Below, piece by piece: positions 1 through 64,000 of a DNA stretch of 64,000 nt (position 1 is its first letter; each line of letters opens with the position of its first letter). Location of the stretch: positions 57,289 through 121,288 of the forward strand of contig JAFPZY010000028.1 in NCBI GenBank assembly GCA_017417025.1, given 5' to 3'. Below the pieces are notes generated by a model. The model saw nothing but the letters and a program-made list of their open reading frames with translations. It was not told the origin of the DNA and searched no databases. Source of the DNA: Paludibacteraceae bacterium (GTDB lineage: Bacteria; Bacteroidota; Bacteroidia; Bacteroidales; Paludibacteraceae). Position numbers and translations under genes: made by a program.

Positions 1-36
1 ACAAGAAAGCAAAAAGTAAGCAAAAATGCAAATTTT

Positions 37-213
37 GTGACAAAATGACACTTTGCACAGAAAATGCAGAACACTAAAAAAAACAGCATTCATTTTCGCG
101 GGGCAGACAAGGACGGAAAGTTCCAAATCGAGACAAATTGCAAACAAAAGGACTAAAAAGGACACGAAAGGACGCGAAAGCGGCAACAGAGAAAGAGGAA
201 TGAGTATCTTTGC
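37..213. repeat. Dispersed upstream element, copy A, in a gene-free stretch
   Basis: The first 373 bases hold no convincing gene. Bases 37-50, 92-101 and 132-141 match bases 23272-23285, 23317-23326 and 23356-23365 upstream of rho. Bases 132-213 also match 12153-12235, including a TATCTTTGC box at 205-213 that looks like a Bacteroidota -7 element but has no TTTG at the expected distance. Between 141 and 180 the sequence repeats about every 10 bases, ending in AAAG. It appears to be a diverged, non-coding dispersed element lying ahead of the barrel gene at 374. Copy boundaries are by eye. Confidence 0.5.
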
Positions 214-373
214 GAGGTAAAAACGCGGGAGAGAGGAGATTATTGCAGACAAGAACATGAATACACAGAGACATAGACAAAGAAAAATGAGAATAAAAAG
301 AACAATATAAGGCACATTTGGCACATTTTTTGCTACAAAATCAAGGATACAAAAACAAAAAGCCCAAAACAAG

Positions 374-3300
374 ATGAAGACGAAGACACTAATAACACTG
401 CTGCTGACAACGGCGCTAATGGCAGACATTGCGACGGCGGGAGAACATAATACAGCGGGGAAAGCATACACAGCGACAGGAGAGGAATATGCAGCAAGAG
501 AGGGATATGCAGCGGAGGAAGAATATGCGGCGGGAGAGGAATATACGCTGCGAGGAAAAGTGCTGCAGGCGACTGACGGTGCGCCTGTGGAGATGGCAAC
601 AGTGCGCCTGTTCAGGTATGAGCAGAAAGACGGGAGGACGGACTCGGTGCTGGTGAAAGGCGGGCAGACGGACATGAACGGAGGCTATGTGCTGGAAAAA
701 GTGGCGGCAGGCAGTTACGGGATAGTGGTATCGAGCATCGGCTTCATACAAGAGAAAATAACAGTACGCGTGCCAGGTAAGAAAAACGAGACGAGCGTGC
801 AAGTGAAAGCAATCAGCCTGAAAGAGGACGTACAAGCGTTAGCGACCGTGGATGTGAAGGGGAGCGCAGCGGAAATGACCGTAAAAGGCGACACAATAGA
901 ATACAACACGGCAGCCTACAAAGTACAGGACGGCGCGATGGTGGAAGACCTGCTGAAGAAGATGAACGGCGTGGAGGTGGACAAAGAGGGAAAAGTGACA
1001 GTGAACGGCGAGACGATAACTGCAGTAAGGATAGACGGGAAGAAATTTTTCGGCAGCGACGTTCAGTCGGCAACCAAGAACATCCCCGCAGAGATGATAG
1101 ACAAGATACAAGTAGTGGACGAAAAATCGGATATGGCCAAACTGACAGGCTTCGAGGATGACGAGACAGAGAGGATAATAAACCTGAGCCTGAAGAAAGA
1201 CCGCAAGAAAGGCGTTTTCGGCAACTACGCCGGCGGCATAGGTGCAGACCTGGTGACAGACAACGGCAAATGGTTCGACTACGGGAACAAAGAATTCGGA
1301 GCCACCGCCGGCGAGCGGACAAAGCACTTTTTCGGCAACGACTTCAGATACAACGCGAACCTGTTTACAAACATCCTTCTCGGCGAGAGCCAGACGACCA
1401 TACTGGGAAGCGCGAACAACACCAATTCGATACGCTCGGGGCGCGGTCGCGGCAGTTTCGGAGTGCAGAACCAGGGCATAACATGGGGAGAGAACATAGG
1501 CGTGAACACGAACATAGACCTGACAAAGAAGCTTGTCCGCCCGCGCGTGTCAGCCAGCCTGCTGTTAGGCGGCGACGGGCAGTTCGGGCACTCGTACAAC
1601 GACTCGCGGTCGCTAAGCGAGAAAGAGAGTTACAGCAACGGCGTGACCTACCACAACACAGACTCCGCCTCCAAACAATCGAAACTCTGGGACGCGAAAG
1701 TGCGCCTGGAACTGGAATACCAGATAGACACGCTGAACAAGCTGATACTGAAGCCGACAGTGTCGTACACGGACAACAGTTACAACCAATACAGCGACTA
1801 TGTATACAGGAAAGACACGTCGGTGGTGAGCGACGGACACCAGACAAGGTTCAGCCACTCGGGGGAGACGAGTGCGACACTGCAGGCGATATACAGCCAC
1901 AAGTTTATGAAAGCAGGGCGGTCGCTGTCGCTGAACGGGGAGGCCGGACTGACCGACACACGCGAAGAAGGCGAGACCTACGCCCTTGACAGGAGAGCAG
2001 ACACAGCGACCGTGGACCAGAACACGCGGACAAAAAGCAATGCACTGAACTACAGCATAAAAGCGTCATACGTGGAACCCATATACGGGCGCAACCACTT
2101 CTTGGAAATAGCGGCGGGAATGGCAGTGAGGAACAGGCAGTCGGACAAAAAACAGTATGCAGGACAGGACCAGTCAAGACTTGACTCCGCCTACAGCAAC
2201 TCGTTCAGGAACGACTTCTACAGCGAGACGATGGAAGTGAACTACAGGTGGGTGAGCCAGTACTGCGACCTGACAGCAGGCCTGCGCGTAAACCCGTCGC
2301 AAACCAGAAGCCGGACTACATATATGGATACGGAGGTGACACAGGACACGACGGTGAGCGTATGGAACTTCGCGCCTAACTTCAACTTCAAGTACAAGTT
2401 CGGGAAGAAAGAGTTCGCGCGCATAATATACAGAGGAACGACCCAGCAGCCGAGTCTGAGCCAGCTTGAGCCGGTGAGGAACAACTCGGAGGCGATGAAC
2501 GAGCGCGTGGGAAATCTGGACCTGAATCCGGCATTCAGTCACACACTGCGCTTCATGTACTCGAAGTTCGACCAGAACACTTTTGCGAGCGTGATGTGCG
2601 GCTTGCGCGGGACATTGACCAAAGACGCATTGGTGAACAACTCGATATACGACGAAAACGGCAAACTATACCAGCAGACAGTGAATGCAGGGACCGTGCC
2701 GTGGAACATAGGCGGCGACCTGATGTTCAACGTTCCTTTCGCCAAGAAGATGCTGCAGCTGCACTCGCGCACCTCGCTGAGCTACAACCAGCAGGCCGCC
2801 TATATATTGCGCGAGCAGAAAGCGTCGGACATAGCGGCGATGATAGCCACAGGAACGCTGACCAGAGGCGCCGAATCGCGCACAGGCAACCTGCGTGCAC
2901 AAGAAAACCTGAGTCTGCGTTTCACACACGACATAGTGGACATAGGACTGAAAGGCGACTTTACCTACTCGCGCACAGATAACAACATGGCGGCAAGGGA
3001 GGCCTCAAACGTGTTCGAATGGACGGTGACGGGAGACGTGGAGTTCCACCTGCCCAAAAGCTGGAGCATAGCCGCCGACTGCGGCTACACCGACCGCTAC
3101 GGCTACAACCTGAACGACGTGAGCGAGCTGATACTCAATGCGTCCGTGACCAAAAGCTGGAAGAACGCAAGCCTCAAACTGAGCTGCTTTGACTTGCTGA
3201 ACAACAAAAAGAACATAATGCAGGTTGTGGGAGAGAACTACGTGCAATACCGCAAGTTCAACACCCTGCCGACCTACGCCATGGTGACCTTCACCTACAA

Positions 3301-3427
3301 GCTGAACAAGATGGGGAGCCTGAAAGCGACCGGCAAAGCAGCATTCATGCAAGAAATGATAGAAAACGGCGGCAGCAACAACGGAAGACCGCGCACCCCG
3401 CCTGCAGGACCGCCCCCAGGGATGTAA
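374..3427 (+). CDS. Outer-membrane beta-barrel protein with CarboxypepD-like N-terminal domain
   Basis: A 1017-aa protein with a signal peptide (residues 1 to about 22, ending ATA/G). A low-complexity stretch follows, in which an 18-bp unit starting with tat is repeated at 488-541 (YAAREG, YAAEEE, YAAGEE). Residues about 57-150 look like a carboxypeptidase-regulatory-like domain (LRGKVLQATDGAPVEMATV ... SSIGFIQEKI). A plug-like region follows (DLLKKMNGVEVDKEGKV, VRIDGKKFFGSD), then a long barrel rich in alternating aromatic strands. The tail is proline-rich (RPRTPPAGPPPGM). Proteins of this build sit in the outer membrane; the substrate cannot be read from sequence. There is no SusD partner, so it is unlikely to be a glycan-uptake pair. 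It is related in plan to the barrel at 25887. Confidence 0.85.
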   Translation: MKTKTLITLLLTTALMADIATAGEHNTAGKAYTATGEEYAAREGYAAEEEYAAGEEYTLRGKVLQATDGAPVEMATVRLFRYEQKDGRTDSVLVKGGQTDMNGGYVLEKVAAGSYGIVVSSIGFIQEKITVRVPGKKNETSVQVKAISLKEDVQALATVDVKGSAAEMTVKGDTIEYNTAAYKVQDGAMVEDLLKKMNGVEVDKEGKVTVNGETITAVRIDGKKFFGSDVQSATKNIPAEMIDKIQVVDEKSDMAKLTGFEDDETERIINLSLKKDRKKGVFGNYAGGIGADLVTDNGKWFDYGNKEFGATAGERTKHFFGNDFRYNANLFTNILLGESQTTILGSANNTNSIRSGRGRGSFGVQNQGITWGENIGVNTNIDLTKKLVRPRVSASLLLGGDGQFGHSYNDSRSLSEKESYSNGVTYHNTDSASKQSKLWDAKVRLELEYQIDTLNKLILKPTVSYTDNSYNQYSDYVYRKDTSVVSDGHQTRFSHSGETSATLQAIYSHKFMKAGRSLSLNGEAGLTDTREEGETYALDRRADTATVDQNTRTKSNALNYSIKASYVEPIYGRNHFLEIAAGMAVRNRQSDKKQYAGQDQSRLDSAYSNSFRNDFYSETMEVNYRWVSQYCDLTAGLRVNPSQTRSRTTYMDTEVTQDTTVSVWNFAPNFNFKYKFGKKEFARIIYRGTTQQPSLSQLEPVRNNSEAMNERVGNLDLNPAFSHTLRFMYSKFDQNTFASVMCGLRGTLTKDALVNNSIYDENGKLYQQTVNAGTVPWNIGGDLMFNVPFAKKMLQLHSRTSLSYNQQAAYILREQKASDIAAMIATGTLTRGAESRTGNLRAQENLSLRFTHDIVDIGLKGDFTYSRTDNNMAAREASNVFEWTVTGDVEFHLPKSWSIAADCGYTDRYGYNLNDVSELILNASVTKSWKNASLKLSCFDLLNNKKNIMQVVGENYVQYRKFNTLPTYAMVTFTYKLNKMGSLKATGKAAFMQEMIENGGSNNGRPRTPPAGPPPGM

Positions 3428-3505
3428 AAAAACAGGCTTCAGGAGCATAAAAAACATAAGCAAACAAAATTTTTTGCAAAAAAAGACACTTTTCCTGCAA
3501 AAACA

Positions 3506-3538
3506 TTTGGCAAATCGGGAAAAATGTATTATCTTTGC
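3506..3538 (+). promoter_or_regulatory. Bacteroidota sigma-ABfr promoter for rimP-nusA-infB
   Basis: TTTG at 3506-3509 and TATCTTTGC at 3530-3538 with a 20-nt spacer match the -33/-7 consensus of this phylum. The -7 box lies upstream of the rimP start at 3634 and inside the longer open frame that begins at 3535, which argues against that earlier start. Confidence 0.85.
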
Positions 3539-3548
3539 AGCGGATTTT

Positions 3549-3604
3549 GAAATCAGGGGGCCGTCCGGTTCCCCGATTTCTTAAATATGCGGGGACAAGC
3601 CCCG
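3549..3604 (+). promoter_or_regulatory. Two-hairpin leader ahead of rimP
   Basis: In the transcribed leader, GAAATC-A-GGGG (3549-3559) can pair with CCCCGATTTC (3571-3580), leaving one bulged A. CGGGG (3590-3594) can pair with CCCCG (3600-3604) around a 5-nt loop. The second hairpin ends 30 nt before the rimP start. No poly-T follows, so neither is a classic terminator. Whether they regulate the operon is inference. Confidence 0.5.
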
Positions 3605-3633
3605 TGTTTCCATGTAAAAAAACGAAGAGAGAA

Positions 3634-4092
3634 ATGATAACCAAAGAACGCATATACGACTTGCTTGCGGAGTACCTGAAAGACACGGACTATGAGGTGG
3701 CAGAACTGTCGGTGTCGCCGTCGAATGACATACTGATAGAGGTGGACAGGCTGCAGGGTGTGGACATGGATTTCTGCGCCGCGCTCAACCACCGCCTGAC
3801 CGAAGCTCTCGGCGACGAAGACTATTCGTTAGAAGTGGGCAGCGTGAGCCTGACCGCTCCATTCAAGACGCGGCTGCAGTATGAGAAACACCTCGGACAC
3901 GCAGTGGAAGTGCTGACAAAAGAGGGCAAGAAACTGCACGGGCAACTTGTGAGCGTGGACGAAGAGACGTTTGCAGTGGATGTGGAAATGATGGTGGCAG
4001 TGGAAGGGAAGAAACGCAAACAAAAAGAAATACAGACAATTACGTTCAGATACAGGGACGTAAAACATACGAAATACGAAATCAAACTATAA
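3634..4092 (+). CDS. rimP: Ribosome maturation factor RimP
   Basis: A 152-aa protein required for 30S subunit maturation in the cytoplasm. The N-terminal alpha/beta domain (VELSVSPSNDILIEVDR, GVDMDFCAALNHRLTEAL, YSLEVGSVSL) and the C-terminal SH3-like barrel (HAVEVLTKEGKKLHGQL ... VKHTKYEIKL) fit the family and its usual length. I place the start at the ATG at 3634 because upstream codons lie in the promoter and leader. It is followed 2 nt later by nusA and then infB, the widely conserved rimP-nusA-infB order, so identity is secure. Confidence 0.95.
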   Translation: MITKERIYDLLAEYLKDTDYEVAELSVSPSNDILIEVDRLQGVDMDFCAALNHRLTEALGDEDYSLEVGSVSLTAPFKTRLQYEKHLGHAVEVLTKEGKKLHGQLVSVDEETFAVDVEMMVAVEGKKRKQKEIQTITFRYRDVKHTKYEIKL

Positions 4093-4094
4093 AT

Positions 4095-5351
4095 ATGGCA
4101 ACAAAACAAACCGGCTCAATCAACCTGATTGACATCTTTTCAGAGTTCAAAGAACTCAAGAACATCGACCGTCAGACCTTCATGAACGTCCTTGAGGACT
4201 CATTCCGCAACGTGATAGCCAAGATGTACGGCTCGGACTCCAACTACGATGTCATCATCAACCCCGACAAGGGAGATTTGGAGATTTACCGCAACCGCCT
4301 TGTGATGGAGGACGATGATGTAGCCAATCCGGAGACCCAGATAAGCATCAGCGACGCACGCAAGATAGACGACGAGGCTGAAGTGGGCGAAGAGATAACC
4401 GACAAGGTGGAATTCTCCTCATTCGGCCGCCGCATGATTCTGAACCTGCGCCAGACCCTCGCTTCGAAGATACTGGAACTGCAGAAAGAGAACATCTACA
4501 TCCACTATTCGGAGATGCTCGGACAGGTGGTAAGCGGGGAACTATATCAGGTGTGGAAAAAAGAGATGCTGCTGCTTGACGACGACGGCAACGAACTTTA
4601 CCTGCCGAAACAGAACCAGATACCGACCGACTTCTACCGCAAAGGCGACACTGTCCGCGCCGTAGTGGTACAGGTGGACAACAAGAACCAGAACCCGAAA
4701 ATAATACTGAGCCGCACCAGTCCTCTGTTCCTGCAGCGTCTGTTCGAGCAGGAGGTGCCCGAAGTCCACGACGGTCTGATAGCAATAAAAAACATAGCCC
4801 GCATTCCCGGAGAGCGCGCCAAAGTGGCAGTAGAGTCGTTTGACGACCGCATTGACCCTGTAGGTGCATGCGTTGGCATCAAAGGAGCACGTATCCACGG
4901 CATCGTGCGCGAACTGCGCAACGAGAACATAGATGTAATCAACTACACCTCGAACATCAACCTCTATATACAGCGCGCACTCGCCCCCGCGAAGATAAGT
5001 TCGATGACCGTGGACGAGAAAGAAAAGAAAGCCGAAGTTTATCTGAAGCCCGACGAAGTGAGTCTCGCCATAGGCAAGGGCGGCTACAACATCAAGCTGG
5101 CAAGCATGCTTACCGGCTATCAGATAGACGTTTACCGCGAAATGGACGAGGAAGACACCGAAGATATCTATCTGGACGAGTTCAACGACGAAATCGACCA
5201 GTGGATTATTGACGCTCTCAAAGCGATAGGTCTTGACACCGCGAAGTCAGTGCTTGCGCTGAGCAAGGACGAGCTGATGAAACGCATTGACCTTGAGGAA
5301 GAGACAGTGGACGACATTTACCGCATACTGTCTGCGGAGTTTGAAGAATAA
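4095..5351 (+). CDS. nusA: Transcription termination/antitermination factor NusA
   Basis: A 418-aa RNA-polymerase-associated factor that modulates pausing, termination and antitermination. It opens with the NusA N-terminal domain (FSEFKELKNIDRQTFMNVLE). An S1 domain follows near residues 135-200 (VSGELYQVWKKEMLLLDDDG). Two KH domains come next: GERAKVAVESFDDRIDPVGA-CVGIKGARIHGI, and then LAIGKGGYNIKLASMLTG. The length fits a form without the extra acidic repeats of E. coli NusA. It starts 2 nt after rimP and is followed by infB after 68 nt, in one operon. Confidence 0.96.
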   Translation: MATKQTGSINLIDIFSEFKELKNIDRQTFMNVLEDSFRNVIAKMYGSDSNYDVIINPDKGDLEIYRNRLVMEDDDVANPETQISISDARKIDDEAEVGEEITDKVEFSSFGRRMILNLRQTLASKILELQKENIYIHYSEMLGQVVSGELYQVWKKEMLLLDDDGNELYLPKQNQIPTDFYRKGDTVRAVVVQVDNKNQNPKIILSRTSPLFLQRLFEQEVPEVHDGLIAIKNIARIPGERAKVAVESFDDRIDPVGACVGIKGARIHGIVRELRNENIDVINYTSNINLYIQRALAPAKISSMTVDEKEKKAEVYLKPDEVSLAIGKGGYNIKLASMLTGYQIDVYREMDEEDTEDIYLDEFNDEIDQWIIDALKAIGLDTAKSVLALSKDELMKRIDLEEETVDDIYRILSAEFEE

Positions 5352-5419
5352 GCCGGCAGGCGGAGTCTCCTCAAGAAGTTAAAGTCAACAAAAACAACCA
5401 CCTTATATAATCTCATGTT

Positions 5420-8203
5420 ATGGCAATCAAACTGATAAAAGCTTGTAAGGAACTGAATATAGGCATGGCCACAGTTGTGGATTTCTGCGCCAAGCAGGGT
5501 CGTGAAATAGCCACCGACCCCAATGTCCGTATTGATGACGACCTTTATATGCTTCTTGTGAAGGAATTCAACAAGGACATGGCAGTCAAGATGGAGGCCG
5601 AGCGTCTGGCCCAGGAGCGTCAGGAACGTGAGATTCCGCAGACGGTGTCAATAGACGAGCCGAAAAAGCCCGAACACATAGAGACCGAGATTCCGCAGCC
5701 GAAAGTGGTGGGGAAAATAGAGCTTGAGGCAGAACGCAAAGCGCGCGAAGAAGCCGAGGCAGAGGCCGCACGCAAAGCCGAAGAAGAGGCACGCCGCAAA
5801 GCCGAAGAGGAGGCTGCGCGCAAAGCCGAAAAAGAACGCCGCGAGGCAGAAGAAGCGGCCGCAAAAGCACGCAAAGAGGCAGAGGCAGAGGCTGCACGCA
5901 AAGCCGAAGCAGCACGCAAAGAAGAGGAAGAAAGGCAAAAAGAGGCTGAAGCCGAAGCCAAAAAGAAACAAGCCAAACAACAACAGCAACAAGCCCCCGC
6001 TGCCAACAAGACAGAGATATTCACACTACACAAACCGCAACTGGCAGCGCAGCCCAAAGTGGTAGGCAAGATAGACCTGAGCGCCATCAACCAAGCCACC
6101 CACCCCACCAAGAAAACCAAAGAGGAGAAGAAAAAAGAGCGCGAAGAACGCATGCACCAGCAACAGGCCAATGCACAAGGCGGCGAAAAACGCAAACGCG
6201 AGCGCATAAAACAAAACAAGGTGGATGTGAACGATGCACGCAACCAGAAAGGCAAGCCCAACAAAAATACCAAACGCCCTGTAAAAGTGGAGGTTGATGA
6301 CGAAGAAGTTCAGCGTCAGATAAAAGAAACCATAGCCCGTCTGCAAGGACAGAAGGGAAAGACCGCCACTTCGAAACACAAACGCGACCGCCGTCAGCTG
6401 GAGCGCGAAAAGATGGCCGAAGAGCGCGCCGAACAACAGGCACAATCGACAGTGCTGAAACTCACGGAGTTCGTGACAGTAAACGACCTTGCCGTGATGA
6501 TGAACGTGCCCGTGACGAAGATAATAGGCACCTGCATGTCGCTCGGCATGATGGTGAGCATCAACCAGCGTCTGGACGCAGAGACAATCAACATAGTGGC
6601 GGAAGAGTTCGGTTTCTCGACGGAGTTTGTTTCCGCACAAGTGGTTGAGGATATTCACGCTGAGGACGAGAAGTTCACCGAGGAGGACATGGAGGAGCGC
6701 TGCCCGATAATAACAGTAATGGGACACGTGGACCACGGCAAGACATCACTGCTTGACCATATCCGCAACACCAACGTGATTGCCGGCGAAGCGGGCGGAA
6801 TAACACAACACATAGGCGCGTACAACGTGCAACTGAAAAACGGGCGCCACCTGACCTTCCTTGACACGCCGGGACACGAGGCGTTTACCGCCATGCGTGC
6901 ACGCGGTGCGAAAGTGACTGATATTGCGATAATAATAGTTGCAGCCGACGACGGTGTAATGCCACAGACACGCGAAGCAATATCACATGCACAGGCAGCC
7001 GGTGTGCCTATGATTTTCGCCATCAACAAGTGCGACAAACCCGGAGCCAATCCGGACAAGATAAAGGAGGAACTTGCCAACATGAACCTCCTTGTAGAGG
7101 AATGGGGCGGCAAATACCAGAGTCAGGACATATCCGCGAAAAAGGGCACAGGTGTGTTTGAACTGCTTGAAAAAGTGTTGCTTGAAGCAGACATGCTTGA
7201 CCTCAAGGCCAACCCCAAACGCCGCGCCAAAGGCTCTATCATCGAGTCCTCACTTGACAAAGGACGCGGATATGTATCCACAGTGCTGGTAAGCGACGGC
7301 ACACTCCACATGGGCGACATAGTACTTGCAGGCTCATTCCACGGCAAAGTGCGCGCTATGTTCAACGAGCGCGGACAAAACATTGAGCAAGCATTACCCG
7401 GCGAACCGGCTGTAATACTGGGTCTTAACGGTGCACCAACGGCGGGCGACGAGTTCAACGTAATGCCCACCGAGCAGGAAGCACGCCAGATTGCCGCCAA
7501 GCGCGAACAACTGCAGCGCGAAATGTCAATCCGCACCAAGAAACACATAGGACTTGAAGAAATAGGACGCCGCCTCGCAATAGGCGACTTCAAGGAACTC
7601 AACCTCATTGTGAAAGCCGATGTGGACGGCTCGGTGGAGGCACTCAGCGACTCACTCATCAAACTCTCGACGGAGAACATACAGGTGAACGTAATCCACA
7701 AAGCCGTCGGTGCCATCTCAGACAGCGACATCCTGCTCGCAGAAGCATCGGAAGCCATCATCATAGGCTTCAACGTCCGCCCAACCGGTACGGCACGCAA
7801 ACTGGCAGAAACAGCCGAAGTGGACGTGCGCGTATATAACATCATTTACGATGCCATCGAGGAAGTAAAGTCGGCTATGGAAGGTATGCTCTCGCCCGAC
7901 ATCAAGCAGGAAGTGACCGCGACACTGGAAGTTCTGCAGACATTCCACATCTCAAAAGTGGGCACAATAGCAGGTTGCGTGGTGCGCGAAGGCAAAATCA
8001 AGCGCTCAAACAAGGTGCGCGTAATCCGCGACGGCATTGTTATCTTCACCGGCGACCTCGCCTCCCTCAAACACGGCAAAGACGATGTAAAGGAGATGGG
8101 TGTCAATCAGGAGTGCGGCGTAAGCATACGTTCTTACAACGACCTTGTAGAGGGCGACATGCTTGAAAGCTTCGAAGAAATAGAAGTCGCCAAAACCCTG
8201 TAA
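5420..8203 (+). CDS. infB: Translation initiation factor IF-2
   Basis: A 927-aa GTPase that delivers initiator tRNA to the 30S subunit. An IF2 N-terminal helix bundle is at about 3-30. Residues about 95-190 are an Ala/Glu/Lys/Arg heptad-like stretch (repeats of [19 protein letters not shown]), probably a long helix. A second IF2-N module starts near 345 ([20 protein letters not shown]). The G domain follows: [14 protein letters not shown] (G1), [10 protein letters not shown] (G2), DTPGHEAF (G3), INKCDKPGA (G4). The C-terminal domains are complete. The TAA stop shares its last A with the ATG of the regulator at 8203, so the two are translationally coupled. Confidence 0.97.
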
Positions 8204-8964
8204 TGCAATATGTTGTAGATAACATCCGCATTGACACCGTCACGCATCAGATTTGGCGAGACGGGAAAAGAACAAACCTCCCCAAGATGGAGTTCGCTTT
8301 AATGCGCTATATGATACTCCACCCTGACAGGCTCTGCCTGCGCGAGCAAATAGGAAACTATATCTGGAGAGGGAAACGGGATTACAAACTCAGCAACCTG
8401 TACACACACGTCTTCAATCTACGCAAAAGACTCGGGCTGAAGAAGAAACAGCCACTGGAGACCGTGCACGGACTCGGGCTGATACTATATTCAGGGGCAT
8501 ACAAGAACAGGTTATTCCAGGATTTGTGGTGGCTGAACAACTTCCCTGTGAACGAATGCGCCGAACTTGCGGTATGCGACCTAAGTGACCTGATTAGCGA
8601 AGCAGTACTTTCCTGCGGCAAAGAACTGATAGCGGCGCAAAAGAAAGTACACTTCATGCTCTACCCCAGAATAACCGGAATAACCATGCTGCGGCAGAAG
8701 TTCATAGAGATGTTCCGCCACCTGCTACTCGCAATCATACCCGACATCCGCTCAAAGGCAATAGACATATCCTCGTCACTTCACCCGACGGATTTCGTAG
8801 TGTCGGTAGCCGCCGACGGATGGCATGCCAACGGCAACACAAATCAGGAATGGCAGTCAGCCAACGCCGTCGCGTCAATGCTCGGAATAACGCTCCGAAC
8901 ACACGACAACAAAGGACATGTTTCAATAAATTTGCATATTCTGTTGGAGCAGGAAAATTCTTAA
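8203..8964 (+). CDS. Winged-helix regulator with a degenerate kinase-like C-terminal region
   Basis: A 253-aa protein. Residues 1 to about 95 look like an OmpR/PhoB-type winged helix used as an output domain: VDNIRIDTVTHQIWRDGKRT, then LPKMEFALMRYMILHPDRLC, YTHVFNLRKRLGLKKK and ETVHGLGLILYSG. There is no receiver domain in front of it. The C-terminal half (about 125-250) has helices spaced like a GHKL ATPase domain of histidine kinases (LRQKFIEMFRHLLLAIIPDI ... NAVASMLGITLRTHDNKGHV). The usual N and G1/G2 box residues are not evident, so ATP binding is doubtful. It overlaps infB by 1 nt. Its target is unknown. Confidence 0.65.
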   Translation: MQYVVDNIRIDTVTHQIWRDGKRTNLPKMEFALMRYMILHPDRLCLREQIGNYIWRGKRDYKLSNLYTHVFNLRKRLGLKKKQPLETVHGLGLILYSGAYKNRLFQDLWWLNNFPVNECAELAVCDLSDLISEAVLSCGKELIAAQKKVHFMLYPRITGITMLRQKFIEMFRHLLLAIIPDIRSKAIDISSSLHPTDFVVSVAADGWHANGNTNQEWQSANAVASMLGITLRTHDNKGHVSINLHILLEQENS

Positions 8965-8997
8965 AGAAAACTTAATCTTTTTCTTATCTTTTTTGCC

Positions 8998-9006
8998 TAC
9001 CTTTGC
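8998..9006 (+). promoter_or_regulatory. Probable -7 element for the TonB receptor at 9028
   Basis: TACCTTTGC at 8998-9006 matches the -7 box. The -33 region around 8974 is AT-rich but lacks a clean TTTG. The box lies 22 nt upstream of the ATG. Confidence 0.5.
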
Positions 9007-9027
9007 ACGTCAATTCAAACAAACGCT

Positions 9028-11286
9028 ATGTCTGTTGCAAAGGTGAGAATTATGCTATTGTGGGCTGTGCTGCTCCTGCAGCACGGTTTTGCCCGAGCAC
9101 AATACGCTGACACAGTGTTACTTCCGGAGGTAGAGATAGCTGCCTCGCGCTATGATGTACCCGTGACACGGATGCAGCAGCAGGCAAGCGTGATAACACC
9201 AGCAGAAGCGGAAAAGCGGGAGGCGGCGACACCTAAAGACATTGCGATGCTCGTCCCCGGATTAGTAATGCCGGATTACGGCTCTGCCATGACCTCCTCC
9301 ATATATGTCCGCGGTTTAGGGTCGCGGATAGACAATCCGGTCATAGGCCTTGTAATTGACGGAGTGCCACTGCTCGACAAGAACATGTATGACCAGCACC
9401 TGCCAGACATAAGGCGTATGACCTTTCTGCGGGGGCCACAAGGCACACTATACGGGAGAAACACCATGGGCGGACTATTAGAAATCAGCACTTTGCAGCC
9501 ACTTGACATGAGCAGTCTGCTTGTGCGGGCACAAGCCTCATACAGCACAGCCAACACAGTTGATGCAAGGGCGGCAGTGTATCAGCCAGTTTCTGAGAAA
9601 TGTGGCTGGGCGTTAGCAGCTTCATACGGGCGCACAGACGGCTTTCACACGAACACATTCACCGGTGACAGAATTGACCACTCATGGCAGGCATCGGGGC
9701 GGTTTGTACTTGATTTCAAGCCAGATAGACGATGGCGCATTGCCAACACCTTATCCGCCGGCTGGACAAAACAAGGGGCTTTTCCATATTACTCAGCACA
9801 AACAGGAGTCATTGCCTTTGACGGGCAAAGCGACTACAGGAGGCTCTGTGTTGCAGAGGCCGTAAGGGCAGAAATGAACAGCGGAGGACACAGGCTGTGC
9901 CTCTCCGCGAGCTACCAACTGCTTGACGACCTGATGAATATGGACCAGGATTACACCACAGCCCCCATCTTCACGCTGCGTCAGGCACAACGGGTGCACG
10001 GAGGCACGGCAGATGCTATGCTGTTTGGGGCAAAACCGTGCAAGTGGTATGACTGGCATGTGGGGGCCGGCGGTTTCGTCCGCCACAACAGCCTTGCCGC
10101 ACCAGTCACATTTCTACGTCAAGGCATTGACAGCCTGATACTTAAAAACGCCAATGCCGGAATAGCCTCCGTCTTTAAGGGTGACTCACTCGAAATACAC
10201 GACAACACCATACCCATAATCTCCGACTTCCAGTTACTCAACATAGGTGCAGCAATCTGGCACCAGAGCACTTTCAGTATCAACAAATGGCGCATCACAC
10301 TCGGCTTGAGACTTGACTATGAGCACGTTGCCATGAAATATGATGCACAAGCCGAATTGGACTGGCGCTTCACCATGGTGATGAATGAGCCAGAGCACCT
10401 GAAAACACAGCTGAACGGCAGGCTGCAGTCAAACTATATAAATCTGCTGCCAAGAGTGGCAGTATCATACGACTTCCAGAAAGCGACCATATATGCCTAC
10501 GCCGCCAAAGGGCATAAGGCAGGAGGGTATAATCCACAGATATTCAGCACCGTAATGCAGAACATGCTCATGCACGACCTATCATCGTCGCTCGGCATAC
10601 ACCTAAATGCCGAAGACCCGCGCTTTCTTGAGCCGGCAGTGATGTCGTACAAGCCTGAAAGAGCATGGACAATGGAAATAGGGACGCACCTGATGCCCCT
10701 TGAGGGGCTAAAAATGGATGCCGACCTCTTCTTCATAACATGCAGGGACAGACAGGTGACAGTGTTTCCAAACGGCAAAACGACAGGACGCATGATGTCA
10801 AACGCCGCACAATCAAGGAGTTGGGGAGCAGAGGCGGAAGTGTCGTATTCATGGCTCGCAGGCAGATGGAGAGGTGGTGTGCATGCCGCATACAGCTTCA
10901 CCGACGCGAGGTTCGTCAAGTATGACAGCGGCATGGGGGACTTTTCGGGGAAGCAGGTGCCATATTCGCCGGCGCACACTATGAGAGCAGCCGCAGACGC
11001 CGAATACAGAGCCGGCAAAAAATGGATAGACAAAATAACGGCGGCCGTGGAAGTGAGCGGGCTCGGCGACATACCGTGGAACGAGCAAAACACCGTAAGA
11101 CAGCCGTTCTATGCACTACTCTATGCCTCAGTCGGCCTGCACTGGAAGTATGTCAGTCTGCGGTTATACGGCAAGAACATGACTGATACACAGTATGATG
11201 TATTCCGGTTCAAGTCGATGGAAAACGAGTTCCTGCAGCGGGGAAAGCCACGAGAGCTTGGCGTGAAACTCACTTTCTCAATGTGA
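9028..11286 (+). CDS. TonB-dependent outer-membrane receptor
   Basis: A 752-aa protein with a signal peptide of about 24 residues (HGFARA/QYADTV). The plug domain follows directly, without a CarboxypepD module: VITPAEAEKREAATPKDIAM, SSIYVRGLGSRIDNPVIGL, VIDGVPLLDKNMY, FLRGPQGTLYGRNTMGGLLE. A 22-strand-type barrel ends in VKLTFSM with a terminal aromatic-rich strand, as expected for BAM insertion. This plan suits import of a metal chelate, cobalamin or similar small ligand; the ligand is not readable. There is no SusD gene next to it. A small lipoprotein follows at 11367 and could be an accessory. The stop codon lies inside the first unit of a 26-bp tandem repeat. Confidence 0.9.
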   Translation: MSVAKVRIMLLWAVLLLQHGFARAQYADTVLLPEVEIAASRYDVPVTRMQQQASVITPAEAEKREAATPKDIAMLVPGLVMPDYGSAMTSSIYVRGLGSRIDNPVIGLVIDGVPLLDKNMYDQHLPDIRRMTFLRGPQGTLYGRNTMGGLLEISTLQPLDMSSLLVRAQASYSTANTVDARAAVYQPVSEKCGWALAASYGRTDGFHTNTFTGDRIDHSWQASGRFVLDFKPDRRWRIANTLSAGWTKQGAFPYYSAQTGVIAFDGQSDYRRLCVAEAVRAEMNSGGHRLCLSASYQLLDDLMNMDQDYTTAPIFTLRQAQRVHGGTADAMLFGAKPCKWYDWHVGAGGFVRHNSLAAPVTFLRQGIDSLILKNANAGIASVFKGDSLEIHDNTIPIISDFQLLNIGAAIWHQSTFSINKWRITLGLRLDYEHVAMKYDAQAELDWRFTMVMNEPEHLKTQLNGRLQSNYINLLPRVAVSYDFQKATIYAYAAKGHKAGGYNPQIFSTVMQNMLMHDLSSSLGIHLNAEDPRFLEPAVMSYKPERAWTMEIGTHLMPLEGLKMDADLFFITCRDRQVTVFPNGKTTGRMMSNAAQSRSWGAEAEVSYSWLAGRWRGGVHAAYSFTDARFVKYDSGMGDFSGKQVPYSPAHTMRAAADAEYRAGKKWIDKITAAVEVSGLGDIPWNEQNTVRQPFYALLYASVGLHWKYVSLRLYGKNMTDTQYDVFRFKSMENEFLQRGKPRELGVKLTFSM

Positions 11287-11351
11287 CAAACCAAGAAATT
11301 TTCTCAATGTGACGGACCAACAAACTTTATCAATGCGACAAACCAACAAAC
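11274..11351 (+). repeat. Three tandem 26-bp repeats across the receptor stop codon
   Basis: Three imperfect copies (11274-11299, 11300-11325, 11326-11351) share the core TTTCTCAATGTGACAAACCA. The first copy encodes the last residues and TGA stop of the receptor; the others fill the gap to the lipoprotein. In each copy ATG and TGA overlap. Confidence 0.85.
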
Positions 11352-11366
11352 TAAAATTTTTATATT

Positions 11367-11837
11367 ATGAAAAAACACATTATTTTTGCATTAGCAGCCC
11401 TGATGATGGCAGCATGCACACACAGCAACGAGCCCGAGAACAGCAGCAACGCCGAAGCAGAAATCTTTGCACAGACAAAGAACTTCGCCGCCCTCGGCAA
11501 ATCGACCGTCCTCACCGAGCCTGTATTTGAGCAGGACAGCGTGATGCTTCTTGCCGAACTCACGTCCGACACGACACTGAGACTGTCGATGCTCGCCGTA
11601 ACATTCTCGGAGCGCATGCCCGTGACCATAGACATGATACTTGATTCGGTGAGCTACACGCGCTCGGAAAAACTAATAAGCTTCAGCGGGGAGGACATCA
11701 TCCCCACTGCCGGAGGCAAGCCCTACGACCGCTACAAAGCCACAGCCCTGAAAGGGACTATAACGCCGGACTCGCTGTGCCTCTCCGCCACACTGGGGAC
11801 ATACCCCGTCACCTACCACGGCGCGATACAAAAATAA
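11367..11837 (+). CDS. Small lipoprotein, possibly calycin-like
   Basis: A 156-aa protein with a lipoprotein signal peptide (LAALMMAAC, Cys near residue 17). The mature part has regularly spaced short beta strands and turns (DSVMLLAELTSDTTLRLSML, KATALKGTITPDSLCLSATL). This resembles the calycin-like small barrel lipoproteins of Bacteroidales, but I could not confirm a family. It lies 80 nt behind the TonB receptor, same strand, and ends in a strong intrinsic terminator, so the pair may be one unit. Role unknown; a surface or periplasmic accessory to the receptor is a guess. Confidence 0.7.
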   Translation: MKKHIIFALAALMMAACTHSNEPENSSNAEAEIFAQTKNFAALGKSTVLTEPVFEQDSVMLLAELTSDTTLRLSMLAVTFSERMPVTIDMILDSVSYTRSEKLISFSGEDIIPTAGGKPYDRYKATALKGTITPDSLCLSATLGTYPVTYHGAIQK

Positions 11838-11863
11838 GCAGAGAGAGACAGAGATTTCAGGAA

Positions 11864-11895
11864 ACGGCATACGCAGAGTGCGTGTGCCGTTTTTT
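11864..11895 (+). terminator. Intrinsic terminator
   Basis: ACGGCA-T-ACGCA (11864-11875) pairs with TGCGT-G-TGCCGT (11879-11890) around a GAG loop, followed by five further T residues. It lies 27 nt past the lipoprotein stop. Confidence 0.85.
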
Positions 11896-11925
11896 GTGCA
11901 TGCCGGCAGCGAGAAAAGGAACAGC

Positions 11926-12068
11926 GTGAGACGGTAGTGAGACGGTAGTGTGACGGTAGAAAACAGGGGCGGAAACGACGGCCGCTGTGAGGGTACTGCA
12001 AGGGTACTGCGAGGGTAGAAACAACGGCTGACAATTGAAAATTGAAAATTGATAATTGATAATTGATA
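11926..12068. repeat. Two 11-bp tandem arrays and one 7-bp array, intergenic
   Basis: Three 11-bp units of the type GTGAGACGGTA occupy 11926-11958. Three units of the type GTGAGGGTACT occupy 11987-12019. Five 7-bp units (ATTGAAA or ATTGATA) occupy 12034-12068. The first unit type recurs in inverse orientation at 52327-52359. No coding role seen; this is part of an approximately 850-bp gene-free stretch (11838-12685). Confidence 0.85.
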
Positions 12069-12150
12069 TCGCGCGGAGGCTTTTATTGCGCGGAGGGAGG
12101 TGTCAGAGGAAGAAATACGCGAAGGAGGGAGATGCGCCAGGGTGAGAAAA

Positions 12151-12235
12151 GTGACAAATTGCGCCAAAAAGGACATGAAAGCTCCCAAACGGAAACGAAA
12201 GCGGCAACGAGGAAGAGGAAAGATATTATCTTTGC
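12151..12235 (+). repeat. Dispersed upstream element, copy B
   Basis: Bases 12151-12169 are identical to 23354-23372, and the alignment runs on without gaps to about 12208/23411 (shared CCCAAACGG and AAGCGGCA). Bases 12153-12235 also align with 132-213, including a TATCTTTGC box at 12227-12235 that lacks a proper -33 partner. The open frame crossing this region is very basic and low in complexity and is probably not a gene. Confidence 0.55.
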
Positions 12236-12313
12236 AGCGTTATAGAGAAAAAAGGAAAAAAAGAAAGCGAAACAAGAGAGTGAAACAAAGGAGTACAAAA
12301 AAAAACAAAAAAC

Positions 12314-12589
12314 TATGCTATAAAAAACGACCGTTTTTTGTGACATACATTTCTTTGCTGAAAAATATGCTGTTGCAGAACCAGAGGGCGTATGAATTAA
12401 GATTTCTCATTTTGCAATCGGAGCTGCTTGTTTTTGACATTTTTGTGCTAACTCTTAAGAAAAAAATGAAAAAAGTTGATAAAATATTTGCATACACAAA
12501 ATTTTTGTATTACTTTTGCAGACGTAAAAAGTGAGTTTCGGAAAACACAAAAAAGTATGTCACAAAAAACGGTCGTTTTTTATAGCATA
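12314..12589. other. 276-bp element with perfect 35-bp inverted repeats: probable invertible promoter
   Basis: Bases 12314-12348 are the exact reverse complement of 12555-12589 (35 of 35). Each arm contains a near-palindromic core, AAAAAACG-AC-CGTTTTTT. The 206-bp interior carries a consensus promoter (12487-12519) pointing at the surface-protein gene at 12686. Inverting the segment would turn the promoter away from the gene, where no minus-strand gene is present. This is the architecture of the phase-variable promoters known in Bacteroides. No recombinase gene is seen in the window. No target-site duplication is visible at the ends, which disfavours a miniature transposon. Confidence 0.75.
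12487..12519 (+). promoter_or_regulatory. Consensus promoter inside the invertible segment (ON orientation)
   Basis: TTTG at 12487-12490, a 20-nt spacer, and TACTTTTGC at 12511-12519. Transcription would run through the right inverted repeat into the gene at 12686, giving a leader of about 160 nt that contains a stable hairpin-prone AAAAAACGGTCGTTTTTT. Confidence 0.8.
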
Positions 12590-12685
12590 CAAATATAATA
12601 ATAACTCACACATAACCAGACAAGAAACACAAGGCCGGAGCAATAAAAAAGACATATAAAATAACCCATAAAAAAACATAAAACC

Positions 12686-15094
12686 ATGAAAAGAAAAATC
12701 TACTTGCTTGCAGTTGCCATGGTGGCACTGCTAACCCTATGTCCAAAGGCCGCAAAAGCCGATGTGAATTACCTCAAAGAACCGTTTACGATTGAGACAA
12801 CGACAACCTCAAGCGGCGGAAGAATTGAGTTCAGGCATGTGTATGAAATTTCAGGCAGTAATAAAAACACGATAAATTTGGAGTATCGCATGCAGATTAA
12901 TGGTGGTGATTGGGGAGATTGGCAAACAGCATCTATTGCTTCCACTACATCATACAAACAATTCTATAATAATAGTATTTCTCTTTCTGCTTCCAAGACC
13001 TATAAAATACAATTTCGTGGCAATAACCCCACAGGATTCGGGAAGAACACTTCTACAGATTATTACAGAATAATTTTAGGTTCAGGTTCAACAAGTTGGC
13101 AAGTTACAATGTCTGGAAATATAATGTCTCTTATTGTAGGTTATGATACAGATGATGAAGCAGCGGCTAAAACGACATTGGCGGCAGCAGATGAGATACC
13201 GAGTACTGGTTGTTTCTGTAATCTTTTTAACAACTATGTACAAACTGGTGTTGGTAATCAGGGGGAACCGGCCTCTTCTATGACCCCACCGCGTATAAAT
13301 GCCTCAAATCTGATGTTCCCCGCAAAGTATCTGACGAATAGCTGCTATGCATATATGTTTTATTCAACCTCAACTGTCAATAATGGCTCAACACTTCTGT
13401 CAAACTATTCATTAGGGTTGAATGAGGGTCCTACTTTCCTTGCAACTGAATTTACGACTAAAGCAGGTGCAAATGTAAGCGATGCTTTTGCAAGAATGTT
13501 TATGATGTGTCAATCTTTGAAATCTGTGCATGTTAATTTTACAACTTGCCCTGGAAATAATTGTGCCTATTGGGTGTCTATGGGACCTTCATCAGCGACA
13601 CTTTATGCTCCTACAGGATTTAGCAGTTGTAGTACAGCAAATGATACTGGCATAGGCAGTTGCTGGACGACAAAAACCGCATGGTCGTGGGTGGCTCCTG
13701 TTGAGGCATATACGATTACATGGAAGTCGGAGGACGGGGTAACAACTTTAGAGACCGATGCTTCGCAAGCCGCAGGTGCTGCCACCGCTTTCAACGGCGC
13801 AACACCGACCAAATCAGGAAACGCACAATACAGCTACACCTTTGATGGTTGGGCGACTGAAGCCAACGGCGCGAAAGTATATAACAACGGCGGAACTCCT
13901 AATGTAAGCGGCGATGCCACCTACTATGCACACTTCAGCAGCGCAGTGAACAAATACACTATCACCTTTGAAGACGAAGACGGCACCCCTCTTCAGTCAT
14001 CTGATTTAGACTACGGCGCAACACCTGTTTACACAGGGGCCACCCCCACAAAAGCTTCCACAGAAACAACCACCTACACTTTTGCAGGGTGGAACACGTC
14101 AATTGCCACCGTAACAGGCCCCGCCACATATACAGCCACCTACAACTCCGCCGAGAGGACTTACACCGTAACATGGAAAAACGCCAACGGCACAATACTT
14201 GAAGAAGATGCAGGAGTAGCATACGGGGCAACACCCTCATACGACGGTGCTACCCCGACCCAAGAGGATGAATACCTCTCTTATACATTCAGCGGTTGGG
14301 ACGGAGACATAACAGCCACAGTGAGCCACGATGTAACTTTCACGGCCACTTACACCACCACTCCCAAAGCCTTTGTCCTCTATGACGACAAGAACAAGAA
14401 CGACCCTTACTACACCACCCTTGCCAACATGACAGGACAGGATGTACCCGCTGTAACTTTCAGCCGCAACTTTGCCGCCAAGACGTGGAATGTGTTCTCG
14501 CTGCCATTTGACTACATGCTGGCAGGAGAGAACAGGACCTTTGCAGGAGACGTTTATGAACTGTCAAGCATAGAATATGACGCGGCAACCAACAACCTGT
14601 CACTATTCTTCATGCCTGCAACATTACAAATATCAGCAAACAGGCCCTACCTCTATTACTCGGAGAGCGGTGTGGACAACCCCGTGTTTGCGAATGTACG
14701 GATGCAAGCTATAGCACCCAATTATTACAACGTAACAGACGCTATTTCAGGCGGAAGTATCCAATTCAGGAACACCACTTACCGCCAGCAATTAGAGAAA
14801 GACAACAAAAAAATAGTGTTCATCACCAGCAACAGGCTCTTTTATATGGGGAGCAACAACATTTATCTGCGCGCCTTCCGCGGGTACTTCTATCTGACCG
14901 ACATCGACCTGAATGTCAATGTCGCCCCGAGAGCAAGAATAGTTTTGGGCAACCAGACAGCCACAGAAATTGAAGTAGTGACAGATGTAGATGAAAACAC
15001 CGGTAACAATGTACGCAAATACGTGGAAAACGGTGTAATGATTATTGAGCGTGAAGGTGTGCGCTATGACGCGCAAGGCTCAAAAATAGAATAA
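12686..15094 (+). CDS. Large secreted surface protein with three Listeria-Bacteroides (InlB B-type) repeats
   Basis: An 802-aa protein with a signal peptide (residues 1 to about 25, AAKA/DVNY). Residues about 30-335 are an unrecognised N-terminal domain, visibly richer in A+T than the rest of the gene. Three InlB B-type repeats follow at about 341-420, 422-490 and 491-557, each reading YTITW/F ... GATPT ... YTFAGWN ... ATYTATY. The region 560-780 (DVPAVTFSRNFAAKTWNVFS) is typical of the carboxy half of Bacteroidales surface proteins. The last 25 residues (NGVMIIEREGVRYDAQGSK) look like a sorting tail; type IX secretion is possible but unproven. Such proteins are adhesin-like. Expression is probably controlled by the invertible promoter just upstream. 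Confidence 0.8.
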   Translation: MKRKIYLLAVAMVALLTLCPKAAKADVNYLKEPFTIETTTTSSGGRIEFRHVYEISGSNKNTINLEYRMQINGGDWGDWQTASIASTTSYKQFYNNSISLSASKTYKIQFRGNNPTGFGKNTSTDYYRIILGSGSTSWQVTMSGNIMSLIVGYDTDDEAAAKTTLAAADEIPSTGCFCNLFNNYVQTGVGNQGEPASSMTPPRINASNLMFPAKYLTNSCYAYMFYSTSTVNNGSTLLSNYSLGLNEGPTFLATEFTTKAGANVSDAFARMFMMCQSLKSVHVNFTTCPGNNCAYWVSMGPSSATLYAPTGFSSCSTANDTGIGSCWTTKTAWSWVAPVEAYTITWKSEDGVTTLETDASQAAGAATAFNGATPTKSGNAQYSYTFDGWATEANGAKVYNNGGTPNVSGDATYYAHFSSAVNKYTITFEDEDGTPLQSSDLDYGATPVYTGATPTKASTETTTYTFAGWNTSIATVTGPATYTATYNSAERTYTVTWKNANGTILEEDAGVAYGATPSYDGATPTQEDEYLSYTFSGWDGDITATVSHDVTFTATYTTTPKAFVLYDDKNKNDPYYTTLANMTGQDVPAVTFSRNFAAKTWNVFSLPFDYMLAGENRTFAGDVYELSSIEYDAATNNLSLFFMPATLQISANRPYLYYSESGVDNPVFANVRMQAIAPNYYNVTDAISGGSIQFRNTTYRQQLEKDNKKIVFITSNRLFYMGSNNIYLRAFRGYFYLTDIDLNVNVAPRARIVLGNQTATEIEVVTDVDENTGNNVRKYVENGVMIIEREGVRYDAQGSKIE

Positions 15095-15160
15095 GCAGCA
15101 CAATACAAAAAAATCCTATTGTTACACCATAATAAGGCGCTTAAGCGCAACAATATAATC

Positions 15161-15286
15161 ATGAAGACATACAGAAAACCTGTCACACAGACATTCGAAC
15201 AAATAGTAGAAAACATGGTGCTGTGCGCATCACAGATGAAAGGCACTGTGGAAAAAAGCAATGTCCTTCCTGAGGGAGATTATTAA
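15161..15286 (+). CDS. 41-aa small protein downstream of the surface protein
   Basis: The ATG at 15161 opens a 41-codon frame with TAA at 15284-15286. The start reads MKTYRKPVTQTFEQIVENMV and the end reads KGTVEKSNVLPEGDY. I recall similar short proteins (MK-Y-KP at the start, an acidic aromatic end) from many Bacteroidales, often behind surface-protein genes, but their function is not known. It lies 66 nt after the surface protein, separated by a perfect 12-bp palindrome (GCGCTTAAGCGC, 15137-15148), and is followed by a terminator, so it is probably the last gene of the phase-variable transcript. Confidence 0.65.
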   Translation: MKTYRKPVTQTFEQIVENMVLCASQMKGTVEKSNVLPEGDY

Positions 15287-15306
15287 AAGTCACCACCTTA
15301 AAATAT

Positions 15307-15341
15307 CAGCAAGGCCATAAAAAACTTTTATGGCTTTGCTG
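15307..15341 (+). terminator. Probable intrinsic terminator
   Basis: CAGCAAGGCCATAA (15307-15320) pairs with TTATGGCTTTGCTG (15328-15341) with one G-T wobble; AA and TT extend the stem across a very short loop. The following T-tract is weak (TTGTCTTTG). Confidence 0.7.
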
Positions 15342-15382
15342 TTGTCTTTGAAGTGGGGGGGGTTATTCTTTTAGTCATTTTG

Positions 15383-15415
15383 TTTGCGTACATCAAAAAA
15401 AAACACTAACTTTGC
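15383..15415 (+). promoter_or_regulatory. nadA promoter
   Basis: TTTG at 15383-15386, a 20-nt spacer, and TAACTTTGC at 15407-15415. The promoter lies inside the longer open frame beginning at 15384, which decides for the ATG at 15441 as the nadA start. Confidence 0.85.
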
Positions 15416-15440
15416 CGGCAAATTAGAAAAACGACCCAAC

Positions 15441-16373
15441 ATGATTCAAGACGAGATCCGCGCTCTGTGTGCGCAAAAAAACGCCATCATCATGGCTCAC
15501 TACTACCAACGCCCTGAAATACAGGACGTGGCGGATTTTATCGGCGACTCACTTGCACTTGCCCAGCAGGCAGCAAAGACCGACGCAAGCATAATAGTGG
15601 TTTGCGGCGTGCATTTCATGGCAGAGACCGCCAAAATACTCTGTCCGGACAAGAAAGTGCTAATACCAGAGCCAGCAGCCGGCTGCTCACTGGCCGACAG
15701 CTGCAAAGCAGAGGACCTCGCCGAATGGAAAAAGCAACACCCTGAATACAAGGTTGTTTCATACGTAAACACCTCCGCTGCCGTAAAAGCCCTGACCGAC
15801 ATAGTGGTGACAAGCAGCAACGCCCTCAAAATAGTGGGACAGATGCCCGCCGAAGAAAAGATACTTTTCGGTCCGGACCACAATCTGGGCAGCTACATAA
15901 CGGCCCAGACAGGCAGGAAGATGGAACTTTGGGATGGCAGCTGCCATGTGCATGCGCGCTTCTCCGCCGAAGCCCTGATGCAACTCAAAAAGGAATATCC
16001 GGAAGCACCAGTTCTCGCCCACCCCGAATGCAAGCAGCTGATAATCAACCTGAGCGATGTAGTAGGCTCGACCCAAGCCCTGCTCAACTACGTGAAGCGC
16101 AACCCCGACAAAAAGCAGTTTATTATTGCGACCGAATCGGGCATCATACACGAGATGCGCAAAGCGTGCCCTGAAGTGCAGTTCATCCCCGTTCCTCCGG
16201 AGACGACAGAGGGTGTGGGCTGCATGTGCAACGAGTGCGAATACATGCGCATGAACACGCTTGAGAAGCTGTTCGCATGCCTCCGCGACGAGAGCAACGA
16301 AGTAACCGTGGACAAGGCAGTGGCAGAAAAAGCAGTGCTCCCTATCCGCCGCATGCTTCAACTCTCGAACTGA
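15441..16373 (+). CDS. nadA: Quinolinate synthase NadA
   Basis: A 310-aa 4Fe-4S enzyme that condenses iminoaspartate with dihydroxyacetone phosphate to quinolinate in de novo NAD synthesis. Visible family features are MAHYYQRPEIQDVADFIGDS at the start, GVHFMAETAKIL, the first cluster cysteine in PAAGCSLADSC, HPEC in the middle, and GVGCMCNECEYM near the end. The length is normal. No nadB or nadC is adjacent, so the partner genes lie elsewhere. It is followed by mnmA after 8 nt, a likely co-transcribed pair. Confidence 0.95.
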   Translation: MIQDEIRALCAQKNAIIMAHYYQRPEIQDVADFIGDSLALAQQAAKTDASIIVVCGVHFMAETAKILCPDKKVLIPEPAAGCSLADSCKAEDLAEWKKQHPEYKVVSYVNTSAAVKALTDIVVTSSNALKIVGQMPAEEKILFGPDHNLGSYITAQTGRKMELWDGSCHVHARFSAEALMQLKKEYPEAPVLAHPECKQLIINLSDVVGSTQALLNYVKRNPDKKQFIIATESGIIHEMRKACPEVQFIPVPPETTEGVGCMCNECEYMRMNTLEKLFACLRDESNEVTVDKAVAEKAVLPIRRMLQLSN

Positions 16374-16381
16374 CTTCAGGT

Positions 16382-17434
16382 ATGGCACAGCGCGTGTTGA
16401 TGGCGATGAGCGGCGGCATAGACAGCAGCGTAGCCGCGATGCTCCTGTTAGAGAAGGGGTATGAGCTGACGGGGGTGACATTCCGCACTTTCGACTCAAT
16501 CAAGCCGTCGTGCCTGGCGAAAGAAAAAGGCTGCTGCTCAGTTGAGAGCATAATGGAGGCAAGGAATCTGGCTCATCGTCTTGGTTTTGAGCACCATATA
16601 GTGGATTTCAGGGACGTATTCAGGGAGCATGTGATAGCCTATTTTGTGGAGGAATACAGCCACGGACGCACACCCAATCCGTGCGTAATGTGCAACTCGC
16701 ACATCAAATGGGGGGTGCTGCTTGAGGAGGCCAACAGGCACAAGTGCGACCTTATAGCCACCGGCCATTACGCACGCATAGCACAACAGGGGGGACATTG
16801 GTTCCTGAGACGCGCCGCCGACAGCCACAAAGACCAGACCTACTTCCTGTGGATGCTGACGGAGGAGAACCTCTCGCGCACCGTTTTCCCGCTCGGCGAC
16901 CTGACCAAAGATGAGGTGCGGAAGATGGCGGCGGAGCGCGGGTTCGAGCAACTGAGCAAGAAAAAAGAGTCGCAAGAGATATGCTTCATCCCCGACAACG
17001 ACTACCGCAGTTTTCTCGCTTCGGAAGGTTGCGAAGTTCAGGAGGGGCTGTATGTGGACGGCGAAGGGAAAGTGCTGGGCAGGCACGCAGGATTCCAGAA
17101 CTACACAATCGGCCAGCGCAAAGGGTTAGGAGTGGCACTCGGTTATCCGGTTTTTGTGACGCGCATAGATGCAGAGAACAACGAGGTGACACTGGGTAGG
17201 CATGACGACCTCCTGCAGACAGAAGTCCGCCTGCGCGAGGACATGCGGTTCCTGGGAGACAGCAGCCAGCCGGTGCAGGCACAGATACGCTACCGCAGCC
17301 AGCCCACAGAGGCTTTTGTGGACACAGGACAGCATTCGCTGCACTTTGCGGCTCCTGTATGGGCGGCGGCACCAGGACAGAGCGCGGTGATATACCAGGA
17401 CGAGTTGCTGGTCGGCGGCGGCATAATCATCTGA
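16382..17434 (+). CDS. mnmA: tRNA-specific 2-thiouridylase MnmA
   Basis: A 350-aa PP-loop enzyme that adds sulfur to U34 of tRNA-Lys, -Glu and -Gln. The ATP-binding PP-loop reads MSGGIDSSVAAMLL. The two catalytic cysteines are expected at C104 (PCVMCNSHIKWG) and C201 (QEICFIPD). NYTIGQRKGLGVALGYP and the C-terminal barrel are complete. A CC pair (KGCCSVES) near residue 50 is typical of one of the MnmA paralogues in Bacteroidales. I chose ATG 16382 because the PP-loop then begins near residue 8, as in the family. Its last codons form half of a shared terminator with the convergent gene. Confidence 0.93.
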   Translation: MAQRVLMAMSGGIDSSVAAMLLLEKGYELTGVTFRTFDSIKPSCLAKEKGCCSVESIMEARNLAHRLGFEHHIVDFRDVFREHVIAYFVEEYSHGRTPNPCVMCNSHIKWGVLLEEANRHKCDLIATGHYARIAQQGGHWFLRRAADSHKDQTYFLWMLTEENLSRTVFPLGDLTKDEVRKMAAERGFEQLSKKKESQEICFIPDNDYRSFLASEGCEVQEGLYVDGEGKVLGRHAGFQNYTIGQRKGLGVALGYPVFVTRIDAENNEVTLGRHDDLLQTEVRLREDMRFLGDSSQPVQAQIRYRSQPTEAFVDTGQHSLHFAAPVWAAAPGQSAVIYQDELLVGGGIII

Positions 17435-17455
17435 CATTAAGCCAAATGATTATGC
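17421..17455. terminator. Bidirectional terminator embedded in two gene ends
   Basis: GCATAATCAT (17421-17430) is a perfect inverted repeat of ATGATTATGC (17446-17455) with a 15-nt loop. It includes the last codons and stop of mnmA and the last codons and stop of the minus-strand gene, which end only 15 nt apart. Confidence 0.65.
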
Positions 17456-18439
17456 GTAGCTGTGCAGGCCGCCGAGCAGGAGATTAACACCAAAATAGGT
17501 GAAAAGGACAAAGAGGAAGGCTACCGCCATGTAAACATGGAAGACCACGGGACGGCGCAGCCAGGGGATAAGATGCGTGTGCAACGGGATTGCATAGACA
17601 AGCATCGTAATCAACGCCCATGTCTCTTTGGGATCCCAGCCCCAATAACGCCCCCATGACATGTTCGCCCAGACAGCACCGATGAAGATGCCCGCCGTAA
17701 GGCAGAAGACCGCAGGATAAAGCAACACGCGCGAGAGCTGCATCAGCGAGTCACGACGCTTGGGCATACAGATGCCGAGAATGCCATTGACCATGATGAC
17801 CGCAAAAAGCGTGTATGCCAGCATGATAACGGAGACGTGAATGCCCAGAAGCGGGGTTTGCAGGACAGGCTGAAGCGGCGGTTTGGGAGTGACGACATGC
17901 GTCATTATGACTGCCAGGATAACAACAACAACACCCAGCACAAGCATCAGAATCCAATGCTGTTTGCGCAGCAAAGCACGGAAACAGGTGCGCCGCTGGA
18001 AGAAGAAAGCGACCATGCCGAGAAGCAGCAAAGCATAGCCTGTGTAAGTGATGCCGATGCCCCAAGGGTCGTAGTTGTAAGCGAGCACCACGCCCTGATT
18101 GTCGCTGTCGTAGTCGGACTGACAGAAGCGGTAGTTGTGATATTTGAGCGGCTTGTTCATGCGCACAACGCCCTCGTCCACCTGCAGTTTATCCACTCCT
18201 TCCTTCCTCTCCATGAGGCGCAACTCGCTTACGAAATCAACGGGCGTGCCGCCGTCGGAAATGACATTGAAGTTCCAGAGGAAGAGAGTGAGCGTTGAGT
18301 GGCGGGTGGTGAGAGACGCGGCCTCGTTGAAACGCAGATGCACCTCGCCCTGCTCACCGAAAAAATGCGTTACACACGCCCCCACGACAATAGTCGCGAG
18401 AGCAATGTGTAACAGCCAAGTAGCCGGTTTAGATAGCAT
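17450..18439 (-). CDS. Compact ResB/CcsA-type cytochrome c assembly protein
   Basis: About 329 aa if started at the ATG at 18439, which overlaps the stop of the upstream di-haem gene by 11 nt. A short ResB-like N-terminal part (one membrane helix, then [20 protein letters not shown] and YDPWGI) is followed by a CcsA part with several helices and the haem-handling WWD-type motif [15 protein letters not shown]. Likely haem-ligand histidines are in [14 protein letters not shown] and IPLHTHL. System II proteins of this kind attach haem to CxxCH motifs in the periplasm. The gene directly upstream encodes just such a protein, so the operon seems to carry its own maturation factor. It is shorter than usual fused ResB-CcsA proteins. 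Confidence 0.85.
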
Positions 18440-20081
18440 TGATGAAATCAACCAGCGCATCCCTGTCTTTTTTGGGCAGTTCATAGAATTTCTGTGTTGT
18501 GTAATAAGCGTCGCTTTCAGTGCTGTAGCCGTGCCACATGATGGCCTCAATCACGTTTCGTGCACGAGTGTCATGCAGGCGTGCATCGTGAGCATCGCCA
18601 GTGGCTTTGCGGTGTAGTCCGCGCCCCCAGAGCGGTGTTGTACGGCACCAACCAGTGCGTATGTCGTTCTCCATGTGGAGTTTATGCTGCACCATGTCGG
18701 TGTAGGGCCAGATTTTCTGGTTCGGGTAACGCGGGAGACGGTCGTTGCTGGTGAAGAAGCCATTCGGGTCACGGATTTCATCAGAGCCGGTGGTCCAAGT
18801 GGGACGGTGGCAGTAATCGCAGCCAATCTGTGTGAAGAGCTCTTTTCCGCGAAGCACAGCGCTGTCGGTGACGTTACGTGCAGCAGGCACAGCCAGTCCG
18901 CGATGCCAAACCATGACCTGCGTGAACTCCGCATCAGTCATCTCGGCAGGGAGGTTTTTGGAGGTGAGATAGTCGTAAATGTTCTTCTCCATGTCATCTC
19001 CAAACCACTCAGGATGAGCCTCTTTGGTGGTCATTCGCGAGATGTAGGTCTCAAATCCGTCCTGCACCTCTTTGTCCTTCGAGGCGAGTTCGGCATAGAT
19101 GGTGCCTTTCATGTCGAGGTAGTGATAACGGCGGTCGGAGCGTGTGACATTGGTGATGTTCCAGATGGCATTGGCACCGGCAGCATCCTGCAGCGGTCCG
19201 CGTGTGAGGGCGTAAGTGAAGCGCTTGGGACCCCACTTGGCATCGTTCTTGTAGTAGCCGGAAGTCTGGAATCCGCCGCTGTAGAAGGCAGGGTTGAGCC
19301 CGTTTTTGAGTTTGCCGTCAGCCTCTTCCTTCCTGTACTGGGCGATGATGTCCTCGTCGGTGATGGCATCAAGAAGACCGGTGCCATAAACGCCGATAGT
19401 GTTTTCGAGCACAACAACGTAACCTTCAGTCTCAATCAGCCCGTCGCGATAGCCCTGGTTGTAGGCATAGAAAGCCTCCTTGGGTATGCGAACCTCGGGA
19501 TAGACGAGTTCGTAGGTTTCGCCATCGGGGAAGCGGTTGCCGTGCTCGTCGGTTGCCTGTTTCCAGGTCATGCTAATCATAGTCGGGTCGATAGGCGCTT
19601 TGAAAGGCTCTACGCCGAAAAGCTGCGGCATGCCCGCGAGCCAGGGGACGTAGCTGTTGTCGGCAGGGTTATAGACCACGAGAAGTGTCCCGTTGCCCAT
19701 GTCGCTTGCGTTGTAGGAGGTCATGCCGACCAGACTTGTGCCATGAGAGTAAGCGGGATGGCAGTGCTGGCACGATGCGCGCACATAGAGAGGACCAAGT
19801 CCCGCCTGACGGCCGGAAGCACTGGTGACAAAAGGCTTCTCGGCGATGTTGTCACCCTGGCTGAACTGCACGCCCATGCCCGCATTTTCAGTTGCCGGCG
19901 TAGGCTGGCGGAAGCAGGTGGTTGCGGTGTTAGTGGTTGTACCGAGCTGACCGCCCGTCCAATACCATTCAGGCAGAGTGCTGACAGGCTCCGGCTCGGG
20001 AGTAGGCTGCTCGTGTTTGCAGGCAGTGAAGAGAGAGCCCGCCAGGGCTGCAATGAGCAGATAACTAAATGTGTGTTTCAT
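18429..20081 (-). CDS. Di-haem oxidoreductase (DHOR family) lipoprotein
   Basis: A 550-aa protein with a lipoprotein signal ([12 protein letters not shown]). Two c-type haem sites are visible: CQHCH near residue 106 ([14 protein letters not shown]) and CDYCH near residue 419 ([10 protein letters not shown]). Length and spacing fit the putative di-haem oxidoreductase/peroxidase family once called thiol oxidoreductase. Members are commonly encoded beside imelysin genes in iron-related clusters, as here (imelysin upstream, 30 nt). The reaction and substrate are not known. It acts in the periplasm or on the inner face of the outer membrane. The cytochrome c assembly gene overlaps its 3' end. Confidence 0.88.
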
Positions 20082-20111
20082 AATATTTTGAGTATGTTTA
20101 TTTTGAAAAGT

Positions 20112-21269
20112 TTATTTTGTCAAAATCTCCATAACCTCGTCATCGAGAATGTCTTCCAGCTCGCTCACTTTGTCAATAGCGGCTTTCACGGCGGCGTTGT
20201 TCATGGCAGTGGTCTCGAAATTATCAATCTGCCCGATCAGCTCAATAGACTCTTCAATTGTCTTCCTCACCTTTTCATCAAGTTCGCTGTCTTTGCTCTT
20301 GATATAGTCGGAGACACTGGCATCGCCCTGCTTGGCACCACAATAGGCATTGCGGATAGAGCGGATGTTGTCGGCGAAGTCAGTGGTGGATGTGCGGCTG
20401 TAGGGGCTTTCGAGATACTCGCTGTCACCGCCATTGTCGCTGCCGCGATAAGGATTACCCATTTTGAGGTCAGCCACCTCACCGGCGATATCCACACAGC
20501 CAGATACAATCTGTTCAGCAACAGCCTGATAGGTTTTCCAGTCGGGGTGGCTGGCATTGATGAAGTACTCGCCGTAGTTCTCGCTATAGCTCATGCTCTC
20601 GCCTTCTTCGTCGGTTATCAGCGCCTCTTTTTCCTTGCTGACTTCTCCAGCCCAGCAGTCCTCAAGAAGGATGGCCTGCTGCGTAAGGTCCTCCACGATG
20701 CCGACGAGATAAACAGCCTGCGCCCTTGTGAGGTTGGTCTGGTGCGGCTGTCCCTCTTCAAAGAGCATATACTCGGCGGCGTGGAAGCCTTTCAGCGCGT
20801 AACCCAGCTTGTCGCCTACATAGGAGCCACCCTCCTCTTCAATTCTCTGCATGCGTTTTTCGTCCTGCAGCAAAGCGTTCATCTCGTTGTAGTCAAGCGG
20901 CCAAGAGTCGATGTGCGGGTCGATATTGTGTTTCTCGGCGGGACCGAAAAGAAAAGCCTCGCTCTGCTCCCAATAAACGCGCATGCGGCGCCATGCTTCC
21001 CCAGCCTCTTTCATTGTGGCAGTGTAGTCAGCGTTGTTCTCCACAGCCTCCTGAATCTGCTGCACTTTCTGAAGGAGGACAATGCCCTCGTCTGCCATTC
21101 TGCTGTAAGTGGCAATAACAGTGTTCTTTACATACGGCTCTGCCACTTTCTGCAACGCTTGCTCCTTCTCCGATTTTACAACCGGTTCATCGTCTGTTTT
21201 CTTCTCACAGCCGGTCATCATGCCCGCTGCCAAAGCCCCGCAAAGGGCGTAAGTCAGAATCTTTCTCAT
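20112..21269 (-). CDS. Imelysin family (M75) lipoprotein
   Basis: A 385-aa lipoprotein (LAAGMMTGCEKK). The family signature GxHxxE appears as GFHAAEYMLFEE near residue 162, with a helical-bundle pattern throughout and a repeat-like second half (WKTYQAVAEQIVSGCVDIAG). Imelysins are iron-regulated periplasmic or outer-membrane proteins thought to bind iron or haem; peptidase activity is not established for most. It is the second gene of the porin-imelysin-DHOR-CcsA operon. Confidence 0.88.
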   Translation of the reverse strand: MRKILTYALCGALAAGMMTGCEKKTDDEPVVKSEKEQALQKVAEPYVKNTVIATYSRMADEGIVLLQKVQQIQEAVENNADYTATMKEAGEAWRRMRVYWEQSEAFLFGPAEKHNIDPHIDSWPLDYNEMNALLQDEKRMQRIEEEGGSYVGDKLGYALKGFHAAEYMLFEEGQPHQTNLTRAQAVYLVGIVEDLTQQAILLEDCWAGEVSKEKEALITDEEGESMSYSENYGEYFINASHPDWKTYQAVAEQIVSGCVDIAGEVADLKMGNPYRGSDNGGDSEYLESPYSRTSTTDFADNIRSIRNAYCGAKQGDASVSDYIKSKDSELDEKVRKTIEESIELIGQIDNFETTAMNNAAVKAAIDKVSELEDILDDEVMEILTK

Positions 21270-21346
21270 TTGTTTATTAATTTTATTTGGTTGTTTGCAT
21301 TATCAAAAAAAAGTCAGTGTCTATAACAACACTCCGTCAGTCAAGT

Positions 21347-22846
21347 TCAGAGTTTGAACATGCCAGAGTAGGCAATCCCCAGTGCGACAAGAGGCTCGTC
21401 GTTGAAGATTTTGCCGACCGTCCCGTCAGCGCGCACGCCCGGATTGAGTATGCCATAGGCGAACTCCGCCTTGACCGCCAAATCACGGATGGGGAAATAG
21501 TTTACCCCCGCCGCAACTCTATGCCTTCCGCACCAGGCGTAGGCGTTGGTCGGGCGATTGTCGTAGCGGAACATGGAGTCGTAATAGTCGTAGCGTGCGA
21601 AGACGAAGAAGCGCTGCCTGCGCTCACGGAGTTTGGCGTTGAGCGAGAAGAAGTCGTAGCCCACTTCAGCGCCCGCCGCGATAGCATCGCTTGCGACCCA
21701 CTGCTTGCTGCTGACACTGCCTTTGCGCATGCCGATGTTATACTCGGTGATGGCAGCGGCATCGCCGAGATGGCCGTAAGTGAGTCCGCCGCGCAGAATG
21801 ACATTGTGGTCGTTGTAGCAGAAATCGAAGGAGCCGATAGTGACAGTCCCCTTAATTTTTTTGAGCGCCTCGTTGCTGTCAATTTCTCCGGAACTGCGGC
21901 TCAGTGTGTTGCGGAAAGAATTGCCGCAATAGGCAGAGAGCCCCAGCCTCAAGCCCTGCACACCTTTATATTCCACGCGCGCGACACCCGCCCAGACATT
22001 AGCCAGTTTGAATTCATAAGGGCTTCCCGCGCCAGGGTTGATCCAGTTTTTGCGGTTGAAGCGGTCGCTGTCAAGTCCGGGGACGAGCATGAGCTGGTAG
22101 TGGAGTCCGAACTTGGTGCGCCCCATAAAAGTGAGAGCGACCTCATGCCATGTGCTCGGAATAATAGTGAACTCACCCTCGGGGCGATAAACGCCGAAAA
22201 ACTCGGTCGGCTCGTGGTGTGCATTGAGCCCACCGACGGGCAGGACCTGCATACCGGCGCGGAGGACGGCATAGTCATTGAAGCGTTTCTGGAGCCAGAA
22301 CTGCTCAAGGGCGACTTCTCCGCCACGCTCAATCTCGCTTTCGTATTCTCCGCCTTCCTCTTCCTCAATCTCGATGGCGCTTTCCGTGCCCCCGTGCTCA
22401 AACTCAATTTCACTTCCCATACTCCATCCGCGCCCGAAATCATAGCCGATGAAGAAGACCACGTGCGGCAAATCGACTTCGCCGTAGCGGTCGCGGCTGT
22501 ATTTTTCGGGAGTTTTGCCGTAGCGCAGATAGTTGTTGCTGTAGAAGCAATACTTTGCTGCGACCTCACCATAGCCGCCGAGAGTCAGCCTGCCGCCAGT
22601 ACGTCTGCCGGAGGCAGTAGCGGTGTCATTTCTGACTGTCGCCCCTGTCATGGCATCGGGGGACCCAGCATGCCTATATCCCCATTTTTGGGGATTGGCC
22701 TGTTTCTGCTCCAGACGCTCTATCCGGCGGACAAGCGACTCCCAGTCATCACGGCTTATTTTAAGAGAATCCTCCTGCCCGTACACCAACATGCTGCAAA
22801 TCAGCAAAGAGGCAAGAAGGAGATTTTGAGGTTTTGCAAGTGTCAT
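21347..22846 (-). CDS. Porin-like outer-membrane barrel
   Basis: A 499-aa protein with a signal peptide (LLICSMLVYG/QEDS), a short coiled-coil-like segment (WESLVRRIERLEQKQANPQ) and a barrel with alternating strands (LTLGGYGEVAAKYCFYSNNY, HVVFFIGYDFGRGWSMGSEI, SGMFKL at the end). The coiled coil followed by a barrel resembles phosphate- or anion-type porins of Bacteroidota. A strongly acidic stretch (IEIEEEEGGEYESEIERGGE) could be an extracellular or periplasmic loop able to bind cations. It is the first gene of the imelysin operon, 77 nt ahead of imelysin. The substrate is unknown; iron is a guess from context. Confidence 0.75.
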   Translation of the reverse strand: MTLAKPQNLLLASLLICSMLVYGQEDSLKISRDDWESLVRRIERLEQKQANPQKWGYRHAGSPDAMTGATVRNDTATASGRRTGGRLTLGGYGEVAAKYCFYSNNYLRYGKTPEKYSRDRYGEVDLPHVVFFIGYDFGRGWSMGSEIEFEHGGTESAIEIEEEEGGEYESEIERGGEVALEQFWLQKRFNDYAVLRAGMQVLPVGGLNAHHEPTEFFGVYRPEGEFTIIPSTWHEVALTFMGRTKFGLHYQLMLVPGLDSDRFNRKNWINPGAGSPYEFKLANVWAGVARVEYKGVQGLRLGLSAYCGNSFRNTLSRSSGEIDSNEALKKIKGTVTIGSFDFCYNDHNVILRGGLTYGHLGDAAAITEYNIGMRKGSVSSKQWVASDAIAAGAEVGYDFFSLNAKLRERRQRFFVFARYDYYDSMFRYDNRPTNAYAWCGRHRVAAGVNYFPIRDLAVKAEFAYGILNPGVRADGTVGKIFNDEPLVALGIAYSGMFKL

Positions 22847-22896
22847 AGTTGTAAAAAGCGTTTTATACAGGCCCTACAGCCCGTTTTTTTCACAAT

Positions 22897-22929
22897 GCAA
22901 AATTACAAGAAAACGGCTGCGCAGGCAAT
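22897..22929 (-). promoter_or_regulatory. Promoter of the porin-imelysin-DHOR-CcsA operon
   Basis: On the minus strand, TAATTTTGC (22905 to 22897) is preceded by a 20-nt spacer and ATTG (22929 to 22926), a one-mismatch -33 box. The leader to the ATG at 22846 is about 45 nt. No obvious Fur box was recognised. Confidence 0.6.
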
Positions 22930-22974
22930 ACCAAAATCAGGGGATTTTTGGGTCGGGCATGCGCGAGAGTGACA

Positions 22975-23042
22975 CGGCAGAGAGATGACAGAGGGGCGGC
23001 AGAGAGAGGCGGCAGAGAGGCGACAGAGGGGCGGCAGAGTCG
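22975..23042. repeat. 11-bp tandem array, intergenic
   Basis: Six units alternate between CGGCAGAGAGA-type and TGACAGAGGGG-type, all 11 bp, with one 2-bp insertion after the third. It lies in the 770-bp gene-free stretch between the porin promoter and rho (22847-23617). The open frame at 23046-23357 in the same stretch is low-complexity and unlikely to be a gene. Confidence 0.8.
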
Positions 23043-23271
23043 CTGATGAGAGAGTGCATAAACATGAGAGAGAACGAAGCAAAAGCGCAGCAGAGGGAGG
23101 CGGGGAGAAGAAAGAGTACGGCAAAAAAGCAAAATGACAGCGAAAAGAACATAAAGAGGACAATGTGTCAGACGGAGTTGAAAGAGAAATCAAACAGAGA
23201 CGACAGCGTAACGACAGCAAAAAAAATTTTTGAAAACGGAAAAGCAAAGTGTAAGCAAAACCGGCATTTTC

Positions 23272-23411
23272 GTGACAAAATGACATTTTTCATGTTGCCA
23301 TGTCGGGCAGAGAGAGATTTTCGCGGGAGAAAAAGAGGAAAGACGGGAGGAAAGTGACAAATTGCGCCAAAACGCAAACAAAAGCGCCCAAACGGGCATA
23401 AAAGCGGCAGC
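23272..23411 (+). repeat. Dispersed upstream element, copy C
   Basis: This shares blocks with 37-213 (GTGACAAAATGACA; ATTTTCGCGG; GACAAATTGC) and a gap-free stretch of about 58 bp with 12151-12208. A-tracts are spaced close to one helical turn. It lies just upstream of the rho promoter. Confidence 0.5.
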
Positions 23412-23444
23412 AGGATATTTTTTTGTGAAAATATTTGCACAAAA

Positions 23445-23477
23445 TTTGCACAAACAAAAGAAAAGATGTAACTTTGC
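23445..23477 (+). promoter_or_regulatory. rho promoter
   Basis: TTTG at 23445-23448, a 20-nt spacer, and TAACTTTGC at 23469-23477. The leader is about 135 nt, long enough for the autoregulation known for rho genes, though no specific element was identified. Confidence 0.85.
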
Positions 23478-23617
23478 AGCCGATTTGGGGCAGTTCTGCT
23501 CCGGAAAACATTCCACAGGACTTATAGAAATTGATGCCACAAGGCAAAACACATAGTGAAAAATGCAATGTGCCGAAAGGCATAATGCCGTGACAACCAA
23601 GCAAACAAGAAAAAACC

Positions 23618-25486
23618 ATGACATACGACATTACACAACTGCAGAGCATGACGCTCGAAGAACTGAAAGCCATCGCCAAAGAATTGGGTGTGAAAACAGG
23701 ACATAAGAAAGAGACTATGCCCATTGTTTACAGCATACTTGACGCTCAAGCCGACCGTCATGCCGAAGAAGTCCAGGCCGAAGAAGACGCACGCATCTCC
23801 GCCGGCCAAGACGGTCCGCGCCGCGAGAGAAAGCGCATGAAACGCGGTCCGGAAAAAGTGAGCACTGACAACCTGAAAGCCGAGCGCGTGATAGCGACCG
23901 TAGGCAACGAGCAGGAGCAATTAGGCGAGATGCAGGCATCGTTAGAGGCCAACAACCACAAGAAGAACAAGACCGTAATGTCGATAGAAGCCCGCCGCCC
24001 GCTTGAGCAGATAGAAAAACGCATCGAGAAAAAGCCCGCGAAAAGCAAAGACGGCAATGCGGAGACAGATACTCCGGTGCAGACCACAATAAGCTTCGGC
24101 AACGAAAAGACAGAGGAGCAGCCCAGCACCAAAAAGCCGGAAAAGAAAGGACAAGAGAAAAAAGCCGCGAAAAACAAAGAGACAGAAAGCAAAGAACAGG
24201 GGAAACAGGAAACACAGGAAAAGCCGCAACAAGACATGCCGCAACCCGCTGCCGCCGAACAAGAACACAATGCACCCCAGCAGCAGCAACAACAGCAGTA
24301 CGGCAAGCACAAAAACGGACAGCAACAACAGCAACAGCAGCAGAGACAGGAAATAATATTCGGCGACAAACTGACCGCGATGGGGACATTGGAAGTGGCA
24401 CCGGACGGGTACGGTTTTCTGCGCTCGGCAGACTACAACTACCTGAGTTCGCCCGATGACGTTTACGTGAGCCAGCAGCAGATAAGGAACTACGGACTGA
24501 AGCCTGGCGACACAGTGGAGTGCACAGTGAGGACCAACCGCGAGACGGAAAAGTATTTCCCGATGGACAAGGTGCTGCGCATCAACGGTCTGGCCCCAGA
24601 GAAGGCGAAAGAACGGGTATCATTCGAGAACCTCACCCCACTCTTCCCGAACCAGAAATTCAGGCTGTGCAAGGGCGACAAGAGCGACCCGCTGAGCGTA
24701 AGGATAATAGACCTGTTCTCGCCGATAGGCAAAGGCCAGCGCGGCTTGATAGTGGCACAGCCGAAGACCGGTAAGACAGTGCTGCTGAAAGAGATAGCCA
24801 ACGCCATATCCGCCAACCACCCCGAGGTGTATATGATAGTGCTGCTGATAGACGAGCGTCCGGAGGAAGTGACAGACATGGCGCGGTCGGTGAACGCGGA
24901 AGTGATAGCCTCGACGTTTGACGAGCCAGCGGAGAACCACGTGAAAGTAGCGAACATAGTGCACGAGAAGGCCAAACGACTGGTGGAAAGCGGGCATGAC
25001 GTAGTGATACTGCTCGACTCGATAACCCGCCTTGCACGCGCCTACAACACCGTGGCTCCGGCAAGCGGCAAAGTGCTGTCGGGCGGTGTGGAAGCCCAGG
25101 CCCTGCACAAGCCGAAACGCTTTTTCGGCGCGGCCCGCAACATAGAGCACGGCGGCAGCCTGACGATAATAGCGACCGCCCTGACGGAGACGGGCAGCAA
25201 GATGGACGACCTGATATTCGAGGAGTTCAAGGGAACGGGCAACATGGAACTGCAACTTGACCGCAAACTGAGCAACCGCCGCATCTTCCCCGCCGTGGAC
25301 ATCCCCGCAAGCAGCACACGCCGCGACGACCTGCTTCTGCCGCCCGAGGTGCTGAGCCGGATGTGGATAATACGCAAGCAACTGAGCGACATGAACGGCG
25401 TTGAGGCGATGGAGAAACTGAAAAGCTACATGGAGCAGACCGACGACAACGACGAGTTTCTTTTAGCAGTAAACGGCGTAAGATGA
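23618..25486 (+). CDS. rho: Transcription termination factor Rho with a long Q/E/K-rich insertion
   Basis: A 622-aa hexameric RNA helicase. A Rho-N/SAP-like domain is at about 1-45 ([19 protein letters not shown]). Residues about 50-250 are predicted disordered: first K/E-rich, then proline- and glutamine-rich with runs of seven or eight Q. The cold-shock RNA-binding domain follows ([13 protein letters not shown]), then the ATPase core: Walker [15 protein letters not shown] near residue 381, Walker B-like [16 protein letters not shown], and Q-loop [20 protein letters not shown]. Bacteroidota Rho proteins often carry such an insertion, and that of B. thetaiotaomicron has been linked to phase separation. 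Its last codons overlap aroQ by 4 nt. Confidence 0.96.
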
Positions 25487-25905
25487 AAATACTGATAATA
25501 AACGGTCCGAACCTGAACCGCCTGGGGAAACGCAAGCCGGAGATATACGGGCGCAAGACGATGGAGGACGTGCTGGCAGAAATACGGTCGGCCCAGCCCG
25601 ACACAGAAGTGGAATACATGCAGAGCAACCACGAAGGCGACCTGATAGACAAACTGCAAGAAACAGACGCGGAGGGGATAATAATCAACCCGGGCGGTCT
25701 GTGCCACACAAGCGTGAGCCTGAGGGACGCAGTGGAGGAGACGGGCGACAGGGGGATAAAAACGGTGGAAGTACACATAAGCGACATCAGCAAACGCGAG
25801 GCGTTCAGGCGCGAAAGCCTGCTTACGCGCGTGTGTGCGCATAATATAAAAGGTCACGGGACCGACGGCTACAAAGAAGCGGCACAATGGCTAAAAGAAC
25901 ACTGA
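25483..25905 (+). CDS. aroQ: Type II 3-dehydroquinate dehydratase
   Basis: A 140-aa protein catalysing dehydroquinate to dehydroshikimate, shikimate pathway step 3. Family motifs are [18 protein letters not shown] (catalytic Tyr in the mobile loop), [28 protein letters not shown] (the usual form is NPGAYTHTS, with the active His kept) and [17 protein letters not shown]. Length is normal for the dodecameric enzyme. The ATG overlaps the rho stop (ATGA), and its own end overlaps the next gene by 19 nt. Confidence 0.94.
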
Positions 25906-28499
25906 CAACGGCAATAGCGATGCTGATGGCAGTTGCACTGACAGCAGCGAACATCGTTAAAGGACGCGTACTGGACGAGAACACGCAGAAAGGCATAGAC
26001 TTTGCCAACGTGAGCCTGACCAGACAAGGCGAAAGCGCGCCCTCTACCGGCACGACAACCGACGAAAACGGCTACTTCAAACTGGAAGCGGCAAACGGGA
26101 CATACGTGCTGAAAGTGTCGTTCATAGGCTACACCGACGCGGAAAAGACCGTGACCGTGAACAACAAGGCAGTGGATGCAGGCAAGATATACCTGCGCGA
26201 ACAGACCCAGAACCTGGGCGAAGTGGAAGTGGTGGGGCAAGGCAGCCAGATGCGCTTCGAACTTGACAGGAAGATATTCACCGTGGACCAGAACTTAGCG
26301 TCAGCCGGCGGCAGCGCGACAGACGCATTGGAGAACATTCCGTCGGTGGATGTGGACCAGGAGGGCAACATCAGCCTGAGGAACAGCGAGAACGTGGAGA
26401 TATGGATAAACGGCAAGCCCGCAGGCCTGACAAGCGAGAACCGCGCGGACGTGCTGAAACAGATGCCCGCCGAGAGCATAAAAGAAATAGAGGTGATAAC
26501 GAACCCGAGCGCGAAATTCTCGCCCGAGGGGACAGCGGGAATAATAAACCTCGTAATGAAAAAAGACAGGAAGGCAGGCTACTACGGGAGCGTGAACGTG
26601 AACGCCGACTATGCGCTGTCGGAGCCATGGACGACCCCACCCGGGGGACGCGGAGGTGTGAACCTGAACTTCTCGAAGTCGATAGTGGACGGCTATATCA
26701 ACGCAGGCTACCACTACCACACCTCAAACGGGCGAAGCATAAACGACAGATACAACTTCGACGTACAGGAGAACGGCGACAGCATAGTGACACGGCTGAA
26801 GAAGAACGGCACTAACACCCACAAGGGCGGCGGCATGTTCCTCCGCGGCGGACTCGACCTGCACGTGACGGAGCGGTCGACCATAGGCCTGAGCGGCTTC
26901 GGGATGATAAGTCCACAGCAGGACAAGACCGGCGGCTGGTTCTCAATGAGGAGAAACAACACAGTGGACTACGAGTTGTATGACGTACCAGTGTACGCGG
27001 GTGCAAACAGCGAAGACAACAAGGAGACGCTCACGGACACATATTCGCGCAACGAAAGAGGCAAGGGCGGACACCCCGGAGGCAGCGGCATGATAGACTG
27101 GAGGTTCGAGATATCGAAAGAGCACAAGCTGTCAATGTCGGGACAATACATGCAGTTCGGGTGGAGCCAGGACATGTACTACGACCAGCAGGGGAAGACG
27201 ACGGAGGAGGGACACAGCAGCTACCTGACAACCGAGGAACAGACGACGGACAACACGGACAGGATGGTGCAACTGAAAGCCGACTACGAATGGAAGCCAA
27301 CGGCGAAAAGCCGCCTTGAGGCAGGCTGGCAGACCGACCTGGCATGGCGCAAGACCAACTCGCAGGCATGGGACTGCGGAACATACTACGACGGCGCAAC
27401 TGGCACAGACACAAGAATATCGGAACTGAAAGACTACTACAACGACTTCAGGAACGAGGAACAGACACACGCGCTGTATGTGACATACGGAAACAGGTGG
27501 TGGGACAAGTTCGCGGTGCAGGTCGGACTGAGAGGAGAACTGTTCAAACGGCACATAGAATCGGCCTACTACAACGAAAGCGGCAACAGGCAAAAAGAGA
27601 CAAGGGACACGATGTACTTCCAGCTGTTCCCCTCGGTGTACCTGAGCTACGACTTCGGGCACGGGCACGAAATGCAACTGAACTACACACGGCGCATCAA
27701 CCGCCCCCGCGGACACCAGATAAACCCGCGCCAAGACAGAAGCGACCCGACGAACATAAGCTACGGCAACCCCGAGCTGAACCCGCAATACAGTTCCGCC
27801 GTAGAACTGAACTACCTGAAGAACTGGGAGCGGCACACACTGTCGGCGGGACTATTCTACAGATATGCAGAGAAGGTGACGCAAAACATCCGCTACAGAG
27901 ATGCGGAGATAATGAGGAACACCTACATAAACCTGGGGACACGGCACGAGGCCGGCGTGGAGCTGGTGGCAAAAAACAGGCTGTTCAAAGAGCTGCTGCA
28001 GATGACGACGAGCGTGAACTTCTACTACAACAGGATGGACAAGGCCGTATTCACACCAGTGCTGAACGGCAAGACCTACGACGAGGTGACAGTGCCGGAG
28101 CAGAACATATTCGCCTGGTCAGCGCGCATGAACCTGAACTTCCTGTTCACGAAGACCTTTTCGGGGCAGATTTCGGGGAGATACAGGAGTCCGCGCGTAG
28201 TAGCACAAGGCACATCAGGACACAGCTACTCGATAGACCTCGGCCTGAGAAAGACTTTCCTGAACAACACTCTGGCACTGCAACTGAACGTGCGCGACCT
28301 GCTTGACTCCCGCGCCCGCAAAAACACGACAAGCGGCGAAGGGTTCGTGCAGTACCAGGAAAACAGATGGCACTCGAGGACAATAGGCATAGGCCTTACC
28401 TACAACTTCGGGAACATGAAAGCCAAACGCAATGACAAGAAAGACAGTCATATTGATTCTGCTGCTGACAGCTACAGCGATCAGGGCACAGATGATTAA
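25887..28499 (+). CDS. Outer-membrane beta-barrel protein with CarboxypepD-like domain
   Basis: An 870-aa protein with a signal peptide (MLMAVALTAA/NIVKG). The carboxypeptidase-regulatory-like domain at about 22-110 reads VKGRVLDENTQKGIDFANVS ... LKVSFIGYTDAEKTV. A plug-like part (ALENIPSVDVDQEGNISLRN, VEIWINGKPAGL, GTAGIINLVMKKDRK) leads into a barrel ending GIGLTYNFGNMKAKRND. The pattern is that of the outer-membrane beta-barrel family close to TonB receptors. It overlaps aroQ at its start and the PorT-like gene by 68 nt at its end, so it is translated within the rho operon. Substrate unknown. Confidence 0.85.
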   Translation: MAKRTLTTAIAMLMAVALTAANIVKGRVLDENTQKGIDFANVSLTRQGESAPSTGTTTDENGYFKLEAANGTYVLKVSFIGYTDAEKTVTVNNKAVDAGKIYLREQTQNLGEVEVVGQGSQMRFELDRKIFTVDQNLASAGGSATDALENIPSVDVDQEGNISLRNSENVEIWINGKPAGLTSENRADVLKQMPAESIKEIEVITNPSAKFSPEGTAGIINLVMKKDRKAGYYGSVNVNADYALSEPWTTPPGGRGGVNLNFSKSIVDGYINAGYHYHTSNGRSINDRYNFDVQENGDSIVTRLKKNGTNTHKGGGMFLRGGLDLHVTERSTIGLSGFGMISPQQDKTGGWFSMRRNNTVDYELYDVPVYAGANSEDNKETLTDTYSRNERGKGGHPGGSGMIDWRFEISKEHKLSMSGQYMQFGWSQDMYYDQQGKTTEEGHSSYLTTEEQTTDNTDRMVQLKADYEWKPTAKSRLEAGWQTDLAWRKTNSQAWDCGTYYDGATGTDTRISELKDYYNDFRNEEQTHALYVTYGNRWWDKFAVQVGLRGELFKRHIESAYYNESGNRQKETRDTMYFQLFPSVYLSYDFGHGHEMQLNYTRRINRPRGHQINPRQDRSDPTNISYGNPELNPQYSSAVELNYLKNWERHTLSAGLFYRYAEKVTQNIRYRDAEIMRNTYINLGTRHEAGVELVAKNRLFKELLQMTTSVNFYYNRMDKAVFTPVLNGKTYDEVTVPEQNIFAWSARMNLNFLFTKTFSGQISGRYRSPRVVAQGTSGHSYSIDLGLRKTFLNNTLALQLNVRDLLDSRARKNTTSGEGFVQYQENRWHSRTIGIGLTYNFGNMKAKRNDKKDSHIDSAADSYSDQGTDD

Positions 28500-29145
28500 C
28501 CCCTACGTGGACAACAAGACGGTTCACTTCGGTTTTTCATTGGGTCTGAATATGATGAGCTACGGAGTGACTGACTCGAAAGACACGATAAACGGCGAAG
28601 TGTATCACGCACGAGTAAGTTCGCTGATGCCGGGGTTCTCGGTCGGGTTCATAACCGACCTGCGCCTTTCACGGCATCTGAACCTGCGCTTCTGCCCCGC
28701 CCTCCATTTCGGGCAGAAGACCATAAAATACAAGAACGAAAGCGGGAACCCGATACGCGGAGCAGACAACACCAACCGCGACAAGGCCGAACTGCTGAGT
28801 CTGCCGATAAGCATACCGCTATACCTGAAGTGGTCGGCGGAAAGAGAAAAGAACTACAGGCCTTATCTGATTGCCGGCGGCGGAGTGCACTATGACTTCG
28901 GCGGACAGAAAGAACGCCCCGTGCTGCAGAAGTCGTTAGACTACTTCATAGACTTCGGCTTCGGGTGCGACTTCTACTTCAGCTGGTTCAAGTTCTGCCC
29001 GGAGATAAAATACCAGATAGGCTTTGCGAACATGCTGACACCAGTGGAAAAGAGGACCAACCTGCCCCAGCAGAACGAGTTCTACACCCGCGCCATAAGC
29101 AGGCTGCAGAACCAGATGCTGACAGTTACATTCAACTTCGAGTAA
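28432..29145 (+). CDS. PorT-like outer-membrane protein
   Basis: A 237-aa protein with a short signal peptide (LILLLTATAIRA/QMINPY) and eight-strand-barrel sequence: VHFGFSLGLNMMSYGV, GFSVGFITDLRLSRHLNLRF, LSLPISIPLYLKWSAE, GCDFYFSWFKFCPEIKYQIG, LTVTFNFE at the end. This matches the PorT family, whose founding member is needed for type IX secretion in Porphyromonas. Whether this copy serves type IX secretion cannot be told here. The ATG overlaps the upstream barrel gene by 68 nt; the signal peptide only makes sense from this start. Confidence 0.8.
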   Translation: MTRKTVILILLLTATAIRAQMINPYVDNKTVHFGFSLGLNMMSYGVTDSKDTINGEVYHARVSSLMPGFSVGFITDLRLSRHLNLRFCPALHFGQKTIKYKNESGNPIRGADNTNRDKAELLSLPISIPLYLKWSAEREKNYRPYLIAGGGVHYDFGGQKERPVLQKSLDYFIDFGFGCDFYFSWFKFCPEIKYQIGFANMLTPVEKRTNLPQQNEFYTRAISRLQNQMLTVTFNFE

Positions 29146-29154
29146 GAGAGAAAA

Positions 29155-30609
29155 ATGCGCAAACAGATATACAAAACAGCATTGATAATAGCAGCGACAT
29201 TGCTGGCCATCAGCGCCTGCCAGAACGAGCGCGTGTCAGACAATCCGAGCATGCGGCTGAGTTTTTCGGCAGACTCGGTGTGGTTTGACACAGTGTTTAC
29301 CGGCTCGGGAAGTTCGACGCAGACAGTGATGGTGTACAACAGGAACAAGAATGCAGTGAGAATAAGCGACATAACGCTGAAAGGGGAATGGTTTCATATC
29401 AATCTTGACGGCGAAAACGACAAGAGCCGCCTGCATGACATGACCCTGAACGGCGGCGACAGTCTTTTTCTGTTTGTGCGTGTGCATGTACCCGAGCAAA
29501 ACGAGAACACACCTGTGGTAGTGACGGACACTATATGGTTCTTCACCAACGGCAACAAGCAGGCAATCAGTCTGTTGGCCTACGGGCAGGATGTACACGT
29601 GATAAAGACGGACGGACGAAGGACCGAGACGGGAGAGATGACATTCGACAACGACAAGCCGTGGTTAGTGTTCGACACATTGATATGCACAGGACGCGTG
29701 ATAATGCCAGAGGGGACGACGCTGTACATGCACCAGGGGGCGAGCCTGCTGTTAGCCGGCGGCCTGTCGGCACGCGGGACACGGGAAAAGCCGGTGAGGA
29801 TAACCGGCGACAGACTTGACAAACTATTCGCACACGTGCCTTACCAAGCAGCCTCGGGACAATGGGGAGGACTATGGCTGATACAACGGAAAGAGGACAC
29901 GGCACACAAAGACACACTGAACCACACGGACATACTGAGCGGCACAACAGGACTGTACTGCACATCGGAGAAAGAGACGGACTTGCCGCACGTGGTGATA
30001 GCAAACTCGAGAATACACAACCATGCCGCCTACGGCATAGTGCTACTGAACACCGATGCAGAGATATGGAACACGGAGGTGAGCAACTGCGCATCGTACT
30101 GCCTCTACCTCTCCGGCGGCCGGCACGTGCTGACACACAACACAATAGCATCGTATTTCGGATGGCCTCATACCAACCTTAACATACACACGACAGGCAA
30201 AGAAGATGCGGCAGCGGTGTACATAAACAACCTTGACAAAGAAAGTCCGAAAACAGAGGTGGTGATGAGAAACAACATAGTGGCAGGAGCACGGAAGAAC
30301 AACATGGTGCTTGCGACCCCGCTTGCAGACTACTACGAAGGAGAGTTCAGCGGCAACTACCTGCAATGCGACAGCCTGCTGACCAAAGACGGGGAACAAA
30401 ACACCTACGGAAGCACAACGGACACAGTGTTTGTGAACACGTGGTACCGCTACAAAGAATATGTCTATTACGATTTCCGGCTCGACAGCATATCGCCGGC
30501 GCGCTGTGCAGGCGACTCATCGGTGCTCAAAGACGAGCGTTTCACAACCGACAGACTCGGCAACAAACGCGGCGGCAGAAAACCCGATGCAGGCTGCTAC
30601 ACAGACTGA
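29155..30609 (+). CDS. Lipoprotein with right-handed parallel beta-helix
   Basis: A 484-aa protein with a lipobox (LLAISACQNE). Residues about 30-140 look like an immunoglobulin-like domain (TVMVYNRNKNAVRISDITLK). Residues about 165-420 show short repeated strands and turns typical of pectate-lyase-like beta-helices (HVVIANSRIHNHAAYGIVLL, NTDAEIWNTEVSNCASYCLY, EVVMRNNIVAGARKNNMVLA). No catalytic set was recognised. It sits 9 nt after the PorT-like gene, a pairing I recall from other Bacteroidales, so a role in envelope biogenesis is possible. Confidence 0.75.
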   Translation: MRKQIYKTALIIAATLLAISACQNERVSDNPSMRLSFSADSVWFDTVFTGSGSSTQTVMVYNRNKNAVRISDITLKGEWFHINLDGENDKSRLHDMTLNGGDSLFLFVRVHVPEQNENTPVVVTDTIWFFTNGNKQAISLLAYGQDVHVIKTDGRRTETGEMTFDNDKPWLVFDTLICTGRVIMPEGTTLYMHQGASLLLAGGLSARGTREKPVRITGDRLDKLFAHVPYQAASGQWGGLWLIQRKEDTAHKDTLNHTDILSGTTGLYCTSEKETDLPHVVIANSRIHNHAAYGIVLLNTDAEIWNTEVSNCASYCLYLSGGRHVLTHNTIASYFGWPHTNLNIHTTGKEDAAAVYINNLDKESPKTEVVMRNNIVAGARKNNMVLATPLADYYEGEFSGNYLQCDSLLTKDGEQNTYGSTTDTVFVNTWYRYKEYVYYDFRLDSISPARCAGDSSVLKDERFTTDRLGNKRGGRKPDAGCYTD

Positions 30610-30666
30610 TAAAGGTCAGAAAAGCAGGGCACAAAAAGACGTAAGAAAATAAATTCGTAATTTTTA

Positions 30667-30699
30667 TTTGCATATATGCGCAGGTTTTTGTAACTTTGC
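30667..30699 (+). promoter_or_regulatory. nusB operon promoter
   Basis: TTTG at 30667-30670, a 20-nt spacer, and TAACTTTGC at 30691-30699. The leader to the nusB ATG is only about 20 nt. Confidence 0.85.
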
Positions 30700-30726
30700 G
30701 CGGTTTTTCGTTCACAGAGAAATATT

Positions 30727-31677
30727 ATGATAAACAGAACAATGGTCCGCACCCGCGTAGTACAAACACTTTACGCCTACTACCAGGACCCCACCAAGAC
30801 ACAGTTGGAAGCAAAGCGGGAGTTGATAAACAGTTATTCAAGCATCTATAGTCTGTACATGCTGCTGCTTGATTTCGTGAATGAACTGACGCTGTATGCC
30901 GAGGGGCAGCTTGAGGAAGCTTCCAACCGTGCCAAAGTGACCCACCAGAACTGGGTACCCAACCGCCGTTTTGTGGACAACAAACTGAGTGCGCAGGTGT
31001 TTGAAAATCGCGAGTTGCGCAACTACATGCAAGAGAACGCCCTGAACTGGGACTCGGGAATGAATGCTGTGGAGGCAGTTTACAAAGAGCTGAAATCAGC
31101 CCCGTTCTACAAAGAATATATGCAGAAAGAGGATGCAACCTACGATGACGACCGCCGTATATGGCGCAAAATATACACACACCTGCTGCCCGGGAACGAG
31201 GCACTGGAAGACGCGCTGGAAGAAATGGAGGTGACACTGGACGCAAACCACTGGACGACCGAAACAGACGTTGTGCTGAGTTACGCCCTGAAGACACTGA
31301 AACGCTTCAAGCCGGAGAGCGATGCAGAAATGCCGCTTCTGCCGATGTTCGACTCGGAAAAAGAATACCAGTTCGGCACAGAACTGCTGAACTATGCCAT
31401 GCAGCACCACGCCGAATACAGCGAACAGATAGCCGCCCACCTAAGGAACTGGGAAGTTGACCGCGTGGCATTCATGGACAGGGTGATAATAGAAGCCGCC
31501 CTTGCAGAGATACTGAACTTCCCAGACATAGCACTGGAAGTGTCACTGAACGAGTACCTGGAGATTGCCAAAGAATACAGCAGCGAAAAGAGCCACCTGT
31601 TCATAAACGGCATTCTGGACGAGATACTGAAAAATATGAAAGAAGACAACAAACTAATTAAAAACATAAAAGAATGA
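30727..31677 (+). CDS. nusB: Transcription antitermination factor NusB, long Bacteroidota form
   Basis: A 316-aa protein. The N-terminal part begins MINRTMVRTRVVQTLYAYYQ, as in NusB. The canonical NusB fold continues in the C-terminal third (WEVDRVAFMDRVIIEAALAE, NFPDIALEVSLNEYLEIAKE, FINGILDEILKNM). Bacterial NusB is usually about 140 aa; the roughly 310-aa form with an extra middle region is common in Bacteroidota. It binds boxA RNA with NusE during rRNA transcription. Its TGA overlaps the ATG of yajC. Confidence 0.92.
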   Translation: MINRTMVRTRVVQTLYAYYQDPTKTQLEAKRELINSYSSIYSLYMLLLDFVNELTLYAEGQLEEASNRAKVTHQNWVPNRRFVDNKLSAQVFENRELRNYMQENALNWDSGMNAVEAVYKELKSAPFYKEYMQKEDATYDDDRRIWRKIYTHLLPGNEALEDALEEMEVTLDANHWTTETDVVLSYALKTLKRFKPESDAEMPLLPMFDSEKEYQFGTELLNYAMQHHAEYSEQIAAHLRNWEVDRVAFMDRVIIEAALAEILNFPDIALEVSLNEYLEIAKEYSSEKSHLFINGILDEILKNMKEDNKLIKNIKE

Positions 31678-32011
31678 AAACAATGATTTTATTGCAAGCA
31701 GCTGCCGGACAACAGCAAGGCGGCGGCTGGATGTTCTGGGTGATGATGATTCTGATTTTTGTGGTGTTCTACTTCTTCATGATCCGCCCGCAGACCCAGA
31801 AACAAAAGAACTACAGAAACAACGCGAAGCCCTGAAAAAAGGTGACAAAGTGATTACTGCAGGCGGTATATACGGCATTGTGAAAGAAGTGCAGGAGACA
31901 GCATTCCTTGTGGAAATTGCCAAAGACCTTGTGATAAAAGTGGACAAAGGCAGCATCTACGTATCTGCCGAAGACGCACAGCAGACCCCGAAAGAAGGCG
32001 AAAAGAAATAA
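31674..32011 (+). pseudogene. yajC: yajC with a one-base frameshift
   Basis: The ATG at 31674 (overlapping nusB) gives QQGGGWMFWVMMILIFVVFY and FFMIRPQTQKQK, the YajC membrane helix and MIRPQ motif. The frame then ends at TGA 31833-31835 after 53 codons. Moving to the -1 frame at about 31806-31808 gives ELQKQREALKKGDKVITAGG and continues correctly to TAA at 32011, about 112 codons in all. One base, most simply a G after AAG, is missing. YajC is the small partner of the SecDF translocase. The break may be an assembly error, a real mutation or frameshifting; no standard slippery heptamer in the right phase is present. Confidence 0.85.
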
Positions 32012-32012
32012 A

Positions 32013-32444
32013 ATGCAGTGGCTGAAGGAAATACTGATATTCCTGCTATTCCTTGCCCTGTCAAGCCTTGTATGGCTGATTCACGCACGTGACAAGCAAC
32101 TGCAGCAATCTGCCGTTGCACAAAGCGAGCCGCAGGAACAGGAGGTAGCAGTACAGGATCCGGTGACGGAGAAGAAACTGCAACTTCCGGTGGAAGTGAT
32201 GGATGTGCCGGAGGACAGGACGATGCGCGTGTTTCCGTCGTCAGTATCGGTGTTTGTGCGTGTGCACGTCAGCGATTTCGAGTCGGCAAGCGCAGACGAC
32301 CTGCGTGTATGGTGCTCCTACCCCACCCGCCCAAGCGATGTGCTGACACTGCATACAGACGTGACCAACGAGCGGATACTCGGCGTAAGGACAGTGCCGG
32401 AAAAAGTGGAATACATTATTGAATATCCGTCAAGCGAAAATTAA
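32013..32444 (+). CDS. YbbR-like membrane-anchored protein
   Basis: A 143-aa protein with one N-terminal membrane helix (ILIFLLFLALSSLVWLIH) and a periplasmic part. The segment KKLQLPVEVMDVPEDRTMRV and the following strands resemble a single YbbR domain. In other Bacteroidales a YbbR-like protein follows yajC, which supports the call, but this one is short and coaE, the usual next gene, is absent. Function unknown. It starts 1 nt after the yajC stop. Confidence 0.6.
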   Translation: MQWLKEILIFLLFLALSSLVWLIHARDKQLQQSAVAQSEPQEQEVAVQDPVTEKKLQLPVEVMDVPEDRTMRVFPSSVSVFVRVHVSDFESASADDLRVWCSYPTRPSDVLTLHTDVTNERILGVRTVPEKVEYIIEYPSSEN

Positions 32445-32451
32445 GAAAGCC

Positions 32452-33579
32452 ATGAAAAAGATACAAATGGTGGATCTGCAGACACAATATGCAGAGATAA
32501 AAGACGCTGTGGACAAAGGCATTGCCGACGTGATAGAAAGTGCGGCATTTGTGAAAGGTCCGGCAGTGGAGACATTTGCGCGGCACCTTGAAGAGTACAC
32601 GGGCGCACGCCATGTCATCCCTGTAGGCAACGGCACCGACGCACTGCAGATAGCACTTATGGCTCTCGGGCTGAAACCCGGTGACGAGGTGATAACCCCG
32701 ACCTTCACTTTCATAGCCACTGCCGAGGTGGTGGCTTTGTTAGGACTGACACCCGTGGTTGTGGATGTGGATTGGGAGACGATGAACATGTCTCCGGAGG
32801 CAGTAAGACGCGCCGTCACCCCCAAGACAAAAGCGATAGTGCCAGTACACCTGTTCGGGCAATGCGCTGACATGGAGAGCATTACAGCCATTGCAAAGGA
32901 GCACAACCTGTTTATTGTGGAAGACGCATGCCAGGCCATAGGCGCAGAATACACCTTCAGCGACGGCAGAAAAATGCAGGCAGGGACGATGGGAGAAATA
33001 GGTTGCACAAGTTTCTTCCCGTCAAAGAACCTCGGCTGCTACGGCGACGGCGGTGCACTATTCACCAACGACGACGAACTGGCGGCAAAGATACGCGCAA
33101 TAGCCAACCACGGTATGGTGGTGAGATACCACCACGACATAGTGGGTGTAAACTCGCGCCTTGACAGCATTCAGGCTGCAGTACTGGAAGCCAAGCTGCC
33201 GCATCTGGACGAATATATCCGTGCGCGACAAGCTGCAGCAGCCTATTATGACAGAGCATTTGCAGGGAACAAACATCTGGCAGTGCCAGGGAGAGACAGG
33301 AAAAGCACACATGTATTCCACCAATACACACTGCGGCTGCAAGACACCGACCGCGCAAAAGTGCAGACCTATTTAGCGGAAAAAGGCGTGCCATCGATGA
33401 TATATTACCCTGTGCCTCTCCACCTTCAGAAGGCTTATCAGGACCCAAGATACAAAGCAGGCGATTTCCCTGTTGCAGAAAAGCTGTCGGCTTCGGTGCT
33501 GAGTCTGCCGATGCACACCTGTCTGGACGCAGAGCAGCTTGAACTGATAACAAGGAGCGTAAAAGAAGCAGTTGGATAA
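32452..33579 (+). CDS. DegT/DnrJ/EryC1/StrS-type sugar aminotransferase
   Basis: A 375-aa PLP enzyme. The Schiff-base lysine is K192 in FFPSKNLGCYGDGGALFT. Other family marks are GNGTDALQIALMALGLKPGD, PTFTFIATAEVVALLGLTPV, VHLFGQCADM, EDACQAIGAEY and the C-terminal MHTCLDAEQ. These enzymes transfer an amino group to keto-sugar nucleotides in surface-glycan synthesis; the particular sugar is not readable. No other glycan genes lie nearby, so it may serve a remote cluster. I chose the ATG at 32452, after the upstream stop, because MVDLQTQY is the usual start. Confidence 0.9.
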   Translation: MKKIQMVDLQTQYAEIKDAVDKGIADVIESAAFVKGPAVETFARHLEEYTGARHVIPVGNGTDALQIALMALGLKPGDEVITPTFTFIATAEVVALLGLTPVVVDVDWETMNMSPEAVRRAVTPKTKAIVPVHLFGQCADMESITAIAKEHNLFIVEDACQAIGAEYTFSDGRKMQAGTMGEIGCTSFFPSKNLGCYGDGGALFTNDDELAAKIRAIANHGMVVRYHHDIVGVNSRLDSIQAAVLEAKLPHLDEYIRARQAAAAYYDRAFAGNKHLAVPGRDRKSTHVFHQYTLRLQDTDRAKVQTYLAEKGVPSMIYYPVPLHLQKAYQDPRYKAGDFPVAEKLSASVLSLPMHTCLDAEQLELITRSVKEAVG

Positions 33580-33590
33580 CAGACAGATAT

Positions 33591-35075
33591 ATGCAAGGAC
33601 TGAGTTTACAACAACAGCAAAAACTGCAACAGAAGTTGTCACCTGCGCAGATACAGGTGGTGCGGCTGCTGGAGGTTCCATCGTGTGAACTCGGACAGAG
33701 GATAAACGACGAACTGCAGGAAAATCCGGCACTGGAAGAGACAGGCGAATACAGCACGCAAGCAGACAATGACCTGAACGACAACAGCTTCGGAGAAGAG
33801 AACGGTCAGGAAGACTACAGGAATCCACTACAAAACGAGGATTTTGACTATGACGCTTACGTGCAGGACGATGAGACTCCTGACTACAAACTTCGCCAAC
33901 TGCCTGGCGGCGAAGATACTATGCCCGACATCCCACTGACTGCTGGAGTAAGTTTTGTGGAACACCTGAAAAGCCAAGTGTATCTGACAAAAATGGACAA
34001 GCCCCACCGCCATATAGCCAAGTTCATAATAGGCAACATTGACGATGACGGCTACTTGAGACGCAGCGACGAAGAACTATCGGACGACCTTGCATTCAAA
34101 GAAGGACTGGACGTAAAGCCGGAAGAGATAAACGAAATAGTGGCTGAAATACAACGGTTTGACCCGCCAGGAGTAGGAGCAAGAGACCTGCGCGAATGTC
34201 TGCTCATACAACTGAGGCAACAGCCACAAAACACAGCGACCGGTACCGCCGAGAGAATAATAGAAACATGTTTTGAGGACTTCGGCAAACGTCATTTCGA
34301 AAAAGTGTGCCAGCGGCTCAATATCAGTGACGCAGAGTTGAAACAAGCCATGCAGGAAATAACACGCCTGAACCCAAAGCCAGGCAATGCATGGACGGGA
34401 ACAGTGTATGACAGACATCAGACAACCGTAATACCCGACTTTTTTGTCGAGAACATGGACGGCGAACTGCGCGTAACGCTTAACACCGGCGACCTGCCGG
34501 AATTGCGTGTGAACCGCGAATACAGCAACATGCTGGAAGACTATGCAAAGAACGAAGCCAACCAAACCCCGAAAATGAAAGAGGCGGTCATGTTCGTAAA
34601 GCAGAAAATAGACGCGGCACGCTGGTTCATAGATGCCATACAGCAGAGAAACGAGACCCTGATGCGCACCATGACCGCCATAGTGGAAAAGCAGAAAGAT
34701 TTCTTCACCGAGGGAGAGGACACATACATCAAACCGCTGATTCTGCAAGATATAGCAGACATGACAGGGTATGACGTGAGCACCATTTCCCGCGTGAGCA
34801 ACTCTAAATACGTGCAGACCGACTTCGGCATATACCCGCTGAAACACTTCTTCTCGGAGAAGATGACCAACACAGAAGGCGAAGAAGTGAGCACACGAGA
34901 GATAAAAAAGATACTGCAGGATATACTCGCCGAAGAAGACAAACGCAACCCTTTGACAGACGACCAGATAGTGAGCGCCATGAAAGAGAAAGGCTACCAG
35001 ATAGCACGGCGCACAATAGCCAAATACAGAGAACAATCAGGCATACCGGTGGCGCGCATGCGCAAAGAAGTATGA
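33591..35075 (+). CDS. rpoN: RNA polymerase sigma-54 factor
   Basis: A 494-aa protein. Region I is glutamine-rich (LSLQQQQKLQQKLSPAQIQV). An acidic region II follows, with a core-binding and HTH region (DIADMTGYDVSTISRVSNSK; YVQTDFGIYPLKHFFSEK). The RpoN box near the C terminus reads ARRTIAKYRE. It directs transcription from -24/-12 promoters with AAA+ activators. No activator gene is in the window. The stop overlaps the next gene by 4 nt. Confidence 0.95.
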   Translation: MQGLSLQQQQKLQQKLSPAQIQVVRLLEVPSCELGQRINDELQENPALEETGEYSTQADNDLNDNSFGEENGQEDYRNPLQNEDFDYDAYVQDDETPDYKLRQLPGGEDTMPDIPLTAGVSFVEHLKSQVYLTKMDKPHRHIAKFIIGNIDDDGYLRRSDEELSDDLAFKEGLDVKPEEINEIVAEIQRFDPPGVGARDLRECLLIQLRQQPQNTATGTAERIIETCFEDFGKRHFEKVCQRLNISDAELKQAMQEITRLNPKPGNAWTGTVYDRHQTTVIPDFFVENMDGELRVTLNTGDLPELRVNREYSNMLEDYAKNEANQTPKMKEAVMFVKQKIDAARWFIDAIQQRNETLMRTMTAIVEKQKDFFTEGEDTYIKPLILQDIADMTGYDVSTISRVSNSKYVQTDFGIYPLKHFFSEKMTNTEGEEVSTREIKKILQDILAEEDKRNPLTDDQIVSAMKEKGYQIARRTIAKYREQSGIPVARMRKEV

Positions 35076-35701
35076 ACCAACTGCTTAACATCCTATGCAA
35101 GGGGCTGAGCCTTGTGCTTTACCCGATGCTTGTCCCGACTTACGGAATGGCACTATTCTGCGCTGCCTTGTCTCGCAGCATATACCCGCTGCCGGCAGGT
35201 TATGGAGTGATTGTGTGCACGGCGACACTGGTTTTCACATGCCTTATACCGCTCGGCATGATACTGATGCTGAAAAAACGCGGGGTAATAGACAGCATTT
35301 ATCTTACAGAACGCTCGCAACGCACGCGCCCATATCTGTACAGCATAGCAGGGTTCGCCGTATGGTGTTTTTTCGCAGGATACACACTTCATGCCCCCTT
35401 ATACCTGCTATGGACCGCCATCGGCTCCACTGCGGCAATCGCCATTGTGGCGGCAGTGAATATATACTGGAAGATTTCGGCACACCTGTGCGCCATGGGC
35501 GGACTGACCGGAGGAATATTGTCATTCGGAATGGCTACAGGTACGTGGCCGACCGTTACACTGGGCGCGACACTGCTGACGAGCCTGTTGCTTATGTTCG
35601 CCCGCATCAGGCTCGGCGCACATAGTCCGGAGCAGACCGTTGCAGGCTACATAACAGGACTTGCTTGTACCACCGTCCCTAACCTGATAATATATGCTTA
35701 A
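35072..35701 (+). CDS. PAP2-like membrane protein
   Basis: A 209-aa protein with about six membrane helices. Weak PAP2 phosphatase motifs can be traced: ERSQRTRPYLY for motif 1, KISAHLCAMGG for motif 2 (His kept) and RIRLGAHSPEQTVAGYITG for motif 3 (Arg and His kept, Asp replaced by Gln). It may be a lipid phosphatase of the inner membrane, but one motif is altered. It overlaps rpoN upstream (ATGA) and the Lnb-like gene downstream by 8 nt. Confidence 0.65.
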   Translation: MNQLLNILCKGLSLVLYPMLVPTYGMALFCAALSRSIYPLPAGYGVIVCTATLVFTCLIPLGMILMLKKRGVIDSIYLTERSQRTRPYLYSIAGFAVWCFFAGYTLHAPLYLLWTAIGSTAAIAIVAAVNIYWKISAHLCAMGGLTGGILSFGMATGTWPTVTLGATLLTSLLLMFARIRLGAHSPEQTVAGYITGLACTTVPNLIIYA

Positions 35702-36620
35702 CCTGCTGACTATATATATATGGTTACTTACATGTGCCCCAGGCGAGGAATTGTACGAGCACTACGGACACACAGCACTGCGGGTGCAAGACACGGAACA
35801 ACACACCGACCTGTGTTTCAACTATGGCACGTTCTCTTTTAACACCGACAATTTCTACTGGAAATTCGTGAAAGGAGACACATGGTACATGCTGAGCGTA
35901 GAACCGACGCTGTTTTTTCTGGAAGACTATGTGGAAGAGAAGAGACCTGTGTATATGCAGGAACTGAATCTGACAGACACACAGAAAAAACAGATTGCAG
36001 ACGCACTGATGGAAAACTACCGCCCCGAGAACTGCGAATACCTGTATAATTTCGTTGAAGACAACTGCTCCACCCGCCCGTTCAGGCTGCTGAAAGAAGT
36101 GCTCGGAGACAGTCTGAAATCAACATACAAAGGACATGAAGGAGAGAGTTTCAGGAAGTTTATACGCAGATATACAGGCGAGTACACTGTGATTGACGCA
36201 CTGATAAACATGATATTCGGAGCACGTGCAGACAAAAAGATGTATGGCGAAGACAGGCTGTTTCTGCCGGAAGAACTGATGTTCTACATGCAGGAAGTAA
36301 CTTTGGCAGACGGCACCAAACTGATAAAGAAATCAGACATTGCCCCATTTGCAATACGAAAAACACGCTGGTGGGAAAACTGCTTCCTTTATATTGCACT
36401 GTTCACCGTATTGATGACATTGACAAGCATTTACGACAGGAAAAGGGGCAAGTTGAGCTGGGGCGTTGATGTCACACTCGGAGTGGTGTATGCACTTGTG
36501 CTGGCACTGACCATATTCCTGACCTTCTTCTCAATACATCCGCTTGTAGGCTTCAATTGGCGCTTACTTGTAATACCCGCGATACATCTATGCACAAGAC
36601 TTATATACATATTGCGCTGA
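35694..36620 (+). CDS. DUF4105/Lnb-type membrane protein
   Basis: A 308-aa protein. After a short hydrophobic start, CAPGEELYEHYGHTALRV and NYGTFSF mark the DUF4105 domain, with EYLYNFVEDNCSTRPFRLL further on. Three membrane helices fill the C-terminal part (from about 228). I recall this Pfam family being renamed Lnb after a Bacteroides lipoprotein N-acyltransferase; the Cys and His in the first motif would fit an acyl-transfer site, but I cannot verify that here. It overlaps the next gene by 31 nt. Confidence 0.7.
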   Translation: MLNLLTIYIWLLTCAPGEELYEHYGHTALRVQDTEQHTDLCFNYGTFSFNTDNFYWKFVKGDTWYMLSVEPTLFFLEDYVEEKRPVYMQELNLTDTQKKQIADALMENYRPENCEYLYNFVEDNCSTRPFRLLKEVLGDSLKSTYKGHEGESFRKFIRRYTGEYTVIDALINMIFGARADKKMYGEDRLFLPEELMFYMQEVTLADGTKLIKKSDIAPFAIRKTRWWENCFLYIALFTVLMTLTSIYDRKRGKLSWGVDVTLGVVYALVLALTIFLTFFSIHPLVGFNWRLLVIPAIHLCTRLIYILR

Positions 36621-38062
36621 CCCTGCTGCTTGGCTGCTTGCTCCCGCTACACTCCACACCGCGACTGACAGTGGTGGTGCTGGTGGACGGCCTGAGGACG
36701 GACAATCTGACAATGATGCAGCCTTATTGGCAGGCAGGCGGACTGCGGACACTGACAGAGCATGCACACAGAACTTCAGTCATTCTGGAGCAGGAGGTGT
36801 ATGGCGGAGCGGAGACCATAGCCACACTGCTGACAGGCGAAACACCAGCTATACACGGCATACCTGCAGACAGTTACTTCTCACGTGCAGACCGCAACAT
36901 ACACCCTGTACTGGAAGACGAAAACGAAACAGGCATAGGCTGCCAACGCAAAATATCACCCAGAAGGCTGTTAGTTCCCTCACTTACAGACAAATTCCGC
37001 ATCACATACGGAGAAAAAGCGCGGGTTTTCGCCATAGGACAAGACCCGGAAACAACTATAATAATGGCAGGGCATTCGGCCGACGGCTGCTGCTGGTGGG
37101 ACGGACAAACACGACAATGGGCGACCACCTCCTTTTATAAAAAAGGACTACCTGCAGCTGCAGACGAAGCCAACATAAGCGGCAGAATTGAGGAGACGAC
37201 AGCCGGCGAATGGCAGCCGCGGATGGACATCAGAATGTATGTAAACCCGACAGCACAGGAAACAAAATCAGGCTTCTCATACAAACTAGACAAGCACCTT
37301 GAACGCTCACCGTGGATAAACAAACTCACTATAGAACTGGCACTTGCGATGCAGAAGAAAGAGCAGCTTGGCGAAGACTCAACCCCCGACATGCTGCTTA
37401 TACAACTGACATCGCGTTCACCCAAATCAACAGGCGACAAAATTTGTTCCGCCGAGCAAGAAGACATGTATCTCGCTTTGAATCAAGACATAGGTTTCCT
37501 CATGGAGCAACTCGACAAACGCATCGGAGAAAGCAACATGCAGATTGTTGTCATGGGAGTACCGCGCTTGGGCATGTCAAAAGAGAGTATGGAAAAAACA
37601 GGAATGCCCGTACACTCTTTCAACGTGGACAGAGCCGCTGCTCTGACAGGAGCATATCTGATGGCCATATACGGACATGAGAGATGGGTGGACGGCGGGT
37701 TCGGTCAATCCATTTTCCTCAACAGACTGCTGATAGAGCAAAAGAAAATGCCGATAGAGACCATACGCCAGCAAGTGGCTGATTTCCTGCTTGATTTTGA
37801 AGGAGTGCGTGTCGCACACACACTGCATGAGGCATATTCAGACGACCGCCTGGCAAAGTCGATGAACAAACTCTCGGCAGGAGATGTGGTGTTCATGCTG
37901 CAGCCGGGATGGCAACTTACATTCGGCGACAACACAATAATCGACAATGTGATTGACGAAAGAGCCGACATTCCGGTATTCATCATGTCTGGCAAACATA
38001 ATACTCTGCCGGACAAACAGATAACACCGCAAGAATTTATTTATCTGATAACAAAAAACTAA
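36590..38062 (+). CDS. Alkaline-phosphatase-superfamily protein lacking metal ligands
   Basis: A 490-aa exported protein (signal LTLLLGCLLPLHS/TPRL). VVVLVDGLRTDNL and ATLLTGETPAIHGI align with the start and nucleophile regions of type I phosphodiesterase/alkaline phosphatases. The later metal sites are missing: the expected S-D-x-x-G-H segment reads LTSRSPKSTGDK, and the expected T-(A/S)-D-H-G reads VVMGVPRLGMS. It is therefore probably not an active hydrolase of the usual kind. I chose the ATG at 36590 because the signal peptide begins there; the frame overlaps the DUF4105/Lnb gene by 31 nt, so the two are probably used together. Confidence 0.75.
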   Translation: MHKTYIHIALTLLLGCLLPLHSTPRLTVVVLVDGLRTDNLTMMQPYWQAGGLRTLTEHAHRTSVILEQEVYGGAETIATLLTGETPAIHGIPADSYFSRADRNIHPVLEDENETGIGCQRKISPRRLLVPSLTDKFRITYGEKARVFAIGQDPETTIIMAGHSADGCCWWDGQTRQWATTSFYKKGLPAAADEANISGRIEETTAGEWQPRMDIRMYVNPTAQETKSGFSYKLDKHLERSPWINKLTIELALAMQKKEQLGEDSTPDMLLIQLTSRSPKSTGDKICSAEQEDMYLALNQDIGFLMEQLDKRIGESNMQIVVMGVPRLGMSKESMEKTGMPVHSFNVDRAAALTGAYLMAIYGHERWVDGGFGQSIFLNRLLIEQKKMPIETIRQQVADFLLDFEGVRVAHTLHEAYSDDRLAKSMNKLSAGDVVFMLQPGWQLTFGDNTIIDNVIDERADIPVFIMSGKHNTLPDKQITPQEFIYLITKN

Positions 38063-38069
38063 CAATACC

Positions 38070-38483
38070 ATGCTTTTTTACGAAATAAAAATCAACTATC
38101 AACGACAGACCGGAGAGGACAATCCCGGTAATGTAAAAGAGACCTATCTTGTTGAAGGACTGAACTGCGCAGATGTAGAAACACGCCTGATGGAGGAGAT
38201 AAGACCATTCATCTTCGGAGAAGCGGAAGTGCCAAGCTGCAAGAAAATGCAACTCTACGACCTGCTCCCCTCGGCAGAAGGCGACAGATGGTTCAAAGGA
38301 CGCGTTGAACTCATCACGGTGGAGGACAACGGAAAAGAGAGCCGGAAAGCCGTTTCTATGCTCGTGCAGGCAACAACAATAGACAATGCACTGAAAAACC
38401 TGAAACAGCACCTCTCGAATCTTGACTGTGAGATAGTTTCTATTACACGCTCGCCTATCATCGAGGTATTCCGCGCCATATGA
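38070..38483 (+). CDS. DUF4494 protein
   Basis: A 137-aa cytoplasmic-looking protein (MLFYEIKINYQRQTGEDNPG ... VKETYLVEGLNCADVETRLM ... RWFKGRVELITVEDNGKESR). This fits DUF4494, a Bacteroidota family of unknown function often found next to a YggS gene; here a YggS domain lies three genes on. It overlaps the next gene by 4 nt. Confidence 0.75.
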   Translation: MLFYEIKINYQRQTGEDNPGNVKETYLVEGLNCADVETRLMEEIRPFIFGEAEVPSCKKMQLYDLLPSAEGDRWFKGRVELITVEDNGKESRKAVSMLVQATTIDNALKNLKQHLSNLDCEIVSITRSPIIEVFRAI

Positions 38484-39307
38484 GCACTCCGCTGAAAATA
38501 GACATACCTGCAACACTGCGCGCAAAAGCACCGCACACATACGTTCCGCCGTTTGTCATCAGGTGGCTGGAAAGAATAGTGCATGTCAAGCAGATGAACC
38601 GTTTTCTGGCAGAGCACACCGAAGAACGCGATTTTGAGTTCGCACGAGTGCTTATGCAAGACGAGCTCAAATGCTCCTTTTCAACAGAAGGTACTGACAA
38701 CATCCCCAAAAGCGATACGCCGCTGCTCTTTGTCAGCAACCATCCGCTCGGAGGACTGGACGGCATCATTCTGGCACTGCTTTTAGGAGAGCAGCGGAAC
38801 TACAACATCCGCCTGATAGTCAACGATCTGCTGATGAACGTCAAGCCGCTTGCCGGTATATTTGCCCCCGTCAATAAGGTCGGGAAACAAAACAGGGACT
38901 ATGCCAGGCAATACGAGCAGTTGTGGGAGTCCGGCATGGATATCCTCACTTTCCCTGCCGGCGCATGCTCACGCCTGCAGAAAATAAAGGGCGAAGGCTG
39001 GGTTGTACGCGACCTCGAGTGGCAGAAGTCGTTTATCAGACACGCTGTCATGTACAAGAGAGACATTGTCCCCATCTATTTCGACGGCAGGAACTCTTCT
39101 TTCTTCTACAAACTGGCTTTGTGGCGCAAGCGCCTGCACATACGCCTCAACATCGAAATGCTATACCTCCCGGACGAGATGTACAAAGCAACAGGCAAAC
39201 ACTTCTCCGTAAAAATAGGAAAACCTATACCTTATACCACTTTTGATGCGTCCAAAAAGCCTGCGGAATGGGCGCAATATGTAAAAGACATTGTTTACAG
39301 CCTATGA
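38480..39307 (+). CDS. glsA: PlsC-type acyltransferase, likely glycine-lipid O-acyltransferase
   Basis: A 275-aa protein. LLFVSNHPLGGLDGIILALL is the acyltransferase active-site block in the NHPLGG form seen in Bacteroides; PLAGIFAPVNKVGK and LTFPAGACSRLQKIKGEGWV follow. Together with the next gene, a GNAT N-acyltransferase of the OlsB/GlsB type, it matches the glsA-glsB pair that makes glycine lipids (serinolipids) in Bacteroides. The second acyl chain would be added here at the inner membrane. It overlaps both neighbours by ATGA. Confidence 0.75.
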   Translation: MSTPLKIDIPATLRAKAPHTYVPPFVIRWLERIVHVKQMNRFLAEHTEERDFEFARVLMQDELKCSFSTEGTDNIPKSDTPLLFVSNHPLGGLDGIILALLLGEQRNYNIRLIVNDLLMNVKPLAGIFAPVNKVGKQNRDYARQYEQLWESGMDILTFPAGACSRLQKIKGEGWVVRDLEWQKSFIRHAVMYKRDIVPIYFDGRNSSFFYKLALWRKRLHIRLNIEMLYLPDEMYKATGKHFSVKIGKPIPYTTFDASKKPAEWAQYVKDIVYSL

Positions 39308-40308
39308 AAGACATCATACCAAGCGTTGAACGCGAACTGCTGAAAAAGGAACTAACCAAAAAGAGATTCCTACGTCCGACCAACAAAGCGGATAACGAAA
39401 TCTACGACTTCACCGCCGCCGAAGCCCCTAACCTGATGCGCGAAGTGGCACGTCTGCGCGAACTTAGCTACCGCACCTCAGGAGGCTCCAAAGGCGAAGA
39501 ATTGGATATGGACGAAGCAGACACCATGTCTCCCAATCCCTATCACCAACTGATAGTCTGGGACCCGCAACACGAAGAGATAGTAGGCGGTTACCGCTAC
39601 CTCTGCTGCAACAAATGCACTATGAAAGAGGACGGACAACCCAACATCACTTCATCGCACCTGTTCCACTATTCCGAGTATTTTATCCGCAACTATCTCC
39701 CCTACACCATCGAACTCGGACGTGCTTTTGTGCAGCCGATGTACCAGAGCCGGGACATGGGTGCAAAAGCCCTGTTCGCCCTTGACAACATCTGGGACGG
39801 GATTGGCGCTGTGATGTACAACCATCGCGATGACATCCGCCATTTGATAGGCAAAGTGACTATCTACAGACAGTTCGACGAAGTGTCGCGAAACCTTATT
39901 TATGCCTATCTTCGCCGCTACCACAATGATACCAAAGGCCTTTTCAGGCCTTACCAGCCAATAGAGATATCCACTGAAGCACAGGAAATAGCCGATGATA
40001 TATTCACCGGCTCCGACCCTCTGTTCAATTATCAGATGCTACAGCGCGCAGTGCGGGCAAGAGGCACAGTCATTCCGCCCATGTTCTCTGCTTACCTCAA
40101 TGTCACCAACAATTTGCAGTACTTCGGCTCCACCGTCAATGACGAGTTGTCGAATGTCTATGAAAGCGGCATCATGGTAAACACCGATGACATCAATCAG
40201 GACAAGATTACCCGCTACATAGGTGCATACATGGACTATCTGAAACGCCTCTTTGCCGACCGCAAGAACAGACGTGCCGCCGCTGCCATGAAAAAAGCTA
40301 AAAAGTGA
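39304..40308 (+). CDS. glsB: GNAT-fold N-acyltransferase, likely glycine-lipid synthase GlsB
   Basis: A 334-aa protein. Marks of the OlsB/haemolysin-like acyltransferase family are VARLRELSYRTSGGSKGEEL, DEADTMSPNPYHQLIVWDP, EIVGGYRYL and TIELGRAFVQPMYQ. A C-terminal extension carries about 100 further residues and a basic tail. It should acylate glycine with a 3-hydroxy fatty acid to give the monoacyl lipid that GlsA then acylates. The ATG at 39304 overlaps the upstream stop; the longer frame upstream is inside glsA. Confidence 0.78.
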   Translation: MKDIIPSVERELLKKELTKKRFLRPTNKADNEIYDFTAAEAPNLMREVARLRELSYRTSGGSKGEELDMDEADTMSPNPYHQLIVWDPQHEEIVGGYRYLCCNKCTMKEDGQPNITSSHLFHYSEYFIRNYLPYTIELGRAFVQPMYQSRDMGAKALFALDNIWDGIGAVMYNHRDDIRHLIGKVTIYRQFDEVSRNLIYAYLRRYHNDTKGLFRPYQPIEISTEAQEIADDIFTGSDPLFNYQMLQRAVRARGTVIPPMFSAYLNVTNNLQYFGSTVNDELSNVYESGIMVNTDDINQDKITRYIGAYMDYLKRLFADRKNRRAAAAMKKAKK

Positions 40309-43300
40309 CTGACATAAGCCGACATATTGCCGATATACGCAAAAACCTGCCAGACAGTGTCAGTTTGCTATGTGTCAGCAAGTTCCAGTCTATCGAAGCC
40401 ATTCAGGAGGCTTATGATGCCGGTGAACGGGACTTCGGTGAAAGCCGCGTACAGGAACTGCTGGAAAAACACAAAGCACTGCCACAAGATATCCGATGGC
40501 ACTTTATCGGACACCTGCAGACCAACAAAGTCAAGCAGATTGTGCCCTTTATCCACCTCATACACAGCGTGGACAGCATCCATCTTATGGAGACCATCAA
40601 CCGCGAAGCTGAAAAAGCGGGACGCACTATCGACGTGCTCCTCGAACTCCATGTGGCGCAAGAAGAGACAAAGACAGGCTTTGCTCCCGACGAACTGCCG
40701 CATGACTTCACCGCCTACCAACACCTTAACGTGCGCGGCGTAATGGGGATGGCCACCAACACTGACGACATCAGCGAGATACGCCGCTGCTTCCGCGCTA
40801 TCAATGCCGCAGGCCGCTCGTTGCCTGTTGCCAATCCCGTTATTTCAATGGGCATGTCAGGCGACTACATGCAAGCCGTCGAAGAAGGCTCCACTATGGT
40901 GCGCGTGGGTTCGTCCATTTTCGGCGACAGGCATCCGCAGCCCAAAACTCCACCGACGGTATTATGCTGTCTGCTGCTACTCTTGCTTGCCTGCCTACCG
41001 CTCCATGCCAGGACTACAAGAATATACGGATATGTGCTTGACGAGAAGAACGTCGGCATAGAAATGGCAAACGTCTATCTCACTGACGGCATAACAGGCA
41101 CCACAACCAACCGCAACGGCTACTACTCGCTCTCTGTCCCTATGCAGGACACCGTAATCCTGACGTTCTCCATGCTCGGCTACACCACAATTAGGCAGCA
41201 GATATATACCGAACTTGACGTGCTGAATATCAATGTTGTACTCCCAGAAGAGACTGCAGTCTTGCAGGACATTGAAGTACGCGGAATACAGAAACAGACC
41301 GACATGATGGAGCGCACCGATGCACAAGTGGTCAGGGTGATGCCTGATGCAACAGGCGGAAGCATTGAAAGTCTGCTCATTACCTTTTCCGGAGTCAGCC
41401 AGAACAACGAACTCTCCACGCAATACAACGTCCGCGGCGGCAACTTCGATGAGAACAGCGTCTATGTAAACGGCATAGCCGTGCACCGTCCGTTGCTCAT
41501 CAGGAGCGGACAGCAGGAAGGCCTCAGTTTCGTTAACCCTAACATGGTAAAGTCGGTTGACTTCTCTGCCGGAGGCTTCAGCGCACAGTACGGCGACAAG
41601 ATGTCCTCCGTGCTGGATATCACATACAAACGTCCCACCGCTTTCGAGGCTTCGCTCAATGCCAGTCTGCTCGGAGCCAACGCCTACATCGGCTGGGGCG
41701 ACTCCACGCAGAGCCAGATGCACGGACTGCGCTACAAAACCTCCAAATACATGCTCGGAGCACTGCCCACAAAAGGCAACTACCAACCCGATTTCGTTGA
41801 TTATCAGACGCAGATGACATGGAATATCAAGCGCCCGTCACCACGAATGGGCCATTGGGACATGAGCCTGCTCGGCAACTTCTCGCTCAACAACTACACT
41901 TTCCGCCCCGACTCGGTCAGCGAAGGCTTCGGCACATACACACAGGCGCTGCACAAGACTATCTGGTATGAAGGTCAGGAAAAAGACCGCTTCACCACCG
42001 CTTTTGCCGCACTTAATGCACACGGCAAATACCACCTCGCCGCATCATCGGCTCTTGACATAGGCTTCACCATCAACGGCTTTTACACCAACGAGCAAGA
42101 GACTTTCGACATCCTCGGCGAATACGTCCTCTCCGCTCAGGCCATGAACACTACCACACAAAACATCACACGCCCGGGCGAAACGCAACTCAATCCTGAC
42201 AACGAGAACTCCGTTCTCGGCACAGGAGTCAGCCATGAGCACGCACGCAACAAACTGCAGGCAGGAGTCGTTACGCTCGCGCACAACGGCTCATGGCAGA
42301 AAAGCAGAAACATTCTCTCATGGGGGCTGCAGGCACAAGGCGAAATCATAAGCGACCGTATCAGCGAGTGGGAGTGGCGCGATTCAGCGGGCTACAGTAT
42401 ACCAAACGACAACAAGAACATGCAGCTTTTCTACACCCTGAAAGGCGAAAGCAGAATGCAAAGCGCACGTATAGAGGCATATATGCACGACACCTACAAG
42501 TGGTCCACCTCTGCGGGCAATGTCATTCTCAATGCCGGTGCAAGACTCAACTGGTGGTCACTCACCAACGAGGTTCTGGTCTCCCCACGCGCAAGCGTCG
42601 CTTGGCTGCCGGGTTGGAAACGCGATTTCACATTCCGCTTTGCCACCGGACTCTATTACCAGACTCCCTTCTACAAGGAGTTGCGCGACACCATCACCGA
42701 AAACGGAGTCACACGCACGCGCATCAACACCGACCTCAAGTCGCAGCGCTCTGTCCACGCCGTTCTCGGAGCGGACTACTATTTCCGCGCATGGGGCAGG
42801 CCGTTCAAGTTTACCACCGAACTCTATGCCAAGTACATCGACCGCATGATAAGTTACACCGTCGATAATGTACGTGTCAGATATTCAGGCCGTAACGACA
42901 GCCACGGCTACACCATCGGAGCCGACCTCAAGCTCTATGGCGAACTGGTGCCGGGGGTCGATTCGTGGGTCAGCCTCTCGCTCATGCGCAGCCGCATGCG
43001 TCTTGACGACGATGTGCACAACCTCGGCTGGTTCCCCATGCCGCAGGAGCAGCGATGGGCTGTAACCTTCTTTTTCCAGGACTATATACCTAAGTTGCCG
43101 CAATACCGCCTCCACTTGAAGTTTATCTTCAGCGAGGGGCTCCCCTTCGGCTATCCGCGCAGTGACCGGATGCGCTATCTCGGCCGCTTGTCGGCCTACA
43201 AGCGCATTGACATAGGTGCAAGCCGCACTTTCTCCGCCTCCACCGACCGCTTCATGCGCCGCGAAAGCGCACGGCATGTCGCCGCATGGAGCATCTATTT

Positions 43301-43439
43301 TGAGGTTTTCAACGTCGTCGGATGGAAGAACGTCAATAGTTATTACTGGATCAGTGCCGCTGACGGGAGCAGGTGGGCAAGCCCCAATTATCTGACAGGC
43401 CGCATGTACAACCTACGCCTCTCTGTTGACCTTAAATAA
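40305..43439 (+). CDS. Continuous fusion: YggS-type PLP protein plus TonB-dependent receptor
   Basis: One uninterrupted 1044-codon frame starting at GTG 40305 (GTGA overlap with glsB). Residues 1 to about 212 are a complete YggS/PROSC PLP-homeostasis domain: LLCVSKFQS (PLP Lys, K26), [29 protein letters not shown] and [27 protein letters not shown] signal-peptide-like core follows ([20 protein letters not shown]), then a CarboxypepD-like domain, a plug ([20 protein letters not shown]) and a full barrel ending RLSVDLK. YggS is cytosolic and the receptor is outer-membrane, so one chain is odd. An in-frame ATG at 40896 (residue 198) would give [15 protein letters not shown] plus the hydrophobic core, a workable 38-residue signal peptide, and so a separate receptor from an internal start. 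Confidence 0.8.
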
Positions 43440-43449
43440 CACTCCTTAT

Positions 43450-46080
43450 ATGAATGTTAAAAAAGAAACCCCGATGATGGAGCAGTTCCGCAAAATCAAG
43501 GAACAATATCCTGATGCCATGCTCCTTTTCCGCTGCGGCGATTTCTACGAAACTTATGCCGAAGATGCCGTCAAAGCTGCCAAAGTGCTCAACATCACGC
43601 TCACACACCGCAACAACGGAGCCGGCGGAACTGCAGCAACTGAGATGGCGGGGTTTCCTTTTCATGCTCTTGACACTTATCTGCCCAAACTGGTGCGGGC
43701 CGGAATGCGTGTCGCCATCTGCGACCAGCTCGAAGACCCCAAGCTGACAAAGAAACTCGTCAAACGGGGAGTCACCGAACTTGTCACTCCCGGACTCAGT
43801 TATTCAGACACCACATTGGCCTCCACAGAAAACAATTTCGTAGCCTGCATACATTTCCCTGCGGCCCGCAAAAGTACTGACAATCAGCTCGGAATAGCCT
43901 TCCTTGATATCTCCACCGGCGAGTTCCTTGCCGCCGAAGGCAATCCTGAGCACCTGCAGAAACTGCTCTCCTCCTTCGCCCCGAAAGAAGTACTCTTCCT
44001 GCGCGACAGAAAAAAGGACTTTGAAGAACTGTTCGGCACCGGCTTCTTCACCTTCTGCCTTGAGGACTGGATGCTCACTGCCGATGCGGCCAACGACCGA
44101 CTGACAAGGCAGTTCCAGACGCGCGACCTGAAAGGCTTCGGCATGGAGCACTTGCCCAACGCCGTTATTGCGGCCGGGGGCATACTCCATTATCTTGACA
44201 TCACGCAGCACCTGCAGACTGCCCATATCAACCACCTCAGCCGCATCGAAGAAGACCGCTATGTGTGGCTCGACCGCTTCACTGTCCGCAACCTCGAACT
44301 TTTCGGCGGACAACGCGACAACGGGCAGACGCTGCTCTCAGTCCTCGACCATACTCTCACCCCGATGGGCGCAAGGATGCTGCGCAGGTGGGTCGCTCTG
44401 CCGCTTAAAGAAGTACGCCCTATCAAGAACCGCCAGCAAGTGGTCTCCTTCTTCGTCCAGCACCCTGACAAACGCGACGAGATAAGGAAAGAACTCTCAC
44501 ATATTCAAGACCTTGAACGCATCGTCAGCAAAATATCCACCGGCCGTATCGGGCCGCGCGAAATGGTTCAGCTCGGCACTGCCCTCAACGCGCTCGCACC
44601 CATACGCTCGATGTTTGCTGATGAGGGTAGCCCGGCTTTCATGCAGACGCTTGCCAACCAGATAACTCTCCACGAGGACATGGCACAGCGCATCAACGCC
44701 ACCATCGTCCCCAACCCGCCGCTGGCGCAAGGCAAGCCTAACACCATCGCCTCCGGGGTGGATGAAGAGCTCGACCGCCTGCGCAGCCTGCAGAACGACA
44801 GCAAAACCTATCTGCTCAACCTACAGCAGCGCGAGTGTGCCGCCACTGGCATCCAGAGCCTCAAAATAGGCTTCAACAACGTCTTCGGCTACTACCTTGA
44901 GGTCCGCAACACCTACCGCGACCTCGTCCCCCCCGACTGGATACGCAAGCAGACACTCGTCAGTGCAGAGAGATACATCACACCCGAACTCAAAGACTAC
45001 GAGCAGCAGATACTCACTGCCGACGAACAGATACAGATTATAGAGAACCGCCTGTACAACAACCTTATGCTGGCTCTCGCCGAACACGTGCCTTCTCTGC
45101 AGCAGAACGCTGCGGTGCTCGCACAAATCGACTGCCTGCTCTCTTTCGCCGTCGCCGCAACCGAGTACTGCTATAACTGCCCCGACATCAACGACTCGCT
45201 CGTCCTTGACATCAAAAAAGGCAGACATCCTGTCATTGAACGCCACCTCCCCACCGGCGAGCAGTATGTCCCCAACGACATCATGCTCGACAATAACTCG
45301 CAGCAGATTATCATGCTCACAGGCCCCAACATGGCGGGTAAATCCGCTCTCCTGCGCCAGACGGCACTCATCGTCCTCATGGCGCAAATGGGCTCTTTCG
45401 TACCTGCGGCCGCTGCCTCTGTCGGAATCATCGACAAGGTGTTCACACGCGTCGGAGCAAGCGACAATCTCGCACAGGGCGAAAGCACTTTCATGGTCGA
45501 AATGAGCGAGGCGGCAAGCATTATCAACAACCTCAGCGAGCGCTCACTCGTCCTCTTCGACGAACTCGGACGGGGCACTTCCACATACGACGGCATCAGC
45601 ATCGCATGGGCTATTGTCGAACACCTACACGAGAACCTGTGCCACCCCAAGACTCTCTTTGCCACCCACTACCACGAACTCAACGAGATGGAGAGCTCCT
45701 TCAAACGTATTCGCAACTACAATGTCTCGGTCCGCGAAGTGGACGGCAAGGTCATCTTCCTCCGCAAACTCGCACGAGGCGGCTCCGAGCACAGCTTCGG
45801 CATACATGTTGCCAAACTCGCAGGCATGCCGCCATCCATCGTCAAACGCGCCGACAATATCCTCAAAGACCTTGAAGGCGACCGCAAAAAAGGCTCCGTT
45901 CTCTCCGATGTCAGTGCCACTGCCTCGCGCCGCGACGGACTGCAGCTCAGCATCTTCCAGCTTGATGACCCTGTGCTTGAGCAGGTGCGCGACGAAGTAC
46001 GGGCTCTCGACATCAACTCGCTCACTCCGCTCGAAGCACTCAACCGCCTGTCAGACATCAAACGACTCGTCGGAGGATAG
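43450..46080 (+). CDS. mutS: DNA mismatch repair protein MutS
   Basis: An 876-aa mismatch-recognition ATPase. The mismatch domain starts [20 protein letters not shown], then [13 protein letters not shown], where the G-D-F-Y-E block carries the mismatch-contacting Phe and Glu. The ATPase domain has [20 protein letters not shown] (Walker A), [36 protein letters not shown] (Walker B) and FATHYHEL. The start is taken at ATG 43450; an ATG at 43426 is also possible but lies inside the preceding gene. It is the last gene of the long run from nusB; no mutL nearby. Confidence 0.96.
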
Positions 46081-46188
46081 CGCAACTTGTTCTCTTTCGG
46101 ACTCTTGCTATGCCTTTGCGCTGTCAATCCCGAAAGCAACTCGAAAGTTTTTACAGTCCGTTGTCGGTCTGCGGAGCGTCAAGCTGTG

Positions 46189-46551
46189 TCAGTCTGCGGG
46201 AAAGAGTTTCCTGCGGCAGGCGAGAGCGAGACTGTGCAAAGCGTCGAGTTTGCGCCTGGCAGAGCCTTCTTCGTCACGCAGAGAAGGATAAAGACGCTCC
46301 AGGGCAAGGCCTATCTTCTCCGCCTCCTGCAACGCATTCAGGGCATCTCCGTCTGCTCCGCGGGAGTTCTCTGCAGCCGCTGTTGCATACTCAAGGCGCA
46401 GTGCCATCACATCGGCGGCACACCAGAACATGCACAAAGTGGTGTAATGACCGTGATAGGCGGCATAGCGCTTGCGTATCAGGTTATAAGCCTCTTCCAC
46501 CCTGCCCTCGCGGCGCATAGCGAATATGTCTTTCACACTCGGTTCTTCCAT
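46189..46551 (-). CDS. Small helical-repeat (TPR-like) protein
   Basis: A 120-aa protein with paired helices: VKDIFAMRREGRVEEAYNLI, YTTLCMFWCAADVMALRLEY, GLALERLYPSLRDEEGS. I recall similar short proteins with a CMFW-A-D motif from other Bacteroidales but know no function. It is the last gene of the minus-strand run from 49420. The long plus-strand frame across the same DNA has no recognisable features. Confidence 0.6.
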   Translation of the reverse strand: MEEPSVKDIFAMRREGRVEEAYNLIRKRYAAYHGHYTTLCMFWCAADVMALRLEYATAAAENSRGADGDALNALQEAEKIGLALERLYPSLRDEEGSARRKLDALHSLALACRRKLFPAD

Positions 46552-46596
46552 GTCACACTGCTGTTGCTAAAGTTCTACATAACTGCGCCTACACCT

Positions 46597-47286
46597 CTAC
46601 AAATCTGCTGCCAGCACCGCCCACAAATCGCTGTCGGGCACAGGTGCTGTAAGCGATACAGGCTCTTTGGAGACGGGGTGCACAAACTCTATCTTCCTTG
46701 CATGCAGGCAGATACCGCCGTCCGGATTGCTGCGGTGAGCGCCATACTTCAAGTCCCCCTTCACAGGACATCCGAGAGCCGCAAGCTGGCAGCGTATCTG
46801 ATGATGACGGCCCGTAAGCAACTGTACTTCAAGCAGCGAGTACCGCTCCCCGCGCTTCAGCGTCCTGTATTCGAGCACTGCCAGTTTGGCTTCTTTGTGC
46901 TTTTTGGCAGTGTCCGGCGAAACTATGTAACTTTTGTTCTGTTTCTCGTTTTTCTCTATGTAGTTCTCCAGCCTTGCCTGCTCCATCGGCGGCACTCCCT
47001 GCACTATAGCCCAATATGTCTTGTGCATCTGCTCATGCGATTTGAACATCTCGTTGAGCCTTGCCAGTGCTTTTGATGTGCGTGCAAAAAGCACAATGCC
47101 GCTTGTCGGGCGGTCAAGGCGGTGCGGGAGTCCGAGGAAGACCTCCCCCGGCTTGTTGTACTTGTGCTTGATGTAGTCTTTCACCGTGTCAAGCAGTGGT
47201 GTGTCGCCTGTTTTGTCGCCCTGCACTATCTCGTTGCAGGTTTTGCTGACGGCTATGATGTGATTGTCTTCGTATATGACGGTCAT
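46597..47286 (-). CDS. RluA-family RNA pseudouridine synthase
   Basis: A 229-aa protein. The catalytic Asp is in GLPHRLDRPTSGIVLFARTS; other marks are VIYEDNHIIAVSKTCNEIVQ, LLEVQLLTGRHHQIRCQLAA and the C-terminal GGICLHARKIEF. No S4 domain is present. It isomerises uridine in rRNA or tRNA, target not readable. The ATG at 47286 overlaps the GSCFA stop (ATGA); the longer frame from 47310 lies inside that gene. Confidence 0.9.
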   Translation of the reverse strand: MTVIYEDNHIIAVSKTCNEIVQGDKTGDTPLLDTVKDYIKHKYNKPGEVFLGLPHRLDRPTSGIVLFARTSKALARLNEMFKSHEQMHKTYWAIVQGVPPMEQARLENYIEKNEKQNKSYIVSPDTAKKHKEAKLAVLEYRTLKRGERYSLLEVQLLTGRHHQIRCQLAALGCPVKGDLKYGAHRSNPDGGICLHARKIEFVHPVSKEPVSLTAPVPDSDLWAVLAADL

Positions 47287-48194
47287 ACAGCGGGAGTATT
47301 GTTTATCCATTCAAAACGCTCTGCCAGAGCTTTCTCTTTTTCAGCCAGTCTTTCCTTAAAGAGCAGCCACTCGCTGCTGTCGGGCTTGAGTGGGCGGTGC
47401 TGCCTGTCGAGCCAGAGCCGGTGCAACTCGCGCATGTCCGCCCTTGTGTCCCCGCTGCACAGGAAGGTGTCGGCAAAGCGCTCCCATATATATTCTACGG
47501 CAGTGTCCGAGGGGTGCATCATATCGGCGGCGTAGAAGCGGTAGTCGCGCAGTTCGTCAAGCAGTATTTCGTAAGCGGGGAAATAGAACGCCCGCTCCGG
47601 ATAGCGTGCCGCTATCTCGTCCACCGCCTGCAGCAGCACGGCTTTTGATAGCTGGTTGCCGTGCAGCCCGTCCTTGAGATGGCGTATCGGGGATACGGTG
47701 AAGACAAAGCGTTTGCCGCCGTATTGCTCCAGCACAGGGCACCACAGGTCCACTATCTCGCTGACAGTGAGGCGGAGACGGACAAAGTCGGTTGCAGGCC
47801 GCTTCATGCAGTTGTCCACCACTGCGTCCAGCATCCTGCCGCGCAAAGCAGCGTCAATAGGGGGCTGACCGTCGTTCTGCCGTCGGCCGACCGTCGGCTG
47901 ACTGTCGGTAAAGGCACGGCATTCACAGTACACCCATGCAGTGCCGAAAGTGATAAAGACCACATCCGCCTGCCTGAAGAAAGGCGAAGATACATGGTGC
48001 GCTATGGAGACGGGGTTGTACAAAGTGCCGGTCGGATTGACCGTAACGCGGAAGTAATACTCTTTGAGCTTGCGTGCCATGTTGTCGGAGAAACAGGAGC
48101 CGAGCAAGAGAATATTGTCGCTGTAGCTTATCTGCCAGGGACAGGGCTTATTTTCAACAAAAGTCTGTAACTGCATAAAACGAAGAGTTATCAA
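47283..48194 (-). CDS. GSCFA domain protein with a repeat-derived insertion
   Basis: A 303-aa protein. The family-naming motif appears as LLLGSCFSDNMARKLKEYYF. VNPTGTLYNPVSIAHHV, VFITFGTAWVY, FTVSPIRHLKDGLHGNQLSK and MMHPSDTAVEYIWERF follow, suggesting an SGNH-hydrolase-like fold whose substrate is unknown. After AFTD, the residues SQPTVGRRQNDGQPP are encoded by a four-unit 11-bp array (47867-47910) that looks inserted. It is followed by the pseudouridine synthase with ATGA overlap. Confidence 0.85.
   Translation of the reverse strand: MITLRFMQLQTFVENKPCPWQISYSDNILLLGSCFSDNMARKLKEYYFRVTVNPTGTLYNPVSIAHHVSSPFFRQADVVFITFGTAWVYCECRAFTDSQPTVGRRQNDGQPPIDAALRGRMLDAVVDNCMKRPATDFVRLRLTVSEIVDLWCPVLEQYGGKRFVFTVSPIRHLKDGLHGNQLSKAVLLQAVDEIAARYPERAFYFPAYEILLDELRDYRFYAADMMHPSDTAVEYIWERFADTFLCSGDTRADMRELHRLWLDRQHRPLKPDSSEWLLFKERLAEKEKALAERFEWINNTPAV
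47867..47910. repeat. 11-bp tandem array inside the GSCFA gene
   Basis: Four units (47867-47877, 47878-47888, 47889-47899, 47900-47910) are variants of GACCGTCGGCT. Close relatives of the unit, including GACTGTCGG, form the intergenic array at 60003-60046. Confidence 0.85.
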
Positions 48195-48199
48195 AGAGT

Positions 48200-49420
48200 T
48201 CAGTCATAGCGCATTACGCGCGCAGGTGACACTTGTGCCGCTACTGTCGAAGGGGCAATCATAACCAGCACCGAAACGGCGGCTATACCCAGATTGAGCA
48301 GCAAAAGCCAGCCGACAGGGAAAGCGACAGGCACAAAATCGACATAGTAGGTGGCGGCATCGAGAGGCAGAATGTGCGTCCAATACTGCAGAGCGGCAAT
48401 GCCGAAACCGAGCAGATTGCCCAGCAGCATCCCCCTGCCGACGAGCATGGAGGACTCGATGACAAAAATGCCGCGCACAAAGCGGTTGCTTGCCCCGAGA
48501 GCCTTGAGCACGCCGATGAGACTGACGCTGTCAAGAATAAGAATAATCAGCCCCGACACGATGTTGAAGCCGGCCACACAGAGCATGAGAATGATGATGA
48601 TGACGACGTTCATGTCAAGCAAATCGAGCCACGCAAATATCTGCGGATTAAGCTGTTCGAGAGTCTGCGAATAGAGTCCGCCGCCGCTGTCGTCAAGGTG
48701 GTTGGCAGTGGCAAACCAGACAAGGTCGGCTGTCTCGTCAAGGCGGCGCACATTGTCGAGCCTTACTTCAATGCCTGATACCTGTTCCTCCGCCCAGCCG
48801 TTGAGCCTGCGGATGACTTCGGGGGTGCACCATGCTATCTGCCTGTCGGCCTCGCTGAAGCCGGTGGAGTAAAGTCCGCAAATACGCATTTTCCGCACCC
48901 GCACCTCTTCGCCCACAAAATAGCACCAGACCACATCGCCCGTGTCAAGGCGCAAAGCCCTGCTCTGCCAGACGGAGAGAAGCACCTCGCCGGGCGTTTC
49001 GGGCATGTGCCCCGTACGCAGTTGCTGCGCGAAGAGCTCGGGTCTGCCGGTGGCCTTCAGCACTATACCCTGAAAACTGTCGTCGGTCTTTATTATCCCT
49101 GGCTTGGTGAGGAAAGTGTTCACCGAAGCGACATGCGGCAGTTCGGCAAGCCTGCCGAGCAAAGTGTCGGTGACGGAGACGGGCGACATCTCGAAGGTGT
49201 TGTTGTTCTCGAAACTGGTCACCTGTATATGCGCCCCGACACACGCCACCTTGTCAGTGACGGTGCGCTTGAAGCCGACAACGACACAGACGGTCAGTAT
49301 CATTACCGCCACGCCCGTGACAATACCCGCCAAAGCGACACGCACTGCAGGGCGCGACGAGCGGCTGCGCCCCGACTCGTCGGAATACAATCTCTGCGCT
49401 ATGAAAAATCCGGCTCTCAT
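48200..49420 (-). CDS. LolE/FtsX-type lipoprotein-release permease
   Basis: A 406-aa membrane protein with four helices in the MacB/FtsX arrangement. One N-terminal helix (VALAGIVTGVAVMILTVCVV) is followed by a periplasmic domain (about 60-270) and three C-terminal helices with the FtsX core (VSLIGVLKALGASNRFVRGI, FVIESSMLVGRGMLLGNLLG). AGFFIAQRLYSDESG at the start is typical of LolC/E. It should work with a LolD ATPase to release lipoproteins to LolA. No ATPase gene is adjacent. The ATG at 49420 is preferred over upstream codons because the family begins here. Confidence 0.88.
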   Translation of the reverse strand: MRAGFFIAQRLYSDESGRSRSSRPAVRVALAGIVTGVAVMILTVCVVVGFKRTVTDKVACVGAHIQVTSFENNNTFEMSPVSVTDTLLGRLAELPHVASVNTFLTKPGIIKTDDSFQGIVLKATGRPELFAQQLRTGHMPETPGEVLLSVWQSRALRLDTGDVVWCYFVGEEVRVRKMRICGLYSTGFSEADRQIAWCTPEVIRRLNGWAEEQVSGIEVRLDNVRRLDETADLVWFATANHLDDSGGGLYSQTLEQLNPQIFAWLDLLDMNVVIIIILMLCVAGFNIVSGLIILILDSVSLIGVLKALGASNRFVRGIFVIESSMLVGRGMLLGNLLGFGIAALQYWTHILPLDAATYYVDFVPVAFPVGWLLLLNLGIAAVSVLVMIAPSTVAAQVSPARVMRYD

Positions 49421-49504
49421 TTTGTCAGCAACGAGTGCTCTGGTTGGCACAATTTTTGTTATTTTTATATGGTTGCGCGACATATCTGCCACGCCTTTCT
49501 GTTT

Positions 49505-49930
49505 ATGAAAAAAGCATTTATATCTTTGTTTTTCCTTGTGTGCCTTGTGCCTTTAGCCTCGGCACAGCACCCCGATGCCCCTCAACGCACCCCCGAAGAG
49601 ACTGCCGAAAAGCAGACCTCGAAGCTCATGCGCGAACTTAACATCACCGACAGCGTGCAGCTTGACACCCTCTACCGCATGCACCTCAAGTATGCCCGTA
49701 TGCGGGTCAAGAGCAACACGCGCCGCGAGGACCTGGAGCGCCTTATCAGCATGACGGAAGAGCTGAAAGGCATACTCACCGAGGAGCAGTTCAACCGCTT
49801 TATGAACAAGCAGACCGACCGCTCTCCGCGGATGCAGCAGCCTGCCGTTGGCCCGATGCCGCAGCGTCATCCGGACACCCGCAGCGGTGCCACCACCCGC
49901 CAGCCTCAATCAGACCAAGCACCGCATTGA
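49505..49930 (+). CDS. Small secreted Spy/CpxP-like protein
   Basis: A 141-aa protein with a signal peptide (LFFLVCLVPLASA/QHPD). A helical middle part (TSKLMRELNITDSVQLDTLY ... RLISMTEELKGILTEEQFNR) has the LT-x-x-Q pattern of Spy/CpxP-like and DUF4890-like periplasmic proteins. The tail is rich in P, Q and T. Role unknown, possibly chaperone-like. It is divergent from the LolE gene, and its last 131 bases overlap the 3' end of the convergent PAP2 gene. Confidence 0.65.
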   Translation: MKKAFISLFFLVCLVPLASAQHPDAPQRTPEETAEKQTSKLMRELNITDSVQLDTLYRMHLKYARMRVKSNTRREDLERLISMTEELKGILTEEQFNRFMNKQTDRSPRMQQPAVGPMPQRHPDTRSGATTRQPQSDQAPH

Positions 49931-50492
49931 CCGCCGCCGCACTCAGTGCACCCGTTGCCAGTCCGCCGATAATGTCGCCGGGGTAATGCACGCCGAGGTA
50001 CATGCGGCTGTAGCAATTGGCAGCCACCCACAGCATCAAACCTCCCCACACGGCCGCCTTGCGGCTGACCGTATCTTTGTTCAACTCTTTCAGCCTGCGC
50101 ACATACGCGAGGCAGAAGAGCAGTGCACATGCCATCGTGTTGGCAGCATGGCTGCTAACGAAGCCGTAAGAGCCTCCTTTATAGCCGTTTACTATATGCA
50201 GCATGCCCTCTAACGCAGGCTCGTGCGTCGGTCGCGGACGGCACACAAGGTGCTTTATCACGCCCGACGACAAGTAGTCGGCCATCCCTGCTGCTATCCC
50301 CGCACACGCCACCACCACGAGTGCGCGCCTCCAGCCGAAACGCCACACAATCAGCGCGATAAGTAGTGCATAGAGAGGCAGCCATGTCAGTTTGCCGCTG
50401 ATGGTCCACATAAGCGTGTCCGCCCATGCAGAGTGCCAGCCGTTGATGGCAAGCAGCCACGATTGGTCTATTTCAATCAGCCTCTCCAGCAT
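49800..50492 (-). CDS. PAP2 superfamily phosphatase
   Basis: About 230 aa with five or six membrane helices. All three PAP2 motifs are present: KHLVCRPRP, SYGFVSSHAANT and SRMYLGVHYPGDIIGG. It probably dephosphorylates a lipid phosphate (phosphatidic acid, PGP or undecaprenyl pyrophosphate) at the membrane; which one cannot be told. The tail after GLIEAGGWWHR is low-complexity and antisense to the 3' end of the secreted-protein gene, so it may be a recent extension. I use ATG 50492; TTG 50498 is also open. It follows rsmE by about 9 nt. Confidence 0.85.
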   Translation of the reverse strand: MLERLIEIDQSWLLAINGWHSAWADTLMWTISGKLTWLPLYALLIALIVWRFGWRRALVVVACAGIAAGMADYLSSGVIKHLVCRPRPTHEPALEGMLHIVNGYKGGSYGFVSSHAANTMACALLFCLAYVRRLKELNKDTVSRKAAVWGGLMLWVAANCYSRMYLGVHYPGDIIGGLATGALSAAAVNAVLGLIEAGGWWHRCGCPDDAAASGQRQAAASAESGRSACS

Positions 50493-50501
50493 ACTCAACC
50501 A

Positions 50502-51200
50502 TCACTCGTTCAGCAAAATAGCAGTGTGGCACGCCACCACTCCGGCGGTCTCTGTCCGCAGCCTTGAGTTGCCGAGGCTGACCGGCACGAAGCCGCAGTC
50601 AAGAGCCAGCTGCACCTCTTCTTCGGAGAAGTCGCCCTCCGGTCCGATAAGCACCAGCACGTCCTCGCCGCGACGGACCACGTCTTTCAGCAGGCGCTTG
50701 TCGTCCTTGTAACAATGTGCTATACAGCGTATTGACTCCTTTGCACCGCGCACGAAAGCAGCGAAGTCCGTCATGTCGTTCAGCCTGGGCAGATAGGGGG
50801 TCAGGCTCTGTTTGGCGGCGCTCAGCACTATCTTCTCCAGCCTGTCTGTGCGCACCTGCCGGCGCTCCGAATAGCGGCATGAGAGCAGGGTTATCTCGTC
50901 CACGCCTATCTCCGTGCACTTCTCAGCCATCCACTCCAGCCGCTCAATGTTCTTGGTCGGGGCGATGGCTATGTGCAGGCGGAAGTTGTGGCTCCGCTGC
51001 TGCCGCTCGGCATGTATGACCTCAAAAGCGCAGTGCCTGGGGTGCGGGTTGGTGATGCGTGCGGTGTATGTGGTGCCGCGCCCGTCGGTGAGCAGAATCT
51101 CGTCGCCAGCCGCGTAGCGCAACACGCGCACGCAATGCCCCGACTCCTCCTCCGACAGCTCCTGCCTGGTCTCTATGTCCGGTGTGTAGAACAAATACAT
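50502..51200 (-). CDS. rsmE: 16S rRNA (uracil-1498-N3)-methyltransferase
   Basis: A 232-aa SPOUT-class methyltransferase. HCVRVLRYAAGDEILLTDGR forms the N-terminal PUA-like part. The knotted C-terminal domain shows MAEKCTEIGVDEITLLSCRY, LVLIGPEGDFSEEEVQLALD and VSLGNSRLRTETAGVVA. These are the RsmE signatures, and the length is normal. It lies 6 nt after prfA in a run of translation genes. Confidence 0.95.
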   Translation of the reverse strand: MYLFYTPDIETRQELSEEESGHCVRVLRYAAGDEILLTDGRGTTYTARITNPHPRHCAFEVIHAERQQRSHNFRLHIAIAPTKNIERLEWMAEKCTEIGVDEITLLSCRYSERRQVRTDRLEKIVLSAAKQSLTPYLPRLNDMTDFAAFVRGAKESIRCIAHCYKDDKRLLKDVVRRGEDVLVLIGPEGDFSEEEVQLALDCGFVPVSLGNSRLRTETAGVVACHTAILLNE

Positions 51201-51206
51201 ATCTCT

Positions 51207-52307
51207 CTATAGTTCACTCTCTTTCAGCCGCTCTGCGTTTTCGGCGACGGTGAGCGCGTCAATCACCCCCTGTATGTCGCCGTCCATGAAGGCGGCAAGG
51301 TTATAGACGGTGTAGCCTATCCTGTGGTCGGTGATGCGCCCCTGCGGATAGTTGTAGGTGCGTATTTTCGCACTGCGGTCGCCTGTGCTGACCATGGTCT
51401 TGCGCCGCGCGGCTATGTCATCAACGTACTTCTGGTGCTCCTTGTCATATATTTGCGTGCGCAGGCGCGCGAGGGCGCGTTCTTTGTTCTTGGGCTGGTC
51501 GCGCGTCTCGGTGCACTCTATCAGTATTTCCTGCACCTCGCCCGTGACGGGGTTCTTCCAGTTGTAGCGCAGGCGCACTCCCGACTCCACCTTGTTCACG
51601 TTCTGCCCTCCTGCGCCGCCGCTGCGGAATGTCTCCCAGCGTATCTCCCCCTCGTTGATGTGCACCTCGAACTCGTCAGCCTCCGGCAGCACCGCCACTG
51701 TGGCGGCGGAGGTATGCACGCGCCCCTGTGTCTCGGTGGCAGGCACACGCTGAACGCGGTGCACACCGCTCTCATACTTCAGCGTGCCGTAAACCTGCTG
51801 CCCTGTAACACTGAATATTATCTCCTTGAAACCGCCTGCCGCGCCCTCCGAAAACGACGACACGCTGTATTTGAACCCCTTTGTCTCGAAGTACTTGGTG
51901 TACATGCGGAAGAGGTCGCCCGCGAACAAGGCTGCCTCGTCGCCGCCCGTGCCGCCGCGTATTTCCATTACCACGTTCTTGCCGTCCTCGGGGTCCTGCG
52001 GCAGGAGCAGCAGTTTTATCTCCTGCTCCATTGCCGGCATTTGCGGCTCCAGTTCGTCAATCTCCGCCCGTGCCATCTCTTTCAGCTCCGCGTCCTGCTC
52101 CGTGCGCAGCATCTGCTTCGCATCGTCAAGGTTCTTGCGGGCGGTGCGGTAGCGTCTTGCCGCCTCCAGCACGCGCTCCAGCTCGTGGTACTCCCTGTTG
52201 AGACGCACAAACCGCGCCTGGTCGGCTATCACGGCAGGGTCGGTGATGAACAGCGACACTTCGTGGAACTTGGCTTCAAGGCCTTCTATTTTCTCTAATA
52301 TATCCAT
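51207..52307 (-). CDS. prfA: Peptide chain release factor 1
   Basis: A 366-aa protein recognising UAA and UAG. Domain 3 carries the catalytic GGQ in FRSGGAGGQNVNKVESGVRL. RGGTGGDEAALFAGDLFRMY and TGDRSAKIRTYNYPQGRITD are typical of RF1. The codon-recognition PAT-type motif is present as PATETQGRVHTS. It is not interrupted by a frameshift, as expected for RF1 rather than RF2. Confidence 0.95.
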   Translation of the reverse strand: MDILEKIEGLEAKFHEVSLFITDPAVIADQARFVRLNREYHELERVLEAARRYRTARKNLDDAKQMLRTEQDAELKEMARAEIDELEPQMPAMEQEIKLLLLPQDPEDGKNVVMEIRGGTGGDEAALFAGDLFRMYTKYFETKGFKYSVSSFSEGAAGGFKEIIFSVTGQQVYGTLKYESGVHRVQRVPATETQGRVHTSAATVAVLPEADEFEVHINEGEIRWETFRSGGAGGQNVNKVESGVRLRYNWKNPVTGEVQEILIECTETRDQPKNKERALARLRTQIYDKEHQKYVDDIAARRKTMVSTGDRSAKIRTYNYPQGRITDHRIGYTVYNLAAFMDGDIQGVIDALTVAENAERLKESEL

Positions 52308-52326
52308 ATCTCTCTCGCGGTGCTTT

Positions 52327-52359
52327 CTACCGACACACTACCGTATCACTACCGTGTCA
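52327..52359. repeat. 11-bp tandem array that supplies the folD stop codon
   Basis: Three units (52327-52337, 52338-52348, 52349-52359) of CTACCGTGTCA type. Read on the minus strand they match the GTGAGACGGTA units at 11926-11958. The unit at 52349-52359 encodes the last residues (VTR) and the TAG stop of the folD-like gene. Confidence 0.85.
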
Positions 52360-53041
52360 CGCGCTGTCGTTTCCGGCTCTCCAGCACATTCTGCAGCAGC
52401 ACGGCTATCAGCATCGGACCTATCCCCCCGGGCACAGGCGACAGCCATGCCGCCTTCCGCCTCACGCTCTCCACGTCCGCGTCGCCCACTATGCGGTAGC
52501 CTTTCTCCGCTGCGGGGTCGTCTATGCGCGTAAAGCCCATGTCTATCACTATCGCGCCTTCGGGCACCATCTCTCCCGTCAGCGAGCCGGGGATGTTACG
52601 CTCTGTCACCACCACCTCGCGCCCTTCTTTGTCCACGCCCGACCTGTGCAGCAGTTCCTCCACCGAGCGCTTCTCCACCGTCCTGTCCACGTCCTTGCGA
52701 CTGTCGATGGCTGCCGTCACGCGCTTTGCGTCCATCTGCGCCGGCAGCGGCAGTTGCACCACTATCCCGTCCACTGTCTCGTCCGCGTTCAGCCGCTCCA
52801 CCTCGCGCAGCACATCGGCGGTGCCGGCGGTGCCGCATATACGCACGCACTCCGCCTCTATCCCCGCCTCGCCTGCCGCGCGGAGCTTGTTGCCCACATA
52901 GATTTCGCTTGCCGGATTGTCCCCTGCCAGCACTATCACCAGACGCGGCGCACGCTGTCCTGCTGTGCGCAGGGCCTCCGTCGCTGCGCGCACCTCCGCG
53001 CGCACCTGTGCGGCAATAGTCTTTCCGTCAAGCAGTTGCAT
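52349..53041 (-). CDS. folD: Shortened FolD-like protein lacking the NADP-binding segment
   Basis: A 230-aa protein; FolD (methylenetetrahydrofolate dehydrogenase/cyclohydrolase) is usually 285-295 aa. The catalytic N-terminal part is intact: LLDGKTIAAQVRAEV, SEIYVGNKLRAAGEAGIEAE with the catalytic Lys, VDGIVVQLPLPAQMD and RKDVD. After KDVD the family segment GFHPxNxGRL...PCTPxGI is missing. After EGREVVV the G(A/R)SNIVGRP NADP loop and about 40 further residues are missing. The frame then resumes with GEMVPEGAIVIDMGFTR and LSPVPGGIGPMLIAVLL. Both losses are in frame. It may be inactive or have kept only cyclohydrolase-like chemistry. It lies between ffh and prfA. Confidence 0.8.
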   Translation of the reverse strand: MQLLDGKTIAAQVRAEVRAATEALRTAGQRAPRLVIVLAGDNPASEIYVGNKLRAAGEAGIEAECVRICGTAGTADVLREVERLNADETVDGIVVQLPLPAQMDAKRVTAAIDSRKDVDRTVEKRSVEELLHRSGVDKEGREVVVTERNIPGSLTGEMVPEGAIVIDMGFTRIDDPAAEKGYRIVGDADVESVRRKAAWLSPVPGGIGPMLIAVLLQNVLESRKRQRVTR

Positions 53042-53043
53042 AC

Positions 53044-54342
53044 TTATCTGCGGCGCATCTGCTGCACTTTTTTCATCATCTTGCTCATCTGCTCGAACTG
53101 CTTGAGGAAGCGGTTCACCTCCACTATGGTCGTGCCCGAGCCGCGTGCTATCCTCTCTTTGCGGCTGCCGTTAAGCAGTGCGGGGTTGCTGCGCTCGGCG
53201 GGGGTCATCGAGCTGATGATTGCCTCCACGGGCTTGAAGGCGTCGTCGCTTATCTCCACTCCTTTCAGAGCCTTGTCCATGCCGGGAATCATGCCCATAA
53301 GGTCCTTCATCGACCCCATCTTCTTTATCTGGTTCAGCTGGGCGATGAAGTCGTTGAAGTCAAACTGGTTCTTGGCTATCTTCTTCGAGATGCGCCGCGC
53401 CTCCGCCTCGTCATACTGCTCTTGCGCGCGCTCCACAAGGCTCACCACGTCACCCATGCCCAGTATGCGGTCTGCCATGCGCGACGGGTGGAACACATCC
53501 AGCGCCTCCGGCTTTTCACCTGTGCCTATGAACTTTATCGGCTTGTCCACCACGCTGCGTATCGACAGAGCCGCACCGCCGCGGGCGTCGCCGTCGAGCT
53601 TGGTCAGTATCACGCCGTCGAAGTCGAGGCGGTCGTTGAACTCCTTCGCCGTGTTCACCGCGTCCTGGCCGGTCATTGCGTCCACAACGAACAGCGTCTC
53701 CTGCGGCTCTATAGCCTCTTTTATGGCGGCTATCTCCTGCATCATCTGCTCGTCTATCGCCAGGCGGCCTGCCGTATCCACTATCAGCACGTCATAGCCG
53801 TATGTACGGGCCTCTTTTACAGCGTCTTTCGCTTTCTTCACAGGGTCTTTCTCCCCCTCTGCGTCATACACTTTTGCGCCCACCTGCTCGCCCAGCACGC
53901 GCAACTGCTCTATGGCGGCGGGGCGGTACACGTCGCAGGCCGCCAGCATTACTTTCTTGCCTTTGCGCTGCTTCAGGTAGTGGGCGAGTTTGGCGGCGTG
54001 CGTCGTCTTGCCCGAGCCCTGCAGACCCGCCATCAGTATTATCGCCGGACTGCCTTTCAGGTTGATGTCAGCCGTCTCGCCGCCCATGAGTTCGGCAAGC
54101 TCGTCGTGGGTTATCTTCACCATCAGCTGCCCGGGACGCACGCTTGTCAGCACCTGCTGCCCGAGGGCTTTTTCCTTAACGCGGTCGGTGAACTGCTTGG
54201 CGGTCTTGTAGTTTACGTCTGCCTCAAGCATGGCTTTGCGGATGTCCTTAACCGTCTCCGCAACATTGATTTCCGTAATGCGCCCTTCGCCTTTCAGTAT
54301 CTTGAAACTGCGCTCTAATCTTTCACTTAAATTGTCAAACAT
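53044..54342 (-). CDS. ffh: Signal recognition particle protein Ffh
   Basis: A 432-aa GTPase that binds signal sequences and 4.5S RNA and targets proteins to the Sec machinery. The N domain starts MFDNLSERLERSFKILKGEG. The G domain has MAGLQGSGKTTHAAKLA (P-loop), ACDVYRPAAIEQL, VDTAGRLAIDEQMM and ILTKLDGDARGGAALS. The methionine-rich M domain ends MSKMMKKVQQMRRR. The start is at ATG 54342, 24 nt from the promoter -7 box. It is the first gene of the ffh-folD-prfA-rsmE-PAP2 run. Confidence 0.96.
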   Translation of the reverse strand: MFDNLSERLERSFKILKGEGRITEINVAETVKDIRKAMLEADVNYKTAKQFTDRVKEKALGQQVLTSVRPGQLMVKITHDELAELMGGETADINLKGSPAIILMAGLQGSGKTTHAAKLAHYLKQRKGKKVMLAACDVYRPAAIEQLRVLGEQVGAKVYDAEGEKDPVKKAKDAVKEARTYGYDVLIVDTAGRLAIDEQMMQEIAAIKEAIEPQETLFVVDAMTGQDAVNTAKEFNDRLDFDGVILTKLDGDARGGAALSIRSVVDKPIKFIGTGEKPEALDVFHPSRMADRILGMGDVVSLVERAQEQYDEAEARRISKKIAKNQFDFNDFIAQLNQIKKMGSMKDLMGMIPGMDKALKGVEISDDAFKPVEAIISSMTPAERSNPALLNGSRKERIARGSGTTIVEVNRFLKQFEQMSKMMKKVQQMRRR

Positions 54343-54365
54343 AGTATGCCATATTAAAATCGGCG

Positions 54366-54398
54366 GCAAAGTTACACAATATTTCCGACATACGCAAA
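54366..54398 (-). promoter_or_regulatory. ffh promoter
   Basis: On the minus strand, TTTG (54398 to 54395), a 20-nt spacer, and TAACTTTGC (54374 to 54366). It is back to back with the plus-strand promoter at 54424. Confidence 0.87.
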
Positions 54399-54423
54399 CC
54401 TATTTTCATTTTCTGCAATAAGA

Positions 54424-54456
54424 TTTGCAAGAATGCAAAAAAAGCAGTAACTTTGC
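54424..54456 (+). promoter_or_regulatory. Promoter of the GH2-mutarotase gene
   Basis: TTTG at 54424-54427, a 20-nt spacer, and TAACTTTGC at 54448-54456, 44 nt before the ATG at 54500. It shows that the longer open frame from 54425 is not the real start. Confidence 0.87.
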
Positions 54457-54499
54457 AGGCGGATTTCAATACATGCCTGCACAACAACAAACAAACTAT

Positions 54500-57469
54500 A
54501 TGAAAAAGATTCTCCTTTTCTGGGCGGCTGCGCTGCTCATCTTGTCAGCGGGGTGCTCCCGCAAGTGTGAAAACGACGGCACGGCGGCTTATGCGCCCGT
54601 AGGCGGACGCATACAGACCCCCTGGGCGGAGTCTGTCAGCGCAGACCTTGACGCGCGCGGCAACCTCGCCCCCGACCGCTTCGGCTATCCCCGCATGCAG
54701 ATGCAGCGCGCCGAGTGGCAGTGCCTCAACGGCCTCTGGGACTGGCAGGTCGTCGCCCGCGGCTGCACCCCTGTCTGGGGCGAAACAGGCGCGCAGGGGA
54801 AGATTCTCGTCCCCTACCCCGTTGAGTCTTCGCTCTCAGGCGTGGGCCGCACCGTCTCGCCCGATGAAGAGCTGTGGTACTCACGCACTTTCACTCTCCC
54901 CCGCACATGGGCTGGCAGAAGCGTCATCCTCCATTTCGGTGCTGTGGACTGGCAGGCCGAGGTCTATGTAAACGGCTGTCTTGCCGCCTCGCACAAAGGA
55001 GGTTACACGCCCTTCTCTGCCGACATCACTCCTTTCCTCAACCGCCGCGGAGGGGCTGCGCAGCAACTTGTCGTCCGCGTCTGGGACCCCACCGATGCCG
55101 GCTATCAGCCTTGCGGAAAGCAGGTTAACCGCCCGCGCAGCATCTGGTACACCGCCGTCACAGGCATCTGGCAGACGGTCTGGCTCGAGCCCGTAAACAC
55201 CCGCAACCACATCAGCAGCCTCGCACTCACGCCTGACATCGACAACGGCGTTCTCCGCCTGACAGCCTTCACTGCCGCCGGAGAAGGTGCCGTCGAAGCC
55301 GCTGTTTATGACAACGGCAGAAAAGTCGCATGTGCCGAAGGCGCGGCAGACTCCCAGCTGGTCCTGAAGATGGAGGACATGCACCTCTGGACACCCGACG
55401 ACCCCTTCCTCTATGACGTGCGCGTTACACTGCGCGACGGCCGCCACACACTCGACCGCGTCACATCCTATGCCGCAATGCGCAAGATTAGCCGCGCCAA
55501 AGACTGCAACGGCATCTGGCGCATGCAGCTCAACAACTGCGACCTCTTCCAGTTCGGCCCGCTTGACCAGGGCTGGTGGCCCGACGGACTCTACACCGCA
55601 CCATCCGACGAGGCGCTCGCTTTCGACATACAGAAGACCAAAGACCTCGGCTTCAACATGATACGCAAGCATGTCAAGGTCGAGCCCGACCGCTGGTACT
55701 GGCACTGCGACCGCCTCGGCATGCTCGTCTGGCAGGACATGCCCTCGGGCGACCTCGGCAACGTCTGGGAGCCACGCCGCTTCAACGGAGGCACCGACCG
55801 CGAGCGCACTGCCGAAAGCCGCGACAACTACTGCCGCGAGTGGCGCGAGGTCATCGACATGCTCCGCTCCCACCCCTCAGTCGTCGTCTGGGTGCCGTTC
55901 AACGAAGCATGGGGACAGTTCGGCACAGAGGAGGTCGTCGCCTGGACGCAGCAATACGACCCATCACGGCTGGTCAATCCCGCTTCCGGGGGCAACCACC
56001 GCGACTGCGGAGATATTCTCGACCTACACAACTACCCCCACCCCGACATGTATCTCTTCGACACAGCACGTGTCAATGTCCTCGGCGAGTACGGGGGCAT
56101 AGGATGGCCCGTGGAGGGGCACCTCTGGTGGAACAACCGCAACTGGGGATACATCCGCTTCACTTCCTCCGAAGAGGTCACGGCGGAATATGTCAAATAT
56201 GCAAAACAACTTGAAGAACTTGTCCGCAAAGGCTTTGCCGCTGCCGTCTATACGCAGACAACTGACGTGGAGGGCGAAGTCAACGGACTTATGACTTACG
56301 ACCGCAAAATGATTAAAATGGATGAACAGCAGGTGCGCGAGGCCAACCTCTCCGTCCGCGCAGCAGGTTCCTGCAAAGCTCAAGAGGGGACTTTGTCAGC
56401 CGCACCTTTCGAGGCGGACGTGCAGGGCAGACGCACACATCTCTACACTCTGCGCAACAACAACGGCATGACCGTACAAGTCACCAACTTCGGGGCGCGC
56501 ATCGTCTCCGTCCTCGTCCCTGACCGCGACGGCAACATGCGCGACGTGGTCCTCGGCTTCGACAATATACGCGACTATCAGTCTGTCCCCTCCGACTTCG
56601 GCGCATGCATAGGACGCTATGCCAACCGCATACGCGGCGGGCATCTCGAGATTGACGGCAACGAGTATCAGCTCCCGCAGAACAACTTCACACACACACT
56701 CCACGGCGGCCCCGAAGGCTGGCAGTACCGCGTCTATGACGCACAGCAGATTGACGCACGCACCCTACGCCTCACACTCGTCTCGCAGGACGGCGACAGC
56801 AACTTCCCCGGCAAAGTCATTGCCGGTTGCACCTACACACTCGAGGACGGCAACACGCTGCGCATCGACTATTTCGGCTCCACAGACGCGCCCACGGTCC
56901 TCAACATGACCAACCACGCATATTTCAACCTCTCCGGCGACGGCACCAAGCCTGTCACCGACCACCTACTCTGGCTCAATGCGCGCCACTTCACGCCCGT
57001 GGACGACACCTTTATCCCCACAGGCATGATTGCCGACATTCCAGCAGGAACGCCTTTCGACTTCTTCTCCGCTCCCAAAGCCATAGGGCGGGACATCAAC
57101 GCTGACGACCTGCAGCTACGCAACGGCCGCGGATACGACCACAACTTCGTCCTCGACGGCGCATCGCTCGACGGCACACCCGACCGCCATCTCCTGCAGC
57201 GGGTGCGCGCGGCTGAACTCTTCTGCCCCGCCACAGGCATCTCCCTCACTGTGGAGACCGACCAGCCCGGACTGCAAGTCTATACCGGCAACTTCCTCGA
57301 CGGCACCGTCCGAGGCAAACGCGGCGAGCTCTACGGACTCCGCACAGCAGTCTGCCTTGAGACCCAGCGTTTCCCCGACACACCCAACCACCCAGAGTGG
57401 CCTTCAGCCACACTCCGCCCGGGCGAGCGTTACCGCACAACCACCATCTTCCGCTTCGGCCTGAAATGA
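54500..57469 (+). CDS. Lipoprotein fusion: GH2 glycoside hydrolase plus aldose 1-epimerase
   Basis: A 989-aa protein with a lipobox (LLILSAGCSR). Residues about 55-630 are a GH2 protein: sugar-binding jelly roll (NGLWDWQVV, LWYSRTFTLPRTW, DWQAEVYVNG), Ig-like middle, and TIM barrel. The general acid/base is E469 in WVPFNEAWGQ and the probable nucleophile E530 in VLGEYGG. Residues about 650-989 are a complete GalM mutarotase: NFGARIVSVLVPDRDG, GRYANRI, THTLHGG, catalytic H806 in NHAYFNLSG and E954 in CLETQRFPDTPNHPEWPS. It could release a sugar such as galactose and speed its anomer exchange at the cell surface or in the periplasm. Sugar specificity is inferred only from the GalM pairing. Confidence 0.9.
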   Translation: MKKILLFWAAALLILSAGCSRKCENDGTAAYAPVGGRIQTPWAESVSADLDARGNLAPDRFGYPRMQMQRAEWQCLNGLWDWQVVARGCTPVWGETGAQGKILVPYPVESSLSGVGRTVSPDEELWYSRTFTLPRTWAGRSVILHFGAVDWQAEVYVNGCLAASHKGGYTPFSADITPFLNRRGGAAQQLVVRVWDPTDAGYQPCGKQVNRPRSIWYTAVTGIWQTVWLEPVNTRNHISSLALTPDIDNGVLRLTAFTAAGEGAVEAAVYDNGRKVACAEGAADSQLVLKMEDMHLWTPDDPFLYDVRVTLRDGRHTLDRVTSYAAMRKISRAKDCNGIWRMQLNNCDLFQFGPLDQGWWPDGLYTAPSDEALAFDIQKTKDLGFNMIRKHVKVEPDRWYWHCDRLGMLVWQDMPSGDLGNVWEPRRFNGGTDRERTAESRDNYCREWREVIDMLRSHPSVVVWVPFNEAWGQFGTEEVVAWTQQYDPSRLVNPASGGNHRDCGDILDLHNYPHPDMYLFDTARVNVLGEYGGIGWPVEGHLWWNNRNWGYIRFTSSEEVTAEYVKYAKQLEELVRKGFAAAVYTQTTDVEGEVNGLMTYDRKMIKMDEQQVREANLSVRAAGSCKAQEGTLSAAPFEADVQGRRTHLYTLRNNNGMTVQVTNFGARIVSVLVPDRDGNMRDVVLGFDNIRDYQSVPSDFGACIGRYANRIRGGHLEIDGNEYQLPQNNFTHTLHGGPEGWQYRVYDAQQIDARTLRLTLVSQDGDSNFPGKVIAGCTYTLEDGNTLRIDYFGSTDAPTVLNMTNHAYFNLSGDGTKPVTDHLLWLNARHFTPVDDTFIPTGMIADIPAGTPFDFFSAPKAIGRDINADDLQLRNGRGYDHNFVLDGASLDGTPDRHLLQRVRAAELFCPATGISLTVETDQPGLQVYTGNFLDGTVRGKRGELYGLRTAVCLETQRFPDTPNHPEWPSATLRPGERYRTTTIFRFGLK

Positions 57470-57480
57470 CCCTCGCCGCA

Positions 57481-57634
57481 GCCGGAATCAGCATCCCGTA
57501 ATGCCTGAACCCGCATCCCGTAATGCCTGAACCCGCATCCCGTAATGCCTGAACCCGCATCCCGTAATGCCGGAATCCGCATCCCCCAATGCCGGAATCC
57601 GCATCCCGTAATGCCTGAATCCGCCGCCCGCAAT
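57481..57634. repeat. Seven tandem 22-bp repeats, intergenic
   Basis: Seven full 22-bp units run from 57481 to 57634, followed by a partial one. Each starts GCC(T/G)GAA and ends ATCCC(G)(T)AAT, with few mismatches. Units are directly adjacent with no unique spacers, so this is not a CRISPR array. It begins 12 nt after the fusion-gene stop. Confidence 0.92.
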
Positions 57635-57697
57635 GCCTGTACCGCCCCCTCGCCGTGCCCTTACTCTGTCAATAGCGTAATGCCTCCGTATCAATTA

Positions 57698-57785
57698 CGG
57701 CAAAAAGACGGCAAAAGGACGGCAAAAAGACGGCAAAAAGACGGGACAATAACGAAACAAAAACGAAACAAAAACGAAATACTAC
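57698..57785. repeat. Eight-unit 11-bp array running up to the nitroreductase start
   Basis: Eight 11-bp units in strict register: four CGGCAAAAAGA-type, one transition unit, then three CGAAACAAAAA-type, the last ending 1 nt before the ATG at 57787. The A-rich units probably also serve as the translation-initiation region; no Shine-Dalgarno sequence is seen. Confidence 0.88.
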
Positions 57786-57786
57786 C

Positions 57787-58290
57787 ATGACAGACTTTGA
57801 ATCTTTGTGCCGCTCAAGGCGCTCTATCCGCAAATACAAAGACACGCCCGTTGAGCGTGAGAAAATCGACACCATGCTCCGCTGCGCGCTCATGTCGCCC
57901 TCCTCCAAACGCTGCAACCCGTGGGAGTTCTATGTCCTGCAGGACACTGCCCTAATTCGCCGAATGGCCGAATGCAAGACCTACGGCGCGCAGATGATGC
58001 TCACCGCTCAGGCTGCCGTCGTCGTGGCGGTCGATGCCTCGCTCACCGACACATGGCAGGCCGACGGAGCCATTGCCGCCGAGCATCTGCTCCTTGCCGC
58101 TGAAGACCTCGGTCTCGGCGCGTGCTGGTGTCAGGTCTATGGTCGCGACAATGCCGAAGACCTCGTCCGCCGGATAGCAGACATCCCTTCGTCCCTCAAT
58201 GTCCTCTGTGTCATCTCCCTCGGCTATAAGGACGAGGAGCGCCGCCCCTACGACACCGACAAACTACTCTACTCCAAAATCCACGGCTGA
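57787..58290 (+). CDS. Nitroreductase family protein
   Basis: A 167-aa FMN-dependent oxidoreductase. The start SRRSIRKYKDTPVEREKIDT, then ALMSPSSKRCNPWEFYVLQD, AAEHLLLAAEDLGLGACWCQ and a final VLCVISLGYKDEERRPY are characteristic of the small nitroreductases. The electron acceptor is unknown. The gene stands alone between repeat arrays and the nucleotidyltransferase. Confidence 0.9.
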   Translation: MTDFESLCRSRRSIRKYKDTPVEREKIDTMLRCALMSPSSKRCNPWEFYVLQDTALIRRMAECKTYGAQMMLTAQAAVVVAVDASLTDTWQADGAIAAEHLLLAAEDLGLGACWCQVYGRDNAEDLVRRIADIPSSLNVLCVISLGYKDEERRPYDTDKLLYSKIHG

Positions 58291-58310
58291 CCCGCAATAA
58301 ACCCGCAATA

Positions 58311-58360
58311 AACTTTGGATTTTTGCACTTTTCGCCCCCTGATAACTTTGGATTTTTGCA
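58311..58360. repeat. Direct repeat of 17 bp
   Basis: AACTTTGGATTTTTGCA occurs at 58311-58327 and 58344-58360, exactly 33 bp apart. The region lies between the nitroreductase gene and the promoter at 58378 and has no gene. Confidence 0.7.
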
Positions 58361-58377
58361 AAAAAAGCTCGTAACTC

Positions 58378-58409
58378 TTTGATATTTCGAAAATAAGCAT
58401 TACCTTTGC
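58378..58409 (+). promoter_or_regulatory. Promoter of the nucleotidyltransferase gene
   Basis: TTTG at 58378-58381, a 19-nt spacer, and TACCTTTGC at 58401-58409, 34 nt before the ATG. Confidence 0.8.
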
Positions 58410-58443
58410 AGCATCTTACAAAAAACCGCACAAAAACAACGCA

Positions 58444-58758
58444 ATGAACAAAGATATTTTATCTGATATCAGGCGGTTGGGCAGACAAGTTATTCCTGCC
58501 GGCGGACACCTGTGGTTATTCGGCTCTCGGGCAAGAGGGGACAACAGGCCGGAGTCTGATTGGGATTTGCTGATTATTGTTGACAAAGACAAACTGACAC
58601 AAGCTGACTACGATAGTATTACATATCCGTTTACGGAACTCGGTTGGACGCTGAATGAGCAGATAAACCCGATTATGTACACACGTGATAATTGGGAAAA
58701 GAACAACTTCACACCATTTTATCATAACGTCCGTCAGGACGGCATACTACTGCAATGA
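58444..58758 (+). CDS. MNT-type minimal nucleotidyltransferase
   Basis: A 104-aa protein. The nucleotidyltransferase core is LFGSRARGDNRPESDWDLLI (GS motif and first D-x-D). Such domains pair with HEPN proteins as toxin-antitoxin modules, in which the MNT protein AMPylates and silences the HEPN RNase. Only a broken HEPN gene follows, sharing the ATGA overlap. A+T content is higher than in flanking genes, which suggests acquisition. Confidence 0.85.
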   Translation: MNKDILSDIRRLGRQVIPAGGHLWLFGSRARGDNRPESDWDLLIIVDKDKLTQADYDSITYPFTELGWTLNEQINPIMYTRDNWEKNNFTPFYHNVRQDGILLQ

Positions 58759-58876
58759 GCTTAAGTGAACAAGAAAAAGAAACATTAACTGCACTGCATA
58801 GGAGGAAGAAGTGAACGAATTATCACAACCTGCACATGGCTTGCTATCGGTTGTCAAAGACTTGATAAAAAAATAA
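58755..58876 (+). pseudogene. Remnant of a HEPN partner gene
   Basis: The ATG at 58755 overlaps the MNT stop and gives MSLSEQEKETLTALHRRKK, then stop at 58814. This is how HEPN partners of MNT proteins begin. Continuing in another frame from about 58802 gives EEVNELSQPAHGLLSVVKDL, ending TAA at 58874-58876, which resembles the C-terminal end of such proteins. The central part (normally about 90 residues with the catalytic RxxxxxH) is gone. Probably an internal deletion. Confidence 0.6.
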
Positions 58877-58880
58877 GGCT

Positions 58881-59960
58881 ATGAGAAAATTAAGTGTTAT
58901 TATAATATGCTTGTGCCTCACTCTGTCTGCCTTTGCGCAGAATGTCACCAATGTCACGGCACGGCAGGCGGGGAACACCGTCGAAGTCACCTATAATCTT
59001 GACAAGGCAACCACGGTGTCGCTCCTCCTCTCTGCTGACGGAGGGCAGACCTACAACCTACACCCCAAATCCGTAACAGGCGACATTGGCAGCGTCACTG
59101 CAGGAAACAACAAAAAAGCAGTGTGGAACCTGCTCGCCGACAGCACCGACTGGGACATCGCCCAAGCCCGCTTCAAGGTTGTAGCACAGAAAGTGGCGGC
59201 GCAACGCACTTTCACCGTCAGCGGCGTGTCGTTCACAATGGTCCGTGTGGACGGCGGCACCTTCACCATGGGCTGCACCTCCGAGCAAGGCTCTGACTGC
59301 GATAGTGACGAGAGTCCCGCACACCAAGTAACGCTCTCGGCATATCATATAGGGCAGACTGAAGTGACACAGGGCCTGTGGCAGGCGGTGATGGGAACCA
59401 CTGTGAGACAGCAGCGTGACAAGGCAAACGGCATTTGGGCTGACAGCATTCGTGGAGAGGGCGACAATTACCCGATGTACTACATCAATTTGGACGAGTG
59501 TCAGGACTTCGTGCGGAAACTGAACTCCTTGCTCTCGTCGCAGTTAGGCGGAGCTAAGTTTGCCCTGCCCACGGAGGCGCAGTGGGAGTTTGCTGCAAGG
59601 GGCGGCAACAAGTCGCAGCACTACAAGTACGCAGGCAGCAACTATATTGACAACGTGGCATGGTACTTTGACAACAGCGGCAATGCCACCCACCCCGTCG
59701 CCGGCAAGTCTCCCAACGAACTCGGGCTGTATGACATGTCCGGCAATGTCTATGAGTGGTGTCAGGACTGGGACAACTTTTACGGTAGCGGTGCACTGAC
59801 TAATCCCACCGGTGCTGCATCAGGCTCTTACCGCGTGAACCGTGGCGGCAGTTGGGGCAGCGACGCGGTGAATTGCCGCGTGTCGGGCCGCAGCAGCGGC
59901 GCTACGCCGTCGCACCGCAACTACAGCTTGGGGCTGCGGCTGGTTCTTCTTCAGTTTTAA
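58881..59960 (+). CDS. Secreted FGE-sulfatase (SUMF1-like) domain protein
   Basis: A 359-aa protein with a signal peptide (LCLTLSAFA/QNVTNV). Residues about 20-110 are a fibronectin-like beta domain (VEVTYNLDKATTVSLLLSAD). Residues about 113-359 are a formylglycine-generating-enzyme-like C-type-lectin fold: FTMVRVDGGTFTMGC, AYHIGQTEVTQGLWQAVMG, LPTEAQWEFAARGG, GLYDMSGNVYEWCQDW, RVNRGGSWGSD and a final SLGLRLVLL. The copper-binding cysteine pair of true FGE is not evident, so a binding or structural role is likely. Followed by secreted caspase-like and DUF4384-like genes on the same strand. It begins 4 nt after the HEPN remnant. Confidence 0.85.
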   Translation: MRKLSVIIICLCLTLSAFAQNVTNVTARQAGNTVEVTYNLDKATTVSLLLSADGGQTYNLHPKSVTGDIGSVTAGNNKKAVWNLLADSTDWDIAQARFKVVAQKVAAQRTFTVSGVSFTMVRVDGGTFTMGCTSEQGSDCDSDESPAHQVTLSAYHIGQTEVTQGLWQAVMGTTVRQQRDKANGIWADSIRGEGDNYPMYYINLDECQDFVRKLNSLLSSQLGGAKFALPTEAQWEFAARGGNKSQHYKYAGSNYIDNVAWYFDNSGNATHPVAGKSPNELGLYDMSGNVYEWCQDWDNFYGSGALTNPTGAASGSYRVNRGGSWGSDAVNCRVSGRSSGATPSHRNYSLGLRLVLLQF

Positions 59961-60002
59961 CATGAGCCGGTAACAGGGAGGCGACAGGCCTATCTTGGCT
60001 TT

Positions 60003-60109
60003 GATTGTCGGTCAGCCGTCGGCTGACTGTCGGCTGACTGTCGGCAAAGACCGCAGGAGGAGTGCAGAAGGATAGTGAGAGGGCTGCAGGAGGGCTGCGG
60101 GAGGGCTGC
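60003..60109. repeat. Two 11-bp arrays between the FGE-like and caspase-like genes
   Basis: Four units of GACTGTCGGCT type fill 60003-60046. Three units ending in GAGGGCTGC or GAGAGGGCTGC fill 60077-60109. The first array is related to the one inside the GSCFA gene. The 320-bp gap also contains a promoter and a 22-bp array. Confidence 0.87.
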
Positions 60110-60142
60110 GCAAAAGTACAGGAAAAAAAGTTTCGAGAATAA

Positions 60143-60175
60143 TTTGCACAGACAGAAAAAAAGTCGTAACTTTGC
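60143..60175 (+). promoter_or_regulatory. Promoter of the caspase-like gene
   Basis: TTTG at 60143-60146, a 20-nt spacer, and TAACTTTGC at 60167-60175. The leader is about 100 nt and is made of 22-bp repeats. Confidence 0.87.
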
Positions 60176-60197
60176 ACGCTCAATAATAATACACCGC

Positions 60198-60285
60198 ATA
60201 AGTGCAAAAATAATATAACATAAGTGCACTGACAACAAAGCACAAATGCACAGACAACAAAGTACATAGCGCAGAACACAATGAA
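60198..60285 (+). repeat. Degenerate 22-bp repeats in the 5' leader
   Basis: Four 22-bp units (60198-60219, 60220-60241, 60242-60263, 60264-60285) share AA(G/A)TGCA and GACAACAAAG elements; the last is weak and includes the ATG at 60281. The two middle units are the best matched. Confidence 0.6.
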
Positions 60286-61711
60286 GAAATCTGTCTTATT
60301 CATATCACTTGTTGCAGTGATGGTTATGCCTGCGCAGGCGCAGCAGAACGAGTCGAACATAATACGCATCTCGGCACACAAAGCGCAGACGTTCAGCGAG
60401 TTTGCCACACAGAGAGTGAAACGCTCGCTGGACGAGTGGGCGCAGAAAGGCGAGTTTGAGAAGACCGCCGACTGGCAGTTGCGCGTGAACGAGACCACCT
60501 ACGAAAAGAAGAAGAAAGAGCTGATACTCCTCTGTCAGGACGAGTACATAAAGAAGTACGGCAGCCTGCTCAAGCCGAGCGTGACGCTTGGCCGCTATGA
60601 CGCTGACAACGAGACCTACATGCTGACCGACACGCGCTTCGGGCAGCTGCTGGTGCCCGTGCCCGTGTCCGACGGCCCCGCCTTCAAGCAGAACTGGAAG
60701 TCCGCGGTGTTCAAGCCGCAGTACTTCATCGAGGACGACACGCTTGCCCTTGCCTCGCTCGTCATAGAGTTCCCCGCACTGAAAAAGCGCTACGAGTACT
60801 CCAGCAAGTCGTCGCTGCGCTACGAGACACCCAACATCGCCTACAACTTCGGCGACATAAAGATAGATGCCGGCTCTGCCGTGCAGCGCGGCAGGCAGAC
60901 AGTGGCGGAGAAGAACATTGCGGTCGGCAGGTCGAAAGTGGACACCGACATTCCGCAGACCTCCGCCGTCAGCGAGAACACCTTCGCGCTCATCATCGCC
61001 AACGAGAACTACAAGTACATCGCCAAAGTGCCATTCGCGCTTAACGACGGCCGCGTGATGAGAGACTACTGCCACCTGACCCTCGGCATCCCCGAGAAGA
61101 ACATACACCTTATAGAGAACGCCACTTTCGGCGACTTCGACGGCGAGCTGACGTGGCTCGAGCGGGTGTGCAGCAGTCCCAAATACAAAGGCGTGGCTTC
61201 CGTAATCTTCTATTACACAGGCCACGGCATACCCGACGAGACCGACAAGAGCTCCTACATCCTGCCCACCGACAACCGCGGCAACACCTCGGCTGCCTGC
61301 AAGCTCGACGAACTCTACTCGCGCCTGGGAGCCATGCCCGCCAAGTCGGTGACGGTGCTGCTCGACGCGTGCTTCTCCGGAGCCAACCGCGACGGCGAGA
61401 TGCTGGCGCAGCGGAAAGGCGTGGCCATAAAAGCACGGAAAGGCGAGCCGCAGGGCAACACTGTGGTCTTCTCTGCCGCACAAGGCAACGAGACAGCCGG
61501 CTTCAACAGGCAGGAAGGGCACGGCCTCTTCACCTACTACCTGCTCCGCAAACTCCAACAGACGCAGGGCAACGTGACGCTGCGCGACCTCTCCGAGTAC
61601 GTCATACGCGAGGTGACAGGGCTCTCGGCCGTGGAAGGCAAACTGCAGACACCCGAAGTGACACCCGCACCGCCCGTGGCTGACAAGTGGGAGGAATGGA
61701 AACTGAGATAG
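60281..61711 (+). CDS. Secreted caspase-family (C14) protein
   Basis: A 476-aa protein with a signal peptide (VAVMVMPAQA/QQNES). Residues about 25-215 form an unrecognised N-terminal domain (FATQRVKRSLDEWAQKGEFE ... TLGRYDADNETYMLTDTRFG). The caspase-like domain starts near 232 (ENTFALIIANENYKYIAKVP, ALNDGRVMRDYCH). Its catalytic dyad is H315 in IFYYTGHGIPDE and C364 in VTVLLDACFSGANRDGE. The fold ends with GHGLFTYYLLRKLQQ. Family members cleave after Arg/Lys or acidic residues; specificity is unknown. The next gene, a DUF4384-like protein, starts 8 nt later, so they form an operon. Confidence 0.9.
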   Translation: MKKSVLFISLVAVMVMPAQAQQNESNIIRISAHKAQTFSEFATQRVKRSLDEWAQKGEFEKTADWQLRVNETTYEKKKKELILLCQDEYIKKYGSLLKPSVTLGRYDADNETYMLTDTRFGQLLVPVPVSDGPAFKQNWKSAVFKPQYFIEDDTLALASLVIEFPALKKRYEYSSKSSLRYETPNIAYNFGDIKIDAGSAVQRGRQTVAEKNIAVGRSKVDTDIPQTSAVSENTFALIIANENYKYIAKVPFALNDGRVMRDYCHLTLGIPEKNIHLIENATFGDFDGELTWLERVCSSPKYKGVASVIFYYTGHGIPDETDKSSYILPTDNRGNTSAACKLDELYSRLGAMPAKSVTVLLDACFSGANRDGEMLAQRKGVAIKARKGEPQGNTVVFSAAQGNETAGFNRQEGHGLFTYYLLRKLQQTQGNVTLRDLSEYVIREVTGLSAVEGKLQTPEVTPAPPVADKWEEWKLR

Positions 61712-61719
61712 ACAGGCCT

Positions 61720-62619
61720 ATGAAACGTATATTCATCTTCACCCTGCTGCTCATGCTCTGCACGGCAGGAGCGGAGGCGGAGAAAAAAACAGAGATAAAG
61801 CGCATCAGCGCCACCTATGAATATGTGTCCGACAACGCGTCGGAGACTGCTGCCTCGGCCAGGCGCACAGCCCTTGAGCGCGCACGCCGGAAAGCGCTGG
61901 AGGACAACTTCGGGCTCGACGTGAGCAGCGTGAACGCCACCCTGCAGCGCAGCCGGACAGTGAACGGCGAAGCGGAAGCCTCAACACGCCATTTCGCCCT
62001 GGGCAGCAACAGCGTGCACGGCGAGTGGATAGAGACTCTGGAGGAGAAAGTGCTGGAAGGCCCCTCCTTCGACAACGGCTTCTGGCGCGTAAAAGTGCAC
62101 GTGGAAGGCCGTGCGCGCAACAAGGCGGCGGCAAAGACCGGAATCAGCTACGCCTTCCTGCGCCACACCACCGACAAGAACCCCGCCGACCGCTGGGACA
62201 ACGGCGACGACCTCTTCCTGCGATTCTCTTCGCCCGTAAGCGGCTCGCTGTGCGTCTATCTGGTGGACGAGCAGGACACGGCCTACTGCCTGCTGCCGTA
62301 CAGCAGTGCCACCACAGGCTGCCAGACCGTGGAAACCGGCAAAGACTACATGTTCTTCAGCGCCGCCGAAGACAACAGGGCGGTCGAATACACCCTCAAC
62401 TGCCGCAACGAGGCGGAGCAGAACGCCCTCTATGTGGTGTTCACGCCACACACCCTCGTCAAGGCCAACGACCGCGAGTCCGCAGCCAACTGGCAGGGCG
62501 AAGCCGTGCCGCGGCAGCTGCCCTACAAGGACTTCCTCAAGTGGCTCGAGAAGAACATCATGCTCGACGAGGACATGGTGGTGCGGGTGTCGGTGGTGGA
62601 CATAAGAAAAGCAGACTAA
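61720..62619 (+). CDS. Exported protein with LPP20-like and DUF4384-like parts
   Basis: A 299-aa protein with a signal peptide (FTLLLMLCTAGAEA/EKK). Residues about 20-130 (ASARRTALERARRKALEDNF ... DNGFWRVKVHVEGRA) resemble LPP20/FlgT-N-like domains with a helix and beta meander. Residues about 155-299 (LFLRFSSPVSGSLCVYLVDE ... YVVFTPHTLVK) resemble DUF4384, which often accompanies secreted caspase-like proteins. Role unknown, probably an envelope partner of the caspase-like protein. ATG 61720 is chosen because the signal peptide begins there. Confidence 0.7.
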   Translation: MKRIFIFTLLLMLCTAGAEAEKKTEIKRISATYEYVSDNASETAASARRTALERARRKALEDNFGLDVSSVNATLQRSRTVNGEAEASTRHFALGSNSVHGEWIETLEEKVLEGPSFDNGFWRVKVHVEGRARNKAAAKTGISYAFLRHTTDKNPADRWDNGDDLFLRFSSPVSGSLCVYLVDEQDTAYCLLPYSSATTGCQTVETGKDYMFFSAAEDNRAVEYTLNCRNEAEQNALYVVFTPHTLVKANDRESAANWQGEAVPRQLPYKDFLKWLEKNIMLDEDMVVRVSVVDIRKAD

Positions 62620-62642
62620 CATATTATACAACAAACAGATAT

Positions 62643-63752
62643 ATGAACAAACCAGTTGTAGCTATCACGGCCGGCGACCCTAACGGAGTCGGTTATGAGA
62701 TATTGCTCAAAGGCATTGCCGACCCGCATATATGCGAGATATGCACCCCCGTGGTCTATGGCAATGCAGCCGTGGCAAAGAAACATGCGCAGACCCTCGA
62801 CGAGGAGTTCCGCGGCCTGCAGTTCAACCTCATTGACGAAGCGGCACAGGCCAAAGAGGGCAAACTCAACCTCGTCACCTGCTACCCCGACACGCTGAAA
62901 CTCAACCTCGGTGTGAGCACGCCCGAAGCAGGCCGGGCATCGCTTGCCAGCCTGCAGAAAGCATGCCGCGACCTGCAGCGCGGCAAGGCGGACATACTGC
63001 TCACCGCCCCCATCAACAAGGAGAACATACAGAGCGACAGCTTCCGCTTCTCGGGACACACCGAGTACCTCACACAGCAGTTCGCCGCCGACGGCGACAG
63101 CCTGATGATGATGGTCAGCGAGGCTATGCGCGTAGCACTCGTCTGCAACCACGTGCCCGTCAGCCGAGTGCCAGAAATGATAACAGGAGAGCGCATTCTC
63201 GCCAAGCTGCGCACGCTGAACCGCACACTGCAGCAGGACTTCTCCATACGCGCACCGCGCATCGCCGTGCTCGCACTCAACCCGCATGCGGGCGACAACG
63301 GACTGATCGGCACCGAGGAACAGACCGTCATCGCACCAGCACTCGAAAAAGCCAAAGAGGAGAACCTATGCGTCTTCGGACCCTACTCTGCCGACGGCTT
63401 CTTCGGGGCAGGCAAGTACATACACTTCGACGCTGTGCTCGCCATGTACCACGACCAGGGACTCATCCCCTTCAAGACTCTCGACATGAACGGAGTTAAC
63501 TTCACTGCCGGATTGAGCATTGTCCGCACCTCGCCCGACCACGGCACTGCCTACGACCTCGCAGGCAAGAACACCGCCAACCCCCAGTCCTTCCGCCACG
63601 CGCTCTATATGGCTCTCGACATACTGCGCACCAGACGCGAAAACGCAGAGATAAGCAGCAACCCGCTCAAGGTCGAGCCGCGCGAATATAAGAAACAAGG
63701 GATGTTCGAGCGTCCCGCAAAAGAAGAATTTGCTAAAGAAGAAACACTATGA
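62643..63752 (+). CDS. pdxA: 4-hydroxythreonine-4-phosphate dehydrogenase PdxA
   Basis: A 369-aa enzyme of DXP-independent PLP synthesis, oxidising 4-phosphohydroxy-threonine. Metal-binding His residues are in [25 protein letters not shown] and [25 protein letters not shown] opens the protein and [14 protein letters not shown] is in the middle. Length is slightly above the family norm owing to a C-terminal tail. Its TGA overlaps the alaS ATG. The plus-strand frame before 62643 is unrelated. Confidence 0.95.
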
Positions 63753-64000
63753 CAGCTAAAGAGATACGCCGCTCCTTCCTCGATTTCATGGCCTCGAAGG
63801 GGCACACTGTCGTCCCCAGCGCACCTATGGTCATCAAGGACGACCCCACACTCATGTTCACCAACGCAGGCATGAACCCCTGGAAGGGAATCATTCTCGG
63901 CAACGACCCTGTCAAAAACACACGCGTAGCCGACAGCCAGAAGTGCCTGCGAGTCAGCGGCAAACACAACGACCTCGAGGAAGTCGGACACGACACCTAC
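63749..64000 (+). CDS. alaS: Alanyl-tRNA synthetase, 5' part only
   Basis: The first 84 codons are in the window, which ends inside the gene. [40 protein letters not shown] and [20 protein letters not shown] are the class II AlaRS N-terminal motifs. The ATG at 63749 overlaps the pdxA stop. Confidence 0.95.

Follow-up and report, generated by a model that had tools for sequence, protein, structure and literature searches.

The element described here, 276 bp in total, lies in a window of 64 kb, which is the whole stretch of DNA that was analysed. It is best read as one copy of a multi-locus system of phase-variable promoters of the Mpi type, a reading to which a probability of about 0.86 can be given. 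Judging from its sequence, the segment between the two arms can probably be flipped by a recombinase; that the enzyme is Mpi and that transcription follows the orientation of this copy is what we infer. At the sequence level, the system is a variant in its site centre, its outer half-sites and its class of targets: the outer sequence is new and the core is Mpi-like. A previous sequence-only reading of this DNA had proposed that the gene of a repeat-domain surface protein is preceded by a promoter enclosed by inverted, recombinase-like sites, and this proposal is supported by the genome-wide evidence presented below.

The window element

The features of the element and of the genes behind it are collected in Table 1. 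The two 35-bp arms had been described as exact reverse complements. This is confirmed, and they form the longest perfect inverted repeat of the window (among arms 60-600 bp apart), compared with 11-16 nt for the longest perfect inverted repeats of 20 first-order Markov shuffles of the same DNA. The match between the arms extends further, to 12357/12546, making 44 nt at 93% identity. The left arm is itself nearly palindromic: an outer half TATGCTAT is followed by the core AAAAAACG-AC-CGTTTTTT and by an inner half GTGACATA, and the right arm is the inverse of this arrangement. The near-palindrome, which resembles a recombination site, covers 34 nt. The promoter that had been seen between the arms, aimed at the gene at 12686, is recovered by pattern matching and has the gene-directed orientation in the window, in agreement with the suggestion that the switch is ON in this assembly. 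Upstream of the element, three near-tandem copies of a 32-nt stretch, spaced by 26 nt, are found at 11267-11350; they start inside the end of an ORF that stops at 11286.

Table 1 Features of the window element and of the adjacent genes (positions in the window)
Feature	Position	Strand	Remarks
Left arm, 35 bp	12314-12348	+	exact reverse complement of 12555-12589; core with AC centre at 12322-12339
Segment between the arms, putatively invertible	12349-12554	.	promoter part opposite in strand to the C44 segment
Bacteroidales-type promoter, TTTG-N20-TACTTTTG	12487-12518	+	pattern match; directed at the gene (ON orientation)
Right arm (gene side)	12555-12589	-	core with GT centre at 12564-12581
Gene of an 802-aa protein, presumably switched	12686-15094	+	signal-like N-terminus, Listeria-Bacteroides (InlB-type) repeat
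41-aa ORF behind the surface gene	15161-15286	+	possibly co-transcribed

A family of elements across the genome

The assembly from which the window was taken is a draft (2,184,811 bases, 64 contigs, 89% complete). A search of the genome for the same arm had been suggested, and the DNA search found the window arms at many places of the assembly, where they recur at promoter-bearing elements. The core AAAAAACGNNCGTTTTTT has 18 exact copies in the genome and, with two mismatches allowed, 22 matches versus 6 for the reversed control. The shorter cores AAACGNNCGTTT (23 versus 14 for its control) and ARACGNNCGTYT (29 versus 45) are not clearly enriched. Six elements are complete, namely those of the window (contig C63), C27, C34, C36, C44 and C57, with a spacing of 226-242 bp between cores. 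Six others are half elements, represented by single sites near the ends of contigs C6, C7, C15, C37, C42 and C55. The genome would thus carry about ten elements, a count that assumes that the distal halves of C6, C15, C37 and C42 belong to different elements and that the gene-side halves of C55 and C7 complete some of these same elements. This multiplicity could not be seen from the window alone. Seven of the 18 sites lie at most 300 bp from a contig end, where 0.3 were expected (binomial P = 1.4e-8 if the sites are independent), as is expected where repeats or mixed orientations break the assembly.

A promoter match with a spacing of 18-21 is present between the arms of 6/6 complete elements and of the halves C37 and C42; matches running across an arm (C37, C15) were left out of this count. 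The segments of C36 and C37 are 96-98% identical to that of C44, and outside the group made up of C36, C44, C37, C15 and C55 the spacers match C44 over 28-98 nt only. Cassette exchange was considered as the cause of the near-identical segments and discarded: by eye, C36 and C44 are also alike outside the arms, so that duplication suffices to explain their likeness.

Anatomy of the sites

All 18 sites match both ARACG and CGTYT. The inner half-site is GTGACATA or GTGATATA in 17 of them, and in the site of C7 the contig ends after four bases of the inner half. The gene-side outer half is ATAGCATA in five of eight sites (C63, C34, C36, C44 and C55) and ATGACACA, ATGGCATA or ATGACATA in the remaining three, and the distal outer half is TATGTCAC or TATATCAC in 9/10, that of the window being TATGCTAT. 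The 22-base form of the site, CACAAAAAACGNNCGTTTTTTGTG, has no match in genome_contigs (84,980 species, the genome under study possibly being left out). The outer sequence of this series of sites was found nowhere else among the species genomes. A search of phage records returned two weak partial matches only.

The central dinucleotide is AC/GT in 16 sites and TC/GA in the two sites of C34. Five complete elements carry AC in one arm and GT in the other, and C34 carries TC and GA; the inverted sites therefore have complementary centres in 6/6 complete elements. The TT centre of the exact B. fragilis repeat, ARACGTTCGT, is found in 0/18 sites. Among the matches listed for this genome and its relatives, centres are complementary in 13 of the 14 pairs that are at most 300 bp apart (the six complete elements included); the exception is a pair from the relative G016, 91 bp apart, whose two TT-centred sites face the same way. 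For serine recombinases, PMC11607074 describes a cut staggered by 2 bp and at most trace recombinants between sites that differ in their central overlap; with Hin, strands are not ligated in the inverted direction once a core base has been altered (PMC4817059). The complementary centres of the close pairs fit the near absence of recombination between mismatched 2-bp overlaps, and the variation of the centre as a unit, AC or TC, also suits an overlap of this size.

Recombinases encoded in the genome

The genome encodes three serine recombinases, all of which score above the cut-off of NCBIfam NF009949, the master DNA invertase Mpi family (290, 308 and 310 bits versus 272), and whose genes read without interruption. 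Among the three, identity is 76-81% in the catalytic parts (105-114 of 139-140 positions) and 24-35% in the DNA-binding parts (13-19 of 55), which suggests different DNA specificities. The previous reading had advised looking for a nearby recombinase. Mpi genes are indeed present in the genome, but none is found beside the window element; where an Mpi gene and an element share a contig, the gap between them is about 15 kb (C15) or 24 kb (C44). Two tyrosine recombinases, both Xer-like, are encoded on contigs C40 and C24: one of them, XerD-like, scores above the general PRK00283 cut-off, and the other is nearest to XerC and falls below the cut-offs shown. At 89% completeness, the assembly may lack a further recombinase.

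The near-palindromic 34-nt site also divides as 13-8-13, the layout of loxP, and its anatomy alone is thus compatible with a tyrosine recombinase. Moreover, Tsr-type enzymes invert promoters of outer-membrane proteins and polysaccharides in B. fragilis, according to the part of PMC4747536 that deals with them. Nevertheless, the only tyrosine recombinases found are the XerD-like and XerC-nearest ones, the core of the sites is the Mpi core and the centre varies as a unit. Inversion by a Tsr-type tyrosine recombinase instead of Mpi therefore seems improbable, although it is the strongest of the competing explanations.

On the reading by Mpi, dimers of a small serine recombinase of this family would occupy the near-palindromic sites of the two arms, one dimer per arm. 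The central dinucleotide (AC in the left arm, GT in the right) would be cut with an offset of 2 bp between the strands, and the middle segment would then be rejoined the other way round. The TTTG/TAnnTTTG promoter would, in one orientation, drive the surface protein gene at 12686 and perhaps also the 41-aa ORF; in the other, it would point away and the gene would be off. With like sites at about ten dispersed loci, several related InlB-repeat surface proteins could be switched independently.

A further, rather doubtful elaboration of this mechanism is that two overlap codes coexist on one half-site (about nine elements of this genome are AC/GT and one, C34, is TC/GA), one invertase flipping all of the loci and the code setting the exchange partners. 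If that were true, the overlap code would decide which loci exchange segments or invert large regions together, and the diverged DNA-binding parts of the three Mpi paralogues would add a second layer.

Across the genus, an Mpi match above the cut-off is found in 90/151 genomes (the present one included), whereas the exact 16-base core occurs in 5/61, indicating that the enzyme is general in the genus and the site is not. For the Mpi proteins, the best named relatives come mostly from Bacteroidales metagenome-assembled genomes of ruminant and other animal guts, several of them labelled Paludibacteraceae. The 80 named Mpi loci, with flanks of up to 6 kb, contain 10 core pairs of ACGNNCGT and none with similar arms, so that site and enzyme are linked only by their co-occurrence. 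By a hand count, no more than 200 bp separate the Mpi match from the end of the locus, and so of the contig, in 24 of these 80 loci (L131-L210), which may reflect a repeat or a variable junction beside the invertase gene.

Orientation of the segments

In order to compare orientations, each element was turned with its distal flank to the left and its gene side to the right, and was read from the promoter with a spacing of 18-21 or, failing a visible promoter, from the end of the spacer. The gene side of C57 and C42 was assigned from the outer half-site alone; the surface gene of C57 lies at a distance of 3.9 kb, with two ATPase-like ORFs in between. Two of the ten elements, those of the window and C6, read towards the gene side, and the other eight (C27, C34, C36, C44, C57, C37, C15 and C42) read away from it. 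Of the gene-side halves, C55 reads away too and C7 is unreadable. The homology between segments agrees with these readings. Compared with C44, the promoter part of the window segment aligns on the minus strand (60 nt, 77%), next to two short plus-strand matches of 20 and 13 nt; the spacer end of C6 is on the minus strand too (28 nt, 93%), and C27, C34, C36, C57, C37, C15, C42 and C55 are on the plus strand. There is, however, also a looser promoter match, with a spacing of 23, that faces the gene side in C34, C36, C37 and C44, and the OFF calls of these four hence rest on the better-spaced match together with the homology.

Both orientations are seen between paralogous elements of this genome and between two copies in the relative G050, not within one locus. 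The cleanest sign of inversion is this G050 pair: the two elements of its contig C46 have flanks running in the same direction (84% and 90% identity) around a 199-bp segment that is inverted at 97.5% identity. On the same 12,003-bp contig (L100), the elements, with mirrored flanks at 338-526 and 11519-11707, bound the whole contig; exchange between them could invert the 12 kb in between, or the contig itself could reflect such a variant.

Genes next to the elements

The 802-aa protein behind the window element matches Pfam PF09479 above the cut-off (E = 2.7e-10), as well as TIGR02543. The Pfam search covered eight proteins near elements. InlB/Listeria-Bacteroides repeats above the cut-off were found in this protein and in those of C7 (1704 aa), C44 (1165 aa), C55 (1090 aa) and C57 (1575 aa), that is, an InlB-repeat surface protein is present at five of the seven loci with a gene in view. 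The two other loci differ: C34 is close to a nucleotidyltransferase gene and not to that of a surface protein, and C27 is close to a gene for a 317-aa protein for which the Pfam search gave no family, with a TonB-dependent receptor gene on the other side. Relatives of this 317-aa protein, 38-54% identical, are found beside sites in G050 and G016, and the two of them that were tested have no Pfam match either.

The C-termini of the C7, C57, C44 and C55 proteins and of a 945-aa protein encoded 4 kb from the C27 element align to the window protein over 391-476 columns with 30-42% identity. The N-termini align weakly (27-31%) among the window, C7 and C57 proteins, but not with those of C44, C55 and the C27 945-aa protein. 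The shared C-terminal region is also present in proteins with no site in view (L121, L025, L116, L115 and L118) and thus marks a wider surface family rather than the switch. In the whole genome, 55 PF18998 matches fall in 24 open frames (our own grouping), 22 of which have a match above the cut-off, and only part of this repertoire is therefore near an arm-type site. No other invertible family was found upstream of InlB-repeat proteins in 17 stretches. Four further loci were scanned and two of them have an imperfect inverted repeat, L037:9155-9317 and L025:4619-4696. That of L037 (C32) has 30-nt arms at 9155-9184 and 9288-9317, between an Mpi gene and a 1642-aa ORF; it is upstream of a large ORF, has no promoter match inside and is possibly another switch or something else.

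Several other neighbours recur. The 41-aa ORF of the window and an ORF of about 43 aa (L022 9454-9585) look similar (MK-x-Y-x-x-P), and these small ORFs adjoin genes at two elements. A Bro-N gene stands on one side of the TC/GA elements of C34 (L023 10676-11308) and of contig C7 of the relative G098 (L103 4740-5600), and no such gene is among the neighbours shown for the third TC/GA element (G050 C18). ATPase-like ORFs are repeatedly found between elements and surface genes, both here and in relatives (L029 1122-2402 and 3048-4379; L022 10967-12217; L020 about 18180; L098 2891-4096), the assignment being AAA_14 by Pfam for L098 and by the look of the translation for the others; C7 seems to keep only a remnant of one.

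The same core in related genomes

Eight relatives were picked out of 150, seven for their high site counts and G098 for its pair, a choice that gives no rate. Inverted core pairs are present in three of them, G011 (2), G050 (4) and G098 (1), with spacings of 172-287 bp and AC/GT or TC/GA centres; G050 has three AC/GT elements and one TC/GA element. G073 and G091, absent among the Mpi matches listed, have 12 and 10 sites and no pair, and G021 and G047 possess Mpi and no such inverted pair. Only inverted pairs were counted as evidence in relatives; isolated AAACGNNCGTTT sites were disregarded there, their counts being mostly no higher than those of the reversed control. In G016, TT/AA-centred cores like those of B. 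fragilis occur beside AC/GT ones, several of them at contig ends (L107 5240-5342, at the end of its C6, and L108 6-17).

The G011 genome bears on another explanation, according to which the window copy is the remnant of a switch that is now locked and permanently ON. The Mpi match of G011 is split over two frames, yet two elements have been kept there. In the genome under study, by contrast, three Mpi genes are uninterrupted, the window arms are identical over 35 bp and 7/18 sites are near contig ends, which leaves a locked switch slightly less probable than a Tsr-type enzyme. Less probable again is that a promoter lies by chance between the terminal repeats of a miniature transposon or of an old dispersed repeat. 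About ten copies in one genome, several with segments 96-98% identical, would suit this explanation. The complementary centres of all six complete elements, the mere 28-98 nt that the other segments share with C44, the InlB-repeat proteins at five of seven loci and the opposite orientations of paralogous elements speak against it, and in the 16-nt flanks no target-site duplication, the mark by which the sequence-only reading would have recognized such a transposon, is visible by eye.

Relationship to known switch systems

The Mpi-type system that is thus favoured has its closest known model in B. fragilis, in which the repeat of the Mpi-controlled promoters is ARACGTTCGTN (PMC8375218, in a passage citing Coyne 2003). 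Both systems combine an Mpi-family serine invertase with dispersed promoter segments and a single ARACG-NN-CGT core, both contain a Bacteroidales promoter and in both the output is likely to be surface structures. The arms had been considered unlike Mpi-type sites and as possibly defining a separate family. This does not hold for the core, ARACG-NN-CGTYT, which is that of Mpi, but it does for the centre and the outer halves. The centres are AC/GT (16 sites) or TC/GA (2) here and TT there, the 34-nt near-palindrome has outer halves of its own and three Mpi genes are present here. The targets differ as well, being mainly InlB-repeat proteins here, whereas seven of the 13 Mpi regions of B. fragilis are polysaccharide promoters in the account given in the relevant section of PMC4747536.

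A second likeness is to PVR7-11 of Bacteroides intestinalis, where several loci share one inverted repeat that overlaps the Mpi motif and where at least two Mpi homologues are stated, several being present here too (both from the portion of PMC8375218 on this species). According to the same portion, that repeat is 10 bp long, GTTCGTTTAA, and serves capsule operons, in contrast to the 26-35-bp repeats found here, mainly at surface proteins. In systems of the Tsr19/BF2766 type, a single enzyme flips two promoters, one nearby and one distant, with polysaccharide and outer-membrane proteins as targets (PMC4747536, same section); that enzyme is a tyrosine recombinase, and only Xer-like members of this family were found here. 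The inverted-repeat sequences of a defined gut community, 1837 in number, have been sorted into 146 groups, as stated in PMC11892184. The literature search, with the motif tables of this last paper outside its scope, returned no mention of Paludibacteraceae or of the ten-base piece of the site among the papers listed.

Significance

In an uncultured Bacteroidales lineage, an Mpi-type system appears to switch related surface proteins. This extends the global phase variation of the Mpi type, best known from Bacteroides capsules, to an uncultured lineage of gut Bacteroidales. The combination of a fixed half-site, a variable centre, an outer sequence that no other species genome searched contains, and paralogous invertases makes these elements a natural set in which partner choice by serine invertases can be tested. 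For the organism itself, an uncultured gut bacterium, it means that cells may change their surface coat at random.
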